NCBI GenBank assembly: GCA_020186115.1
Contig: WSYJ01000138.1
Span: 434,001-498,000 of the forward strand
Source: Histomonas meleagridis
Taxonomy: Eukaryota; Parabasalia; Tritrichomonadida; Dientamoebidae
DNA length: 64,000 nucleotides
Direction of reading: 5' to 3'
Shown: piece after piece, positions 1 through 64,000 of the stretch
How positions within the stretch are numbered: position 1 is the first letter of the stretch
Layout: each line of letters opens with the position of its first letter
Notes under the pieces: generated by a model
What the model was told of the DNA's origin: nothing
Seen by the model: only the letters and a program-made list of their open reading frames with translations
Databases searched by the model: none
Translations under genes and position numbers: made by a program

Positions 1-551
1 GATATTTCTAATGTATTAACACCTTCATTAATAAGTTTCTTATGAAGTTTCCAATCATCTTTTTGAAGCTCTTCAAAATCTTTTGTAAACATTTCTTTAT
101 ATTGAGAATTTTCTAAAAGATGTTTTATTTCTTTCTCTGTTTTATGATGTACAAAATATAATGTCGATTTTTTATTGAGAAATTTCGATTGCATTAATTC
201 AAAGTTAATCATTTGTTCTAGAAGATAATTTGATTCTTGTGATGTTAATGAAAGAAGAAAATTTCTTAAAATATCTATTAATGAACTTATTGAATTTTGA
301 ATTTTTTCTTCTTCTTTAGATTCTAAAGCTTTTAAATATTGAAAATATATACCAACATTTTTCTTTTGCGATAAAAAAGAAGAATAAATAAGTTGACATA
401 ACATAAGATTAAAAGAATATTTGAAATTAGAATCAAAAATATTTATAGTTTGTTGAACTATTGTTTGTACTTTGTTTTCATCTAATTCAAATACAAGTTT
501 CTCTATTGTTTGTAATTTATCATAATATAGTTTTTCTTGGGTTTCTTCCAT
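1..551 (-). CDS. DUF3447/ankyrin-family protein, N-terminal part (runs off left edge)
   Basis: An ATG at 551 on the minus strand opens a frame with no stop down to base 1, about 183 codons. The translation has the segments FKYSFNLMLCQLIYSSF, SQESNYLLEQM, TLYFVHHKTEKEIK and WKLHKKLINEGVN. These match, in the same order, the N-terminal domain of the ankyrin protein at 36361 (YSFNLIICQIIYSSF, SQESNYILGKL, TLYFSHYKSKEEI, WEIHKQLIKEGHN). In trichomonads this domain typically precedes DUF3447 and ankyrin repeats, which here would lie outside the window. Function is unknown beyond a protein-interaction scaffold. It is divergent with the kinase gene at 652, only 100 nt away. Composition is typical of its neighbours. 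Confidence 0.8.
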   Translation of the reverse strand, partial: MEETQEKLYYDKLQTIEKLVFELDENKVQTIVQQTINIFDSNFKYSFNLMLCQLIYSSFLSQKKNVGIYFQYLKALESKEEEKIQNSISSLIDILRNFLLSLTSQESNYLLEQMINFELMQSKFLNKKSTLYFVHHKTEKEIKHLLENSQYKEMFTKDFEELQKDDWKLHKKLINEGVNTLEI

Positions 552-620
552 TATAAAAAAATGATAAAAAAAATTAACGTAAACATCACAAATTCCTTTT
601 TATAACTTTACATTATTGTA

Positions 621-625
621 AACGG
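621..625 (+). promoter_or_regulatory. AACGG Myb-type element before kinase gene
   Basis: AACGG lies 27 nt before the kinase start codon. The same core, often as AACGGT, recurs shortly upstream of many genes in this window. It resembles the classical Myb recognition core (YAACGG). The regulatory role is inferred. Confidence 0.4.
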
Positions 626-651
626 CACATTTGAAAGGAAAGTACCAGTAA

Positions 652-2204
652 ATGAATGAACCTGAGCGAGAAATAGGAGATTACAAACTTGGGCGTACTC
701 TTGGAACAGGTTCTACTGGTAAAGTTAAAATTGGTGTACATAAGCCAAGCAACACTCAAGTTGCTATAAAAATAATCAAAAAATCAGATTTTATGGATAA
801 TCCTGATTTACCGAAAAAAATATACAGGGAAATTGCAATTATGAGACTGTTAGATCATCCACATATTACAAAGTTAATTGATGTTTTTGAGTCTAAAAAT
901 CATCTTTATATTATACTTGAATATGCTCCGCATGGTGAACTTTTCGATTACCTTATACAAAGGAAGGGACTTCCTCGAGAACAAGCCATGTTAATTTTTC
1001 GTGAAATTATTTATGGTATTGAATTTCTTCACACACATGGAATTTGTCACCGAGACATCAAACTGGAGAATATTTTCCTTGACCAATTTTATCACGTTAA
1101 GATTGGCGATTTTGGTTTTGCCAGATGGCTTCCATCAAATATTGCAGAAACATATTGTGGTTCCCCACACTATGCAGCACCAGAAGTCATACGTTTTGTC
1201 CCTTATGATGGTAAGTGTGCAGATATTTGGAGTTGTGGTGTTATTTTATATGCATTATTAGCAGTATGTTTTTTTGCAATTCCTTCAATGAAGGAATTGC
1301 ACTTACTTGATCTAACCCATAGGGACGTCTTCCTTTTGATGATGCCAGTATAAGACATCTTTTTGCAAAGATCAAATTAGGTAAATATGAAATGCCTGCT
1401 TTTGAACCTGAGGTCAAAGACCTCATCAGCAAAATGCTTTGTGTTGATGTTAGCTCAAGAATTACCATTTCACAGATTAAATCTCATCCTGCATTTCTGA
1501 AATATCTTCCTAATGGTTACCAAGTACCTCGCCCCCTTCTCACGCCTAACGTCACCACTCCTATTGAAGTGAATCCAAGTGAAGTTCAATTTTTCCAATT
1601 ACTTTTATCAATAGGATATAACTCTAATGAAGAAATAATGCAAGAACTTACAGCCAATGTTCATACTAATGCCAAAACATTTTACTTAATGTATAACCGA
1701 AGTAACTTTCTTGATTCTTTGCCTTGGTGCGCCGGAAATGATGTAGCCTCGTTTAACGTCTCCCCCGAGGGTGCCCTAATGATGCCGCCCTGCACATTTT
1801 TCCTAGGAGATTCACCTGACTCACCAATTGGGAGCGTTAAAACACCACAGTCTTTTGCTCAAAGAGTTGGTTGGTATGGTAGCGCGTTACCATCAACATC
1901 ATTTTCAATTGGTATTGAACAAAAGTTTACTGATATTGAACTGCCACTAGAATTACTTATGTTATTTTTACAAAGACAACTAACTGAATGTGGTATAAAA
2001 TGGTTTCATCAAAGTGATATGGAGTTAGTAGCAAAAAGATTGGAAACAGATATGTTGCTAACTATTACGGCATCGTATGAATCAGCATCTTTGATTACAT
2101 TGTGCTTGTTTTTAGTACATGGAGATAATGATGAATTCTTGGGATTGATCAATACACTTCAAAGGGAATTATCAGAATTGTTGAATGGTTCATCTGGTTA
2201 TTAA
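652..2204 (+). CDS. CAMK/AMPK-like Ser/Thr protein kinase (two exons)
   Basis: Exon 1 is 652-1263 (204 codons) and exon 2 is 1323-2204, giving a 497-residue protein after removal of a 59-nt phase-0 intron. Splicing restores the CAMKL motif ALLA|GRLPFDD; without it the frame stops after 29 unrelated residues. Kinase motifs: glycine loop LGTGSTGKVKIG, VAIK lysine, HRDIKLEN catalytic loop, DFG in KIGDFGFARW, and activation loop AETYCGSPHYAAPE with a Thr at the position of the AMPK/LKB1-target threonine. Residues ~290-330 (NPSEVQFFQLLLSIGYNSNEE) look UBA-like. The C-terminal ~90 residues have a KA1-like pattern (GIKWFHQSDMELVAKRLE). Family: SNF1/MARK/BRSK-type kinases. An AACGG element sits upstream at 621. 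Confidence 0.88.
1264..1322 (+). other. Spliceosomal intron, 59 nt, with internal stem-loop
   Basis: The intron begins GTATGT (1264-1269) and ends TCTAACCCATAG (1311-1322), close to the described trichomonad pattern of GTATGT plus a fused branch/acceptor ACTAAC...AG. Between them, 1275-1286 and 1290-1301 form a perfect 12-bp inverted repeat around a 3-nt loop. Folding would bring the donor and branch point close together. Removal joins two codons in phase 0 and restores the kinase fold. Confidence 0.93.
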
Positions 2205-2580
2205 AATTAGTGTTTTAATAATTGCGATAAAATAAAATATTAACGAACTTAAAATTAAAATTATTGAAAATCAGGAAGAAAAAATTTATACAATTTCTTT
2301 TAAAGAAAAAAAAAAAATAAGAGGTTGAGATAATATTATATTATGATTTTAAAATTATCGACACAGAGAAGGTCAAGATTTGAATTGAAATTTCTTGGTA
2401 AACGGAAATTGAATTAGTGGGGTGAGTTCAATTGAAATAAAGACGATGGTCTTGTGTGATTTATCAAACGGCCTCCTTTCAAGTTTGACAAACTACACAA
2501 AGAAATCAGATTCGTTTCATTGAATGTGAAAGTTATAAAGCTCAGAATCCGAGAGTACTGTTTTTGGGCAACCAACAAAA
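2205..2580. other. Intergenic: kinase 3' end and promoter of next gene
   Basis: AT-rich non-coding stretch. It holds AAACGG at 2466-2471 and AACGG at 2401-2405, followed by a CCTTTC-rich segment, about 110-180 nt before the next start codon. No open frame of interest was seen. Confidence 0.5.
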
Positions 2581-3843
2581 ATGAATCCTCCCTTTCCCAT
2601 TAGAATTGTTCTTGAAGAAGAACATCCATTCATATCTGTCGGAGGAGCTTCATATGAACTTTCAAGCGGAATTTCACTCGATTATTGTTGGGAATTTGAT
2701 ACTTACCACCAAATCAAGTACATTGAATATTTTAAAATTGCTCTTAATAATATTTTTAGACAAAATGATATTGATTTTAGGTGTTCTCGTGAAGATATAA
2801 AAGATAATGGAATTACAATGTTTTCTGCAATTATTTCAGATTTTGCTAAATACAGAAAGAAATTTTATGCACTGGCAATTTTTATGGATTCTTCAAAGAT
2901 AAAATCTTCACCATATATCAATGAATTAATATTTAATGGAATTCATTGGCTTGGAACGGAATATTATAAATTTCAAACAGATGAAAATTCTGAAATTACT
3001 GATTTTTCAGAGTCAATTCGAAAGTTTTCTGCCGATTATGCTCTCCAAATATTGAATTCTGGAATAAAATTAAAAAAATTTGAATCAATTTCCTCCGATC
3101 TAACCTTTTTAAGTCAATGTCTTACATCTCACCTCCAAACCCAAATGACTACTGTTATAGAGACACCAAATTTAGAATTGTGTTCATCATTATATTCATT
3201 ATTATCACATTTTCTTCTTCCAGAGCAACTTGAACTATCAAATGACAAACTCCAATATGATCCTGTTCCTGGTCTGTTTTTACAATGTGTTCTCCCTCAA
3301 TCCCAAATTCCATATGAAATCTTATTTCAATTTAAAAGGCCATGGACATGGATTAATGTCTCGAAGAAGTTAATCACTCAGTTCACCGATTTCACTGTTC
3401 AAAACCACATTTATAAAACTTATACAACAAATGTTTTATATGCGGTCAATCCCGATCAAAACAAAATTAATCATATTTATAACAGGTTATCAAAAACTTA
3501 TGTTCACTTTCCAATTGCGCCAGCAGAATGGACTTCTGATACCATAAAAATTCTATCAAAAGCACCAAAATCACTTTGTGGCCGAATCTGTGAACAAAAG
3601 TTACTTGAATTAGTTCACAAAGCGGTATTGTTAAATGACATATGCACAGAGACAATGAAAAGCGAACAATTAAATTATTTAGATACTATGCACATTTCCG
3701 ATATTTGCAGATATATGGAATTAAAAGACCGAAGTGAGCTAAAGATTGTTGTGGCAATATCTCAGTTATTCTATAAGAACGCTTATAGGAGGATTTTCTC
3801 TGGGCGGAAAGAAACAATTCGTCAGATGATAAGCTGTATTTAA
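2581..3843 (+). CDS. C9orf72-like DENN-family protein
   Basis: 420 residues with no signal peptide or membrane segment. The order and spacing of several blocks resemble human C9orf72: LTSHLQTQMTTVIET (human ISSHLQTCGCSVVVG), LLSHFLLPEQ (LCLFLTPAE), DPVPGLFLQCVL (YESGLFVQGLL), and the C-terminal SELKIVVAISQLFYKNAYRRI (GDLNIIMALAEKIKPGLHSF). The total length also fits the human long isoform (481) with a shorter N-terminal longin part. In animals C9orf72 binds SMCR8 and WDR41 and acts as a GTPase regulator at lysosomes linked to mTORC1 and autophagy. TOR lies in the same window, but that gives no functional proof. Similarity was judged by eye; another divergent DENN protein (FLCN/SMCR8 type) is the main alternative. 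Confidence 0.62.
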   Translation: MNPPFPIRIVLEEEHPFISVGGASYELSSGISLDYCWEFDTYHQIKYIEYFKIALNNIFRQNDIDFRCSREDIKDNGITMFSAIISDFAKYRKKFYALAIFMDSSKIKSSPYINELIFNGIHWLGTEYYKFQTDENSEITDFSESIRKFSADYALQILNSGIKLKKFESISSDLTFLSQCLTSHLQTQMTTVIETPNLELCSSLYSLLSHFLLPEQLELSNDKLQYDPVPGLFLQCVLPQSQIPYEILFQFKRPWTWINVSKKLITQFTDFTVQNHIYKTYTTNVLYAVNPDQNKINHIYNRLSKTYVHFPIAPAEWTSDTIKILSKAPKSLCGRICEQKLLELVHKAVLLNDICTETMKSEQLNYLDTMHISDICRYMELKDRSELKIVVAISQLFYKNAYRRIFSGRKETIRQMISCI

Positions 3844-3952
3844 TAAATGTTTGTTTTTTGGCGTTGAGAAATTTACGGTTTACGATTAAAGGGGTTTAAG
3901 TATTCAAATTTGCTTTTTGAATTATCTCAATTTCAATTGTTTACATTTTCAA

Positions 3953-4294
3953 ATGTCCACCGCAGAACAACTTCATCAAGAGAATAAAGAACAGGATAAG
4001 CAAATTGATGCCTTAATTGATGTTCTTGTGGATCAAGCAGATGCCACTTTAAAAAATGCCACAGATATTGGAAACGAAATTGAAAGTCAGATCGATATGT
4101 GTCAAGAAATAAATGATCACATGGATAAAACTGATGAAAAAATCAATAAAGCTACAGACTCTCTTAAAACCGTTCAAAAAGTAGGAGGTGCAAGCATTGT
4201 TTCATACATATGCATTGTAATATTAGTCTTACTCATAGTTGCTGCCATTGCAATTCCTAAGTCGATTTTACGTTCAATCATTGGGAAAAAATAA
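3953..4294 (+). CDS. Tail-anchored Qc-type SNARE
   Basis: 113 residues from the ATG at 3953; an upstream in-frame TTG extension is not needed. Residues ~15-75 form a heptad SNARE coil (IDALIDVLVDQADATL, IGNEIESQIDMCQEI) with a Gln where Qc-SNAREs such as syntaxin 6/8 place the zero-layer glutamine (EL/EI..Q). Residues ~83-104 are a hydrophobic tail anchor (IVSYICIVILVLLIVAAIAI) followed by a short basic lumenal end. There is no Habc domain, so it is a minimal SNARE like Bet1 or a short syntaxin 8. It should act in endosomal/Golgi fusion. The exact paralogue cannot be assigned. TACGGT lies about 75 nt upstream. Confidence 0.8.
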   Translation: MSTAEQLHQENKEQDKQIDALIDVLVDQADATLKNATDIGNEIESQIDMCQEINDHMDKTDEKINKATDSLKTVQKVGGASIVSYICIVILVLLIVAAIAIPKSILRSIIGKK

Positions 4295-4425
4295 ATGATT
4301 GGTATATGTTGAACTAATGTTCACTAAATGATTTTTTGACATTTTGTTTTTGATAGAAAATGGTATGACATTTATTTTTTAATTGAATTCTACAATTTGG
4401 CGGTTATGGTCTTTCCTTTTGATCA

Positions 4426-4674
4426 ATGGGTGCTGGCACTCCATCATTCGGTAAGCGTCACAATAAGTCACACACAATCTGCCGTCGTTGCGGAAGTCGC
4501 TCATACCATATTCAGAAAGGAAGGTGCGCCAAGTGCGGATATCCAGAAGCTTCAATGCGCCATTACAACTGGGCCAAGAAAGCACACGCAAAGCGCACAC
4601 AAGGAACAGGCCGTATGAGCCACCTCAAGAAGTGCATGAAGAAACTTCAAGCAATCTATGCTCCTAAGAAATAA
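4426..4674 (+). CDS. RPL37: 60S ribosomal protein eL37
   Basis: 82 residues, full length for eL37. It starts [17 protein letters not shown] and carries the zinc ribbon [20 protein letters not shown], both diagnostic of eukaryotic L37. The basic tail is also typical. It sits in the large ribosomal subunit, contacting 28S/5.8S rRNA. The promoter region has GGCGGT at 4398-4403 and a CCTTTT run just before the ATG, a layout seen at other highly expressed genes here (eL6). The stop codon is part of TAAA, the trichomonad-type overlapping polyadenylation signal. Confidence 0.97.
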
Positions 4675-5211
4675 ACGTATTTTGAGCATTTCTAGAAATA
4701 ATTATTTATTGTTACCTATGCACGTAAGACTTTTAACCTTTTTTTAGATTTCTTCTTCACTGTTTTTCAATGTCATTAAAATGTGATAATCGCCATTTGT
4801 GAAATGATCGCCAAATATTATCATGCCCCTTGCAAACACCCCAGGTTCTAGGGCGTATTCTACATCATAAATGTCCTCAAAATACATTGTGGAATTGAGA
4901 CAAATCATTTTCTATGCAATTTCCGAATGTATTTAATACATTTAAATTTCAAAACTAATAACACATTTTAGAAACATGTCTATAATGAATAAAGCAAATG
5001 TAATTTTAAAATTTGTTGTTTCATAATATTAAAATCTACCATGATTTAATTCATGAAAATTATACAAAATAATAAACAAATCAAATCTCCACTTATTATC
5101 TATGTTTTTATTTTGTTTTCGATTTAAAATGAAATCAAATGAGATAGCATTCAATTTTGTATCGTTCAATTCAAGTTTGATGTTTTCTTAAAGAAAAAGT
5201 GTATTTAAAAA
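4675..5211. other. Intergenic, no gene seen
   Basis: AT-rich, 537 nt. It contains a small imperfect direct repeat (GATAATCGCCATTTG / GATCGCCAAAT, ~4784-4816) and otherwise only homopolymer-rich sequence. No convincing coding frame or RNA gene was found. Confidence 0.4.
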
Positions 5212-5850
5212 ATGGAAGAATCAGAGTTTGCAGAAAGGATATTAATGATATCAGAAGAAATAGAAGAAGACGAATTTGTGAATTGGAATGAAGTAATGAA
5301 TGTTTTCCAAAAGCTAGAACAAATTTCACCGCAAATTGGATCAGGATTAATACAATTGATTTTACACATAAAAAATCAGTATGAAAAAGATTTAGGAAAT
5401 GCAAAATCTCTTTTAGATACAGTGTCATCTAATTATGATAATACGTTTGCAAAACTTCAATTAATGGAACAACAACAAAATTACATTAAATCATCAGGAG
5501 CTGCAATAGCAAAAAAACAAAAAATATCAGAAACAGAAGACCTGGATGATCTTTTTATATATCAACCATCTATTTCGAAAGAACAAGGAATTTTTGAATT
5601 TTCCCAAACAGATTTTACAAAATTCCAAAAGGAAACAAAAAGCACATCAACACAAACAAATGATGCAGCACCCCAAATCATTGAAGAGCTCAAGAAGCAG
5701 AACAAGCAATATCTTTCGTATGGATTACAATTTAAAAAAAAGTATGAAGAAACAGAAAAATTGCTCAACAACGTTTTGCAGGATCATGCCAAAGAGATGG
5801 AAGAGATATATAAGAGTATTGCTGCCATGGGCGATGGTCATCAAGAATGA
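5212..5850 (+). CDS. Coiled-coil protein with TQT (LC8-type) motif
   Basis: 212 residues, acidic, mostly helical. Coiled-coil segments lie at ~45-90 and ~155-205 (EELKKQNKQYLSYGLQFKKK, YEETEKLLNNVLQD). Between them is KSTSTQTND, which fits the dynein light chain LC8 binding consensus centred on TQT. The gene at 10344 has the same architecture (coil, TSTQTN, coil), so the two may be related structural or motor adaptors. No catalytic motifs. The start ATG follows a T/A-rich leader without an obvious AACGG box. Function unknown. Confidence 0.7.
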   Translation: MEESEFAERILMISEEIEEDEFVNWNEVMNVFQKLEQISPQIGSGLIQLILHIKNQYEKDLGNAKSLLDTVSSNYDNTFAKLQLMEQQQNYIKSSGAAIAKKQKISETEDLDDLFIYQPSISKEQGIFEFSQTDFTKFQKETKSTSTQTNDAAPQIIEELKKQNKQYLSYGLQFKKKYEETEKLLNNVLQDHAKEMEEIYKSIAAMGDGHQE

Positions 5851-6186
5851 AGCATTTTGTAAAATTGTAAATTTTAAGTTTTTTTGGGTTTGCTTTACTT
5901 CTTTCTGTGTTTTCTCAATAGAATAAACATTATTTGTTTTTCATAATATTTTAATTTTGAAATCATTTCTTGTTTAAATTTAGAGTAGACATATTTAACA
6001 AAGTAAGGTTTGAGTTTTGTTATTCATGAATAATGATGAAGATTTTTCGTTGAAATAAATCACGAAGAAGCCAAATAAAATAAACCATTCAAATTTCAGG
6101 AAACAAAGCGTTAAACGGTCTTGTGAAAGTCAAAACTTGAACCGTTTTTTTCCGGTTTTTTTGCGGTTTAACCTAATTCCCTCAGG
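5851..6186. other. Intergenic with promoter of flippase gene
   Basis: Contains AACGGT at 6114-6119 and then CCGGTTTTT and GCGGTTTAACC between ~6150 and 6172, ending 15 nt before the ATG. The cluster of CGGT boxes is the densest seen in this window. A Myb-type control region is inferred. Confidence 0.5.
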
Positions 6187-9100
6187 ATGGATGAGAGCGA
6201 AGGCAGAACCATTATCATCCACAATACCATAGGTGAAAAAGGGAAACCAATATTTGTGGACAATACTATCCATACAACCAAATATACCATATTGACATTT
6301 TTACCAAAAAATTTATTTGAACAATTTTCACGTATAGCAAACTTTTACTTTTTAGTAGTTGTTGCTTTACTTAATGTCCCAGGTGTTCCTATTTCTGCCG
6401 CTGTTGCTGTTTTACCTCTTGCACTTGTTGTGGGCATTTCAGCAGTTCGTGAAGCCATAGAAGATTTTATGCGGTATAAATCCGATTGTAAAATTAACTC
6501 CACCGTTGCGCACAAGCTAGAAAACAATCAATTTGTAGATATTGAATGGAAAAATGTTTATGTAGGTGATATTATTATTGTTAGAAAGGATGAACAAGTA
6601 CCAGCAGATATGGTTCTCTTTTCTACCAATACAGAAGATGGAATTGCTTATATAGATACATGTAATCTTGATGGAGAAACAAATCTTAAAGTTCGACAAG
6701 CACTTCAAAACACCGCAAACATTACAGATCCATCAGCCCTTACTAACTTCCAAGGCACAATTAAATGCGATGATATTAACAATTTACTTTATACATTTAA
6801 TGGCTGTTTAGAATATAATGGTTCTCAACATCCACTTGATAACAAGCAAGTATTACTTCGTGGCTGTGTTCTTCGTAACACTCAATTTGCCATTGGTGTT
6901 GTTGTTTATACTGGTTTAGAATCCAAGTTAATGATGAATTCAAGTACAGCCCGAAGTAAGAAGTCAAAGCTTGAAAGAGGCCTTAATGCCAAGCTCATAT
7001 CAATATTCTGTTTCATCTTCTTATGGGGCATTATTTCCACTGCGATTGGATTTTCATTCCAAAAGCAGCAAATTTATACGTCAAAGCACTGGTACTTTTT
7101 CATAAACCAGTCAAACATGCCAAATCAAACCGCTAAATTTTTCATATTATTAGTTTCCAATTTAGTTATAATTAATGCCATGATTCCAATTTCATTATAT
7201 GTTACCTTAGAAATTGTACGTGTTTTCCAAGCATTATTTGTCAATTGGGATGCCAAACTTTATGATGTTGAAAATGATGTACCAGCGAATGCACGTACTT
7301 CAAATATCTCTGATGATTTAGGGCAAATCGAATATATCTTTTCAGATAAGACAGGAACATTAACTCGTAATGTTATGGAGTTCATGAAATGTAGTATTAG
7401 TGGACATATATATGGAAGTGGTACTACTGAAATAGCATATGCAGCAGCTAAACGAAGAGGACTAAGTATACCACCGCCCAATAAAAATGGTAAAGCATTT
7501 CAAGATGCCGAATTCGAACGCATCTTACGTAATGGTGCGCCAATGGAAATTAAGCATTTCATATGGTTATTAGCTGTATGTCATTCAGTTATACCTGAAG
7601 TTGATAGTACTAAACCTTATGGAATTGCATTCCAAGCGTCATCACCAGATGAAGCAGCGTTAGTCTCAGCTGCAGCAGATATGGGATATGTCTTTAAATC
7701 TCGATCACCATCGAATTTAGTCGTAAGTGTTAAAGGCGAAGACATAAACATCGAAGTAATGGCTGTATTGGAGTTCACTTCAGAACGTAAAAGAAGTTCA
7801 GTCATTATCCGACATCCAGAAACTAATGAAATTATATTATATTGTAAAGGCGCAGATGATTTGATCTTCCAAAAACTAAAGAAAGATTCGCCTTATCAAG
7901 AAGAGACACGTTCTAACTTGAAGCAATTTGCTGCAGATGGATTACGTACACTTTGTTGTACTTATCGCGTTATTGATGAAGACTTTTATAATGATTGGGC
8001 GAAACGATTCCACGATGCGAATTGCGCGATCCAAAATCGTGATGAATTAGTGAATGAAGTATGTAATGAGATTGAAAATGATTTAATACTTTTGGGCGCT
8101 ACAGCTATTGAAGATAAGTTACAAGAAGGTGTACCTGATACTATCGAGTCATTATTAAGAGCGAAGATTAATGTTTGGGTCATTACTGGAGATAAACGAG
8201 AGACAGCTATTAACATTGGGTTTGCATGTTCTTTATTGACGGGCGATATGAAATTAATAATATTAGATACTGATGACATTAATGAGTTAATGGAAAATAT
8301 GAACAACGGATTAAATGATACATCTTCTAAATTAGCATTAATTGCAGGAGGTGGTTCATTATATCATTTGTTGAAGCCGGAATACATTGATAAGTTTTAT
8401 GAATTATCGAAACGTTGTCAATCAGTTATATGTTGTCGTGTTTCCCCATTACAAAAGGCTTCGATCGTTAAAATGATGCGAGAGAAAACAGGAAAATTAT
8501 GTTTAGCTATAGGCGATGGAGCTAATGATGTCGGAATGATATTAGAAGCAGATGTCGGATGTGGCATTAGTGGTAAAGAAGGTCGTCAAGCAGTTCTTGC
8601 ATCTGATTATTCATTTGGACAATTCCGATTCCTTAAGCGCTTATTGTTAACACATGGACGACTTAACTTCTATCGAAACGTTGATTTGGTTAATTATAGT
8701 TTCTATAAGAACATGTGCTTCTCGTTCTGCCAAATCATCTTTCAGTTCTATTCATCATTTAGTGGTAACACAGTTTATGACTCAATATTATATACTGTGT
8801 TTAATGTCTTCTTCACATCTGTGCCACCAGTGATCTACGCAGGTTTGGAACGAGATGTATCACAAGACTCAATGGAGAATATACCGGAGTTATATTACAT
8901 CGATGGGCGACGAGAATGGATACAAAGTTATTTACGCTTTTGGTTGAATCTTTTGTTAGGTATTGTACACGCATTAATATCATTCTTTGTTCCTTATTTC
9001 GGAATGTATCCATTCATTAATAGTGATGGACATTCAATTGATTTGAGCCAATTTGGTTTAACTGTTTATGGTTGTGTTGTTTTGACTGTTAACTTGAGAA

Positions 9101-9618
9101 TCGCTTTCATGTGTAATTATTGGACGTGGTTACATCATTTGTTTATTTGGGGAAGTATATTGATATATCCCTTAGTTGTAACTGTCGTAACTTATATGAA
9201 GTTCTCGATGTTGGTATATAAGACTGGTGTTTATGTGTTTAAGAATTCGTCGTTTTATTTCTCTGTGATTGGAACTGCTGTTTTGTCCATTTTCCCTGTG
9301 GTAACTTTCGACGCAATACAAAACAGTAGAAACATTATAACAAATAGAGTGCTTGTGAGTGAGAGAGCTGGAAAGTCTGGTAAAAAGGTTAGAGATGAAG
9401 TTAAGGAATTCATTCCGCCTGACCCTGAGCTCCCAATGGATAACGTGTATCCGGATAAGGAGAATAACACTGGTTACATATTCGACGAGCCTGCAAACGT
9501 TGGAATGTATCATACAATGGCTCATGGCGCAACTAATGATGACCCTCAATATGACTTTAAGAGTACGCCGTTCTTAAGGAGAAAACAAGTCTCAACATTT
9601 GGCCTTGATAAACTTTAA
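6187..9618 (+). CDS. P4-type ATPase (phospholipid flippase)
   Basis: 1143 residues, normal for the family. Motifs in order: P4 actuator DGETNLK (near residue 160), phosphorylation site SDKTGTLT (near 390), nucleotide-binding KGADDLIF, GDKRETAINIG hinge, and GDGANDVGMI. Multiple membrane segments are visible: two near residues 55-85, two at ~275-355, and six after residue ~850. The enzyme should move aminophospholipids from the exoplasmic to the cytosolic leaflet at Golgi, endosome or plasma membrane, usually with a CDC50 subunit, which is not in this window. The start is the first ATG after a cluster of CGGT promoter boxes. The C-terminal tail is soluble and short. Confidence 0.96.
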   Translation: MDESEGRTIIIHNTIGEKGKPIFVDNTIHTTKYTILTFLPKNLFEQFSRIANFYFLVVVALLNVPGVPISAAVAVLPLALVVGISAVREAIEDFMRYKSDCKINSTVAHKLENNQFVDIEWKNVYVGDIIIVRKDEQVPADMVLFSTNTEDGIAYIDTCNLDGETNLKVRQALQNTANITDPSALTNFQGTIKCDDINNLLYTFNGCLEYNGSQHPLDNKQVLLRGCVLRNTQFAIGVVVYTGLESKLMMNSSTARSKKSKLERGLNAKLISIFCFIFLWGIISTAIGFSFQKQQIYTSKHWYFFINQSNMPNQTAKFFILLVSNLVIINAMIPISLYVTLEIVRVFQALFVNWDAKLYDVENDVPANARTSNISDDLGQIEYIFSDKTGTLTRNVMEFMKCSISGHIYGSGTTEIAYAAAKRRGLSIPPPNKNGKAFQDAEFERILRNGAPMEIKHFIWLLAVCHSVIPEVDSTKPYGIAFQASSPDEAALVSAAADMGYVFKSRSPSNLVVSVKGEDINIEVMAVLEFTSERKRSSVIIRHPETNEIILYCKGADDLIFQKLKKDSPYQEETRSNLKQFAADGLRTLCCTYRVIDEDFYNDWAKRFHDANCAIQNRDELVNEVCNEIENDLILLGATAIEDKLQEGVPDTIESLLRAKINVWVITGDKRETAINIGFACSLLTGDMKLIILDTDDINELMENMNNGLNDTSSKLALIAGGGSLYHLLKPEYIDKFYELSKRCQSVICCRVSPLQKASIVKMMREKTGKLCLAIGDGANDVGMILEADVGCGISGKEGRQAVLASDYSFGQFRFLKRLLLTHGRLNFYRNVDLVNYSFYKNMCFSFCQIIFQFYSSFSGNTVYDSILYTVFNVFFTSVPPVIYAGLERDVSQDSMENIPELYYIDGRREWIQSYLRFWLNLLLGIVHALISFFVPYFGMYPFINSDGHSIDLSQFGLTVYGCVVLTVNLRIAFMCNYWTWLHHLFIWGSILIYPLVVTVVTYMKFSMLVYKTGVYVFKNSSFYFSVIGTAVLSIFPVVTFDAIQNSRNIITNRVLVSERAGKSGKKVRDEVKEFIPPDPELPMDNVYPDKENNTGYIFDEPANVGMYHTMAHGATNDDPQYDFKSTPFLRRKQVSTFGLDKL

Positions 9619-9953
9619 CAATTTTTTTTCTTTTTATTTCAAAATATAATATGAAACTTAAAAAACATTTTAAAACAAAAATTATGATTTTTAATATAGA
9701 TTTTAATTGTTTTAAAAGTTGTAAATAATTTATAAATTGTGGTGGCTGAAAACATTTCCAGAAAAAAACTCGAACTGGTTGTGTTAACGTTAGATGGAGG
9801 ATTATGACTTTACACAATTCCCGATTGCAATGTGTGATGAGTTTATTTTTCTAATAAAAAAAGTTGACAAAATTAAAGGTTTTGATTGGAAATTACGGTT
9901 TTTTATGTGTATGGTTTTGACACCGGTTTCAATATTGTCTGACACTGTAATTT
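9619..9953. other. Intergenic with promoter elements
   Basis: AT-rich. TACGGT at 9895-9900 precedes the 9954 ORF by ~54 nt. A 60-codon frame beginning at 9794 overlaps and has no recognisable content; it is treated as chance. Confidence 0.4.
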
Positions 9954-10223
9954 ATGTCAGCTCAAAGAAGAAGTAAAAGAAAAAATAGAACAGTGAAGTT
10001 ATTGGATATTCCACCAAATGCTATGCAAAATTCTCAACAACAAATGACGCAAAAAAGAAATGAGCAGATTTATACAGAAGTGGGAAATTTCCAAAAAACA
10101 CAAAATTTTTTTATGGAAGAATATGTACCTATGGACTTTGATATTATTGCAAGAGGAAAATTAGCATCAATTTCATTTATTAATGGAAATGTAATTGTCA
10201 AATTTCAAAATAATTCAGAATAG
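9954..10223 (+). CDS. Small hypothetical basic protein
   Basis: 89 residues. The N-terminal third is very basic (RRSKRKNRTVKLLDIPP), and the C-terminal half is a compact predicted beta-rich segment (PMDFDIIARGKLASISF, NGNVIVKFQ). No known family is recognised. Support for coding: an upstream TACGGT box, its own stop before the next promoter, and clear amino-acid patterning in the C-terminal half. It could be a small nuclear or RNA-binding protein; that is only a guess from the basic N-terminus. Confidence 0.5.
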   Translation: MSAQRRSKRKNRTVKLLDIPPNAMQNSQQQMTQKRNEQIYTEVGNFQKTQNFFMEEYVPMDFDIIARGKLASISFINGNVIVKFQNNSE

Positions 10224-10330
10224 AATCATTTTATTGTTTATTTATTTATTTTTTTTAAGTAAAAAATATCAACTAAAAGGTTTTGACATCTTTTTGAATA
10301 TAACTTTTTTGTAAATAAAGAAATTTTATA

Positions 10331-10336
10331 AACGGT
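10331..10336 (+). promoter_or_regulatory. AACGGT element 7 nt before start
   Basis: AACGGTTTTTTTA runs directly into the ATG at 10344. This is the closest spacing of the AACGGT box to a start codon in the window, which implies an extremely short leader or a role for the box at the transcript start itself. Confidence 0.45.
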
Positions 10337-10343
10337 TTTTTTA

Positions 10344-10973
10344 ATGCAACCAGAACAAGAGGAAAAATCAAAGAATAGACAAAGAGATATTGATGTATTC
10401 TCTTCTTTTATGTCAGAAGAAATGAAAAATGAAATGGAGCGTCTTTTAAAACAACAAAAAAATTTAAAAAAAGAAATATCACAACTTAGAGAGGAAAGAA
10501 ATTTCTTCTTCGAAGAATTACAAAAACAAACAGTAACCCCAAAGCGTGAGGAAGCAAAGATGAAAATTACTTCGGATTTTATATTTTCGAATAATCAAAA
10601 ACCAAAACTTGTTGATACTTCGACTCAAACGAATGAAACCAGAACAAAATATAATTTTTCGAAAGAGAAACTTTTAAGATGTTTAAGTAAACATCATAAT
10701 TCAATGTTCCCTAAAATATCTAATTTTATACAAGAATCAAAGTCAGGAGATGCAATGGTTTCATATTTTGTGAATTCCACAGGTGTAAAAATCGACATGC
10801 TAGAGAGAGAAATTTCATTTCTGCAAGATGAAATTATGAAATTACAAAGTAAGAGACGAAGGGAGGCAGTCAACTCAATTCAGTCTCTTGTGGCAGCAAG
10901 CTCAGATGAGCTGAGATTAAAATGCGAAATGATAGATGCTAAATATTCGAAAGCTCTTTCATCATATACATAA
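10344..10973 (+). CDS. Coiled-coil protein with TQT (LC8-type) motif
   Basis: 209 residues. Coiled coil at ~25-65 (EEMKNEMERLLKQQKNL, REERNFFFEELQKQ), then VDTSTQTNET (LC8-type TQT motif), a short ordered segment (KEKLLRCLSKHHNSMFPKI), then a second coil at ~145-170 and a C-terminal helix. The layout mirrors the gene at 5212, about 5 kb upstream, including the TSTQTN core, but the rest of the two proteins is not obviously alignable by eye. Likely a cytoskeletal or dynein-associated structural protein by inference; no enzyme motif. Confidence 0.68.
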   Translation: MQPEQEEKSKNRQRDIDVFSSFMSEEMKNEMERLLKQQKNLKKEISQLREERNFFFEELQKQTVTPKREEAKMKITSDFIFSNNQKPKLVDTSTQTNETRTKYNFSKEKLLRCLSKHHNSMFPKISNFIQESKSGDAMVSYFVNSTGVKIDMLEREISFLQDEIMKLQSKRRREAVNSIQSLVAASSDELRLKCEMIDAKYSKALSSYT

Positions 10974-11219
10974 TTACTGTAAACACTTTCTCTATTTCAC
11001 CTCTTTTTAGCAAATACTTAATCGAGATTCACACTTGAGCTAAAAACAGATCCTAAAAAAGGTAATGCTGAGGGTCAATGTGTGTTTTTAGTTTCTTATC
11101 TACATTTTTTGGCCAATGTATGTATTCATTTAACAGATTATAATTATGGAGAACTATTTAATTTCTTTAATCAATAATTATATTACCAATTTTTTATATT
11201 TGTATAAATTTCTCTTTGT

Positions 11220-11600
11220 TCATAAAGGAATTTAATCATTTCTTTATGAAGTTCCAAAGATACCAAATAAGTGCTGCCTCAAATAATTTATGTAATTTCC
11301 ATATATTATTTTGATGTATCAAACTATTAAAATAAATAATAAAACATTAAAGCAAATAAACATCTTTAGCATTCAAAATTTTTTTTTGATCAAGAAGTAA
11401 TTTAACTATTTTTAAATGCCGTTTTCAATTCCCACATAAGTGCTCTCTTACATACAGACAGCTATCTAAAATATTTTCAAATTTTAAAACTTCAAATTAT
11501 GCAAATAATTATCAATCAAAATAAAAGAAATATTTTTAATATTTTCTGCATCAGAAGTAACTTCGCGACTTCAGCGTCCATCTGAATTACAAATATTTCG
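11220..11600 (-). pseudogene. Degraded ankyrin modules with spacers
   Basis: On the minus strand two 'GCACTTAT' module starts (T-codon equivalents near 11446 and 11277) lie 169 nt apart. Each is preceded by an AT-rich spacer. The one before 11277 retains the spacer motif ATATGGAAATTACATAAATT (consensus TATTTGGAAATTATTTAAATT). LLLDQ-like and NAKDV-like ankyrin pieces are legible, but stops and indels break every frame. The rest of 10974-11690 shows no other feature. Confidence 0.55.
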
Positions 11601-11690
11601 AATGTCTCATGGTATGTCACGAACACCAAAAACACGTTAAAAATCATTTGCATTAACAATTTTTTATTATTACGTATTTCACATTTGCAA

Positions 11691-12626
11691 TTACATTTCG
11701 CTTTGGAACACTGTTTCATATTCACTTAGTTGCATTAGATATTTATTGTCTGTTTCACTTATTATGGAATTTGTTTCGTTGTTTAATGTTTTAATTATTA
11801 CGTTAAATGTTTTCGTACAATTTGTTATTGGAACTTTTTGTTGTGTTTTCGATATATTTATAACAATTTCCCAATGAATCGAATTAAAATATTTTTCGTT
11901 TTCTTTTAATGTTTCGCATTGTATAAATATAATCGAAAACGAATAATAATTTGAAATTATTTGTCCGCTGATATCAAATGACGGAAATATATAATCTGTT
12001 AAATATTTAATGTTTTCGTTGTTCACATTAAAACTTAAAATTCGTAAATTTGTATAACTTTCGAATGTTTCATAACATTTTTCATTTGTTTCCTCTTCTT
12101 CAAACACAAATAGAAATAGTCCTTTGCATTCATACGCTTCACTTAAATATTTTATTAATATCGGAAACACCAAAAAATCTTTTTCTTCAATTTGAAGAGT
12201 TTTATCATTCGAATGAAGAAGATATTCGATAATTCGATTTTGTCTTTCTGTCGTTTGGAATTTTATATTCGTTTCATTTTCATGTTTATGATCAAATGTT
12301 AAATATTTAAGAAGATTTGACGAATTGATCAATATTCGTTTCGTTCGATATTTCATAACTTCAATAAATTGTTCATGAAAACGTGGAATGTCCCAAAAGA
12401 AACAAATCTCTTCTTTGGATAATCTTGAAAAGAATAAAAATTCCATTGTTTGATCAATTGGTGAAATTCTATGAGAAAAAACACGAAAATTTTGTGTTTC
12501 TTTTCTTGGATTAAAAGATTTTAAATAAGATTCATTTTCTTTATCAATTTTTGCATTTATTTGCAAAGGATTAATAGGATATAACCCAAAAACAAACAAA
12601 TCTTGATTCGAATCATCATAAAGCAT
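11691..12626 (-). CDS. Unknown conserved protein, copy A (inverted duplicate of 23409-24350)
   Basis: 311 residues, lysine/asparagine-rich, with no signal peptide or membrane span. Begins MLYDDSNQDLFVFGLYPINP. No known domain is recognised. It is almost identical to the protein at 23409 on the opposite strand; the visible differences are IDKENESY/SDKENESH, FDISGQIIS/FDSSGQIIA and the C-terminus, which here stops two codons earlier. The identity continues ~50 nt upstream of the ATG, including a CATCAAA-TTTGATG palindrome, so the promoter was copied as well. Homology ends just after the stop. Both copies are intact, which suggests a recent duplication or ongoing gene conversion. Confidence 0.72.
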   Translation of the reverse strand: MLYDDSNQDLFVFGLYPINPLQINAKIDKENESYLKSFNPRKETQNFRVFSHRISPIDQTMEFLFFSRLSKEEICFFWDIPRFHEQFIEVMKYRTKRILINSSNLLKYLTFDHKHENETNIKFQTTERQNRIIEYLLHSNDKTLQIEEKDFLVFPILIKYLSEAYECKGLFLFVFEEEETNEKCYETFESYTNLRILSFNVNNENIKYLTDYIFPSFDISGQIISNYYSFSIIFIQCETLKENEKYFNSIHWEIVINISKTQQKVPITNCTKTFNVIIKTLNNETNSIISETDNKYLMQLSEYETVFQSEM

Positions 12627-12642
12627 TTTGATTTAATCAACA

Positions 12643-12657
12643 CATCAAACTTTGATG
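12643..12657. promoter_or_regulatory. CATCAAA-N-TTTGATG palindrome, copy A promoter
   Basis: A 15-bp dyad ending 17 nt from the ATG at 12626. The same dyad lies 17 nt before the start of the duplicate gene, and a close version (3-nt centre) 20 nt before MSH5. A regulator-binding role is inferred. Confidence 0.4.
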
Positions 12658-12870
12658 CTTTTGTAATCCTTTGAAAATCAAGAAAATCCGATTAAATTTC
12701 ATTGAAAAAATGTATCGGCTGGTTAAGTGCAAATGATTTGATACTATTTAAAAATTATTTTTAAGCAAAAAAGAAAATGCTTGCTTTCGATAATATATAA
12801 ATGTAATAATTTTTAATAATAAACAGGAAAAATTTAAACAAGATGTGTAAATGACATTAAGCACAGTACC

Positions 12871-13437
12871 TTACATATGAATGTCATTTTCTTGGTTTAC
12901 AAAACCATATTGTTGAATGGCATTTTGTACTGATTGAAGGATTCCATCTTTAATCTCCTTGTTCATTGAAGTGTATCTACTTATTACTTGTATACCAAGC
13001 CAATTGAACAAATGGTGTATCTGCATTTCAATTTGTTGCTGTTGATTCATTTCATGTGTATGTAATGAAAATATATCATTATCATGAGAATTGAGCGGTA
13101 TAAAATTTTGCGTATTTTTTGTTTTAGCTTTGTTGGCTGATTTTTGATAGTGATAATCAGGGTGATCTATTCGAAATGAGTTATTAATTTCTTTTGCCTT
13201 TTCCTTATAAGGAGCTTTTTGTTCTTCTGACATTTCTGCCCACTTCCTGCCAATGAGCTGTGAAATCCCATTCCCAGACATTGTAGGATTTTCTGCTTTT
13301 TCAATTGTATGCCTTTCCATGTAATATAAATTATAAGCATTTGGTGGACGTTTTACACCTTTTGAGCTTTGTTGTACAGGCAATGTTTGTAATGTAGTAG
13401 AGCTGGATAAAGGGTCATCAAGGATTTCATAGCTCAT
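12871..13437 (-). CDS. HMG-box DNA-binding protein
   Basis: 188 residues. One HMG box spans ~28-100: VKRPPNAYNLYYMERHTIEK, ISQLIGRKWAEMSEEQKAPY, FRIDHPDYHYQ. The RPPNAYxLY start and the HPDYxY end are the pattern of sequence-specific SOX/MATA-type boxes rather than of the abundant HMGB architectural proteins. No second box and no acidic tail. The C-terminal ~75 residues are polar, with a helical end. Likely a nuclear transcription factor; targets are unknown. It is divergent with the nitroreductase gene. Confidence 0.87.
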   Translation of the reverse strand: MSYEILDDPLSSSTTLQTLPVQQSSKGVKRPPNAYNLYYMERHTIEKAENPTMSGNGISQLIGRKWAEMSEEQKAPYKEKAKEINNSFRIDHPDYHYQKSANKAKTKNTQNFIPLNSHDNDIFSLHTHEMNQQQQIEMQIHHLFNWLGIQVISRYTSMNKEIKDGILQSVQNAIQQYGFVNQENDIHM

Positions 13438-13918
13438 TTTGATTCGATATAGTTTGGTGCACCCGAATTTTAGCGGTTTTCGTGAAAAATGGAAGATTTT
13501 GAAGTAAACTTTTCAAATCGCCATTTTACAATGAAGTCAAAAAAGTGTCAGATAAATTACTAAAAAATCTCCAACTAAAAGCATATGTACTCATGTTTTC
13601 CTAGAACCAATACAATCTTAAAGGTTTCAAAACAATGGTGATTTAATATTTTTATAAATTTTTTTATTTAGTCAAATAATCAATTTAAATTAAAAAATTG
13701 TTCATTCAAAGGAAATACCCCTCTTACGTAAATTACTACACTCAAAAACAGAAGCATTCAATCTAAATTCAAGCTTACATAAGGATGAATTAAATTTTTT
13801 TGTTTCATCAGCGTCACTGAAAAAATGAAGTGATTTTTCTGAGGTTATCGGCGTATGTGACGGTTTATTCGCAAAATTCTGTTTTTACAGAATTGAAAAA
13901 CTCAAATTTTTTTTTGTT
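13438..13918. other. Divergent promoter region (HMG-box / nitroreductase)
   Basis: 481 nt between two divergent genes. It contains AGCGGTTTT (~13470) and GACGGTTTA (~13859), CGGT-type boxes near each start. No coding frame. Confidence 0.5.
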
Positions 13919-14473
13919 ATGGCTCTTAACGCTTTAATAACTCGTCGAACAATTCGCCAATATCAAAAAGATTATATTATACCTGAGGCTGAATTGAAAG
14001 CAATTGTTGATGCAGCACTTCTTTCACCAACTGGACTTGATGTTCAAGATGTTGATCTTCTTGTAATAACAAACCGTCAAAAAATAGAAGAGGCAACTAA
14101 GGTAACACTTGATACCATTGAAGAAGAAGGCCGCATCAAATTTATGAAAAGAATTAATAATTTTAAAGTTCAAAATCCAATTACCGGCGATGCTGGTTGC
14201 TTAATATGTTTGCTTAAGAATGAGCGTTCCACACCTGATCACACGCCAGTTCATGAAGGTATAGTTGAAATGGCTTTGATGATTGCATCAAGAGAATTTG
14301 GCTTACAATCAATGGTTCTTGGCTGCATGAAGCACGCTGACCGTAGCGCAATTGAGAAGGTACTTGGCATAGAGCCTGGGCGCCTATTATGTGGTGTTGT
14401 CATTGGGAAGCCCGTTGAAAAGCCGTTTTTCATTCCGAAGAAGTTCAAAGCGAAAGCAACATATCTCAAGTAA
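13919..14473 (+). CDS. Nitroreductase family flavoprotein
   Basis: 184 residues, normal for small nitroreductases. The N-terminal RRTIRQYQ is the FMN-phosphate-binding motif (RRSxRxY type), followed by AALLSPTGLDVQDVDLLVI and, near the C-terminus, LGIEPGRLLCGVVIGKP. It should bind FMN as a dimer and use NAD(P)H to reduce quinones or nitro compounds. The family is of bacterial type in trichomonads, where such enzymes are considered possible activators of 5-nitroimidazole drugs; that role is inferred here. The residues around the substrate pocket cannot be judged by eye. No targeting presequence is obvious, so it is probably cytosolic. Confidence 0.9.
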   Translation: MALNALITRRTIRQYQKDYIIPEAELKAIVDAALLSPTGLDVQDVDLLVITNRQKIEEATKVTLDTIEEEGRIKFMKRINNFKVQNPITGDAGCLICLLKNERSTPDHTPVHEGIVEMALMIASREFGLQSMVLGCMKHADRSAIEKVLGIEPGRLLCGVVIGKPVEKPFFIPKKFKAKATYLK

Positions 14474-15360
14474 ATACATAAATTTGAATATTTTTTAATG
14501 TTATCTTTTCTAAATTCGTTTTTAAATCGTGACTCGAAATCATTTAAGCACAACTTAAATAGATCAAATTATTTTTGCTTGATTTTTCAATTCTCACAAA
14601 AAATTGAACCTTAAAAATTTTCAAAAAACTCAAAAAATGCCTGAAACAATTCACCCAACCTATCATGAAATGAGTTTACCATTTTTTAAAATTTCATCAA
14701 ATTTTAAATAAAAGATACTTGATATGTACTGTTAGAGTTTAAATAAATGGAAAGTTAAATCATTTCATTTATCCAAAGCGCTTGTTTGTCTTAATGTGTT
14801 ATTTAACTTTATATTCCTTTCTGGTTATTCTGTTTAATCAACGCTTTTTCATTTTGTTCATTTTTTAACTTTTAATTTTGCCTTTATTTTTTATTTATAC
14901 ATTCCCTGAAATCAATTAAATTCATCCTTCGGCAATGTTGAGTAATTTTGATGTGTCAAAAATTGAAATTGCGCAATGTGTAATTTGGCCAGATTAAAAT
15001 TACCCATTTTTAATGCGTCAAAATTGAAAACTGAAATAAAGTTGTCGATTTCTGGTGATAATTCATATCGCAAATTATTGCCATTAAGTAAAATTTGCTG
15101 ACAAATGATATCTGGGTTTGTTTTGTTGATGATAAATTTTTAATAATGATTGTATATCACAAACGTTTCCCTATCGTACGGCGGTTAACGATCTAGTATC
15201 ACTCGTCAAAATAAATACATCTTACATCACATGTCGCCAAATATGAACAAAAGCTCAAACACTTCACCAAAAACGTTAAAAACAAAATTCAAACTGATAA
15301 CTTTATTGCAATGAGAAAACAACAAAATTTAAACAAAAATTGCAAAATTGTTTCGTTTAC
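14474..15360. other. Convergent intergenic region with unexpected Myb-type sites
   Basis: 887 nt between two convergent genes, where no promoter is expected. Nevertheless 15180-15190 is GGCGGTTAACG followed by ATC, a back-to-back pair of CGGT/AACGAT Myb-type cores. No open frame or recognisable RNA gene was found. The rest is AT-rich. Confidence 0.4.
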
Positions 15361-16389
15361 TTAATGCATTGAGTCGATGACTGATGTTCTCCAAACGCCT
15401 ATTTGAGATTTTAATTTTTCGATTATATCATTTGGTACTTTATCATTTGGTTTCATTTTTTCGAACACATCTAACCAATAATCGGTGATATTTTTTGCTT
15501 CTTCATTTTGTTGAAGGATATTCATTGATTGAAGTCTTCCTTTAATTTGACGAATTAATTGTAAGTATTGACCTGCAGTTACTGCATCTACCATACAATA
15601 ATCACTTAACGTCGTGAAATCTGTACCAAGTGCGACAGCTTGTTGTAAATCGACATTATTTGAATGGTTTAAACTTGTACTAATTTCTGGTGTACTATTA
15701 AATAATGCAGCGAAAGCATAACTACCTGATAATTTACAATGATTACAAAATGTTCGAATATCTTCTGTCGTTAAATTAAGTGCGTTTTGAACTGTATTAA
15801 ATTGTGACTGAAGTTCACTAAATAATTTATTATGTTCTTCTGATGTAATATAACCATTACAATATTCATCTTCTAATGATTCGATAGTACTAATTAAACT
15901 GTAAAGATTAGCATAACGCCCTTCTTGACCTTCTGGAATTCTGAATGATGGTTTTGGTGGTTGGCTACTTCCTGAGCCTGGGGCAGTGCTTTGTGAACCT
16001 GGTGCGTTCATGCCTCCTGTTGATCCTGGTGCTGCATGTGGAGCTGCACCTTGCATGGTTCCTGTCGTTGAGACTGCTCCCGAATATGGAACAGGATTGC
16101 CAGGTACTGGCTGCTGTCCAGAACTTATGAGTTGTCCTGGGCGGATAATTGATTGAACAAATGAAGGTCTTGCATTTGGTTGAAGAGAAGCACCTAAATT
16201 TCGAGGAACTGCACCACCCATAGGGTTGATATTTGTTGTTGGCATTTGTGTTGCACCTGGATAAGCCATAGGTTGTGTACCAGGATATCCGTTTGATTGC
16301 ACCATGGACTGTTGTCCCATTCCGTAACCCATCTGACCATAACCATAGCCTTGTTGGGCATATCCTTGAGCTCCCATGTATGGATACAT
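15361..16389 (-). CDS. VPS28: VPS28-like ESCRT-I subunit, long form with Gly/Pro/Gln-rich N-terminus
   Basis: 342 residues. Residues 1-~145 are low-complexity (G, Y, Q, P, A; MYPYMGAQGYAQQGYGYGQ), likely disordered. Residues ~150-342 are a full VPS28 fold: EGQEGRYANLYSLISTIESL, then EHNKLFSELQSQFN (ESCRT-I core), and a C-terminal four-helix domain (SDYCMVDAVTAGQYLQLI; NITDYWLDVFEKM). ESCRT-I sorts ubiquitinated cargo into multivesicular bodies. The VPS28 part is identical over 555 bp to the gene at 16828 on the other strand, while the N-termini are unrelated. Canonical VPS28 is ~220 residues, so the N-terminal extension is extra. Confidence 0.9.
   Translation of the reverse strand: MYPYMGAQGYAQQGYGYGQMGYGMGQQSMVQSNGYPGTQPMAYPGATQMPTTNINPMGGAVPRNLGASLQPNARPSFVQSIIRPGQLISSGQQPVPGNPVPYSGAVSTTGTMQGAAPHAAPGSTGGMNAPGSQSTAPGSGSSQPPKPSFRIPEGQEGRYANLYSLISTIESLEDEYCNGYITSEEHNKLFSELQSQFNTVQNALNLTTEDIRTFCNHCKLSGSYAFAALFNSTPEISTSLNHSNNVDLQQAVALGTDFTTLSDYCMVDAVTAGQYLQLIRQIKGRLQSMNILQQNEEAKNITDYWLDVFEKMKPNDKVPNDIIEKLKSQIGVWRTSVIDSMH
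15386..15940 (-). repeat. Inverted-repeat arm B (555 bp, VPS28 domain)
   Basis: Reverse complement of 17181-17735; no mismatch was seen while reading both. It ends abruptly inside both coding regions: N-terminal sequences and the last seven codons differ. Arms are 1.24 kb apart. Confidence 0.9.
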
Positions 16390-16827
16390 CTTGAAGCTTG
16401 CTCTAATAAAACTGTCGGAAGAAACGGTTCTGAAAAAGTCGATTTTAATTCAAAAACTGTTTGTGTAAATTACACAAAAGTGGCTTCTATCATTATTTCT
16501 TCAAAGAAATAATTAGCCGACCATATAAGCTGTGAAAAACAAATTTCACTTTGACGTTATAAAACTGCCATAATTTTGGACGAAATTATAAAAAATGAAG
16601 AAATAATTAATTAAAATTTAAACATTACAAAAAGATTTAAATATATCCTAATTTTTTAAAATAAAAATATCATTTTATAATCCTTTAATATTTACATATG
16701 AAAATGAAAATAAAAGTTTTGATTTAGAAAAAATTAAACACCTTTTATATGATAGCAATTCAAATCTCAAAGTTTTAGTTTAAGTTTTTTTTTCACATAT
16801 AATTTTTTCATTAGTGCATTTCTTTCG
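16390..16827. other. Divergent promoter region between the two VPS28 genes
   Basis: 438 nt, very AT-rich, between two divergent start codons. No shared sequence between the two half-promoters was seen, so the duplication did not include the 5' ends. No further gene. Confidence 0.45.
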
Positions 16828-17760
16828 ATGTCTTATCCATTTATGCGATATCAAAAATCCATAGAACAACCCAACAATCCAAAAAACACAAAGAAGAAGA
16901 ACAAAAAACACAACAAAATCCAATATCTACAACCAACGCCAAATTTAAGAACAACAATTACAATGAGACCACCGAATGATATATATCCAAACTCCATAAT
17001 GACATATTATAACACTACAAGTACCACATACAGCGAAATGAATTTTTCTTCAGAAGAAACAAACAACAATTACTTCAACATAAACAAAACAAATCAAACA
17101 ATGATTTCGTCAGCAATAGAAAGAGAAACGACATTAAAAGATGAAACGCAATTATTAATTGTTGAAGAAACGAAACATCAAATTCCAGAAGGTCAAGAAG
17201 GGCGTTATGCTAATCTTTACAGTTTAATTAGTACTATCGAATCATTAGAAGATGAATATTGTAATGGTTATATTACATCAGAAGAACATAATAAATTATT
17301 TAGTGAACTTCAGTCACAATTTAATACAGTTCAAAACGCACTTAATTTAACGACAGAAGATATTCGAACATTTTGTAATCATTGTAAATTATCAGGTAGT
17401 TATGCTTTCGCTGCATTATTTAATAGTACACCAGAAATTAGTACAAGTTTAAACCATTCAAATAATGTCGATTTACAACAAGCTGTCGCACTTGGTACAG
17501 ATTTCACGACGTTAAGTGATTATTGTATGGTAGATGCAGTAACTGCAGGTCAATACTTACAATTAATTCGTCAAATTAAAGGAAGACTTCAATCAATGAA
17601 TATCCTTCAACAAAATGAAGAAGCAAAAAATATCACCGATTATTGGTTAGATGTGTTCGAAAAAATGAAACCAAATGATAAAGTACCAAATGATATAATC
17701 GAAAAATTAAAATCTCAAATAGGCGTTTGGAGAACTTCGGCAATTGAAACAATGCACTAA
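16828..17760 (+). CDS. VPS28: VPS28-like ESCRT-I subunit, second copy with Asn/Thr/Lys-rich N-terminus
   Basis: 310 residues. Residues 1-~118 are basic then N/T/S-rich low complexity (KNTKKKNKKHNKIQYLQ, MNFSSEETNNNYFNINK). Residues ~119-310 are a VPS28 domain identical to that of the 15361-16389 gene apart from the last residues (RTSAIETMH against RTSVIDSMH). The pairing of one identical domain with two unrelated N-termini points to domain capture or gene conversion. Both copies keep the C-terminal helical domain that links ESCRT-I to ESCRT-II/III. The different N-termini could give different localisation or regulation. Confidence 0.88.
   Translation: MSYPFMRYQKSIEQPNNPKNTKKKNKKHNKIQYLQPTPNLRTTITMRPPNDIYPNSIMTYYNTTSTTYSEMNFSSEETNNNYFNINKTNQTMISSAIERETTLKDETQLLIVEETKHQIPEGQEGRYANLYSLISTIESLEDEYCNGYITSEEHNKLFSELQSQFNTVQNALNLTTEDIRTFCNHCKLSGSYAFAALFNSTPEISTSLNHSNNVDLQQAVALGTDFTTLSDYCMVDAVTAGQYLQLIRQIKGRLQSMNILQQNEEAKNITDYWLDVFEKMKPNDKVPNDIIEKLKSQIGVWRTSAIETMH
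17181..17735 (+). repeat. Inverted-repeat arm B' (555 bp, VPS28 domain)
   Basis: Partner of 15386-15940 in inverted orientation. Identity runs from AATTCCAGAAGG to GGAGAAC and stops sharply at both ends. Confidence 0.9.
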
Positions 17761-17838
17761 AAAATATCAAAAATAAAACTTTTTTTTTGTTGGTTGCGAT
17801 TGATTTCCTTTGAATAATAATATAATTTTCTTCAAATA

Positions 17839-18462
17839 TTAGAATGGGCGTGTGGAATTGGGATAAAAACTAATGCTATGACGAGCTTTTTCTTCATTAG
17901 ATTGTTGAAGAAGCATCTGGAGTAAAGGAAGAAGTTCATTAAATTCTTGTGGTTGTGTACGGTTTTGTATTTCTTTATAAAGAGTAATTTCATCATCCCA
18001 TGAATTGCAGATCATAGAAAGTAAGTTGATAAGTTGATTGCGGTGCTCATTTAGCTGTGATTCTATGTCGTCAAATGAAAGAGTACCATTCCTTGGAGCA
18101 GAAGTAGAAGATGAATTTATTCGAGGATCATTTTGATGTGGATCTATTTTGGTTTGATCATCATAATACCTTGTGTAAGGCTTATTGTCGATTTGATCAT
18201 GTCTTTCTTGTTTGTTTTTAGCAATTTTTACTCGAAATATTCGATTATTATAGGAAAAATCATTGAACTCATTGAGAGCACGGCGCATCTCTTCTTCAGT
18301 TGAGTACCTAACAAATGCAACACCTTTAGAATTTCCTGTATTTTGATCAATTAATATGTTAACTCGCTGAACGACTCCACAACGTGAAAACAATTGACGA
18401 ATTTCTTCTTCAGTGATGTCGAAAGGAAGATTGCCAACGAATAAATCCGGGACATGGTTCAT
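17839..18462 (-). CDS. RRM RNA-binding protein
   Basis: 207 residues. A single RRM at ~5-85 has RNP2 LFVGNL and RNP1 KGVAFVRY, with the aromatic positions conserved. The remainder is a linker with RYYDDQTK and a helical C-terminal part (FDDIESQLNEHRNQLINLLS; FNELLPLLQMLLQQ). Likely an mRNA-binding or splicing-related nuclear protein; the specific family (e.g. CELF/ELAV-like or SR-type) cannot be resolved. It is convergent with the VPS28 copy at 16828, separated by 78 nt. Confidence 0.87.
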   Translation of the reverse strand: MNHVPDLFVGNLPFDITEEEIRQLFSRCGVVQRVNILIDQNTGNSKGVAFVRYSTEEEMRRALNEFNDFSYNNRIFRVKIAKNKQERHDQIDNKPYTRYYDDQTKIDPHQNDPRINSSSTSAPRNGTLSFDDIESQLNEHRNQLINLLSMICNSWDDEITLYKEIQNRTQPQEFNELLPLLQMLLQQSNEEKARHSISFYPNSTRPF

Positions 18463-18560
18463 ATTTTTAGTAAATTTGACCAGTTTTGGAGGGCACCCTG
18501 AAAACGGTATTTAACCTTTGAAATGAAGTACTTTTGAAATAAACTAGAAAAACAATAATA

Positions 18561-18566
18561 AACGGT
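18561..18566 (+). promoter_or_regulatory. AACGGT element before eL6
   Basis: AACGGT lies 42 nt before the eL6 ATG, followed by a CCTTTCC pyrimidine run just upstream of the start, the same layout as in front of eL37. Promoter role inferred. Confidence 0.45.
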
Positions 18567-18607
18567 TGTACAAAAGTGACTTTGCGATTGGCCTTTCCTT
18601 TTCAAAA

Positions 18608-19072
18608 ATGGCCGAACTCCTTTTCATAGCACCAATCCAAAAGAGAGATCCTAGAAAACCAACATGGCATGGGATCCCACGTGTTGCTTTAACACGCCCA
18701 GCTGTTGCTGCTGAAATTGATCCAATCAAACCTGAAGAAATCCCAGTTCCAGAAAGAAAAACACGTTCTTCCATTCAAATCGGAACTATTGTCATTATTC
18801 TTGATGGTGAATTTAAAGGAAAACGTGGCGTTGTTTTTGCTGATAATGGAAATGGCCTTGTTAAAGTCAATGGTCCAGCTATCAAACCAATTGAAATTGA
18901 CCAAGATTTCTTAATTGCTACATCCTCTAAGCTCGATATTGGAAAGGTTGATGAAGCTGGTTCAGCAGCAGCAATCAATTCAGCAGCAGAAAAGATCCCA
19001 GAAATGATTGATTACCTCAAGTCTACATTCAGTCTTAAGCCAGGAGATCGTCCACATCTTATGAAGTTCTAA
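18608..19072 (+). CDS. RPL6: 60S ribosomal protein eL6
   Basis: 154 residues from MAELLFIAPIQKRDPRKPTW. The KOW-like core SIQIGTIVIILDGEFKGKRG and VVFADNGNGLVKVNGPAIKP are typical of eL6 (start of the conserved domain, then the 'G.F.GKR.V.L' motif). It is shorter than animal L6, which has a long basic N-terminal extension. The start at 18608 is preferred over an upstream non-ATG extension. The stop codon is in TAAAG, fitting a TAAA-type polyadenylation signal. It belongs to the cytosolic large ribosomal subunit. Confidence 0.95.
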   Translation: MAELLFIAPIQKRDPRKPTWHGIPRVALTRPAVAAEIDPIKPEEIPVPERKTRSSIQIGTIVIILDGEFKGKRGVVFADNGNGLVKVNGPAIKPIEIDQDFLIATSSKLDIGKVDEAGSAAAINSAAEKIPEMIDYLKSTFSLKPGDRPHLMKF

Positions 19073-19112
19073 AGAAAAACTAAAAATTTACTTTTTTGAA
19101 TTATCGATTTAC

Positions 19113-19730
19113 TTATGCCATCATTGCAACTCTCTGTGGGCGTTCTGACTCTTCTTCGGGTTCTTCTTGTTCTTGTTCTTGACCTGATTCCTTTTCTGAA
19201 GCTTGTTCTTCTCCACCCATCATCTCTCTGTACATCTTCTCATATTCGGCCTCACATTCATCTTCGTCAACCTGTGACATGTTCTGTGTCAAGAGGCTGG
19301 TGATTTCGTTGAGACGTTCTGTTTGTTCTTCATTCTCATCCATGATTGCTTCAACTTCTTCGATTGGCATAAGATCATTCATTTGCTTAAGAATAGTGTT
19401 AGTTTCTTTAATGTTGTTCATTACATCCATTTGGATTTGTTTGGTCTCAACATTATTAATTTGATTTTCGACATTTTGAAGCATCTTTTCTGCATTCATG
19501 ATTAATGTCTCACGCTGTTTCCTTTGCCTAAGAATAAGCTTGGCTCGCTCAATGGATTTCTTAGCAATAAGTTCTTTGGCCTTTTGAAGTTCGATTTCTG
19601 AAGTCCTTTCTTGTTGGTTTTGGTACTTCTTAAGCCTATCACGAGCTACCTTTAGATCAAGGACGCACTGATCAATTTTGGCTTGGTCAACTGCTTCTTT
19701 GTTTGCATCTGAAGATGCCCCACAACCCAT
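19113..19730 (-). CDS. VPS20: ESCRT-III subunit, VPS20/CHMP6-like
   Basis: 205 residues. It starts MGCGAS, a strong N-myristoylation signal that is the hallmark of VPS20/CHMP6 among Snf7-family proteins. Residues ~15-150 are the basic-then-acidic helical Snf7 core (QAKIDQCVLDLKVARDRLKK; RAKLILRQRKQRETLI; NTILKQMNDLMPIEEVEAIM). The C-terminal ~50 residues are highly acidic. VPS20 nucleates ESCRT-III polymers on endosomal membranes downstream of ESCRT-I/II. It lies within 4 kb of two VPS28 genes. The stop is 40 nt from that of eL6 (convergent). Confidence 0.88.
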   Translation of the reverse strand: MGCGASSDANKEAVDQAKIDQCVLDLKVARDRLKKYQNQQERTSEIELQKAKELIAKKSIERAKLILRQRKQRETLIMNAEKMLQNVENQINNVETKQIQMDVMNNIKETNTILKQMNDLMPIEEVEAIMDENEEQTERLNEITSLLTQNMSQVDEDECEAEYEKMYREMMGGEEQASEKESGQEQEQEEPEEESERPQRVAMMA

Positions 19731-20269
19731 TCGGAATTTGTGTTTGTTTTTATAACTTTACATAACGATCAAAAAAAATCGAAAAAAATTCTATCAATTG
19801 AAAATCCTCCTCTGTTTCAGTGCATTTTAATCGTATCTCTGAAAAAGGTAACAAACCATTTCACCAAATACCTTGTACTGTTTGCAATCGTTTTTTGAAA
19901 TTCGCATTGGATATAAAAAAAATGATTAAGCATAATATGGTAAAATAAAAAGAGTGGAAATTAGAAAGCAGGTGCATTTGAAGAAGATCACATTAGAAAA
20001 ATTTTTTTGTTGGAGAACGTTTTTTATAAAAAACGGGAATTCAGAGCACAACAGAAATATTTGAGTGAAATTTGACTTTCGAGGTTAATATGGGCATCCA
20101 GATTTTAACCGGTTTTCCAAATTGAAATTTTACAACAATCTTAGTGGAATTAGGAAAAATGAGACAGACAACACTTAACTTCAGAATTTCTTTATAAAAT
20201 TAATTACCACTAATTTCTTTTTGTTTGGTGTGTAATTTATCTATTTAGAAGGAAAAGTTTTCTAAATGA
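19731..20269. other. Intergenic, promoter side of VPS20
   Basis: AT-rich. A TAACGATC box lies ~33 nt upstream of the VPS20 start on the reverse side (~19763-19770). Nothing else was recognised. Confidence 0.35.
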
Positions 20270-21290
20270 CACAAACTTGATGCTAAAGAAAGTGCTGTAT
20301 CAAATAATTTAAATAATTTTCAATTATTATTGTGAAATAAAGAATTATTAAAATTAATCAATGCGACCATTTTCAGATGCATTCATAAGTGCTGTCCAAA
20401 ATAATTTAAATAATTTCCAAATATTATTTTTAAATTCTAAATTATTTAAATAAATATTAAATAAAACAAATAAATATCTTTAGCATTAACATCAATTCCT
20501 TCTTGAACAAGAAGTAATTTAACCATTTCTATATAAAATAGTTTTATAAATTTTAAGTAAAATTCAACTGGTACTTCATATGCATCTTTAAATGTTGAAT
20601 AATTTTGTTCACATAAGTGAATGATTTCATCATTTCCACATCCAGCTGCATATATACATGTAATAATTGCATTCATAAGTAAATGGAAACTGAACCAAAA
20701 AATGCTGCATATTCAATTAATATAACATTTGGTTTGTTAACAAAAAATATTTTTCATCATATGCTAAAATGTTGATATCTTGAAGTCTTTCTATTTAGGA
20801 TTATTTTTGTAATTTCATTTGGATTATGCATTTCTAATTAATTTCATTAATTCATAGCCAATGTTTTTGTTGTGAGAATTAGATTTAAATCCATTCGTTT
20901 CGTTTTACCCAAAAAAATGAATTGCTTATGTTTTGAAAGATTTTTTGTTCAATTAAATGATTAAGAAAATAATATGATAGAAATGTTCTTTTTTGAAGAA
21001 GGAATTGCCAAAGTATTTAATATTTCTAAATTTTCATTTTTGATTTACTGAAGCAACTTCAAATATATATCAAAAGTATCATTTTTCATTAAAAATGATA
21101 CACATAATTTATGATCGTATGTAGATGATGTTGGATAATTTTCTGAAAATCTGTTGATTATGAAATTCACTGATTGAGCAAAATTATTACAAGATCGTAT
21201 TTCCTAACTTTGCGTGTGTTTTCAATTACTTTCAATATTTTTTTTGCAGATTCATCACTTGAATCAATAAAATTGAAACAATTGTTTAAC
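20270..21290 (-). pseudogene. Decayed DUF3447/ankyrin gene with spacer modules
   Basis: Read on the minus strand from ~21290 leftwards, pieces of the family's N-terminal region appear in broken frames: HNPNEI-like near 20815, then EYAAFFGSV near 20720, then an open piece (20446-20676) with GCGNDEIIHLCEQNYSTFKD, VEFYLKF and MVKLLLVQEGIDVNAKDI. These match the intact protein at 36361 (DYAAFFGSV, GNLEIIHLCEQYHSSFEN). After NAKDI comes a 77-nt AT-rich spacer and then TAL-type module starts near 20395. Frameshifts and stops make it a pseudogene. Confidence 0.7.
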
Positions 21291-21352
21291 TGAATCTATC
21301 ATTAATCCGAGTATTTGACTAAGTTTGTTTGCTTAGCAATTGCCGTTCCCAA

Positions 21353-21970
21353 ATGAAGAAGTTTTCCATCATTGGTGATGATAAATTTTATTCAGATTAT
21401 TCAACTTCTGAATCTGATGGGGAAGGCTCTGATATAGAAATAAAATCGAAAATAAATTTAGATTCAAAATCTGATGATAGTCCCATAAATGACATTATTC
21501 ACCCTAATCCTTATGCTTCAGAGGTTAATAAACTTCTATCCAAATTAGGAGATCAAAGTGTTGAATCAGAAAATGATTTTTATCCACCTCCGCTTCCATC
21601 AGATGAAGATGAATTTAATCAATATGAATATGATGAAGAAAGCGAAAACGAACCTTCTCCAATGACAATAGAAGAAGGTGAAGCTGAACAAGAAAATGAC
21701 ACGGCCACATCTCATACCTCAATTCCATCCAAAAGACCACAAGCAGAAGAGGATGTTTTTGTCAGAGCAGTTAAAAAAATTTATTATTACTTTAATAAGA
21801 ACATTCCTTACGATATTATTCTTAACGCAATTCATTCCAACTATGGATCAATTCAAGGTGCTATATTTGACTTGGCACAAGATCCTGGACAATTTATATC
21901 GATTTCTTTATCAAGCCGGCCAGCAAAGAATGTAACAATAGGCCAGGTTCTGAGTTATACGAGCCGATAG
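21353..21970 (+). CDS. Acidic protein with C-terminal CUE/UBA-like segment
   Basis: 205 residues from the ATG at 21353. Residues 1-135 are acidic and disordered (Ser/Asp/Glu-rich; YYSTSESDGEGSD-type sequence). Residues ~140-190 form a small helical domain: FVRAVKKIYYYFNKNIPYDI, ILNAIHSNYGSIQGAIFDLA. The pattern of two short helices, then 'NYGSIQGAIFDL', resembles CUE/UBA ubiquitin-binding folds. A role as a ubiquitin-linked adaptor is possible but unproven. It is divergent from the decayed ankyrin gene. Confidence 0.6.
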   Translation: MKKFSIIGDDKFYSDYSTSESDGEGSDIEIKSKINLDSKSDDSPINDIIHPNPYASEVNKLLSKLGDQSVESENDFYPPPLPSDEDEFNQYEYDEESENEPSPMTIEEGEAEQENDTATSHTSIPSKRPQAEEDVFVRAVKKIYYYFNKNIPYDIILNAIHSNYGSIQGAIFDLAQDPGQFISISLSSRPAKNVTIGQVLSYTSR

Positions 21971-22127
21971 AACCTTTTGTATGTAAAAGTGACATTTTTA
22001 AATGGTTTATATGCGTTCTTTTGGATCATTTGAAGTTTAGTTTTCTCTAATTAATGAATCTTGTAAATTTTAAAAATTAAATTTGCTTTTAATCATTAGT
22101 AAAAAGTGAATTAGAAGCTTTATCTTT

Positions 22128-22976
22128 TTAATGAACTTTAGCATTATTAAGTTTCTTGACATATGCTGGATCATAATGGTTACAAATTTGGCTATGCCCT
22201 TTATCAAGTTTTGCAATTTCACCCATTTCTTCATCAGTTAATTTGAAATCCCAAATATTGAAATTTTCTTCTATACGTTCCTTATGAACAGACTTTGGGA
22301 GAACAACGATTCCTCTTTGTGTGTTCCAACGTAATATAATTTGGGCCACGGTTTTATTATGATTTGCAGCAATCTTCTTTAATGTTTCGTTTTCAAAAAT
22401 TCCGAATCTGGCCTCTGCAAGTGGTGCCCATGCTTCCATCAGAATGTTATACTCTTTCATGATTTCAATCTCTTTGACTCTTTGGAAAAATGGATTACAT
22501 TCAACTTGATTAACATGTGGAATAATCTTAACGTTAAGACAAAGATCAAGAAGGCGATCAGGGTAGAAGTTTGAAACACCAATTGCACGTACTTTTTTAG
22601 CTTCATACAATTCTTGTAAAGCTCGCCATGAGCCATAATAATCTCCAAATGGCTGGTGAACTAAATATAGATCTAAGTAGTCAAGACCAAGTTTGTTTAA
22701 AGATGTTTCAAATGCTATCTTTGTATTTTCATATCCTGCATCTTGTGGCCAAACTTTAGAAACTATAAAAAGTTGGTCCCTTGGGATACCACACTCTTTA
22801 ATAGCAGCTCCTACAGCCTCCTCATTGTGGTAATATGTAGCTGTATCTATTAATCTGTAACCAGCATTAATTGCGTCAAGAACTGCTTGCTTACATTGGT
22901 CAAGATCTGGTATTTGAAAAACTCCAAAGCCTTCAAGAGGGATTTCTACTCCATTGCTTAGTTTTGCTTTTTCCAT
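22128..22976 (-). CDS. Aldo/keto reductase
   Basis: 282 residues from the ATG at 22976; an upstream 11-residue in-frame extension is ignored because family members start at KLSNGVEIPLEGFG. Motifs: LIDTATYYHNEEAVG with catalytic Asp and Tyr, IVSKVW with catalytic Lys, DLYLVHQP with His, IGVSNF, and the NADPH-binding LPKSVHKERIEEN. The full catalytic tetrad is present. It resembles bacterial-type AKR5 (2,5-diketo-gluconate reductase-like) enzymes. Likely a cytosolic NADPH-dependent carbonyl reductase; the substrate is unknown. Confidence 0.95.
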   Translation of the reverse strand: MEKAKLSNGVEIPLEGFGVFQIPDLDQCKQAVLDAINAGYRLIDTATYYHNEEAVGAAIKECGIPRDQLFIVSKVWPQDAGYENTKIAFETSLNKLGLDYLDLYLVHQPFGDYYGSWRALQELYEAKKVRAIGVSNFYPDRLLDLCLNVKIIPHVNQVECNPFFQRVKEIEIMKEYNILMEAWAPLAEARFGIFENETLKKIAANHNKTVAQIILRWNTQRGIVVLPKSVHKERIEENFNIWDFKLTDEEMGEIAKLDKGHSQICNHYDPAYVKKLNNAKVH

Positions 22977-23408
22977 GAAGAAAAAATAATGAAATGACCA
23001 TATTTCCATTTAATTTTTATCAACCTGCAAACAATTTCATAAAATGAAAATTTCCTTGTTAAAACAAGATTTATATGGGATAAAACATTAGTTTATTATT
23101 TCTATATATTTTTGTAAAAAAAATATAAAGTAAAAAGTTAATATTATATTTTTTTGAACCCAAAATTCTATTTTATTCTCCAAAAAATGAGCAGATGCAT
23201 CTGACGGCTTTTTATTGCTTAAAATTTATTGTCTCTTAAAATTCCCAATTGGTCACCTTAATTGGATTCCTTCTTCACGAATATTTCTTTACATTCATAA
23301 ATTAAAACATGAGAAATTATAAAAAAAAGAATTTTATGATAAAAATTTGAAACTCAATTTTCAAAGGATTACAAAAACATCAAAGTTTGATGTGTTGATT
23401 AAATCAAA
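22977..23408. other. Divergent promoter region
   Basis: 432 nt, AT-rich, between the reductase and the unknown gene copy A'. The last ~50 nt belong to the inverted repeat shared with 12626-12675. Confidence 0.45.
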
Positions 23409-24345
23409 ATGCTTTATGATGATTCGAATCAAGATTTGTTTGTTTTTGGGTTATATCCTATTAATCCTTTACAAATAAATGCAAAAAGTGATAAAGAAAA
23501 TGAATCTCATTTAAAATCTTTTAATCCAAGAAAAGAAACACAAAATTTTCGTGTTTTTTCTCATAGAATTTCACCAATTGATCAAACAATGGAATTTTTA
23601 TTCTTTTCAAGATTATCCAAAGAAGAGATTTGTTTCTTTTGGGATATTCCACGTTTTCATGAACAATTTATTGAAGTTATGAAATATCGAACGAAACGAA
23701 TATTGATCAATTCGTCAAATCTTCTTAAATATTTAACATTTGATCATAAACATGAAAATGAAACGAATATAAAATTCCAAACGACAGAAAGACAAAATCG
23801 AATTATCGAATATCTTCTTCATTCGAATGATAAAACTCTTCAAATTGAAGAAAAAGATTTTTTGGTGTTTCCGATATTAATAAAATATTTAAGTGAAGCG
23901 TATGAATGCAAAGGACTATTTCTATTTGTGTTTGAAGAAGAGGAAACAAATGAAAAATGTTATGAAACATTCGAAAGTTATACAAATTTACGAATTTTAA
24001 GTTTTAATGTGAACAACGAAAACATTAAATATTTAACAGATTATATATTTCCGTCATTTGATAGCAGCGGACAAATAATTGCAAATTATTATTCGTTTTC
24101 GATTATATTTATACAATGCGAAACATTAAAAGAAAACGAAAAATATTTTAATTCGATTCATTGGGAAATTGTTATAAATATATCGAAAACACAACAAAAA
24201 GTTCCAATAACAAATTGTACGAAAACATTTAACGTAATAATTAAAACATTAAACAACGAAACAAATTCCATAATAAGTGAAACAGACAATAAATATCTAA
24301 TGCAACTAAGTGAATATGAGACAGTGTTCCAAAGCGAAATGAAAT
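23360..24345 (+). repeat. Inverted-repeat arm A' (~0.98 kb)
   Basis: Partner of 11688-12675, in opposite orientation. It contains gene, leader and the palindromic promoter element. Confidence 0.85.
23378..23392. promoter_or_regulatory. CATCAAA-N-TTTGATG palindrome, copy A' promoter
   Basis: A 15-bp dyad ending 17 nt before the ATG, the same position as in copy A. A similar dyad precedes MSH5. Confidence 0.4.
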
Positions 24346-24350
24346 TGTAA
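23409..24350 (+). CDS. Unknown conserved protein, copy A' (inverted duplicate of 11691-12626)
   Basis: 313 residues, nearly identical to the minus-strand copy at 11691-12626. The C-terminus is two residues longer (FQSEMKL) because the stop context diverges right at the end of the repeat. No domain was recognised. Secondary-structure-like patterning (alternating hydrophobic strands such as GLFLFVFEEEE, YSFSIIFIQCETL, WEIVINISK) suggests a compact globular beta-rich protein rather than low complexity. Having two intact copies implies function or very recent duplication. Confidence 0.72.
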   Translation: MLYDDSNQDLFVFGLYPINPLQINAKSDKENESHLKSFNPRKETQNFRVFSHRISPIDQTMEFLFFSRLSKEEICFFWDIPRFHEQFIEVMKYRTKRILINSSNLLKYLTFDHKHENETNIKFQTTERQNRIIEYLLHSNDKTLQIEEKDFLVFPILIKYLSEAYECKGLFLFVFEEEETNEKCYETFESYTNLRILSFNVNNENIKYLTDYIFPSFDSSGQIIANYYSFSIIFIQCETLKENEKYFNSIHWEIVINISKTQQKVPITNCTKTFNVIIKTLNNETNSIISETDNKYLMQLSEYETVFQSEMKL

Positions 24351-24587
24351 ATTTTCATCAAGTAATTATTATCTATTCAAAATATTCTATGAGATTACTC
24401 ATTCCAAGGCCAAACCGTTAAAATTTAAACCGCATTTGACTAAAGTGGCTACAACAAATTTGATAAGTTTAACCACTATAAATCGATAAATCAATTCTCA
24501 GTTTTCAATGCGGTGTAAAAAGGTTTTACTGAAATAACACCACATTTGAGAGGTGGTGTGTTACAGAGCTTTTTGTCACATTCCAAA

Positions 24588-25733
24588 ATGAGCTATGGAT
24601 ATAACCCATATCCACAACATGACGAACAATATCCGCCCACTCAACAACAAATTTCGATGCCACTTGAGGATATAACACCAGATTATGCAGCTGATTCAGC
24701 ACCGACATATGTTCCTGAACAGTATTCAGGCGTAGAAACAAGAGACAATGAAAACGATAACTCCGGTAGTTCCCATTCCACAGGTTTTTGCTCGATTTTT
24801 GGAAGAGCAATTGAATATTTTTCAAAGTGGTATCGAATTGTTGGACTCATTGTTACATTATTCTTTTTCTTTTACATGGTTTGTTTGTTCTCTATTTATT
24901 GCGATGAATACAACGCAGCCAAAAATGAAAGAAACGGAACAGTTGTCCCAATTCCAGCATCTGTCCCAGCACTTCATTGGGTTCTTTGCATTGTTGCAGT
25001 TACTTTGGGCGTATTTTTAATATTAGCCAACAGTGTTCTTCATTGGGCATTTTCGGTCGTTGCGTGTGTTCTTTTTGGCATATTTTGGATTGTTAATAGT
25101 GTCGTCGTAAGTCAAACGGCGATATACAAAACAGCAGAAAATCCAATTTCGAGTACCGAATATAATAATTTAACATCAAAGCTTTCGGTTGGCCAACCTT
25201 ATTCAATGATTAGAATTCATGGCACATACACAACAACCAGTGTTTACCATTCGAATGGCAAAAGGAAAACGAGAACAGTAACACATCATTGCTATTCACC
25301 ATACGTATATCTGAGGGCATCGAATTGGACTGATGACTGTGAGTTCCCGAACGTAAATTCTACTGAAAATGAACTTAATTTTATTGACATCACGAAGAAC
25401 ATTGTTTGGGAAGATGAGTCTAACCTTCGTATCATATACTTACTTGACCAATACTTGAGCGCTATGAAGTCTAAAGGTTCAAGAAGTAGAACATGGAGAA
25501 AAGAACGTATTGATACTGTTAATGGATACGTTGAAAGTGTTGTCGTATCTGACGAAAAACTAAAAGGAATTATTTCGCATGCATCGCAGATCGCGCTCTC
25601 GATCTTTTGGGCACCGGCTGCTTTCATTTATAAGTTGGCAGCAGACTCATTTTACATGAAAGGAAACATGACGAAAACTGATTGCGTCATGACGGAAATG
25701 CCATCGTTTGCAGGGTACTCAATGAGTTGTTAG
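24588..25733 (+). CDS. Multi-pass membrane protein, TMEM151-like by weak resemblance
   Basis: 381 residues from MSYGYNPYPQ. The N-terminal ~75 residues are Pro/Gln/Tyr-rich. Hydrophobic spans lie at ~85-107 (VGLIVTLFFFFYMVCLFSIY), ~127-146 and ~150-170. A soluble loop follows with YTTTSVYHSNGKRKTRTVTH, and a last hydrophobic stretch near 335 (ASQIALSIFWAPAAFIYKLA). The TTTxVYH plus basic block and the late hydrophobic segment loosely recall the TMEM151 family; this is a weak, by-eye resemblance. Location and function are otherwise unknown. Confidence 0.6.
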   Translation: MSYGYNPYPQHDEQYPPTQQQISMPLEDITPDYAADSAPTYVPEQYSGVETRDNENDNSGSSHSTGFCSIFGRAIEYFSKWYRIVGLIVTLFFFFYMVCLFSIYCDEYNAAKNERNGTVVPIPASVPALHWVLCIVAVTLGVFLILANSVLHWAFSVVACVLFGIFWIVNSVVVSQTAIYKTAENPISSTEYNNLTSKLSVGQPYSMIRIHGTYTTTSVYHSNGKRKTRTVTHHCYSPYVYLRASNWTDDCEFPNVNSTENELNFIDITKNIVWEDESNLRIIYLLDQYLSAMKSKGSRSRTWRKERIDTVNGYVESVVVSDEKLKGIISHASQIALSIFWAPAAFIYKLAADSFYMKGNMTKTDCVMTEMPSFAGYSMSC

Positions 25734-26540
25734 CAAGTGAAATAAATATTTTAAATAGTTTACTCAGAAGTTTTTTGTAAATCCGTATGACCAAATATCA
25801 ATTCAAAAGTCATTTTATACGAAACATTCGTTGTCTGAACATTGTGCTGTGGCGCATTTACCTGAAACAAGGAAGGAGAGCGCATGGTAAAACACTTTGT
25901 GGCTATGATGAACGATACCCCCATACTAAACAAGTTATTTACGATAAAGTACGATAGACATTTTATGATAAAAATGATCGTTCGAAAAAATTTCATAGAA
26001 ATGATTTTTGGCATACGTTGTAAAATTATGTAAAATATATGAATACTTTACTTATATGTAAAGTTGACAAAATTTAGATCGTGATATTTTGATAATTTTA
26101 CGTGGTTGTAAAATTGATGTGTACGTTATATTGAATACAAAATTTCATACGAAATTTTTTCGAACGATCATTTTTACCATATAATGTATATCGTACCCTA
26201 TCGTAAATAACGTGTTTTTTCCGGGGGTATAGTTCAGCCTACACCACTTTGTTTTCAGTTCGAAAAATACTTTATCAAAATATTTTTTTTTTTTGTGTGT
26301 GTGTGTCAACTATACACCTCCAAATTTGTGGTTTTCTGGATATTCTTGTTTAGCCCCTTGTCTAATTAGACCATTAATGCAACACACCTAACTCTAAATT
26401 TATGCTGTAATTTAATGCTTTATTTTGACTTTTTAACGAGTTTACTCAACCCAAAAATCCTTAAGTATAAACCATTGAATAAGGAGTTTTAGTGTCACTT
26501 TCATCAAGCGGTTGTATCGTTTCCGCTTTTTTCTCCCAAA
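25734..26540. other. Intergenic containing a MITE-like inverted repeat
   Basis: 807 nt. The imperfect inverted repeat at 25907-26236 occupies its centre. A short GT microsatellite lies at ~26294-26306. The ~150 nt before the pyrophosphatase start form its promoter. No coding content. Confidence 0.5.
25907..26236. repeat. Imperfect inverted repeat, MITE-like
   Basis: Left arm 25907-25994 and right arm 26149-26236 are ~88 nt each and clearly similar in reverse complement. Shared blocks are ATACCCCC, GTTATTTACGATA, GTACGATA, AAAAATGATCGTTCG and AAAAAATTT. The spacer is ~154 nt. Similarity fades outward on both sides. No open frame is inside, and no target-site duplication could be fixed by eye. 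Confidence 0.6.
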
Positions 26541-27188
26541 ATGAACAAAGAAAATGATGATGACAAGGAATACCGACAGTACATGGAGTCTCTGTTCCGT
26601 AAAGTCGAGATAAACAGAAGAAGGCCTGAACAATACGAGGAACGATCAATGATGATTCATCATCCTTGGCATAACGTTGACATTGGACAAACAAGTCCTG
26701 ATATCGTGAACTGTGTAATAGAAATACCAGCAGAATCTCGTGTAAAAACAGAGCTCGATAAACCAACAGGTTTACTAAAAGTTGATCGAATCCTTCACTC
26801 ATCTGTCGTTTATCCAGCTAACTACGGGTTTATCCCAAAAACTCTTGCAGAAGACGGAGATCCGCTTGATATACTCGTTCTTTGTCAACTTTCAGTTCCA
26901 CCATTATGCATTCTAAAAGCAAGACCAATTGGAGTGATGCCAATGATCGACTGTGGAAAGCCAGATGATAAAATCATTGCTGTATGCGTTAGCGACCCAG
27001 AGTACAACATTTATTTCGACATTTCAGAACTTCCTCCATACAAAATGCTAAAAATTAATCAATTCTTCAATGACTATAAGACGCTTGAAAGGAAGACAGT
27101 GAAGACGTTCCAAACAATGGGTTCAGGTCACGCGAAAAGAATTATCCAGAAAAGTTATGCAGCATATCTCGATCACTATGAAATCTAA
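26541..27188 (+). CDS. Inorganic pyrophosphatase (family I)
   Basis: 215 residues. Core motifs: [43 protein letters not shown] (metal-binding aspartates), [20 protein letters not shown], and C-terminal [14 protein letters not shown]. The size is between bacterial (~175) and fungal (~285) soluble enzymes. It hydrolyses pyrophosphate from biosynthetic reactions in the cytosol. Start ATG at 26541 follows TTTCTCCCAAA. Intact catalytic residues. Confidence 0.95.
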
Positions 27189-27347
27189 TAAATTTTTTTT
27201 CTTAACATATTAAGTAACTCATAAGGTTTCTGAGAATCAAAATTTGTTATGTCAAATAATTTGACATTTATGACATTCATTTTTTCCAATAACCAGGTTA
27301 CAATAGCATTTAATGAATTAATTGAAGCAGTTTAATTATAAAAAAAT

Positions 27348-27623
27348 TTATTCAATCGTATTTGGAATTCCATGAATAAGTCCAACGCATTCTCCTCTAA
27401 GCATTGTGGTTCCAAGTGAAATCCTATTGCCTTTCCTGTATACTTCAAAAGCATCTCCAAGGACGATATTCATGAATTCGTCAAATCCCAAAATTTTTCC
27501 TTCGATAACCATTTTATTATTCTGATTTAAATGAATTCTAATTCGCTGTCCCTCCTTCAAGTAACCGAACAGAACATGTAGTGGTGGTTCGAGTATTTTT
27601 CTTTGGTCTGGTGCGTGGTACAT
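27348..27623 (-). CDS. SNRPE: Small nuclear ribonucleoprotein SmE
   Basis: 91 residues, the usual SmE size. Sm1 motif: FGYLKEGQRIRIHLNQNNKM with the following IEGKILGFDEFMNIVLGDA; Sm2: LGTTMLRGECVGLI. SmE-type features are the NKMVIEGKILGFDEFMN core and the LRGExVGLI end. It forms part of the heptameric Sm ring on U1, U2, U4 and U5 snRNAs. Its presence fits the working splicing signalled by the intron at 1264-1322. It is on the same strand as TOR, 155 nt downstream of it. Confidence 0.93.
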   Translation of the reverse strand: MYHAPDQRKILEPPLHVLFGYLKEGQRIRIHLNQNNKMVIEGKILGFDEFMNIVLGDAFEVYRKGNRISLGTTMLRGECVGLIHGIPNTIE

Positions 27624-27777
27624 TTTCTATTTTAAATTCAGAAACTTTGTTCGAACAATACAAGAAAAGTGTCATAAAATACTTCAACAAAATTGTTATC
27701 AGCTTTATTTACCAAAACTTTTAAACAGTTCGCAAAGATAACAGAAAACTTTTTAGTTAATTATAATATTGGGTATA

Positions 27778-30700
27778 TCACCACCATGGGTACCACCCAA
27801 TGAACATCATACATAAATTCTTCGGATCCGTAGCCTCTTTAATTAAATAATCGACCTGATCCACGAATGGCGTCACCTTATCACCGCCCAATTCTTTACC
27901 CTTTAACTTATCGTCAATTCTTTTAATAATATTAATTGCCGATTTACTTTCATTTTCACCCTCAGTAATCCATTGCAATAACGGATCATAAATAAACACT
28001 TCTAATAATCCAAGAATTTGCTCACCATTTTCCCTTAACAAACTCATCACATTTTGACAACAATACCTAAAAGTGCCATCAATTTTTGACACTTCCAATG
28101 CGTTCTGTAACATTCTTGTTAATCGAAACGGTACTTTTTCGGGGAACTTATCTCTATGCATAGCCACTTCGAAACAATCACCGAAGTCGATATGAACCAA
28201 TTTCGAATTTCTTTTCTTTATCATTATATTACACAAATGTCTATCACCTAAACCTAATATATAGCCAACCATTGACGTCATAGCCAATGATGTTGTGTAC
28301 AACGTTCTATGTTCAATCCAATGGTTTGAATCATCAGCCATAGTTAACATTAAATTCTTTAAATCATTACCAGGCTGAGCCTTCATTCCTTGTTGGAAAC
28401 CTATTAGTTTATCATCACAATAAGGTAAAGATTCAAACTTAGGGCAAAACTTCATCGTAGTTTGGTATTCTATCTCTAAAGGTATTTCGTGCTTTTTTCT
28501 GTTCATTTTCACTAAGTCGTATAAAGTGTTACAGTTTGGTACCCACCCTATTAAACCGACTTTTTGAGTGATCGGCATCACTTTGTACGTTATAATTGTC
28601 AGTTTTTCCTTTAACGGTTTTTTACTTTGTAGGATAATTGAGTTCACTAAAGAGAATAATTGCATAACACGTTCATCCAAACGTGTGTCTTCGTTTGCCT
28701 TTAATAAGAATGTGAATTTAGTGCCATCAGAACCAATTAATGCCATTTTTCGTGGCCTTTGTTTACTCCGCATTACAACCATTTCTGACTCGACATTAGT
28801 TAATAATATCAATGGCTGATTAATTTCATATGTACCAGGAACAAATAGATCAGTGTTTTGTAAGTTTAATAGTAATGGCGATGCATCACTTAGTTTTATT
28901 GTAGTTAAATCAGCTATCAAAGGTTTTAGTTGATGAAATACTTCGATGTATATTGTCCATGCTTGTAATAAACAATTATCATTTTGTGTTTCGTTATATT
29001 TAATTAGCCATTGTTTAGCTATTTCTAATTTATAGTTAAATTGTTTTATGAACATTAACTCATAAAACGTCTTTGGTTCTTCTGATAAAAACTTATGATA
29101 TGGTAATAAGATATCAACCATCTCTTGTTTGTTCTTACGCATTACATAAGCACGGGAAGCTTCTTCTATTTGAGAGAACCACATTTCCCACCATGAAGTA
29201 GCCACACGTATTAATTCATTTGACAATATCAGAATTTGACTAACTATGTTCGGAAATTCTTGTTGAATTTTATTGAATATAATTTGGGCAACTTTTTGGC
29301 GATTTGATGATTCACTTTTTAATGGAACCATTAAAGAATGTAATACCAATTGAGGCTGATGTTTACCAATTACTAATAATAAGTTTTCGATTAATTCTTT
29401 AAGTTTTAAGTCATTAGAATTAGTCCTTGCAATAATTTGTGGTAATACTTCTATCCAAACTATTAATGGTAATTCGGATAAATAACTTTGGAACTTTTGA
29501 TATAATTCTTCGAAACCATTTTGGAAAAGAATCGATAAAATTCGTAATGTAAATGATAAAGAATGTGATGGCCTTAATAAAATACCTTTAAGTAATCCAT
29601 CTAATGAATCAATTAAATAAGATTTATCATGAGTCTTTTCATATAATGTATAATTGACTTGTGACCAAAATGAACATTGTTCATCAGTATAATTAAAGTT
29701 ATTATTATCGAAGAATTTGATGAGGTTTTTATGTGATTCTTCGTCATTCTTCTTTTCGAAGTTCCATTTACTTAATAAATAATATGATTCGACTTTATCA
29801 AATGGTAATTCTTTAATCGCTTCATCAACTTTCCCTTCGCAATAAAGAAATCGACTATAAACAAATTTGAAGTCTGTATCAAGTTCTTTTAATGAACTCT
29901 TTAAATAGTCAAATGAATTAGATAATAATTCATATCTTTTATATTTAATTGCACAATTTAGAAACTTTAACCATTGAGGCTTAAGTGACTTAGGCTTTAA
30001 TACTAATGATCGAATACATAAAGCATGATGCATAATGTTAGGATTATCTGGTAATTGATCATATCTAATTTCCCAAACCTTTTTAATCAATGATAAACTC
30101 TTTAATATATTATCTCTATTTTCATTAAATATATTTTTAGATTCCAATTTCAATTTCTTATATTTAATAACTTCATTAATTTCTGATGCAAATGATATCT
30201 TTGTAAATTCATTATATACTTGTTCATAGTCTTCTGAGATTACTGGGAAGATTCGATCAATAAATTTCAATTGCATTTGTTTCAATAAATCTTTTGCAGT
30301 ATTAAAATCATTTTTCATTACACATGATAATGATCTTAAGAATAATCCATCAACAGAAGTGTTATTAGATAATTTCGATACTGTTTCAAGGAATTGCTTT
30401 TTTTCAAACATTCGCCATTCTGCATTAGCTAAATATAAAGGCCAATTACCATTCGAAGAAGCTTCTTTTAATGCTTTATATTGTGACAAATTCTTTAAAC
30501 AATTTAATTTGCCTTTATAAAGTTGCATATCATTTGGATTATTTTGTAATTCATTATGATATAATTCTAAGGCATCTTCCCATAGACCTAATCGCTCAGC
30601 TAAGATAGCTTGTTTTGTAGAAATACCTCTTAATGCTGCTACTCTTAAGATACCTTTAGCAGCTAAAGGTAAACCTAATTGTTGATTTAAGACAATTAGT

Positions 30701-33700
30701 TTTTCTGTTTGTGAATTATCTAAATTCTCATATAATGCTTCCGACGCTCGTAATGATTGTGCAATTCTTTCTGCTTTTTGTGCAGTTAATGCAATCGCCT
30801 TTAAACTAATAGGTAAATCACCACCTAAAACTTCGATGATTTCAATTGCGGCTAAAAAATGTCGAATTACATTTCTCGGTATAGTATTATATCTAAATAA
30901 TTTAATGAATAAATTACTGATTCCTTCATTTCGTACATTTTTATATTGGAAATAATATAATGCTAATGTTATAGGATATAATGAATCTCTAATACCTGCA
31001 TGTTTTTCAATGACACTTTCACATGCAGATATAGCTCTCGAAGATGATGAACTTACCATTAAACCGAAGAAGTCTTCACACCATTTATTCCATTGTGATT
31101 CATCATAATCCATTTGTGGCGTAATAATATCAAGTAATTGAAATTCACTTGAAACTACTGTCGATTTTGTTGGTATACGTTTCGTTGATATTTTTAATGG
31201 TTCCGGAGTTAATTTTTGTAATATTTTCTTAGGAGTAGGTTCACCTATTTTTAATGAGATTATATAAGCAATTAAATCAGCATTTGAATATAAGTTTAAG
31301 ACAGTTGATATTTGTGGTATATAAAGTAAAAATTGTTGGCCTAAATGTACACCAATAACTAAAATGATTTCAATGACTTTATCATGTAAAGAATGATTAA
31401 TTTGGACAATTTGTATCATAGTCTTTAATAATTGTGAAGAGAATTTTAATGTACCTCCATTAATTAATATATCTTTGAAGGTCTCCAATATATCTTCAAT
31501 CGGTTCATTTGCATGATATTTAATCCATTCTAATAATGGTGGATATATTATATGATCAATATTCTTTACATATTGACCAAATGATAAAATTGCTAATAAA
31601 ATCCCTGAAACAGATTTTGCATTTTCAGTTTCGATATCTTGGAATAATATTGCAGCAATTCTTGGTAAATATGGTATACAAGATTCTGGTAAATATAACA
31701 TTAACCAATTTAATATACGAATTAATAATGATTGATCTAATTTCTTCCAATTATTACATATTAATTCAACTACATGTGGTACTAAAGGTATAAAACTATC
31801 GCCTAAAACTGTAATTAATGTCGACATGTTCTTAATTAATACTGATACTGATGATGTGCCTCCCATAGATATTAATTTCGAGATTTTTATCATTATTTGT
31901 GATTCTAATTCATCCGAAATCATTAATCGATGTGCTCTTAATATATTTAATAATGCTTCAATAGCTATTGAGTGTATTGTTGATTGTGATTCATCAGATA
32001 ATATATCTAATAATGTTAATGATGCTACACCGACTGAAGCCATTGTTAAACCTTCAATCGCATTTTTGAAGGTATAATTAAATAAATATGTATTAGGAGT
32101 AATAATTTTATTATCTTTTTGATTCTTTTCTTTAATTTGTAATTTGGATATGATTGCAGGTGATATAGCACCGATATTACTTAATAACTTTAACATTTTT
32201 ATTGACGATTTATCTGTCATATGTATATTCGAATATTCTAAAAGTTTTACAATAATATCTGAATATTGATTATATATTAAATATTTCAAATCAGTATTAT
32301 TTAATGCGGATTGTATTAAATTAGTGACTGCTTCAAATCGTTTAGGTGTTGAATAATTCAAATTATTACGTATTAAATTTACTAATAATTCAATATCTGT
32401 ACTTTGTGGAGATAACTTTAAAAGTTGTGATAATAATTGTATTGAAGTTGTTGATAATATTTGTGTCGATTTTAATAAATATTGTATTAAAAATGATGAA
32501 AAAACATATAATAAATGTTTCGCATAATTAGAATATTTCGGATTATTAGAAAACGCCGCATCAGAAACAATTAAAAAACATTTAATATGTTCCTTAAATA
32601 TAACTGATGATTGTTCTAAGTCACGAATTTTCTCAATTAAAAATCCTTTAAGTAATGATTGTGCTTCTGAAATATATGATAAATGTGTAATAAATTTTAA
32701 TGCTTCTAATCGAATACTTTGAGTTGAATCATGTAATAATAACTTTAATGGATTTAATACTCTTTTATCTGATGTTTCCTTATTAAGATTAAACATTAAA
32801 TATTCTTGTTGTTCAACATTCGATTCAGTAGAAATTATACTTAGAATTCTTAATATTATATCAATGGATGGCGCCTTTCTTTGATAATCTAATACAAATT
32901 GTGATGAAATCCTTCGTATCTTTAAGCTTAAACTTGACATATGCATTGAGTATAACATTATCATTTCTAATGTTATCATTTTGTTTGGGATTTTCATTTT
33001 CCTTAAACTCTTAAATGCTTCTAATATCGATTTAGGATCTGATTCATCATTTAGTAATATTTCATTTATGGAATTTATTACTTTTTCACATAAAGTTTCT
33101 GTATATTTTGGAAAGATTTGACTAAATTCATATAATCCTTTCACTATAAAACTCGTTAATGGATATCCAAAAACAATATTAATTTCATCATTAAAATGTT
33201 CAGGTGATATAGTTAATAATGAACAAAAACAATATGATGATTGTTCACTATCAATTGGTTCAAGTAATTTTTTGCATTTCTCTAAATTAGATTTTTCATT
33301 TTTACTAAATTCGCCTTTTCGTGAAAAAATATAATTTGCAAAACCAATTAATGCTTCGTTTCGATTCGCCGCTTTTTTCCGAATAAGAACTGAATATGCT
33401 TTAATGATTTTTAGATGGATTTCTTCGGTGAACAAATTCGGAGAACAACGATAACAAATGGGTAAAAACGAATATATTGGTAAACGCATTTGAATTTCAC
33501 GTGAATCTAGTAAAGAAATTTGTGGGTTTGAAAAATTGAAATTATTGGTATTTTGAATATCAAATTTAATGATGGTTTGAATGGCTATGCATGTACCTTC
33601 TATGTATTCGGGTACTGTACATGAGTTTGATAATATTTGACAAAGTTGTTTGATCGGAAAATCTTTCCGTATTTTTAAGACAAGCTTTAAAGCTCGCTTG

Positions 33701-34293
33701 GCAACAGAATAAACTTTAGGAGATGAAAACTGAAACCCAATGGCAAAGGCCTGGATCAGTTTAGCATCAGATATTGTGATCTTATTTGAAAAATTTCGAT
33801 ATAAAATTGGAATAACATTAAAAATACAAATGGCTTTGGACTCATCGTTAGATTGTATGGTGGATATTAATGATTGATACGGTAAAAGAATTTGATCTAT
33901 TGACTTGGGATTAGTTTTATCAAGCCAACGTAAAACACGTTCGAGTGTAATCCAAAAAATATGATTTGTATCACAGTGTAAACCTCTAAACTGGAAAGAA
34001 ATTCTATTCGCCTTTAAAATTTTATCTCCGATATCAATATTAATTATTGTGTCTAAAACTATAATAACAGTTGTTTGATTTTCCACATTTTTAAGTTCAC
34101 CAAGTAAATCTGTATATAAATCTTGTACAAGATTTCGTTCTTTTCTGATTAAATATTGATTCCGTACAAATAAATGGAAAAGATGTATTAATTTATCAAA
34201 CTCATGAGTACCATATAAATTAAGCTTTTGTGTGAGAGTTGCAAAAAATTTGCGTGTTTTAACTATAAAGCTTCCTGTTATTTCGTCGCTCAT
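27778..34293 (-). CDS. TOR: TOR (target of rapamycin) PI3K-related kinase
   Basis: 2171 residues from MSDEITGSF (ATG at 34293; the 15-codon upstream extension has no ATG). Layout: HEAT repeats 1-~1050, FAT ~1080-1640, FRB ~1680-1790 (WWEMWFSQIEEASRAY), PI3K-type kinase with GLGDRHLCNIM and HIDFGDCFE, and a C-terminal FATC ending CMMFIGWYPWW, the TOR-specific form. TOR controls growth and autophagy in response to nutrients. Length is slightly below the 2400-2550 of fungal and animal TOR. FRB keeps the Ser and Trp of the rapamycin site but differs at other contact positions (see findings). No RAPTOR or LST8 gene is in the window. Confidence 0.96.
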   Translation of the reverse strand: MSDEITGSFIVKTRKFFATLTQKLNLYGTHEFDKLIHLFHLFVRNQYLIRKERNLVQDLYTDLLGELKNVENQTTVIIVLDTIINIDIGDKILKANRISFQFRGLHCDTNHIFWITLERVLRWLDKTNPKSIDQILLPYQSLISTIQSNDESKAICIFNVIPILYRNFSNKITISDAKLIQAFAIGFQFSSPKVYSVAKRALKLVLKIRKDFPIKQLCQILSNSCTVPEYIEGTCIAIQTIIKFDIQNTNNFNFSNPQISLLDSREIQMRLPIYSFLPICYRCSPNLFTEEIHLKIIKAYSVLIRKKAANRNEALIGFANYIFSRKGEFSKNEKSNLEKCKKLLEPIDSEQSSYCFCSLLTISPEHFNDEINIVFGYPLTSFIVKGLYEFSQIFPKYTETLCEKVINSINEILLNDESDPKSILEAFKSLRKMKIPNKMITLEMIMLYSMHMSSLSLKIRRISSQFVLDYQRKAPSIDIILRILSIISTESNVEQQEYLMFNLNKETSDKRVLNPLKLLLHDSTQSIRLEALKFITHLSYISEAQSLLKGFLIEKIRDLEQSSVIFKEHIKCFLIVSDAAFSNNPKYSNYAKHLLYVFSSFLIQYLLKSTQILSTTSIQLLSQLLKLSPQSTDIELLVNLIRNNLNYSTPKRFEAVTNLIQSALNNTDLKYLIYNQYSDIIVKLLEYSNIHMTDKSSIKMLKLLSNIGAISPAIISKLQIKEKNQKDNKIITPNTYLFNYTFKNAIEGLTMASVGVASLTLLDILSDESQSTIHSIAIEALLNILRAHRLMISDELESQIMIKISKLISMGGTSSVSVLIKNMSTLITVLGDSFIPLVPHVVELICNNWKKLDQSLLIRILNWLMLYLPESCIPYLPRIAAILFQDIETENAKSVSGILLAILSFGQYVKNIDHIIYPPLLEWIKYHANEPIEDILETFKDILINGGTLKFSSQLLKTMIQIVQINHSLHDKVIEIILVIGVHLGQQFLLYIPQISTVLNLYSNADLIAYIISLKIGEPTPKKILQKLTPEPLKISTKRIPTKSTVVSSEFQLLDIITPQMDYDESQWNKWCEDFFGLMVSSSSSRAISACESVIEKHAGIRDSLYPITLALYYFQYKNVRNEGISNLFIKLFRYNTIPRNVIRHFLAAIEIIEVLGGDLPISLKAIALTAQKAERIAQSLRASEALYENLDNSQTEKLIVLNQQLGLPLAAKGILRVAALRGISTKQAILAERLGLWEDALELYHNELQNNPNDMQLYKGKLNCLKNLSQYKALKEASSNGNWPLYLANAEWRMFEKKQFLETVSKLSNNTSVDGLFLRSLSCVMKNDFNTAKDLLKQMQLKFIDRIFPVISEDYEQVYNEFTKISFASEINEVIKYKKLKLESKNIFNENRDNILKSLSLIKKVWEIRYDQLPDNPNIMHHALCIRSLVLKPKSLKPQWLKFLNCAIKYKRYELLSNSFDYLKSSLKELDTDFKFVYSRFLYCEGKVDEAIKELPFDKVESYYLLSKWNFEKKNDEESHKNLIKFFDNNNFNYTDEQCSFWSQVNYTLYEKTHDKSYLIDSLDGLLKGILLRPSHSLSFTLRILSILFQNGFEELYQKFQSYLSELPLIVWIEVLPQIIARTNSNDLKLKELIENLLLVIGKHQPQLVLHSLMVPLKSESSNRQKVAQIIFNKIQQEFPNIVSQILILSNELIRVATSWWEMWFSQIEEASRAYVMRKNKQEMVDILLPYHKFLSEEPKTFYELMFIKQFNYKLEIAKQWLIKYNETQNDNCLLQAWTIYIEVFHQLKPLIADLTTIKLSDASPLLLNLQNTDLFVPGTYEINQPLILLTNVESEMVVMRSKQRPRKMALIGSDGTKFTFLLKANEDTRLDERVMQLFSLVNSIILQSKKPLKEKLTIITYKVMPITQKVGLIGWVPNCNTLYDLVKMNRKKHEIPLEIEYQTTMKFCPKFESLPYCDDKLIGFQQGMKAQPGNDLKNLMLTMADDSNHWIEHRTLYTTSLAMTSMVGYILGLGDRHLCNIMIKKRNSKLVHIDFGDCFEVAMHRDKFPEKVPFRLTRMLQNALEVSKIDGTFRYCCQNVMSLLRENGEQILGLLEVFIYDPLLQWITEGENESKSAINIIKRIDDKLKGKELGGDKVTPFVDQVDYLIKEATDPKNLCMMFIGWYPWW

Positions 34294-34443
34294 TTGTTTT
34301 CCGCTTGTTTCTAATTCAATTTTTGTAGAAATTGTCAAATTAATTCATTGAATAAATTGTCACTTTTATAATTATTTGGTAACATTTTTTTGAGTAAAAT
34401 TATTTTTTTGGTATTAATTCTATAAAAATAAAAATGTCATATT

Positions 34444-34449
34444 AACGGT
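34444..34449 (+). promoter_or_regulatory. AACGGT element between TOR and DHHC genes
   Basis: AACGGT 20 nt before the DHHC gene start, followed by a second box AACCGG at 34460-34465. It lies in the 176-nt divergent interval shared with TOR. Confidence 0.45.
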
Positions 34450-34469
34450 TTTGGTTTCCAACCGGCCAA

Positions 34470-35255
34470 ATGAGATGTTTTAGAATCCTGTTATTTCTTC
34501 CAAATTTATTTGCACTTGGAATTGGTTTCGCTTTAGCAATTTGTTGCTTTGTTTTTGTATTTCCATCAGCTATTAAATTTTCTTTTTTATTTAATATCAA
34601 CAAATATTTTACACTATGGGCATTCTGTATGTGGTTATGGTGTTGGTTAAAAACAGCTACCTGTGATCCGGGAAGAGTTCGAGATGATCTCAAATCACGT
34701 GGTCTTTTAAAATCATTTGAAGAAGGAACAATTCCATATCAATTTAGAAATATACCAATTTGTCCTTATTGTTCCCTTCCAATGCCAAAAGGTTCCCATC
34801 ATTGTGAACTTTGTGGTGCATGTCATCTAAGATATGATCATCATTGTCCGATGTTTGGAAATTGTATTGCAGACAAAAACTTTAAATCTTTCTTTTTATC
34901 ATTTGCTTATGCTTCTATATTTTGCTTATCTACAGTACCATCATCATTGATTACAGTAATTAACACTAAGAACTCTCCGAATCATTATCTGATTATTTCA
35001 ATTTGTATATTATTGTATGGAGTTATTTTAGGAATAATGCTTATTGGCTTTGGGTATGGATTCTTTGCACAAAACGCAGATACAATTTCGATAGAAGGAA
35101 AAGTAAATAAACAAAACAAAGCAAAACGAATGAAAAAATTGTTCAAAACTTTCGGTAAACATTGGTATCAAATAATTCTCCCAATACAAAAGGAATCAAC
35201 AAGATACGCTTGGCCTGGAATATTGTGGTATGATGAAATGGAATACCAAATATAG
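34470..35255 (+). CDS. DHHC-type protein S-acyltransferase
   Basis: 261 residues. Two N-terminal membrane spans (~8-28 and ~35-55), the cysteine-rich domain CPYCSLPMPKGSHHCELCGA then RYDHHCPMFGNCI with the catalytic DHHC, and two C-terminal spans (~150-170, ~180-205). The TTxE motif usually found after the fourth span is not clear; a PaCCT-like aromatic end (RYAWPGILWYDEM) may be present. It attaches palmitate to protein cysteines at Golgi or plasma membrane. Short but complete for the family. Confidence 0.94.
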   Translation: MRCFRILLFLPNLFALGIGFALAICCFVFVFPSAIKFSFLFNINKYFTLWAFCMWLWCWLKTATCDPGRVRDDLKSRGLLKSFEEGTIPYQFRNIPICPYCSLPMPKGSHHCELCGACHLRYDHHCPMFGNCIADKNFKSFFLSFAYASIFCLSTVPSSLITVINTKNSPNHYLIISICILLYGVILGIMLIGFGYGFFAQNADTISIEGKVNKQNKAKRMKKLFKTFGKHWYQIILPIQKESTRYAWPGILWYDEMEYQI

Positions 35256-35433
35256 ATTTTTATATTAATAATAAAATATCTTTACAGATCATTAGAGTTT
35301 TTGAAACTTTAATTAAATAAAAAAATTGTTTTAGCTAATATGTACATGTGGAATCATCATGAAAAGATGATTTTAATTTTTCATTAAATGATCAGTTAGA
35401 TTGTGAATCAATTCAGAAAAGAATAACAATATT

Positions 35434-35793
35434 ATGGATTATGCATTCCTTGAATGTAAAGATTTAAATTGTATATTTTATTATGGTAAATATGAACCAA
35501 ATTACATCGCACCAAATGCATTTCAAAAAATTTCGGCAAAAAAAGCTTATGTAAATGTTTCATATGTTGAAGATAATTTCGGAGCTCTATCAGTGAATAA
35601 GGGATTCGAAGAATGCTACGGATATATGCCGTCAAATAACGTAGTGATTACTGTAGTTGTTGTGGTTGTTGTGGTGATTGCTGCTGTTCTAATTGTTTTG
35701 TATGTTAAGTGGAGAAATTATAGAACTCATCAAAAATTTGATAATGTTTTAATTGATGACAATGAGATTATGGATGAAAATGTTAATCAATAA
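35434..35793 (+). CDS. BspA-like surface protein, C-terminal fragment with membrane span
   Basis: 119 residues. It begins inside what looks like the last BspA/TpLRR repeat (DYAFLECKDLNCIFYYG), followed by a short extracellular cap (NAFQKISAKKAYVNVSY), a valine-rich transmembrane span at ~67-92 (VVITVVVVVVVVIAAVLIVL) and an acidic cytoplasmic tail with DDNEIMDENVNQ. This is the usual end of trichomonad BspA-like proteins, but only one LRR is left and no signal peptide is present. An in-frame stop lies just upstream of the ATG. Probably a truncated relic, though expression as a small membrane protein cannot be excluded. Confidence 0.6.
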   Translation: MDYAFLECKDLNCIFYYGKYEPNYIAPNAFQKISAKKAYVNVSYVEDNFGALSVNKGFEECYGYMPSNNVVITVVVVVVVVIAAVLIVLYVKWRNYRTHQKFDNVLIDDNEIMDENVNQ

Positions 35794-36360
35794 CAAAATT
35801 ATACTCATCATGAGCCAATGAAATAAATTGCTCAAAATAGTTATGTTTATAGAGAGTACATATTTAGACGGATTTAATCATATGTAAAAATTTACATTTC
35901 CCAAGTATTTTTTAAACATAAGCAATTAAAAGGAGTTTTAAACATAAGCTTAATTAAGCTTTTAAAAATATACCGAAAGTACTAAATCAAAAACATCTTT
36001 ATTTTTCTAAAAAGTGACAATAGTAAGTATCAGAATTTATCACTTTTTGAGAAGTGTTGTCACTTTCGATGACAGAGAGATCTACTTTTTGAGTGCTGTG
36101 ACTATTCTTTCATTGTAGTAAATGTGAAAAAAGTAAAATTACTTCTGCAAAATAATTTAATAATTTAATATGCTTAAAGTTTAGGAATATATAGGAAGTT
36201 AAAAGACAATTTTTTCTTGTTACAACGCAAAAGGAAATTAGGATTCATACATTTTATCGTTAAATATGTTTGAATGGTATAAAAAATGTTCGTTTCCGAT
36301 TGAATACTTTATCGGTTTTTGTCATTGCGGTTTTATATTCAATTGTCCAACGACAAAAAA
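35794..36360. other. Intergenic, promoter of ankyrin gene
   Basis: 567 nt. It contains a run with repeated TTTTTGAGAAGTG / TTTTTGAGTGCTG (~36045-36100) and TCGGTTTTTGTCATTG at 36312-36327, about 40 nt before the ATG. No gene. Confidence 0.4.
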
Positions 36361-38867
36361 ATGGGAAATGATTGTAGCCAAATCCTAGCGAATAATGATG
36401 AGTGTTACTCAAAGTTGCAATCAATTGAAGAAGTTATTTTTGATTTAAGTCAAGAGAACATCATTTCTTCCATTGAATTTGTAATGACTTTATTTGAAGA
36501 TGAACAATATCCATATTCATTTAATCTTATTATTTGTCAAATAATTTATTCATCGTTTGTATCCCAGATGAATGATATTGATCTTTATATAAAATTTATC
36601 GAGATGATTGAAGCAAAACAGTTCGATAAAAGTAAATATGAAATTAGTGAAATTTTTATTCAATTTCTTCTTCATTCCAAATCACAAGAATCAAATTATA
36701 TACTTGGAAAATTGATAGAAAAAAAGTTAGCAACACCTAGAACTGTAAAGAGGGAAAAAACATTATATTTTTCACATTATAAATCAAAAGAAGAAATCAA
36801 TGGAATTAATTATTTCCCTCCATTTCTTCAACAATTTATAGAAAACATTGATAAACTTTCAGAGAACAATTGGGAAATTCATAAACAATTAATTAAAGAA
36901 GGACATAATCCAAATGAAATTGCAAAAATAATTCGAAATGATGAAATAGAAAAACTTCAAGAAATAACATCACAAAATAATTTTGATATTAATAAAAAGA
37001 TTAAACCATCACTTTATGAAAGATATTCATTTATTAATAAAAGCGATGTAACCCTTGTAGATTATGCAGCATTTTTTGGATCAGTTAAATGTTTTAAATT
37101 TTTATTGTTAATTGGTTCTAATATAAATAAAACAGGTAAATATGCAATTGCAGGCGGAAACTTAGAGATAATTCATTTATGTGAACAATATCATTCATCA
37201 TTCGAAAATGCATATGAAATAGCAATTGAATTTCATCGAAATGATATTTTTCATTATCTTTATGATAATGAAATTATTAGTATCGATAGCATTCCAAATT
37301 TAGTTGTTAAATGTTTGAAATATTCTAATTACAAAATTCTTTCATTTCTTGAAAATGAAAGAATGATAATCGATAACTCAATTATAATTGAAACAGCAAA
37401 AATTGGAAATATTTTTCTATTCCAGAAATTTATCAAAGATAATCAAATACCGAAAAATATTCTGATTTTTTCCATTGAATCAGGAAATATTGAGTTAATA
37501 AAATGTATACTTGAACAAAACGGAATTGATTTAGATGCTAGAGATGATTTTTTATTCTATTTGAATTTTATTTTCTTGTTTTTATGTTTTAAAGTTTGTT
37601 ATGGATTTTATTCATTTTGTTTAGAAATGCTCTTATGTTAGCATCTATTAATGGTTATTACGAAATTATAAAATTATTATTCCAACGAAATGATATAAAT
37701 ATTTATGCAAAAGATATTAAATCAATTTATTTAATGTTTGTTTGAATTGCTTTTTGACATTTATTTAATTCATTTAATTCAGCATTTATTTATTCGGTAC
37801 AAAACAATCATATTAAAATAATGGAATTATTTATGGAAATTAATGATATAGATGTTAATGAAAAAGGTGTTTAATCATTTATTATAATGTTCTATTTAAA
37901 TTTTTGAAGTTTTAATAATATATTAGGTATTTGTTTAATTTGTTTAGAACACCGCTTATTTTTGCATCTGAAAAAGGACATATAGAAATTGTAAAGATAC
38001 TTCTTGCGCAAAATAAAATTGATATTAATGTGAAAGATATTTAAATGATTTATTAGATGTTTGTTTTAATTACATGATGTTTTATTATAGTTTTTGGATT
38101 TTATTTAAATTATTTTGGACAGCGCTTATGGAGGCATGTTTTTATTGTAATAATGAAATTGTTAAATTATTAATTGAAAGAAAAGAAATTGATATCAATG
38201 CAAAAGATATTAAATTGAATTATATAATGTTCATTCAATAATTTTAGTATTTTAATGTTTTTTTTCGAATTTCATAAAATCATTTCAAACAGCATTTAAT
38301 TATGCATGTTTTAAAAATAATTATGAAATTGTTAAAATATTTATAGAAAGAAAAGATGTAGAAATTAATACCAAAAATATACTTTATTTATGTTTAAAGT
38401 TAGTTTTATTTATTTTAGTTTTAAAATATCTTTTTGAGATCATTTAATGTAATTTGAAACAGCTTTAATGAATTTATGTGAAAATGGTTTTATTGAAATT
38501 ATTAAACTACTTCTAAAACGTGATGATTTAGATATTAATGCTAAAGATAATTATTTGATTTATTTGAAGTTTATTTTTTTTATAAAATATATCAAAAATA
38601 TTTTTGGAATTTATTAAAATTACTTAGAACAGCGCTTATGGTTGCTTCTTCTAAAGGTAAATTTGAAGCTGTTAAATCCCTTCTTGAACATAGTAAAATT
38701 GACATAAATGCTAAAGATATTATTTGAGCTTAATTAAAGTTTGATAATATAATTGGATATTTCATTTTTTCATTTGGAATTTTTTCATTTTATTTAAGAC
38801 AGCACTTATGATTGCATCTGATAAAGGTTACACTAATATTGTTGAAATTTTGACTAAAAAAACTTGA
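36361..38867 (+). CDS. DUF3447/ankyrin protein whose repeats are split by spacers
   Basis: The first frame (36361-37641) starts MGNDCSQILANNDECY, preceded by no other ATG. It has the family N-terminal domain (YSFNLIICQIIYSSF, WEIHKQLIKEGHN, VDYAAFFGSVKCFKFLL) and ankyrin repeats up to GIDLDARDD, then hits a stop in an AT-rich spacer. Downstream, eight more ankyrin modules (starting 37626, 37779, 37949, 38119, 38289, 38459, 38629, 38799) are each open for 31 codons (e.g. TALMVASSKGKFEAVKSLLE). The last ends in a stop at 38865-38867 after IVEILTKKT. Modules differ widely from each other, so they are old. If spacers are removed, one long ankyrin protein results; otherwise the gene is broken at 37641. 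Spliced structure is not proven. Confidence 0.6.
37549..38867 (+). repeat. Ankyrin module array with 170-nt period
   Basis: Units are a 93-nt ankyrin module followed by an AT-rich spacer. Spacer lengths in order are 77, 60, 77, 77, 77, 77, 77, 77. Module starts from 37779 onward are spaced exactly 170 nt. Spacers share an outer 3' pattern (TTTGGAATTTATTTAAATTATTT-like, in degenerate form) right before the Thr-Ala-Leu codons. Every spacer is closed by stops in at least the module's own frame. Confidence 0.85.
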
Positions 38868-39038
38868 AATAGCTAAAACTTGTGAAAGCTCATTTAGAAA
38901 ACATTCATTCCTTTAAATCATAAGTTATTTAATAATAAAAAATGTATTTATTGTAAATCTTTATGTATTTTTTTTATTAAGCCCTAAAATTGGAAGATAA
39001 AAAAGTGACACAAAACACGTTAAGCAATTTACTCAGTA

Positions 39039-40634
39039 ATGGATTCTCATGAAATCAGGGAAGAGAATTCATTATTGAGGATACGGTTGACTCAAGCAGA
39101 AGAGAAAATGCGTCTTCTTGCAGATGCACTTGAAGCGCGAAATCAACAAATCAATGATATATCACAAATGTATAATCAACTTCAAGAAGAGTTTCAATAT
39201 GCTCAAGAAGCAGTTGACTCATCTGCCAAATTATTGCAAGAACGAGATGATTTAATTCAGCAATACTCAGAATTAATAGCACAATTACAAAAAGATAAAA
39301 CTGAAAAGAACCAATTAGACAGCGAAAAAGCAGCACAAATTCGAGCAGGAATCAATGAAGATAGGATAAAATTTTTAGAAACATTAAATAAGCTTGGTCA
39401 AACAAAGACTCCATCTGATGAAATAATTCAAGAAATGGAAAACATGCTTGACAAAAAAGCAAAAGATTATGCAGAACTATCACAAAAATATTCTGACTTA
39501 TCAAAAGAATTCCAAGCTTTAAGTGAGTCAAATGAGTATCGAGAGAATGAATATCAATCCTTGTTAAAATCCAATGAAGATCTTGAGCTTGAAAACAGGA
39601 CCTTAAAGCAACAAATACGCGAACTTCAAAGCGGCAAATTCTTTCGTAAGGAAATTGAATCAATGAATATTGAAAATGAGCGACTTAGACAAACAATCAA
39701 TCAACAACGAAGGACACGTAAAACCTTAAAAACATTACAACTCCAAAGCCAAGCTAACTTGGATAGCATCAAAAAAGATAACGATGATAAGCAAGCATTG
39801 ATTGATGAGCTAATTGCTAAAGAAGCTACTCATAAAGACGAGATTCGGAAGTACCAACAAGCCCTCGACCAAATGCGTGTCGACAAGTCAAAGGCCATCA
39901 AAAACGAAAGCATTCAAACTAAAAAGACGATAGCCCTTGAAGAGAAGATACAAAATCTCGAAGAACAACTTATAATGGCCAATGAGCAAATAAAAGCACT
40001 TGTAGACAAAGCTTCTAAAACTGCTAATAGTCATGTCAAATATATAAAGAATGAAGATATAATGAAAACGAAAATCCAAAACATTAAAAAACGTGCGCAA
40101 GAAGAAATCTCTAAACGAATTACAGCGGAAGAAGCTGTTTATGCACATAAAGAAGAAAACTTTAAATTAAAGAAAGAAATTGCACTACTTCATGAGGAAC
40201 TTGAAAATATTAAATCTTCTGATGTAGAACCACTTGTTCAACTTTTACGTGATTTAAGAGTCGAAACGATTGAAATTGATTCAGATTATAAAAAATTAAT
40301 TGAATCAATTCCGCAATCGAAGCCATTAAAAACTAATGAAATTCCACAAGGAATTTGTGAATCTTCTGCTGCGATAATTGCAAATGTAATATCACAAGCG
40401 GAAATTATCGAAATAGAAAATAAAGAATTAAGAACTATCATTAAACATATCGCAAGATTAGCTTCTGAATATCATAGAATTGTATCTGTGATATCAAAAT
40501 ATCCAATATTATCAATAGATGACATTTGTTTGGATGAGCCATATGGAAATTGGGTTTTACCTTTAGATGTTGTACATTTACAAAAAACCGTGATAAAACT
40601 ACATGAAATAATTGTAAAAAATAGAACGAAATAG
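39039..40634 (+). CDS. Long coiled-coil protein
   Basis: 531 residues, almost entirely heptad-patterned from ~5 to ~395 (ENSLLRIRLTQAEEKMRLLA; QIRELQSGKFFRKEIESMN; EEKIQNLEEQLIMANEQIKA), with a less helical C-terminal ~130 residues (PLVQLLRDLRVETIEIDSDY; ISKYPILSIDDICLDEPYGN). No motor, kinase or membrane part. Length and style suit a cytoskeletal, centrosomal or Golgi tether protein; the family is not recognised. Starts at the first ATG, 22 nt after an ACACGTTAAG segment. Confidence 0.75.
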   Translation: MDSHEIREENSLLRIRLTQAEEKMRLLADALEARNQQINDISQMYNQLQEEFQYAQEAVDSSAKLLQERDDLIQQYSELIAQLQKDKTEKNQLDSEKAAQIRAGINEDRIKFLETLNKLGQTKTPSDEIIQEMENMLDKKAKDYAELSQKYSDLSKEFQALSESNEYRENEYQSLLKSNEDLELENRTLKQQIRELQSGKFFRKEIESMNIENERLRQTINQQRRTRKTLKTLQLQSQANLDSIKKDNDDKQALIDELIAKEATHKDEIRKYQQALDQMRVDKSKAIKNESIQTKKTIALEEKIQNLEEQLIMANEQIKALVDKASKTANSHVKYIKNEDIMKTKIQNIKKRAQEEISKRITAEEAVYAHKEENFKLKKEIALLHEELENIKSSDVEPLVQLLRDLRVETIEIDSDYKKLIESIPQSKPLKTNEIPQGICESSAAIIANVISQAEIIEIENKELRTIIKHIARLASEYHRIVSVISKYPILSIDDICLDEPYGNWVLPLDVVHLQKTVIKLHEIIVKNRTK

Positions 40635-40746
40635 AACTTTTTTAAATTAATAAAGATGTTTGTTTTGTATAATATTGTTCAACGATAATTTTCCAAATAA
40701 ATTTTATAAAGTCATTTTTCACGTAAAATTTCACCGAACGGAAATA

Positions 40747-40752
40747 AACGGT
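40747..40752 (+). promoter_or_regulatory. AACGGT element before CLEC16A-like gene
   Basis: AACGGT 21 nt upstream of the ATG at 40773, in the same orientation and at similar spacing as before the DHHC gene. Confidence 0.45.
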
Positions 40753-40772
40753 CGCTTGGTAGTATCGAATTA

Positions 40773-42323
40773 ATGGACCTCGATGAATTGAGGTCTATCT
40801 GTAGTAATGTTGTTAATAAATTCACAAAGAAAAATTTAAAGAAGTTCGCTGAAGCATTAGATCATGTACCACAATTAATGGCTAATTTTTCCGCATCATA
40901 TTATTCAAAACTATTATCTATTTGTGCAACAGGTATATTTACTACAATGGGGTGCATATTCAAAAACAAAATCGATCATGATACACAATTAAAAATATTA
41001 AAATTCTGGGATATATTAATCGAAACTTGTAATAGTGAGTCTGAACTTCGTATTTTGTTCACAGGAAATGCAATCAATAATTTAATTTTATACCCATTTG
41101 AGTTTTCTGGCGAAATTCTTCAATCTTATATCACAGTCTTAAAAGTTGTCTCAATGAAAGCAAATCTTATTGATCCAAATCTACTTTTTACTACAGATAT
41201 GGCTGAGTGTCCTCTTATCACTCATTCAGTTCCTTTTGTTGTTCATCATGATTCAGTTGTTGTTTCAGGAGCTCGCTTAGTAATTCTCAATCTTTGCGCC
41301 TTAAACAATGATTCCATTAATCAAGCTATTATGGAAACATTTACAGATGCGCCACTTGATTGTCTTCTTCAATCAATCCATCAAGATGAATTAGCATTTC
41401 TTGCTGATTTATTAGATGTTGCCCCAGATCCTCTTAGTCAAGTTGTTATGACTAAGCTTACCAAAGCGCTTGAAACTGAAAATAATATCACATTTTGTCG
41501 ATCAGTACTTTTTCTTTCATTTGGACAAATGCGTCCTTTAATGATTACTTTAATTGAGAAACGCATTCCTTTATTACCACAGAAACATATTCTAACTCTT
41601 TCGCTTCTCCAATTTTGTTGTGAGAACAACTTAATTGATGTTAATTCATTGCCCCAAACGATTAAAAGTGACGTTTTCGAAGTATTCAAATCGAGGAGAA
41701 CGTTTACAGAGTTTTCTGTTTCTTTACAATTGATAGGTTTATTTTCAAAGCAACCGCCGAAAATTGTTATTGAAGTCAACAATGAACTTATTGAAGAAAT
41801 AAGGAAACTTTCACCAATTATCTTGATGCCATTACTTCTAAAAATTCGTTTATTATATAAGCCTCGATATGATCTTGAAGCCATTATTGAAAATGAATCC
41901 GAAAGAAATTCGATCACACAAGAAACTTTATTATTTCTCCAATTAAATGAAATACAATTCTTTTTAAATCATCAAAACATTGATAATATTTTTGTTTTGA
42001 CGGCACAAAAAAATGATGTCGTTCAATCTTACGGAATTATTGGCGGAGGAATGCTGAGGATTTCGTCCGATTTGTTGATAGATTCGAATGGAAATGTTTA
42101 TAAACTTTCGAAGTTGTGTTTAAAAGAAGAAGAAAAACGCGCTCTGCAAACAAGCGTAAAGATGTTGTACGTAAAAGAAAGCGAAAGTATCGTAAAACCT
42201 GCAATAACACAAAAGTTGGAGTTCAACTTCCCATCGCAGTTCGTTTGTTTGGCTTTTAAAGCGGAGCTCTGTAAAAGACAGACCGCAATGATAAATGAAA
42301 TGCTGAACAGACTCAAAAAATGA
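40773..42323 (+). CDS. CLEC16A/Ema-like FPL-domain protein
   Basis: 516 residues, helical repeat-like. Residues ~20-185 fit the FPL domain: KILKFWDILIETCNSESELR, NNLILYPFEFSGEILQSYIT, VLKVVSMKANLIDPNLLF and VVVSGARLVILNLCALN align with human CLEC16A blocks (FDFSDEEIMAYYISFLKTLSLKL; VRIAVRTISLNV). The C-terminal half is alpha-helical and ends with a PH-like strand pattern (SYGIIGGGMLRISSDLL). CLEC16A/Ema/GOP-1 acts on endosomes with HOPS, Rab activation and mitophagy. It is shorter than the animal protein (~1050). Confidence 0.75.
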   Translation: MDLDELRSICSNVVNKFTKKNLKKFAEALDHVPQLMANFSASYYSKLLSICATGIFTTMGCIFKNKIDHDTQLKILKFWDILIETCNSESELRILFTGNAINNLILYPFEFSGEILQSYITVLKVVSMKANLIDPNLLFTTDMAECPLITHSVPFVVHHDSVVVSGARLVILNLCALNNDSINQAIMETFTDAPLDCLLQSIHQDELAFLADLLDVAPDPLSQVVMTKLTKALETENNITFCRSVLFLSFGQMRPLMITLIEKRIPLLPQKHILTLSLLQFCCENNLIDVNSLPQTIKSDVFEVFKSRRTFTEFSVSLQLIGLFSKQPPKIVIEVNNELIEEIRKLSPIILMPLLLKIRLLYKPRYDLEAIIENESERNSITQETLLFLQLNEIQFFLNHQNIDNIFVLTAQKNDVVQSYGIIGGGMLRISSDLLIDSNGNVYKLSKLCLKEEEKRALQTSVKMLYVKESESIVKPAITQKLEFNFPSQFVCLAFKAELCKRQTAMINEMLNRLKK

Positions 42324-42483
42324 AAAAATTTATTGTGTAAATATTTTGTTAGAAATATTTTTTATCTTTGTAAATGTTTAATGAAATGAAACACCTCCTT
42401 GCAAATAACAACGTTTAATACAGATACTTGTTTCTATTGTTGAAAAACAAACAAATAATTTTTGAAACAGCAATTTAACAAAT

Positions 42484-42850
42484 TCATTTTTTATGCATCT
42501 GAAATTTAAATTACTTCTTGAGCAAGAAGGAATAGATATTAATACCAAAGATATATATTTGTTTTATTTGAAATTTATTTTCGTAATTTATTGATGGTTT
42601 AAAATAATATTTGGAAATTAATTAAGATATTTAAAACAGCACTTATCTATGCATCTGAAAAAGGTTATATAGGAATAGTTAAATTACTTCTTGAACAAGA
42701 AGGAATTGATATTAATGCGAAAGATATTATTAAATTTAATAATTTGGTATATGCTTCCAATATTTGGAATTTTTTCAAAATATTTAACACTGCGCTTATG
42801 TGGGCATATGAAAGCCTAATTTATATGAATTTTCATTCAAAGATGAGAAA
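42484..42850 (+). pseudogene. Degraded ankyrin modules with spacers
   Basis: Three modules. The first (42484-42555) has an internal deletion and ends LLEQEGIDINTKDI. After an 80-nt spacer the second (42636-42728) is intact, TALIYASEKGYIGIVKLLLE. After a 60-nt spacer the third (from 42789) decays after TALMWAYE. Spacers carry the family 3' motif AATATTTGGAAATTAATTAAG. No start or long frame, so a relic. Confidence 0.75.
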
Positions 42851-43359
42851 TTTTTCAATGTATTTTGTGAAGCACTTGCAAAAATTTTCAATGTTTTTGA
42901 AATAAATTTAATCATTTTGAACGATAAATATCACTTCAAATCATTTTTTTCAACAGGATTTAAGTTTGAGCGCTCATGTTTTTATTTATTTTGTTTTCCG
43001 AGTTTACTTGTGCCTGTATCAATAGGGCAAATTGTGAGCAAAGGAAAACATGTTTTCTTGCAATCTTCAAGCTTTGAAATATGTTGTCACAGCAATGCAA
43101 AAGTGAAACGATTCGATATTTAATGCATTTTCTTATTTCAATTGATCAAATTTGAGAAACATTCCACAAAAGGCAGCAAACAAACACAAAAAACTTTACA
43201 AAGCACAGCGCTCTTTTTGTTGATTTTTAACTCGAATTTCCAACACAAAAAGCACTTTTCCGAACTTATCTTGTGCCTGCATATGTACATATTGATTCGC
43301 ATCACTCAATTGGATAATTACCTACGCAACAGATACTTATGAGTGCCACAAATTTTAAT
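42851..43359. other. Intergenic, no gene seen
   Basis: 509 nt downstream of the ankyrin relic. Two short open frames (42917, 43142) lack recognisable content. The phrase CTTGTGCCTG occurs twice (~43007 and ~43271). Nothing else. Confidence 0.35.
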
Positions 43360-45516
43360 CTATTTATTTATCATTATTTTTGTATCTATAGCGCAAACGC
43401 CACTTCCTTCCTCGAAAACCAACACTGGGTTCATATCCATTTCAGTAATTTCCTCGTTTTCCATAATCATTTGCACAGTTCTCATCATCATTTCCAAAAG
43501 CGCCTTTACATCTGACTTCGGTTCGCCTCTTACACCCTCTAAAATTTTATAAATTTTTGTCTTTTCGATTTGTCTTTTTGCGACATCTCTTTTGTAGCCA
43601 CGCGCGAGTTCGAACGCAACATCCTTTATATAATTCGCATATATTCCTCCGGCGCCGACCATAACGACGGGTCCCCATTGCGGGTCTCTATTCATACCGA
43701 ATATTATTTCATTTGTTTTCATATGTTGTCTTACATCGATTTGCATTTGTACTTCGATTCCATCGATTTTTGCATTTTTTGGACCTTTTAATGCGACGTC
43801 ATTTAAAATCTTTTCATATGATATCGAGACGTCTTCAGGCGTTTTAATGTTAAGAATAACACCTCCGCAATCACTTTTATGGACAATATCAGAAGACGCA
43901 ATTTTCATAATAACAGGAAAACCAATTTCTTTCGCAAAGTCAATTGCTTCACCTGCAGAATGTACCAGCTTTGATTTACATGAATTGATTCCATATATCG
44001 AAAGAACTTCATTACATTCCATCGGTGAAAGCATATTACGATTTTCATTAATCGCATTTTTGATTATCGTTTTAACTTTGTCTTGGTTTTCAACTGTTAA
44101 TATTCTTTTTGAATTATTAACATTTTCGTCAATATTATTATCATTTTGTATATTTCGGAGAAGTGATTGATAATGTAATACTTCGCGTAATGACTTGACT
44201 GCTGGCTCTGGAAATGAATAACATGGAATAGAGTTCTCTTGAAGAATCTTATGCGGTATTGACATTGTATCACCGCCCATAAATGTCGTGACTAAGAATC
44301 GATCTGGAAATTGTCGATGGACATCTACTAATTGATTCGCAACTGCAATTGGATCAGTCGTTGATTGAGGTGTAACAAGGACAAGTGAACCTGCGCATAC
44401 ATTTGAATCTTCTTCAAAGATTACTGTAAGTGCATCACGAAAACGTTTTGGCGTTGCATCTCCGACAATATCAACTGGATTATGTATTGACGCTTGTGGA
44501 GGTAATAATTTACGAAGTTTATCAGTCGTTGCTTCTGTGAAATGAGCGAATTCGATATGATTTTCTTCGAAGCAATCAGTGGCTATGATACCAGGGCCAC
44601 CAGCGTTTGTAAGTATTGCAAATTTGTTCCCTAATGGATATAATGATTGATTAAATATTGTGGCATAATCAAAGAGTTCTTGCATTGTTCGCGCTCGTAT
44701 AACACCCGCACGTTCGAATGCTAAATCAAATACCATGTCATTACCGGATAATGCACCTGTATGAGATGAAGCTGCAGCTTTACCTGCATCAGATATTCCA
44801 GACTTAAGAATAATCACCGGCTTTTTCTTGGTAGCTTGTTCAACAATTTTCATGAAACGATTTCCATCATTAACAGATTCAATGTAAAGAATCATTAATG
44901 AGGTCTCTGGATCATTCGAAATTTCATCAATAAAATCAATTTCATCAACATCGCATTTGTTGCCGAGTGAGATAAAGTGTGAAAAGCCAATTCGTTTCGT
45001 GTCGGCCCAATCTAGAACTGCTGTCATCATTGCGCCAGACTGTGAAATCATTGCTACGCGTCCTCGCATTGGTGTCTTCATCGAAAAGGACATGTTAGCA
45101 GATGTGGTAATGTTACCAAGAACATTAGGGCCAATGCAACGGATGTTATATTTCTTACAAATTCGAACTAATTCTTCTTCAAGTTGAACGCCATCGCCAC
45201 CAATCTCACGAAAGCCTGCTGCAACAATTATAATACCTTTGACACCTTTCTGTCCACATTCTTCAACAACTTTGTTTACGAATTTTGCTGGAATACAAAT
45301 AATCGCAACGTCAATAGGATCAGGAACATTAAGAACGGATGGATACGTTTGGTAATCAAATATTGTACCTGGTCTTGGATTAATAGGATATAATTTTCCT
45401 GCGTATTTCGAGTTGACAATGTTCCTGATAACAGCGTAGCCAACTTTGCCTGGGATAGAGGAAGCTCCAATCACAGCAATTGATTCTGGATGGAGATAAA
45501 AGCCAAGTTTCCCCAT
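43360..45516 (-). CDS. Acetyl-CoA synthetase, ADP-forming (fused alpha-beta)
   Basis: 718 residues from MGKLGFYLHP (ATG at 45516). Domain order: CoA-binding Rossmann (~8-130; IAVIGASSIPGKVG), succinyl-CoA-synthetase-like ligase domains (~145-450) with the phosphohistidine motif SSHTGALSG, then a C-terminal ATP-grasp (~500-718) with GFPVIMKIASSDIVHKSDCG. The full alpha+beta fusion is the form known from Giardia and Entamoeba. It converts acetyl-CoA, ADP and phosphate to acetate, CoA and ATP, i.e. substrate-level energy yield. No hydrogenosomal presequence is obvious, so it is probably cytosolic. Confidence 0.94.
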   Translation of the reverse strand: MGKLGFYLHPESIAVIGASSIPGKVGYAVIRNIVNSKYAGKLYPINPRPGTIFDYQTYPSVLNVPDPIDVAIICIPAKFVNKVVEECGQKGVKGIIIVAAGFREIGGDGVQLEEELVRICKKYNIRCIGPNVLGNITTSANMSFSMKTPMRGRVAMISQSGAMMTAVLDWADTKRIGFSHFISLGNKCDVDEIDFIDEISNDPETSLMILYIESVNDGNRFMKIVEQATKKKPVIILKSGISDAGKAAASSHTGALSGNDMVFDLAFERAGVIRARTMQELFDYATIFNQSLYPLGNKFAILTNAGGPGIIATDCFEENHIEFAHFTEATTDKLRKLLPPQASIHNPVDIVGDATPKRFRDALTVIFEEDSNVCAGSLVLVTPQSTTDPIAVANQLVDVHRQFPDRFLVTTFMGGDTMSIPHKILQENSIPCYSFPEPAVKSLREVLHYQSLLRNIQNDNNIDENVNNSKRILTVENQDKVKTIIKNAINENRNMLSPMECNEVLSIYGINSCKSKLVHSAGEAIDFAKEIGFPVIMKIASSDIVHKSDCGGVILNIKTPEDVSISYEKILNDVALKGPKNAKIDGIEVQMQIDVRQHMKTNEIIFGMNRDPQWGPVVMVGAGGIYANYIKDVAFELARGYKRDVAKRQIEKTKIYKILEGVRGEPKSDVKALLEMMMRTVQMIMENEEITEMDMNPVLVFEEGSGVCAIDTKIMINK

Positions 45517-46542
45517 TTGAAAAAGTGAAGATGGCTGCACTTAAAACCCACTTTTTCAATCACGTTTTTTGAGGGTGATTTGGGTTAACAAATTAACGTT
45601 TTTTATACAGTGAACGAGAAACTGTAAGAAAAAACGCATTTAAAATCAGTACTTTTCGATCGGTTTTAACAGAAAGTGGAACCGATACTGCAGGTTTTTC
45701 TCCACCAGTTTACTAAAATATTTAAATATCATCTGTCCTCATAAATAATCTTTGGCGTTTCATATAAAACTGATGTGTTTTCATTATAAAAAATATATGT
45801 TTGAAAAGAATTGTTTCTGAGTTACATTATTTTTTCATCCATTTAAAAAAATGTTCCATTTGCGTATAAGAATTAATAGCAATGCACCTGCGTCATTTGG
45901 TCTTCGCACATGTGTAGTTCATTCTCTCTGTGTTAACATTGATGCTGAATGCATTGATATTCACTCTAAATGAACCTCTTCTTTCATTGTTTGCTTTTGC
46001 TTAATCACTTGTTACCTTTCGATGTTAAAACAAATCAAAAACATCATTTTCGTTGTCTGCGTGCAACATCACTTATTGAGACAATGTGTGTTAAACTATT
46101 TATCACCTGAATTGAGTCACTTGTGCATACAAATTCACTAAGCTGTCAAAAAATAATTGATTATTATCACAAGCGTTAACCGCCGAGAACGCATTTTTTA
46201 TCACGTACAAAAATTCAATCAAATTTTGATTTCACGCTAACCGACTGCTTAACTACAAAGTGCTTAAGGCTTAGCAACATTTCCTATGTTTCATTTGCAT
46301 CAGTGAAATAATTTTCACATTTACAATTAAAGTAATCGTAAATATGTGTTTTAACAAAACGGTTATTTTTTTTTTACGAACCAATTGAAAAAACACTTTT
46401 TTACGACATTTGAATTAAAAACTTCTTCTCCTTGAATTTGACTCAATTGACAGTAAACATTGAACAAATAAAAGAACAACCTTAGCCTTGAATATTCAAT
46501 GGGTATTCATTTTTCTGTTCCTCGAATTTGACATTTTATTAA
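45517..46542. other. Long divergent promoter region (synthetase / Myb)
   Basis: 1026 nt, less extreme in AT than other gaps. It contains CGATCGGTTTTAAC (~45657), CGTTAACCGCC at 46174-46184 (reverse complement of the site at 15180) and AACGGTTATT (~46359). No coding frame was recognised. A non-coding RNA cannot be excluded. Confidence 0.45.
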
Positions 46543-47022
46543 ATGTCTCAACCATTACCTCCACGAACAAAGTTCTCCGAGATCGAGGACCAGAAGCTGA
46601 TAAAGATCGTCTCTGGAATGGCTAAGGTAAACTGGAAATATGTCGCAAATCAAATGGAGGGAAGAACTGCACGTCAATGCAGAGAAAGATATAAAAATTA
46701 TTTGTCGCCAAACATTAGATGCACACCGTGGACACCGGAGGAAGATGCGCTTCTCCTTCAAAAATATAAAGAGTTCGGTCCCTGTTGGTCATTCATGAAA
46801 CAATTCTTCGATAAAAGAGAATCAGTAAGCCTTAAGAATAGATACGCAAAACTCGTCTATAAGCCAACAAAACAAAGCGCTGCAAGACAAAAGAAACAAG
46901 GATCAATTTCAAAATCTAATGATTTCGCTAACTTATTCGATTTCTCAAACGACGTCTTCCCAGAAATAATTTGGGACTCTGGATCTTTCGGTAATTTCGA
47001 TTCATTCGAAAATATCCTTTAA
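46543..47022 (+). CDS. R2R3 Myb-domain transcription factor
   Basis: 159 residues. Two Myb repeats: R2 ~8-56 (FSEIEDQKLIKIV; NWKYVANQMEGRTARQCRER) and R3 ~60-105 (CTPWTPEEDALLLQKYKEFG; CWSFMKQFFDKRESVSLKNR). The third Trp of each helix-turn-helix is partly replaced (first W of R2 is F), common in trichomonad Mybs. The tail is short with no activation domain. Trichomonads have many such small Mybs binding YAACGG/TAACGA-like sites, which are frequent upstream of genes in this window. It has an unusually long upstream region. Confidence 0.93.
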   Translation: MSQPLPPRTKFSEIEDQKLIKIVSGMAKVNWKYVANQMEGRTARQCRERYKNYLSPNIRCTPWTPEEDALLLQKYKEFGPCWSFMKQFFDKRESVSLKNRYAKLVYKPTKQSAARQKKQGSISKSNDFANLFDFSNDVFPEIIWDSGSFGNFDSFENIL

Positions 47023-47683
47023 CGATTCGAACGTGCCGAAACGACACACATCAAATTTCAGAACAGACTGAAATCGTTAATAAACCTTACGCAAATTTCT
47101 GTAAATAAAATATATGTAAACATATCAAAAATTCAATGAGTTAGGACAGAACTGTAGTCAAACCGTTCGTATAAATATAGCCTCTTTTCCCTGTGACATA
47201 TCTTTTAGTAGAATTATATTTATTTTAAATACTAATTATGCCAAGTGTATTTAGGTATGTATCGAATTGTGTAAGCTGTATAATGAGATACCGCTGTTTG
47301 ATGTAAGCTGACGATAATAATGAAAAAGTTGAATAATAATCAAATTGTGTGGGCTGACCATTAGATATAGTCAAAAAGTTTCACAGCCATTTTGCTCGTG
47401 ATAAAATATAAAATATATGATAATAAGACCAAAATTAAATAAAGAAAATACACCAAAAATACCATAAAACTAATTTCCCTTGTAATGTTATTAAGTACTG
47501 ATGAAATTCTGCACTTTTCATATAAATGTCATATTTCACATTGATATTTTTCTTGAAGACGATACTCCAAATCGCCATAGGTTTACTGGAATCATAAGCA
47601 ACTTAATTTTTAATAGGAAAACAAAACTTCTGCATTTGAATCATTATATTGTATTTCAACAGTGAATATATTCAGTATTAAAG
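47023..47683. other. Convergent intergenic, no gene seen
   Basis: 661 nt between the convergent Myb and MSH5 genes. AT-rich; no open frame or RNA-like element was recognised. Confidence 0.4.
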
Positions 47684-49999
47684 TTAAAACTTCATAATCT
47701 TATCAATTGCCATAAGTAGTTCACGAGGATTTCCATTTCCATTCCACTGAAGGAATAACTTAATTGCCTGACGCGTTTTTGTTTCCTTTTCGACATCGAA
47801 ACACAATGGATTTGGTTTAATTTCCTTAAAATTTTCGATGCTATCGCGAATGACTTTAGCGCGTTCTATTATGTTTGGGTTTATGTTTGCTTTGACAGCG
47901 CATTGTATACCAAATGAAGAAGTTTTATATATTCCTTTTTTCATTTGGTACAAAAATATTATTTCGTCATTTTCGTCTTGAATTTTCACATCCATTAGAC
48001 AAGGAACGAAATAATTCAATGAAATGATGTTCTCTTTAAATATGTAATGAAAATGTGTCGAAATAAATGTAAATGGATAATTTTCAATGTCTTCGTGTAA
48101 ATATTTAATAAATCCATATAATAAAGAAGAGCCATCTTCAACAGTAGAACTTTTACAGAATTCATCAATTAATAATAATGATGAAGAATTTGACTTTGAT
48201 AAAAATTCATTGATTTTGATAACTTCTTCCATAAAATTCGATGTAAATGGTTTTTTGGATGTATCAGAATTATGAAACATTCCAAGCAAATATTTTATAT
48301 GTGGAATTATCGCTTCTTCAGCAGGTACAAATGATCCAAGATAAGCCATAAATATAATGAGTCCAATTTGTTTTAAGTAAATTGATTTCCCTGAACAATT
48401 AGTACCAGTAATTATATGTATTAAGTTTTCTTCTTCATTCATTTCAATAGAATTCGGTACACAAAGATCATTTATTCGTTCAAGTAATGGATGTCTTCCA
48501 TTTTTAATTATAATTTCTTTCGAATCTGTAAATTGAGGTTTGACATAATTACATTCAACTGCTACAATTGATAATGAACATATCGAATCAATTATTCCTA
48601 TTAAATTCCATAATTCATTTAATGTTTGACTGAACGATAATATTTTATTACTTAATTGGAATATAATTCTATTTTCTTCATTAATAATATCATTATAAAT
48701 ATTTCCATATTGATAATCCAATTCTTTCATTTTATTATTTTTATAATAATAATTATATTCAGTTTCAAATTCTATTGTAAAATCATTTGGTATATATTCA
48801 CTTATTTCATTATGATTTAACTTAATTAAAAATCCATATTGTGGAATAAAGATAACACTTAAATTAATTTTTTGTGATTCCCTTTGCATAAATTCATTAG
48901 CTACTTCTGTCATAATACTTTCTAATCCAATATATTGTTTTCTTTTTTCATATAAATCTTTGTTAAACGTATCATTAATTTCGACTTCATTATTATTTGT
49001 ATTTAAATTTATTGTACTTTCTATTTCATTTATAAGTTTTTGAAGCTTTTGACTATTTTCGATATTTAAGTTTTGGAACTTTATAAAATTATAAAAAATC
49101 GGATTCTTCGAAACAAATTGACAAATTTTCGATACATTACATAATCCGCGATATAGTCTTTGCCAATGTTTATTCGTACAAATTCCTTTTTGTAAATTTA
49201 TTAATATGTTTCTAATTTCAGGCGTATTACTTAAGAAATTTATTAACTCATTAATTAAAGGATACATCTTCGGCTGTGTAAACAATTCAATGATATCTAA
49301 TCTTTCTTCAATTTCATTAATACTATTATTAGTCATAAAGAACCATGACCTTAACTTTGTTTTCCCCATTCGTGTTGAACATCGATTTAATAACGCAAAT
49401 AATGATAATCCTTCTTTTTTATTGTTCCGAATATGTATTGATGGATGAATGTCTTCAGAGATAATTTGTAATTCTTCCATTAATTCTCTGGTGATAAATA
49501 GTCCCTCAAGTAACTCTAATGAACTTATCGATGAAATAGTAATTCCTTCGTTTTTGGTGATCTCTTCATAATAATTAATAATGGATCCAATTGAACATAT
49601 GATTGATTTTGACGATAAATTATTAATCCCTTCAAAAACTAAATTCCGTAGTTCATTTTGTTCATTATCAGGTACAGTAAATATGATTCTTTCTAAGGAA
49701 TTTAAACCTTCTTCATATAAAAAATGTTTTGGACTTCGATAAATGATTTCAAAATTTGATTGATTTTTTAAACTTTCTATATATTGAACAAATTCTTCTT
49801 GTGTGTTTAATGGCAACAATAAATGATCAAATTGGCATTTGTTTATTAAATGTTCGATTGTATTTTTGGATTCATTAAAATGATTTGAATAAATCGATAA
49901 TTTCCCATTGATAGAATCATAAATACTGACTCCAACAGAACTTTCTTTCCACGAAATAGAGCATATAACATTTGGATTTGCAGCGTTATCTTCGCTCAT
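47684..49999 (-). CDS. MSH5: MutS homologue MSH5 (meiotic)
   Basis: 771 residues. The N-terminal MutS I mismatch-binding domain is absent, as in MSH4/MSH5. Core and lever: SLFALLNRCSTRMGKTKLRS, RLDIIELF. ATPase: Walker A GTNCSGKSIYLKQIGLI, then GSFVPAEEA, and Walker B LLLIDEFCKSS, with THFHYIF near the end. The string SGKSIYLKQ.GLI.FMA..GSFVPAEEA is close to human MSH5 and distinguishes it from MSH2/4/6. MSH4-MSH5 stabilises meiotic recombination intermediates. Its partner MSH4 is not in the window. The dyad at 50019-50035 lies just upstream. Confidence 0.92.
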   Translation of the reverse strand: MSEDNAANPNVICSISWKESSVGVSIYDSINGKLSIYSNHFNESKNTIEHLINKCQFDHLLLPLNTQEEFVQYIESLKNQSNFEIIYRSPKHFLYEEGLNSLERIIFTVPDNEQNELRNLVFEGINNLSSKSIICSIGSIINYYEEITKNEGITISSISSLELLEGLFITRELMEELQIISEDIHPSIHIRNNKKEGLSLFALLNRCSTRMGKTKLRSWFFMTNNSINEIEERLDIIELFTQPKMYPLINELINFLSNTPEIRNILINLQKGICTNKHWQRLYRGLCNVSKICQFVSKNPIFYNFIKFQNLNIENSQKLQKLINEIESTINLNTNNNEVEINDTFNKDLYEKRKQYIGLESIMTEVANEFMQRESQKINLSVIFIPQYGFLIKLNHNEISEYIPNDFTIEFETEYNYYYKNNKMKELDYQYGNIYNDIINEENRIIFQLSNKILSFSQTLNELWNLIGIIDSICSLSIVAVECNYVKPQFTDSKEIIIKNGRHPLLERINDLCVPNSIEMNEEENLIHIITGTNCSGKSIYLKQIGLIIFMAYLGSFVPAEEAIIPHIKYLLGMFHNSDTSKKPFTSNFMEEVIKINEFLSKSNSSSLLLIDEFCKSSTVEDGSSLLYGFIKYLHEDIENYPFTFISTHFHYIFKENIISLNYFVPCLMDVKIQDENDEIIFLYQMKKGIYKTSSFGIQCAVKANINPNIIERAKVIRDSIENFKEIKPNPLCFDVEKETKTRQAIKLFLQWNGNGNPRELLMAIDKIMKF

Positions 50000-50018
50000 A
50001 AGAAAAAACTAATTTGAA

Positions 50019-50035
50019 CATCAAAAAATTTGATG
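50019..50035. promoter_or_regulatory. CATCAAA-NNN-TTTGATG palindrome before MSH5
   Basis: A 17-bp dyad 20 nt upstream of the MSH5 ATG. Its half-sites are identical to those before the two copies of the unknown gene (12643, 23378). Function inferred. Confidence 0.4.
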
Positions 50036-50104
50036 CGGACGTTAGTGTAAAAAAACGTTTTTTTTTAAATGAAAAAAGTTGAAAAATGAGAAAATCATTG
50101 ATGT

Positions 50105-50653
50105 TTAGAATTCTTCGCCTTCACGAAGGACGACGTTATGTGTAACAAGTGTGTGTCCTTGTGGATATTTCTTACTAAGTTTGTATTCGATCATTTGAAG
50201 TGTATCAGTGCCCATAATGTTAATGATAATCGTCATTTGGTGATGTTCTTCTCCATCAATAACACATGTTCTTTCAGAAATGCTTCGAACAAGTGTTGGT
50301 GGTTCGATTGAATTAACCATGTTAACCATGTAGTGCATTGCAATCTTATTGCTTTCATCAGAGGAAGATGGTAAGTAAGTCCAACCATCGAAATCGTCAG
50401 ATTGAACCCAGAAAACTTCAAGCTTACCCTTGTTTTCAACTAATGTCTCCATAATTTGTCTGTTTCCTGCTTGGACTTTGACGTTTATTTTGTTTCCTGA
50501 GCCACTAATTTCTAAAAATTTTAATCCTTGAAGATGAGAAGCATGAGATCCAAGATTTTCGAAATACAATGCTTTTGGAATTGAGCGCTGCGCTAAGTCT
50601 GTGATTTCATTGTTTGTAAAACACGTGGATGCTGCTAAGAGTAAAGCAAACAT
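50105..50653 (-). CDS. Putative secreted protein
   Basis: 182 residues. A short hydrophobic N-terminus (MFALLLAASTCF) looks like a signal peptide with cleavage near residue 13. The rest is soluble and beta-rich (LKFLEISGSGNKINVKVQAG; QMTIIINIMGTDTLQMIEYK), with no membrane anchor. Two cysteines remain in the mature part or at its start. No known family is recognised. Likely secreted or in the endomembrane lumen. The gene's GC content is somewhat higher than that of its MSH5 neighbour. A GACGGTTTG box lies ~60 nt upstream of the start on the plus strand. Confidence 0.6.
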   Translation of the reverse strand: MFALLLAASTCFTNNEITDLAQRSIPKALYFENLGSHASHLQGLKFLEISGSGNKINVKVQAGNRQIMETLVENKGKLEVFWVQSDDFDGWTYLPSSSDESNKIAMHYMVNMVNSIEPPTLVRSISERTCVIDGEEHHQMTIIINIMGTDTLQMIEYKLSKKYPQGHTLVTHNVVLREGEEF

Positions 50654-51286
50654 TTATTTGTTCAAATGGATTGAAAATTGAAAAGCAAGATTTTTAACTT
50701 TTTCGATTGCTTTGGACGGTTTGAAGATAAGGTTAATAGAGAAATTTTGGAAAAAGAGAACTGTAAGAAGATTCTGATTTTTATTCTATCTCCCATACAT
50801 GTTTTAATTTTCACTTCAATGTTAAAGTTATTCTATTAAATATTTATAAAGTTTTAATACTTGAAATTAATTACTCGTAAATTGATTTTATTCTTCCAAA
50901 TTCAAGAAAGGTTCTTTGTAAATTCACATCGATTTTTTTTAACGAAATGAATAAAAAATCTTATTTAAGTTAATAAGATTTGGTAGTTCAACAATTAACT
51001 TTGCAACTTGAGTACAGCCTTAAAGAACGATCCATGTCCTTGTTGGTGATTATGGTGCTTTGGTATCTATGTTCTTTGAAAACATTTGAAATTATGATAT
51101 CTTCTTAATTCAGAATTTATTTCTTTTTTCTAACATATTTTTTACGCCAACAAAAACGTTTGTAAACAAATCTCTTTAAGATCTCTTTTTTTTGATGTAA
51201 ACGTGCTTTAGAAAAAATTTTAAAAATTTTATTATATCAGTTTATATAATCGTTTATCATAAAACCATAAAAATACATTATGAGAA
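50654..51286. other. Divergent intergenic region, no gene seen
   Basis: 633 nt, AT-rich, between two divergent genes. No repeats or frames of note. Promoter sequences are presumably at both ends. Confidence 0.4.
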
Positions 51287-54200
51287 ATGGTAGATTTTGA
51301 TATTTCTGAGATATTACTAAAACATTTAGACATTGTTCTAGCATTACTTGATGATATTCTGTTCAAATACAAAGAAGAAAATATTTATCTCATAATAAAA
51401 ACACCCAAAAGTAGAGAAATCCAAAATATTTTATCAGAAATAAATAATTTTCCATCAATTCCATTAAAGAAAAATGAGAAAATTACATCAAAAGTCAATG
51501 AAATCTTACCAACAATAATGCCTATTATAAAAACATTTGATTATTCTTTCAAATGGGTTTCTCTTAGTGCTAACTATTTGAACTCAATTTTTAATGAAAT
51601 AAATGAACTTGATTTTAATATTAATACACTTACAGCACTACGGATTTGCAAACTTTTTATAGGAATATGTAAAATATGCGTTTTAATTAATTCAATTAAA
51701 GCAGCAAAAATGTGTTTAGGATTTTTACTATTTACCAATGAATGTAATGGATATAAATTATTGAATAATATTGAAAATTTAGTTTTATTTGCCCATAATT
51801 GCATTAATTCACCTTTTATGCAAATATTATCATTTGTTGAACAGTTTAAATCAAGACTCATTTCATTTGGTTTTCAATTCTTTAACTTATTTTCATTATT
51901 TGGAGAGATATCATGTTTTGATTGGAACGCTTTATCTGTTTATGGAAATCCGCCAACATCTTATCAAAAAGAATTGAAATTTGTGTCTCATTTATGTCCT
52001 CTTCAAGAAATGATGGTATTCTTTCTTTTTTTGTTTAGTAGTGACTTAGAAAAAAGTTTTCGATTTAAGCGCATGGTTGAAATTATTTTTTCTGAGTGTA
52101 GATATTTATGCATATCCAAAAGTTATATTGTTTCAGCAGAAAACTTATTTAAACTTGCAAGCCCATCCATGTCTATTACATTGTTTTTTGAAAGTTTAAA
52201 TGAGAATGTATTATTAAAAAACATGGAAATTCATATGTATCGAATCAGACAATTATATTATTTTTCTTTTGATTTGGAAAATTTTTTGAAACTAGATATT
52301 TCAACATTACTATGTTACATGAATCATATTCAAGCAATTATTGGATTTTCATATTATGAAATTGAAGTTTTCTTTAAGTCAAATTATCAAATTGAAAAAC
52401 TTAATGCTGAAGATATCTATTTTTTATTTAAATTAATTCAAACTAATGAAAAAATTCTTCATTACCTTATTAAAAATCAAAACTATATAAAATACTTCTT
52501 TTTATATAATATTTCTACTACTGATAAAAATGATTTAAATGATATTATAGAAATTGTTGATTTATCAATATTAGGAAATATTGGAATAAGAATACTCGAT
52601 AATATTACATTGATAATTAATGAAATAAAAGGAATTATTAATGAAGATATACATGAAATAAATTTTGACTTGTATCCACTTATTCTAACAATTGGACGAA
52701 TAATTTTTAGTTTTAATTTTATTTCTGGTCATAATGACAGGTATCTAAATCCTTTATTAAAACAATTAGGAGAAATTTATTTCCATTGTCAAATAGCACA
52801 AAATCCCTTCATATTTTTACTTGAATTATTTCCAATACATAAGTTTTGGATTTATTCAAATCAATTACCAAAAATTCTTTCTAAAAATAATATCCAAATA
52901 TGTAGTACTCCGATAATTTTAAAAATTTTTTCTTATTTTAAATACGATTCTCAATTTTCAGCAGAAGTGATTATTAATGAGCAAAAAAGCATTTTGGAAA
53001 AAATTAAAGAAGAGTTACTATTAAAAATATCATCAATGATATCTGAGTTACTTTCACCGAATAATTTATTTATGAAATATTTAAATATAGCTGAGATTGG
53101 AAAATACTTTGATCAACATGATAACTATGATGAACAACAACATATTTCAAAGTTAAACGAAATTTATCACTTTTTTACTAAACTACCAAATTCTATTATT
53201 CTTATCAATGAAAAAATTGAAATTTCACAATATTTTATTGATGGTGCATTAAAAAGCATTATTTCATTATTAATACAAAACCTATTAAATGGTTACTATG
53301 GAATAGTAATTGAAGCATATCAATTTATTTGGCCTTTGTTTATATTAGCAAAGAGGAATTTATATCAATATTTATTTTATGCATTTCTTGAAGAATCGAT
53401 ATTTATATCTCCTGACATTTCTATACAAGCTAAAATGTTTACAGGCCATCAAATTGAATCCTTCTCATGCTTACATGAAGAAAAACGTTTTATATATAGA
53501 TTCACAAAGCAAATGATTCAATTTATAGAAAGTGAACATCAAAAAACAAAATACATTCCTTTCATTCAACTATTTAAAGATTCTAATATTAATTACTCAA
53601 CACAATTTTTTGTTGATATATTTCGAATATTTGGAATGCATGGAGCACTTTATTTAGATAGTGCATTAACCAAATCAATAATTCATAATATTTTCATCAT
53701 AATGAGTGTTTTTAGGAAAAAATCCCCTTTTAAAATTAATAAAGATTTAATTCATCTTTCTATCTCTTCTAGTGTTATTAAAGCATCTAATTCGTTATTA
53801 AATATATCAGTATCATTAATTATTCTATCAATGATTCGTAGAGCATTTTCCATTGTTAATGAAGAAAGTTTACCAGGTTTTAATTTATATTTATATGTTT
53901 CGAATAATCAAAAAGATAAACAGAACTGTACTTTATTAAATGAAATTTCATCTCGAAAGAAATCAATTCAATTCATCAAAGATTATTTATCAAATGCAGA
54001 AAAATGTATTGCAGATTTAGATACATATTTTATATTTTTAGGATCTTTATTTGGAAATCCAAAATGGGATAAAATTCAATTTTTTTCAGATGAAGATGCA
54101 TTATCATATAACTTGCATCTTCTTCCTTTTGGATTTGAGTTAATGGTTGAAATAGCTCCTTTATTGTTTGAAAATGCAGATGAAGGAAAAATAAAAAAAG

Positions 54201-54433
54201 GTATTAATGTATTCTTTAATGTACTTAAGAAAATTGCAGACAAAAAAATAGAATCAACGAAATTTAATGAAAGTTTAGGTAATCCATTTCTTATTTTGGT
54301 TGATAAATTTCCAAGATACATACAGAATTTTGAGTATGGTAATATGGAATCTGTTTTCCCATATAGCCTACTTTTAGCATCATATCCTGCCACAACAATA
54401 CCTACTAAGAAAGGAAGAAGAAATAGAAAATAA
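51287..54433 (+). CDS. NAP1: NAP1/HEM-like WAVE complex subunit
   Basis: 1048 residues, all-helical, no catalytic motif; animal NCKAP1 is ~1130. Blocks that resemble NCKAP1: LCPLQEMMVFFLFLFSSDLE and the following SECRYLCISKSYIVSAENLF (human ...DAMEKWIIFGFILCHGIL..., [20 protein letters not shown]), FFVDIFRIFGMHGALYLDSA (human MRSLSELLGPYGMKFLSES), and a C-terminal ESVFPYSLLLASY (human ESCFPYVLLRNAY). NAP1 with SRA1 and Scar/WAVE activates Arp2/3 for actin-driven lamellipodia, relevant for the amoeboid shape change of adherent trichomonads. Codon use is strongly AT-biased. The basic C-terminal tail KKGRRNRK is extra. Confidence 0.75.
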   Translation: MVDFDISEILLKHLDIVLALLDDILFKYKEENIYLIIKTPKSREIQNILSEINNFPSIPLKKNEKITSKVNEILPTIMPIIKTFDYSFKWVSLSANYLNSIFNEINELDFNINTLTALRICKLFIGICKICVLINSIKAAKMCLGFLLFTNECNGYKLLNNIENLVLFAHNCINSPFMQILSFVEQFKSRLISFGFQFFNLFSLFGEISCFDWNALSVYGNPPTSYQKELKFVSHLCPLQEMMVFFLFLFSSDLEKSFRFKRMVEIIFSECRYLCISKSYIVSAENLFKLASPSMSITLFFESLNENVLLKNMEIHMYRIRQLYYFSFDLENFLKLDISTLLCYMNHIQAIIGFSYYEIEVFFKSNYQIEKLNAEDIYFLFKLIQTNEKILHYLIKNQNYIKYFFLYNISTTDKNDLNDIIEIVDLSILGNIGIRILDNITLIINEIKGIINEDIHEINFDLYPLILTIGRIIFSFNFISGHNDRYLNPLLKQLGEIYFHCQIAQNPFIFLLELFPIHKFWIYSNQLPKILSKNNIQICSTPIILKIFSYFKYDSQFSAEVIINEQKSILEKIKEELLLKISSMISELLSPNNLFMKYLNIAEIGKYFDQHDNYDEQQHISKLNEIYHFFTKLPNSIILINEKIEISQYFIDGALKSIISLLIQNLLNGYYGIVIEAYQFIWPLFILAKRNLYQYLFYAFLEESIFISPDISIQAKMFTGHQIESFSCLHEEKRFIYRFTKQMIQFIESEHQKTKYIPFIQLFKDSNINYSTQFFVDIFRIFGMHGALYLDSALTKSIIHNIFIIMSVFRKKSPFKINKDLIHLSISSSVIKASNSLLNISVSLIILSMIRRAFSIVNEESLPGFNLYLYVSNNQKDKQNCTLLNEISSRKKSIQFIKDYLSNAEKCIADLDTYFIFLGSLFGNPKWDKIQFFSDEDALSYNLHLLPFGFELMVEIAPLLFENADEGKIKKGINVFFNVLKKIADKKIESTKFNESLGNPFLILVDKFPRYIQNFEYGNMESVFPYSLLLASYPATTIPTKKGRRNRK

Positions 54434-54517
54434 AAAAAATTTAAAAACATTTTATTTTATAAAAATTTCTTTCTCTATCGCACTTATTGGAACACAAAAT
54501 TTTGAACATTAAAACTT

Positions 54518-55339
54518 TCAAGATTTAAGTGATTGCATCTTTGATTTAAGATTTTCAAGAATAAATCTCTTTTTAATAATAATGCAATCAAGGTTCTTAA
54601 TTTCTTCTTTTTGAATTTGTATTTTTTCAAGTGAATTTTTTAATTTTTCTTGATTTTCATTTAGGACTTTTGTTATTTCTTTTATTATTTTGTCTTCTTC
54701 AAGCTCTTTTCGTTTATTAACCAAATGAACAATTAAATTTCCTAATTCTTCGTTTCTTTCTTGTGAAACTTGAATTTTATTTCGAAGTTGTAATGCTTCT
54801 GTTTTTAATTGATCGATTTTAATATTTATTTCTTTTATTCGTTTTGGTGAATCCCAATTTATGTTTGACTTTGTTTGTTTATATTCAGCTAAACACTTCT
54901 TAAAATAATCATGTTTTGAAATTTGGATTTCTAATTTTGAATTAAGTTTTTTGAATCTTTGATTTGATTCATTGAATAAAGGCTTTAATTCATCTATTTT
55001 TATCTGAATGGTTTGAATTGACATTGTTAGATTTGCATTTTCTTTTGTTTTTTCTTGAAGAGATGACATAAATTCAAAATATTTCTGATTTGTTAAAGAT
55101 TCATTAGACTTATGCAATTTTAAGAAACTTGAGTTAAGCATTTTCCTTTTCCATTTTTGAAAGCTTCTTTCTAAATATAATTTATTGTATCCATTTTCTA
55201 AAATCTTTAAAAAATTCAATAACGAATATTTCCTTTTACCATAAACGTATTTCCATTTATAGAAATATTTTTGTTGTAGCAATTTTCTTTCTATGAATAA
55301 GCACATTGCAAAACATTTTTCATTTTCTTCTTCCCTCAT
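54518..55339 (-). CDS. Coiled-coil protein
   Basis: 273 residues. The N-terminal ~75 residues are basic and aromatic with two repeated 'F..WK' pieces (KYFYKWKYVYGKRKYSL, RSFQKWKRKML), reminiscent of SFI1-type repeats. Residues ~85-270 are a continuous heptad coil (QERNEELGNLIVHLVNKRKE; KNSLEKIQIQKEEIKNLD). No other domain. The combination suggests a centrin-binding or basal-body protein, but two short repeats are weak evidence. Stop codons of this gene and the upstream NAP1 gene are ~85 nt apart (convergent). Confidence 0.65.
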   Translation of the reverse strand: MREEENEKCFAMCLFIERKLLQQKYFYKWKYVYGKRKYSLLNFLKILENGYNKLYLERSFQKWKRKMLNSSFLKLHKSNESLTNQKYFEFMSSLQEKTKENANLTMSIQTIQIKIDELKPLFNESNQRFKKLNSKLEIQISKHDYFKKCLAEYKQTKSNINWDSPKRIKEINIKIDQLKTEALQLRNKIQVSQERNEELGNLIVHLVNKRKELEEDKIIKEITKVLNENQEKLKNSLEKIQIQKEEIKNLDCIIIKKRFILENLKSKMQSLKS

Positions 55340-55375
55340 ATCGAAACCGTTTAAAAAAATTCAAAACATTATTTT

Positions 55376-57541
55376 TTATGGTAAATAATGAACTCTTCCA
55401 GAAGCGTCCAATTTCAAATAAATATTTTTAGCCAATGACTGTAATCTTTTTTCATAAAGGTCATCTTCCAATCTAAAGTTTAAGATTTCCTTTACAGCCA
55501 TTTTCAAGTCAGATTTTTCCATTGATCTTTCTCTTTTCATTACTAACATCACTGCCGCATCGACCTGGTAATTTCTATTCAGCATTATAGCCGACTTTGT
55601 ATCATCATTTTCTTTATGTGGTAAATTCGGGAATGCAAAAGGTAAACTCAAAAAACCGTTTTCGGGGGAGACGTTAATATTCAATTGAATTTTTTGATGT
55701 ATATATGCGATCAAATTCCCGCCCTTTTTACTTTTGAGAATTTTACAAATTTCATCGATTTCGTTACTACTTAAGCCAGTCATTTTCATTACAATATCAG
55801 GCGTTATCATGGTCCTACCATTAAAACATAATAAGAAAACAGCATAAAGGCCACTACAACGTATTTCATTTAATGTGCCAATCTTCATCGCTTTCATTTT
55901 AACTCGTGTGAATCGTAAATTCCATTGTAACTTACGTTTCCCATGATGCGTACGTATAAAATTAGTGAAATCAGCAAGTATTTGTTCAATGGCAGGTGGA
56001 GCACGAGCTGATGAAGGTACAGAATTAGGCCATGCGTCATTAGACAAGATTAATGCTCTAAAGAAATTAGGTGCATTAGAACGTTCAGCTTTAAATTCTT
56101 GTAACATATTAATCGATTGATGCAAATCATCAAAAAGTGCATCAAGTCGTTTTGTGTATTCAGGTCCGCATTGTTTACGTAGTTCGGCTAAAAATATTTC
56201 ATCTGCATGGACTATGTGCGCCTTTAACATTAAAATACGACGTGATAAAAGTAAATGATGATAAGCTTCAAATGAATCTTTGTTTGATAGCATTCTGAAC
56301 ACTGCAATCAGTTCATCAATAACGGCTTGTGATATTGTTGGACGTGATATAAATTCGTGATGAATTTCTTCCGCTAATAAACGTGAAGCTGTATCTAGAG
56401 AGGTGTTAAAACCTTTTTCAAATGCAAGACGTAATGTTCGAGACTGACTTTGGCTAAAGGATTCCTTACAAAATGAGACTAATGCATTATGAAGTTCGAT
56501 AATACCTTGAATCGGATTCAATAATTTGTAACATTCTTCAGCTTCGGCTTCAAATTCGAATGACAGCTCCTTAGTAAAGTTATTAATAGTGTCCGTGTCA
56601 CGCGCTAACTTCGCACATATATCAACGCTCTTAACGTCTTTCCCTCGAATTAACGGTCGTAAACCGTTGTTGATTTGTTCAAGTTTTGATGAGAAAATGA
56701 GCCTGTTCATTTGAATTTCAAGTTGACGGAGGGAATTTTGAGTAATTAATGGTTTAGCTAAGTTAAGTTCATGCTCTTTAATCTTGGTGGATTCTATAAG
56801 ATAAGTTTGAAGTTCATTTTGAAAAATTTCATCAATAATTGGTTGAAGAAATTGAATAACAGAGTCTATAAATAAAGGCAAAAAGAATTCTTCAAAAAGA
56901 CCACTGTCTTTAAGAAAGCGAAACATTGGAATTAATGGTTGAACATCATCATTATCACGAGCTTGTGCATAATTTTCAATAGCAAGTTGTGAAATCCTAA
57001 AAAATATATCTTTGGAATCAGTAAATGCTTGTTGTAGAGCTTGGCTAAAAATCTGTTTGAAATTAGGTAAACCTTTTTCTTTAATACACAAAGGTGAAAA
57101 AGTTGTTGAAATTAAATTAAGTTTTGATACAGTAAGATCCCAATATTTGCCAATTTCTTGTGATGAATTTCTTAAAGATAAATCATTTGGAATAGACATA
57201 GCAAATCCTACTACTTTACTTGCAACTTGGCTATGAAGTTCAACCGCAACATCTGTATTAGTCGAAATTTTAGATGCTAAATTATAAATATTATTTGGAA
57301 ATACTTGAGAGAAATTTCCATCCAAAAAGTTAACCAAGGTATTTTCGATCAAACCTGCAATTTGTTCAATAGATGGAATCTGTTGAATTTTTAATGGACA
57401 TGGTAATAAAGTATTTGATGAATTTTGTTTAACTGTAAGCCCAACAAGAATTCGTTCTGAGCCATTCCCAATAGGAAGATTTGGAGGATTTTCAAAATCA
57501 TTTTGGAAATTTTCAGTCATAAATTGGGATTGTCTCATCAT
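55376..57541 (-). CDS. Cullin (ubiquitin ligase scaffold)
   Basis: 721 residues from the first of two adjacent ATGs (57541/57538). The N-terminal ~390 residues are helical cullin repeats (FRFLKDSGLFEEFFLPLFID). The cullin-homology region includes KLQWNLRFTRVKMKA, YAVFLLCFN, LSSNEIDEICKILKSKKGGN. The C-terminal winged helix AAVMLVMKRERSMEKSDLKM keeps the neddylation lysine in VMK, followed by LAKNIYLKLDASGRVHYLP (typical Y-[LI]-x end). It links RING proteins and substrate adaptors in ubiquitination. The animal class (CUL1/3/4) is not clear by eye. Starts just downstream of an AGACGTT segment. Confidence 0.9.
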   Translation of the reverse strand: MMRQSQFMTENFQNDFENPPNLPIGNGSERILVGLTVKQNSSNTLLPCPLKIQQIPSIEQIAGLIENTLVNFLDGNFSQVFPNNIYNLASKISTNTDVAVELHSQVASKVVGFAMSIPNDLSLRNSSQEIGKYWDLTVSKLNLISTTFSPLCIKEKGLPNFKQIFSQALQQAFTDSKDIFFRISQLAIENYAQARDNDDVQPLIPMFRFLKDSGLFEEFFLPLFIDSVIQFLQPIIDEIFQNELQTYLIESTKIKEHELNLAKPLITQNSLRQLEIQMNRLIFSSKLEQINNGLRPLIRGKDVKSVDICAKLARDTDTINNFTKELSFEFEAEAEECYKLLNPIQGIIELHNALVSFCKESFSQSQSRTLRLAFEKGFNTSLDTASRLLAEEIHHEFISRPTISQAVIDELIAVFRMLSNKDSFEAYHHLLLSRRILMLKAHIVHADEIFLAELRKQCGPEYTKRLDALFDDLHQSINMLQEFKAERSNAPNFFRALILSNDAWPNSVPSSARAPPAIEQILADFTNFIRTHHGKRKLQWNLRFTRVKMKAMKIGTLNEIRCSGLYAVFLLCFNGRTMITPDIVMKMTGLSSNEIDEICKILKSKKGGNLIAYIHQKIQLNINVSPENGFLSLPFAFPNLPHKENDDTKSAIMLNRNYQVDAAVMLVMKRERSMEKSDLKMAVKEILNFRLEDDLYEKRLQSLAKNIYLKLDASGRVHYLP

Positions 57542-57709
57542 TTCCAAAATTGGAAGACGTTAAATTCGAAAAAGTGACAATAAATTCAACACTAAAAAAA
57601 AAATTAATTCCGCCTTTACTAGGAGTTGGAATCAAAATAACGGGGTGAAATTTACAAATAAGAACAGCCATTAATTAAGTGAAACTACTGATAATGGTTG
57701 TATGTACAA

Positions 57710-58162
57710 TTAAAATATATCTATTAAAGGATCATAATCTGACTTGCTCTGTGGAACAACAGGACTCTTGCTAAGGTTACCACTACTGGATGAAGAACCT
57801 GTTGAATTTCTTTGGGGAAAATTAAATATATCCCAAAGCTCTGTTGATTGATTGTTTGTTCTTGTAATGTGAAACTGCTTTTTAGCACGAGGCATAGGAG
57901 CTTGTAAAGATTGATGATCTTTTGAATCCTCACTTGAATATTCATTTCCACTTAAAGTAGAAGAAGTTTTTGAACTTTGGTTCTGGTCCTTAGGGATAAC
58001 AGATATTGTGAATATTTTTCTAGACCTTGAAGGTGAAGGATTTCTAATTTGAGGCGTTAGATGAGATATTGGTGGATTTTTAATGTCAGATGTTGATTCT
58101 CGTGATACAACAAACCTATTCTTCTGAAACGATTGTCCTCTTGGCCTTGCTTGTGGTTCCAT
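57710..58162 (-). CDS. Disordered Ser/Pro-rich protein with endocytic-type short motifs
   Basis: 150 residues, low in hydrophobics, rich in Ser, Pro, Arg, Gln. No domain. Two short motifs stand out: ELWDIF (WxxF-like) and the C-terminal DPLIDIF, which resembles a clathrin-box/DP[LF]-type adaptor-binding end. The protein could be an endocytic accessory factor, but such motifs occur by chance. The frame opens at the first ATG with few competing ATGs, and codon usage is normal for the region. It is the upstream neighbour of the cullin, same strand. Confidence 0.5.
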   Translation of the reverse strand: MEPQARPRGQSFQKNRFVVSRESTSDIKNPPISHLTPQIRNPSPSRSRKIFTISVIPKDQNQSSKTSSTLSGNEYSSEDSKDHQSLQAPMPRAKKQFHITRTNNQSTELWDIFNFPQRNSTGSSSSSGNLSKSPVVPQSKSDYDPLIDIF

Positions 58163-59780
58163 TTTGCCTGAAATTTATTTAATCAAATGGCCTAATGCTC
58201 ACAATTGCCATACCGTTTTTTCAAATTTGTGGGGTGGAAGATTATATTTGTATGGTTTATGGTGAAAATAACGAAAAAAGTATTGGCGGTTCCTTTCAAA
58301 TATTAAATAACCAATTCAATTTTTTTAAGTTTATCAAAATTTATGCTGTGATAATCTTACATCAAAAAAATTTCATTCTCACACATTATAACATCATCGC
58401 ACTTCTTAGACTATTTACGTTGAACATGGTTGAACTAAAGTTGTTTTTCTAAAAACATTTTTTCTGTTATTCAAAAAATTAAAAATATTTGATGAGAAAA
58501 CTTTCCAAACAACAATCAAACAAATTATTCTGTTGCTAACATTGACCAACGTTCGTTTTTTGTACAGATGCAAAAACGTGATACTTGTTGATATTGAATT
58601 TTATTTCAAAAGTAAAGTTGGTAGGTGAGCGAAGTAGAATACAAAAAAGATAACAATTCATCAAAACCCAAACATAAGTCCTTAAACTTATGGGAAACAA
58701 ATGTTGTATTACAAAAAATGTTTATATATCCAAGATTAAGGGTTTTGAAGAGATGATAGAATTTCAAAACCAAAAATGTGTCCAATCATTTTTCAAATGT
58801 AGTAAGTGATATTTTAGAAAAGAAAATTATATGAGTTAAGTTATAAATCCTATAAAATTTTTCAAACATTCTCATCTAAAAAGTCAAAACAAGTGTAATC
58901 AAAAGAAGGACTCAGACAATGATCAGGAAAGCACTGAACTTGGACCCAAACAAATTGAAATTCAATTTTTAGAAACTGGCTTATCATTTCTTAATGTTGC
59001 CACAAACAGCGTGTCTTTAAAATTGTTTATTAAGAGTAATGAATAGAATTCACATAATATATTTGAAGAGAATCTTAATAAACTTAAAAACATTTGTATT
59101 GATTACCATCGAAATGCCTCTGAATGAGCACCAGGCAAGTGCGATTGATACAGTAACATCAAAAAGAAAAATTTGCGGATTTAAGCACAAACTTATCGGG
59201 TGTTCAATATTAACAATGAAAAGCAAAACCTAAAAAAAAGAGGTCGCGAAAATAATGTTATTGAAGTTGAAGAAGCACATTTTTCAAGGAAGAGAGGAAG
59301 AACAAACAGGAATGAAAAATCTGCTTCGGAATCCAAAATAAATGTAATTTTTATGAAAATTCTGTAAATTACTCATTAGAATAAGAGAACAATGTTCGTT
59401 TTTGTTATAATAAGTGAAATAAAAATTGTATATTAATAATCTCATTTAACATATAAATTTTGTAATTGCGAATTTTTCTTTGGATAAAAAAAATATATTA
59501 AAATTAAAGTAGATTTAGTTAACTTTAACAAAAAGAAGCAATACAATTAAGAAAACATCCAAAAATTATTCCATTATTTTGATCAATTTAATCCACTTAT
59601 GTTATAATAATATATTTATAAAAGATATGATCAAAAAAACCTAATCCCAATAAAACATTGATTATCTATATTTAAAGATTCTCTCACATAATAACAAGGA
59701 AACAATATAAAATGTTTAATTTAATGTTTTTAAATACTTTCACTTAATCAATAAATTTTACTTATTCATTCAAAGCAAAC
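58163..59780. other. Gene-poor stretch, possible gene relic near 58690-59340
   Basis: About 1.6 kb. A short frame at 58690 (MGNKCCITKNVYISKIKG...) stops after ~40 codons, and pieces with Lys/Arg-rich coding-like composition (EEAHFSRKRGRTNRNE near 59275) follow in other frames, which could be a decayed gene of unknown type. No repeat or RNA gene was recognised. Confidence 0.3.
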
Positions 59781-60102
59781 TTACAAAATTCTTGCTCCAA
59801 ATGCAATTGCTGGATTTGCTTCAGCAAATTTCATATTCGGTGCACCCCAACCACCAAATCCTTGGCGCGCTTGTTTTGTTTCTGGAGCCAAAAGTTTCAT
59901 CGTATATAATATCATTTTGCTTCTTAAGTAATTCCACAATATTTTTACAATTTTCATTACGTCCTTGATTTGAGTTCGCGAGCATAATTGCTGATTCACC
60001 TTTAATATTTACTTCATTTATTTTTATATCTTTTTGTTGAAGAAGTAATTCTACGATTTCAAGATAACCATTTTGCGCATCAGTATTTGGCCAAATGTTC
60101 AT
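59781..60102 (-). pseudogene. Ankyrin relic with frameshift, no spacer
   Basis: On the minus strand, from 60102: AQNGYLEIVELLLQQKDIKI, then a continuous next repeat NIKGESAIMLANSNQGRNENCK, IVELLKKQND. Here the two repeats are joined directly, without the spacer seen in the other loci. The C-terminal sequence continues best in another frame (QGFGGWGAPNMKFAEANPAI, FGARIL), so a frameshift lies near 59900-59930. There is no upstream start or N-terminal domain; a truncated relic. Confidence 0.65.
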
Positions 60103-60999
60103 TCACATATTGGAAATAACTTATATACACGACAATTACATGAATATGCCACAAATGTATTTGAAAAGGATTTAATATCAAGATTTTATATAATTAAATA
60201 AAATAAATGATATTTCATCATTTCCCAAATAATTTCTGAATTTTTTATTTCTTAATAAATTAAGATATTATTCTTAGTTTATTATTAATCATAGATTCAA
60301 CTATGTATTTATATATTATATATCCATAATATCAAGATCGTAGAATGATCGCGATATATCATTTTACATGTTCAAGCGGTTCGAAGTCAAATTTGAATGA
60401 GTGGACGTATAAAAATCACTCAATCAGCTCGTATCGTTCTCAATAACAATTTTAGAATGAAGCTTGCTCAGGAAGCGGTAATATTGAATCATATTCGGAA
60501 AAATAGAGATAACTAATAAAAAAAAGGCTAAAATATTTATTGATATATTAGAATTTGTAAAAATGTAATATAACGGTTTTTTCATTTTATTAGAATATAA
60601 AATTTAATATTCTGACATATCAAAATCTTAATATTTCAATAAATAAAAAGTATATCATTAGGTAGAAATATTATTTATTTTTAATCGTAAGTATTACATC
60701 CAACCACCGTAATTTCTTGGGAAAAATCAATTTTCGAGGAGACCGTTTAGACCGCACTCTTAAGTAAAAATCGAATTATTATTAAATAATTTTTTAAAAT
60801 TTCCAATTTTTTTTCAACGTATTTTAAGTTTGTTTCATAGTTCATTTCTATTACAAAAAGTTCGCTTTGCTTGATAATTTAGGCTTGCCATCTTCATGAG
60901 ATATAACATGGTTTTTTCAAACAACAAAAACCGTAATGATAACGATACAGGCGGTTTTAACTTATTGTCATCTGAACAAGCCATTTGAATTAATTTAAG
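60103..60999. other. Intergenic, promoter of AP-1 gamma
   Basis: 897 nt. 60320-60480 is locally richer in GC with GATCGCGATATATC and TATAAAAATC, without a frame beyond ~20 codons. GGCGGTTTTAAC at ~60949 is ~50 nt before the AP-1 gamma start. Otherwise AT-rich. Confidence 0.4.
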
Positions 61000-63288
61000 A
61001 TGACAGACTCCCTAGAAACATTTATCCACCACGTGATAACAGCTCCCACAATAGAAGAGGAGAGGATTACTGTTTCCAACGAGCAAGCTAACCTTCGTAC
61101 TTTTGCAAGAAATTGTTATGATCATTATAAACCAAGAGTTGTCGCCAAACTAATTTTCCTTACTCTTCGTGGCGAAAATACTTCATGGGGTCAAATGGAA
61201 GTTGTTAACCTTATGAACCATGAGCGTTTTAGCTACAAAAGAATAGGTTATATTGGCGCGTCTTTAATGCTTGATGAACTTAACGAAAGAATTGTCCTTA
61301 TAACTGCCACTGTTCAAAAAGACCTAAATTCCAAAAACATTATGGTTCAAAACTTAGCTTTAGCTTTAATTGCAAATATTGCATCACCCGAAATGTGTCA
61401 ATCCACAGCTCCATCTGTTATTACCCTACTTGGGTCTCAAGTTCCATCAGTTCAGAAAGCAGCTGCTCTTGCTGGTGTTCGTATTCTGAGGAAATGTCCA
61501 GAACTTTGCGAACAATTTCGTCCACCTATCACCAGACTTCTTAACCATGGTCAACATTCTGTTGTCATGGCTGGTATTTCTCTTGCACTTGAGATGCTCA
61601 AAATTGATCCAAAATTAGCACAACCATGGAGCGGTTTCACCACTCCATTCACCAAGATCTTAAAGGTTCTCTTTGAAACCCATTCCAGTTATGAGTTCAA
61701 CTTCACAATTTTCAATGATCCATTCCTTCAAATCAAAATCATGCAAATCATTTCAGTTGTTAAGTCACCCTCAGATGAACTCGATGATCTCCTATCATCT
61801 ATTGTCACCGGAGTTGATGTCCGACGTAACACAGGACGTTCACTTCTTCTTCAAGCGGTTCAAACGATAGGATTAACCGCCAAAAAACCGTCACTTCGTT
61901 CACTTGCATATAATCAAGTCAGTCGTTTGTTTTCATATAATGAACCGAACATTCTTTATTCTGCCTTATCAGCATTTTCACGTATTCTTTATTCCGAGAA
62001 TCAGATTCTTGATCGATCATCGTCAGATAGCATTGTTCTTCAACGACATAAATCGCAAGTTGTCCATTGCTTAGATCATCGCGATCCATCAATTCGTCGA
62101 CGTGCGCTTGATGTTGTTGCTGCATTAATTGATGAGACAAATGTCGAAACGTTAATTCCGGAAGTTATGTCCTACATCAAGATGGCCGACGGCGACTTCC
62201 GCACTGAAATGGTTGCGAAAGTTTTTTCTTCAGTTCAACGATTTGCGCCGACTGTCATTTGGAATTTTGACACTGTCTTAAAACTGTTATCAGAGAGCGG
62301 GAACTACGTCGGCAATGACGTGATCACATCCTTCTGCAAGTTAATTGCGCGTAACATCGACTTGCGACAACATGCGATTACATCGCTGCAAAATTCGTTG
62401 TACTCCGACAGTAATAACCAAACATTACTTCAAGTCTCGTCGTGGGCACTTGGCGAATTTCTGGAGGAACAATCGGCCGAAACAATCGACACATTAATTA
62501 AGTTGTGTAAAATGCCGCAAACGAAAGTCGACACGAAGTGTTACATCATCACAGCACTGTCAAAGCTCGCGACGCGATTTGGTAAGTACGACACAGTGAG
62601 CGAAATACTGAATCAACTCGAACATAACAATGATATCGAAATCCAACAACGCTCCGGCGAAATGTTACGCATCATACAAAAGGGAGAAATCAAAGAACAA
62701 TTACTTGCGCCAATTGAACCTGAAGAAATCGATGTAAATAACGAAGGAAATAATACACAACAACAACAAAAACAATCTTCAAATAATTTGGATGATTTAC
62801 TTAACTTATCGGAAACTCCTGCAAATAATAATAATGAAAACACTAAGTCACATGATGATTCTTTATTAGAAATTATAGAAGACGCTTTAACTACACCACA
62901 AAGTAATCAAAAAGCTGTCCAGGAAATTAGGGCACCCCAAGGCGCAAAAGAAGTTTTGAGAACAGCCGATTACGTGATATTCTTTGAAATTCAAAGGAAT
63001 GTAAACAATCCAAATCAAATAGCTATCCGATCGTCAATTTTCGGTTTGGGTAAAATGACGTTAAATAATTTCATAGTGCAGTACGGGGTGCCCCAGGGAT
63101 GGGCGGTGATGGCACAACAACCGTCGGGTAACGTTCTCGGGCCAAACGGTTCAGTACCAATAAGACAAGTGTTAATGTTGGAAAATAGAGGTGCGGCACA
63201 ACTTATGATGAAGACACAAATAAGTTACATGTATGGAACGCAGCCAATTAAGGAAATGGGAACAATCCAACCATCAGTTTTTAACTAA
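61000..63288 (+). CDS. AP1G1: AP-1 complex gamma-adaptin
   Basis: 762 residues. The N-terminal trunk ~1-575 is adaptin: RIGYIGASLMLDELNERIVL, NLALALIANIASPEMCQ, NDPFLQIKIMQIISVV, LQRHKSQVVHCLDHRDPSIR (human gamma: [20 protein letters not shown]). A hinge ~580-640 is Gln/Asn-rich and contains the clathrin-box-like DDLLNLSE. The C-terminal ~120 residues are a gamma-ear domain (VIFFEIQRNVNNPNQIAIRS; GWAVMAQQPSGNVLGPNG). AP-1 links clathrin to cargo at the trans-Golgi and endosomes. Length is near the animal protein (~820). A GGCGGT box lies ~50 nt upstream. Codon use becomes more GC-rich in the second half. Confidence 0.93.
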   Translation: MTDSLETFIHHVITAPTIEEERITVSNEQANLRTFARNCYDHYKPRVVAKLIFLTLRGENTSWGQMEVVNLMNHERFSYKRIGYIGASLMLDELNERIVLITATVQKDLNSKNIMVQNLALALIANIASPEMCQSTAPSVITLLGSQVPSVQKAAALAGVRILRKCPELCEQFRPPITRLLNHGQHSVVMAGISLALEMLKIDPKLAQPWSGFTTPFTKILKVLFETHSSYEFNFTIFNDPFLQIKIMQIISVVKSPSDELDDLLSSIVTGVDVRRNTGRSLLLQAVQTIGLTAKKPSLRSLAYNQVSRLFSYNEPNILYSALSAFSRILYSENQILDRSSSDSIVLQRHKSQVVHCLDHRDPSIRRRALDVVAALIDETNVETLIPEVMSYIKMADGDFRTEMVAKVFSSVQRFAPTVIWNFDTVLKLLSESGNYVGNDVITSFCKLIARNIDLRQHAITSLQNSLYSDSNNQTLLQVSSWALGEFLEEQSAETIDTLIKLCKMPQTKVDTKCYIITALSKLATRFGKYDTVSEILNQLEHNNDIEIQQRSGEMLRIIQKGEIKEQLLAPIEPEEIDVNNEGNNTQQQQKQSSNNLDDLLNLSETPANNNNENTKSHDDSLLEIIEDALTTPQSNQKAVQEIRAPQGAKEVLRTADYVIFFEIQRNVNNPNQIAIRSSIFGLGKMTLNNFIVQYGVPQGWAVMAQQPSGNVLGPNGSVPIRQVLMLENRGAAQLMMKTQISYMYGTQPIKEMGTIQPSVFN

Positions 63289-63389
63289 ATCTTCTTCTTT
63301 ATAAATTCTTTGGTTTAAAAACACTTTAATTTGGACATTTTGTAAACATTAAAATGAAAATATGAAATATCCGATTTTAAATATCCAAA

Positions 63390-63700
63390 TTTTTGTTTTG
63401 AACAAAAAGGAATTGAAATTATTAATATAGAAGTTTATTTATTTTATTTATAATTTATTTTAATATTTTGATATTTGAAAATAATATTTGGAAATTATTT
63501 AAATTATTTTATACAGCACTTATTTATGCATCTTATAATGGACATACAGAAATAGTTAAATTGCTTCTTGAACAAAAAGGCGATGTTAATGCTAAAAATA
63601 TTTATTTGTTTTAATATTTTGATATTACAAAATAATATTTGGAAATTATTTAAATTATTTCAAACAGCACTTTATTTTCCATCAGAAAATGGTTAAAAAT
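63390..63700 (+). pseudogene. Degraded ankyrin modules with spacers
   Basis: A partial module ending NIEV (63435), a 77-nt spacer, an intact module at 63513-63602 (TALIYASYNGHTEIVKLLLE) one codon short, a 61-nt spacer, and a module at 63664 that stops after TALYFPSENG. Both spacers carry ATATTTGGAAATTATTTAAA. No start codon context, so a relic. Confidence 0.75.
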
Positions 63701-63809
63701 TTTAATATTAATTGGTTCCATTGGCACATCAGAAATTGTATGAATGCTCTTTCAAAGAACTTATCTTTTCGACGTTGAAGTTTTTTTCATATACGAATAA
63801 CTATTGTTA

Positions 63810-64000
63810 TCATTGTGTTTGCTGTTCTTGTATTTGTCTCTGTATTTCTTCTATTCTTTGCTTTATTGGTTCAAGTTCTTTTTTCTTTTTCTTTTCCAAC
63901 TTTTCGATCTCATCATCCAATCTCTCTCTGAGCAAATTGTTTTCATTTTCTTGTGCTTTAACCAAAAGTTCTTTCCGAGCTTCGACTTCTCGCATTTGAA
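63810..64000 (-). CDS. C-terminal part of a coiled-coil protein (runs off right edge)
   Basis: The frame is open to base 64000. It encodes a charged helical sequence (EKLEKKKKKELEPIKQRIEE, IQRQIQEQQTQ) ending in TGA. An ATG at 63995 in the context TTCAAATG could be a start, making a 61-residue protein; more likely it is internal to a longer coiled-coil gene continuing beyond the window. Function cannot be inferred. Confidence 0.55.
   Translation of the reverse strand, partial: QMREVEARKELLVKAQENENNLLRERLDDEIEKLEKKKKKELEPIKQRIEEIQRQIQEQQTQ

What the first reader, a model, noticed from the sequence alone, without database searches (positions are those of the whole stretch)
36361..38867. Ankyrin gene with one regular non-coding spacer per repeat and an exact 170-nt period
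Seen directly: eight ankyrin modules after the first frame, each open for 31 codons (the last ends in a stop), separated by spacers of 77, 60, 77, 77, 77, 77, 77 and 77 nt (the first lies before the first of these modules). Starts from 37779 to 38799 are spaced exactly 170 nt. 170 is 2 mod 3, so adjacent modules lie in different frames, yet all are intact and diverged from each other. This fits a gene in which spacers are removed from the RNA (about 71 nt removed would leave a canonical 33-residue repeat), which would mean at least eight introns in a lineage thought to be nearly intron-free. Alternatives: an ankyrin-derived satellite with a nucleosome-sized period, or a recently inactivated gene. 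The known intron at 1264 has motifs these spacers lack.
Basis: partly seen in the sequence, partly recalled or inferred. Interest (0 to 1): 0.88.

Follow-up and report, generated by a model that had tools for sequence, protein, structure and literature searches.

The report
Ankyrin codons separated by 17-base inserts
In the poultry parasite Histomonas meleagridis, many ankyrin repeats are joined by short loops whose codons are split apart by 17-base inserts that carry no ordinary splice signals, so if the proteins are made the cell must remove or skip these inserts, by a route that is not known.

Summary
The genome is Histomonas meleagridis. The 77-nt 'spacers' are not single non-coding blocks: each parses as four 17-nt inserts, each followed by one codon, D-[17]-x-[17]-x-[17]-G-[17]-x-T. 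The four codons form the ankyrin loop (xxGx) joining two repeats. In 150 unique 80-nt D-to-T gaps the third codon is Gly in 129 at this phase and in 0 or 1 at 17 other phases. Of 1,028,790 placements of four codons, the 17/20-nt placement scores best against a profile made only from insert-free loops. 261 of 276 gaps of 9-100 nt have length 3n+17k. Some other ankyrin genes carry one to three 17-nt inserts at the same loop. The inserts read RTTT...TTT and lack AG ends. Loop codons 1, 2 and 4 are hypervariable together with helix residues of the repeat, which suggests that one joined protein is made and selected. A pattern for the end of such gaps has 4,366 matches genome-wide. Most likely the inserts leave the RNA before translation; the machinery is unknown. 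I had no RNA data. Seven literature searches found no description.

The parts
36361..37545 (+). First open part of the ankyrin gene (DUF3447 plus ankyrin) up to the last Asp codon before the first loop; the raw frame 36304-37641 runs on into the first gap and stops
   Evidence: ORF; Pfam DUF3447 and Ank; 99 scored places in the genome; coordinates
37546..37625 (+). Loop gap 1: four 17-nt inserts (37546-37562, 37566-37582, 37586-37602, 37606-37622) alternating with codons GAA TAT GGA AGA (E Y G R)
   Evidence: phase statistics
37626..37715 (+). Ankyrin module 1 (NALM...AKD)
   Evidence: module HMM
37716..37778 (+). Loop gap 2 (63 nt): read as codon ATT, then three 17-nt inserts (37719-37735, 37739-37755, 37759-37775) alternating with GTT GAC AAT (I V D N); which of slots 1-3 is empty is assumed, not shown
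   Evidence: 63-nt class
37779..37868 (+). Ankyrin module 2
37869..37948 (+). Loop gap 3: four 17-nt inserts with codons N E G R
37949..38038 (+). Ankyrin module 3 (TPLI...VKD)
38039..38118 (+). Loop gap 4: four 17-nt inserts with codons D D G W
38119..38208 (+). Ankyrin module 4
38209..38288 (+). Loop gap 5: four 17-nt inserts with codons N S R Q
38289..38378 (+). Ankyrin module 5
38379..38458 (+). Loop gap 6: four 17-nt inserts with codons K stop E E; the misfit of the array (TAG at 38416-38418), the one stop among the 600 loop codons
38459..38548 (+). Ankyrin module 6
38549..38628 (+). Loop gap 7: four 17-nt inserts with codons E N G R
38629..38718 (+). Ankyrin module 7
38719..38798 (+). 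Loop gap 8: four 17-nt inserts with codons K D G K
38799..38867 (+). Last ankyrin module, ending in a stop codon (TALMIASDKGYTNIVEILTKKT*)

Best explanation
The 36361-38867 gene is one member of a large ankyrin family in Histomonas meleagridis whose loop codons are each preceded by a 17-nt insert (5'-RTTT...TTT-3'). Shown by sequence: the 17+3 pattern, the loop identity of the codons, the many copies, the lack of AG ends. Inferred: the inserts leave the RNA before translation, one by one, as ultrashort intron-like elements with single-codon exons, so a continuous 34-residue ankyrin repeat is translated and selected, with its variable codons on the binding face. The machinery is unknown; an altered spliceosome and a separate cut-and-join or guide system are both open.
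For: Gly at loop codon 3 in 129 of 150 unique gaps (44 of 53 mutually <75% identical), 0 or 1 at 17 other phases. Best of 1,028,790 placements on the 53 diverged gaps, with a profile from 47 insert-free loops. 261 of 276 gaps of 9-100 nt fit 3n+17k, n 3-5, k 0-5, which covers 18 of 92 lengths (counted from the list). In 13 gaps that I picked from other or mixed loci, 8 of the 9 with two or more inserts fit separate 17-mers better than one block. In 90 close pairs, loop codons 1, 2, 4 differ at 0.39, 0.34, 0.49 per site, 17-mers at 0.07; the most variable residues are module positions 4, 5, 8, 9, 11 and loops 1, 2, 4 (159 pairs). Kinase (7 of 133 with inner stops) and LRR (one listed place) genes lack such interruptions among their best matches.
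Against: No RNA or peptide evidence. No AG end; 3-nt exons are hard to square with known splicing. One pattern search for insert-free array junctions gave only 4 places, each with 3 mismatches. A search for a joined protein gave 5 hits of 95 candidates, the query among them, none named Histomonas. The window gene has a TAG loop codon. Few stops in loop codons is not special to phase 0: phases -17 and -4 have 0 and 1. 15 of 276 gaps are off the lattice; slot 1 can apparently be 18-19 nt. Gap by gap, 17x4 is the best split in only 14 of 53 (median rank 4 of 231), though best on the mean. L064-type loops hold three or five codons and mostly lack the Gly. L042 does not fit. In 12 of 47 loci another skip length scored better.
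Confidence: 0.66

Rival explanations
1. One ordinary-sized intron (68-71 nt) is removed per repeat; the 17-nt regularity is a relic of how the spacer grew.
For: 68 nt removed also restores frame; spacer length is nearly constant (77 nt in 153 of 209 intervals).
Against: A single cut cannot keep all four loop codons: mean loop score -3.9 bits at the best of 13 cut points against 6.8 for the separate parse, worse in 51 of 53; 17- and 34-nt inserts occur alone in other genes; no AG ends.
Confidence: 0.08
2. The RNA keeps the 17-mers and the ribosome hops over each one (translational bypassing), several times per repeat.
For: Fixed length, no splice signals; bypassing of short gaps is known from T4 gene 60 and yeast mitochondria (recalled; gene 60 also in the abstract start of PMC11194080 in the listing).
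Against: Known bypassing uses matching take-off and landing codons (recalled); across the third insert codons 2 and 3 cannot match in at least 120 of 150 gaps (Gly in 129 at codon 3, in 9 at codon 2). 31 hops would be needed in this gene alone.
Confidence: 0.1
3. The arrays are silent DNA: only the first frame (about 430 aa) is made, and the tail is a store of modules and codons for recombination, or is decaying.
For: First frames stop in or soon after the first gap in most of 30 loci (by eye); no transcript seen; insert-free copies not found.
Against: Loop Gly and codon-position bias persist in mutually diverged arrays; module and loop share one variability pattern; the array here ends in a module closed by a stop codon; recombination of whole modules would carry the inserts along.
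Confidence: 0.12
4. The 17-mers are cut from DNA, as internal eliminated sequences are in ciliates, so the expressed copy is a rearranged gene.
For: Precise, fixed-length, AT-rich elements inside genes.
Against: No close insert-free version of the array junction was found in the assembly with one pattern; no germline-soma split is known in parabasalids (recalled).
Confidence: 0.04

Closest known systems
Spliceosomal introns of parabasalids (Trichomonas vaginalis types A and B)
   Same: Intervening sequences inside genes of the same phylum; type B are T-rich and uniformly short
   Different: All 63 T. vaginalis introns have GT/AG and a branch site fused to the 3' motif, shortest 23 nt (PMC12316389 section 8). 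Here 17 nt, R-TTT ... TTT, AG end in 2 of 212, up to four in a row with 3-nt exons. The ordinary introns of this genome match GTATGT ... CTAACNCATAG (11 exact matches)
Ultrashort introns of Stentor and chlorarachniophyte nucleomorphs
   Same: Comparable length (15-21 nt, recalled; the Stentor paper PMC9505925 seen only in the listing)
   Different: Those keep GT-AG ends and normal exons (recalled)
Programmed translational bypassing (T4 gene 60; mitochondrial byps)
   Same: Gap in the reading frame absent from the protein
   Different: Known cases use matching take-off and landing codons and longer gaps (recalled); here fixed 17 nt, mostly non-matching codons, many per gene
Ankyrin repeat repertoires and DARPins
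   Same: The hypervariable loop codons are at positions randomised in designed ankyrins (2, 3 and 5, recalled)
   Different: Natural family, with each variable loop codon flanked by a 17-nt insert

Membership tests
Spliceosomal intron | GT (or known variant) start and AG end | tested here: not met
   Of 212 inserts from 53 diverged gaps: start AT 107, GT 57, AA 16, TT 13; end TT 150, AT 27, TC 16, AG 2
Spliceosomal intron | Branch/3' motif like that of the genome's own introns (CTAACNCATAG) | tested here: not met
   Motif found 11 times with GTATGT genome-wide. Judged from the insert logo, where C is at most 0.14 at any position over all slots; single inserts were not searched for the motif
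Spliceosomal intron | Removed from RNA | not testable with these tools
   No transcript data held
Parabasalid type B intron | 23-25 nt with GT/AG | tested here: not met
   17 nt, AG in 2 of 212; definition from PMC12316389 section 8
Self-splicing or tRNA-type (bulge-helix-bulge) intron | Conserved secondary structure that defines the ends | tested here: inconclusive
   RNAalifold of 53 diverged 80-nt gaps gives no pairs, 0.0 kcal/mol; the script then crashed before its control, and flanks were not included
Translational bypass | Matching take-off and landing codons | tested here: not met
   Third codon Gly in 129 of 150, second codon Gly in 9 of 150, so no match across the third insert in at least 120 of 150; other inserts not counted
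Ankyrin repeat protein | 33/34-residue T-P/A-L ... D-xxGx repeat | tested here: met
   Pfam Ank and DUF3447 in the first frame; 492 module hits over both strands of the loci; loops match 47 insert-free loops
Pseudogene or satellite | No codon-level constraint | tested here: not met
   Gly at one phase only; in 141 pairs under 70% identity, module codon positions 1/2/3 differ 0.45/0.26/0.46. The low stop count (1 of 600) is weak evidence, since phases -17 and -4 have 0 and 1

The most novel reading that the evidence does not exclude
Histomonas has a previously undescribed class of RNA-level insert: 17 nt, RTTT...TTT ends, no AG, present in thousands of copies and alternating with single-codon exons. 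It sits in the binding loops of a large ankyrin repertoire, where the inserts may also help to keep the loop codons exchangeable and variable.
Probability: 0.55. Interest if true: 0.97.

Novelty: categorically new. Interest (0 to 1): 0.93.

Why it matters
I know of no intron, bypass or editing system with fixed 17-nt inserts that alternate with single codons, and seven literature searches showed none. If confirmed, it needs either a spliceosome working without AG and with 3-nt exons, or another removal machine. It would also mean that a large ankyrin family, with its variability on the binding face, is missed by gene annotation: the genome paper reports at most one intron per gene, and its main text does not contain the word ankyrin. 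The question is directly testable with existing RNA-seq.

Tried and rejected
Single-intron model with cuts anywhere: rejected. Frameshifting: overlapping open frames look inviting in L002, but in the window there is no frame overlap at 37745/37758, 37874/37919 or 38241/38256. Conserved RNA fold: none seen (the shuffle control crashed and was not repeated). Insert-free copies: 4 places at 3 mismatches with one pattern. Joined protein in the protein database: none found, though few proteins there are named Histomonas. Inserts in other families: LRR (202 matches, not all listed; one listed place with an inner stop) and kinases (7 of 133 with inner stops, four of the seven overlapping an ordinary intron) argue against a genome-wide feature, but these controls see only the best matches. 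Literature: seven searches gave no description of such inserts; most subscription papers are not held. PMC8529796, PMC11978803 and PMC10063853 were seen as found passages, PMC12316389 as passages and section 8; all others only as listings.

Counts and rows dropped: 307 gaps became 294 after removal of identical copies; 18 longer than 100 nt were left out of the lattice count, and the lattice was recognised from these same data. Overlapping loci (L036/L041, L045/L055, L039/L054; L001 is the window itself) were collapsed but not; one search scored one best chain per locus, with a module profile built from the same loci. One search kept only gaps with nearly full modules on both sides. The 13 gaps were chosen by me from printed sequence; they come from seven loci, of which L022 is one of the array loci and L034 is mixed. 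Copies within an array are related, so counts are not independent; the 53-gap set is the guard.

Full report
WHERE IT IS. The window is G000:C74:434001-498000 of a 43.28 Mb assembly of 121 contigs. Two proteins from a contig of 3,384,422 bases, the length of C120 here, are named Histomonas meleagridis, and the genome paper lists the same largest contig, though 187 contigs (PMC8529796, passages). So this is the agent of histomonosis in poultry. That paper gives 573 introns, at most one per gene; its main text does not contain the word ankyrin.

THE OBSERVATION. The 170-nt period is real. The first frame carries DUF3447 and ankyrin matches. Searching the genome with it gave 99 scored places from 7,948 first-look candidates, most about 50-55% identical, with open frames mostly of 400-500 aa; many of the listed places have one to four stops inside the matched stretch, which reaches into the first gap. 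After turning 16 minus-strand loci, 28 of the 30 best loci have 170 or 153 nt among their four strongest lags (L004 and L027 do not). In those 30 loci, 209 intervals between modules were 170 nt in 147 and 153 in 22.

THE KEY STEP. One mixed gene (L034) has insert-free junctions (LDENGMTPL) and junctions with inserts at the same place. Measured from the Asp codon to the Thr codon, gaps are 12 nt when nothing is inserted, and otherwise mostly 29, 46, 63 or 80: steps of 17. The 80-nt gap reads as four 17-mers, each followed by one codon. These codons are the ankyrin loop xxGx. In the window they are EYGR, IVDN, NEGR, DDGW, NSRQ, K-stop-EE, ENGR and KDGK. The second is the 63-nt gap with three inserts; I assumed that its first slot is empty, which cannot tell from an empty second or third slot.

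TESTS. (a) Phase: of 150 unique 80-nt gaps, codon 3 is Gly in 129 at phase 0 and in 0 or 1 at 17 other phases; among 53 gaps that are mutually under 75% identical it is 44. Stops in the four codons are 1 of 600 at phase 0 and 278 at phase -1, but also 0 at phase -17 and 1 at phase -4, so the stop count alone is weak. (b) Placement: with a profile built only from 47 insert-free loops of this genome, the offsets 17, 37, 57, 77 rank first of 1,028,790 ways to place four codons in the 53 gaps; the separate parse beats the best single 68-nt cut in 51 of 53. At 17, 734 of 844 skips fall before the four loop codons, 61 before Thr and 26 before Asp; no other column has more than 4. Of 47 loci with a gain over 10 bits, 17 is best in 35. 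(d) Lattice: of 276 gaps between 9 and 100 nt, 261 have length 3n+17k with n of 3 to 5 and k of 0 to 5, a set of 18 of 92 lengths; leaving out 12 and 80 nt, 60 of 75 (counted). The pattern was recognised from the same data. (e) Thirteen gaps that I picked from seven loci: in 8 of the 9 with two or more inserts the separate parse (best of the slot choices) beats the single block (best of 13 cuts), giving loops such as NEGL, KDGE, GNGE, GEGW; L042 does not fit. (f) On the mean, 17x4 is the best of 231 length splits, but gap by gap it is first in only 14 of 53. Seven gaps one or two bases longer are best explained in five cases (one a near-tie) by a first insert of 18 or 19 nt with the other three at 17.

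THE INSERTS. The consensus over 212 inserts is RTTT at the 5' end and TTT at the 3' end, mostly A or T between; 107 start AT, 57 GT; 150 end TT; 2 end AG. Ordinary introns of this genome are different: GTATGT ... CTAACNCATAG matched exactly 11 times against 0 for the reversed pattern. A U6-like RNA is present just under the curated score (43.7 against 44 bits), so a normal spliceosome is likely. An alignment of 53 gaps folds into no consensus structure; the control did not run. A pattern for the end of the gap has 4,366 matches with up to two mismatches, and 0 for the reversed pattern; only the first places are listed and they were not checked one by one. If each marks a gap with three or four inserts, there are some 13,000-17,000 inserts; that is extrapolation.

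SELECTION. In pairs of units from one locus with at least 85% identity (90 pairs), 17-mers differ at 0.07 per site, module positions at 0.08-0.13, loop codons 1, 2 and 4 at 0.39, 0.34 and 0.49, and the Gly codon at 0.09. Chosen by 17-mer identity alone (159 pairs), the residues that change most are module positions 4, 5, 8, 9, 11 and loop positions 1, 2, 4. From memory, these are fingertip and inner-helix residues that bind targets in ankyrin proteins, and loops 1, 2, 4 are positions randomised in DARPins. A shared pattern across module and loop is expected if they end up in one protein. This is the main reason to think the inserts are removed or skipped; it is inference, not observation.

OTHER SPECIES. 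Proteins of the same family come from unnamed ENA sequences. One (P0006) has its best scored match in this genome at 60%, so it probably comes from another species. P0001 runs into a gap-like tail with Gly at residue 20 after its Lys-Asp, where the third loop codon would fall (read by eye). Tritrichomonas foetus has a DUF3447-ankyrin protein with uninterrupted repeats (P0022).

AGAINST. No RNA or peptide was seen. Insert-free array junctions were not found with one pattern (4 places at 3 mismatches). A search for a joined protein found none. The window gene has a TAG as one loop codon (38416-38418), which may mean a damaged copy or a local shift in the parse. L064-type loops have three or five codons and mostly lack the Gly. 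The related copies are not independent.

MECHANISM. Most likely the 17-mers are removed from RNA before translation, one by one. Shown: pattern, position, length, ends, constraint. Inferred: removal at RNA level. Unknown: the machine. Silent storage, ribosome bypassing, a single intron and DNA elimination remain as rivals.

Noticed in passing
window 1264-1322 and 10 other places: All 11 exact matches to the ordinary intron pattern GTATGT...CTAACNCATAG appear, by eye, to hold a hairpin in the middle; in the window GCAATTCCTTC...GAAGGAATTGC.
   Followed up: partly
G000:C78:376002-376739: A protein kinase domain lies in an open frame reported as 22,955 aa.
   Followed up: no
L064 (G000:C40:1819000-1824000): Array whose loop gaps are built largely of 17-mers like ATATGTTTTAATAATTT with differing triplets between them; loops of three or five codons.
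   Followed up: partly
window 27778-34344 minus strand: Uninterrupted 2,188-aa TOR-like kinase frame (FAT, FRB, kinase, FATC).
   Followed up: no
array loop codon 3: The loop Gly is GGA in 121 of 129 cases, a bias that might be part of a signal at the insert boundary.
   Followed up: no
window 36010-36100: Repeated TCACTTT-like motifs upstream of the ankyrin gene (by eye).
   Followed up: no
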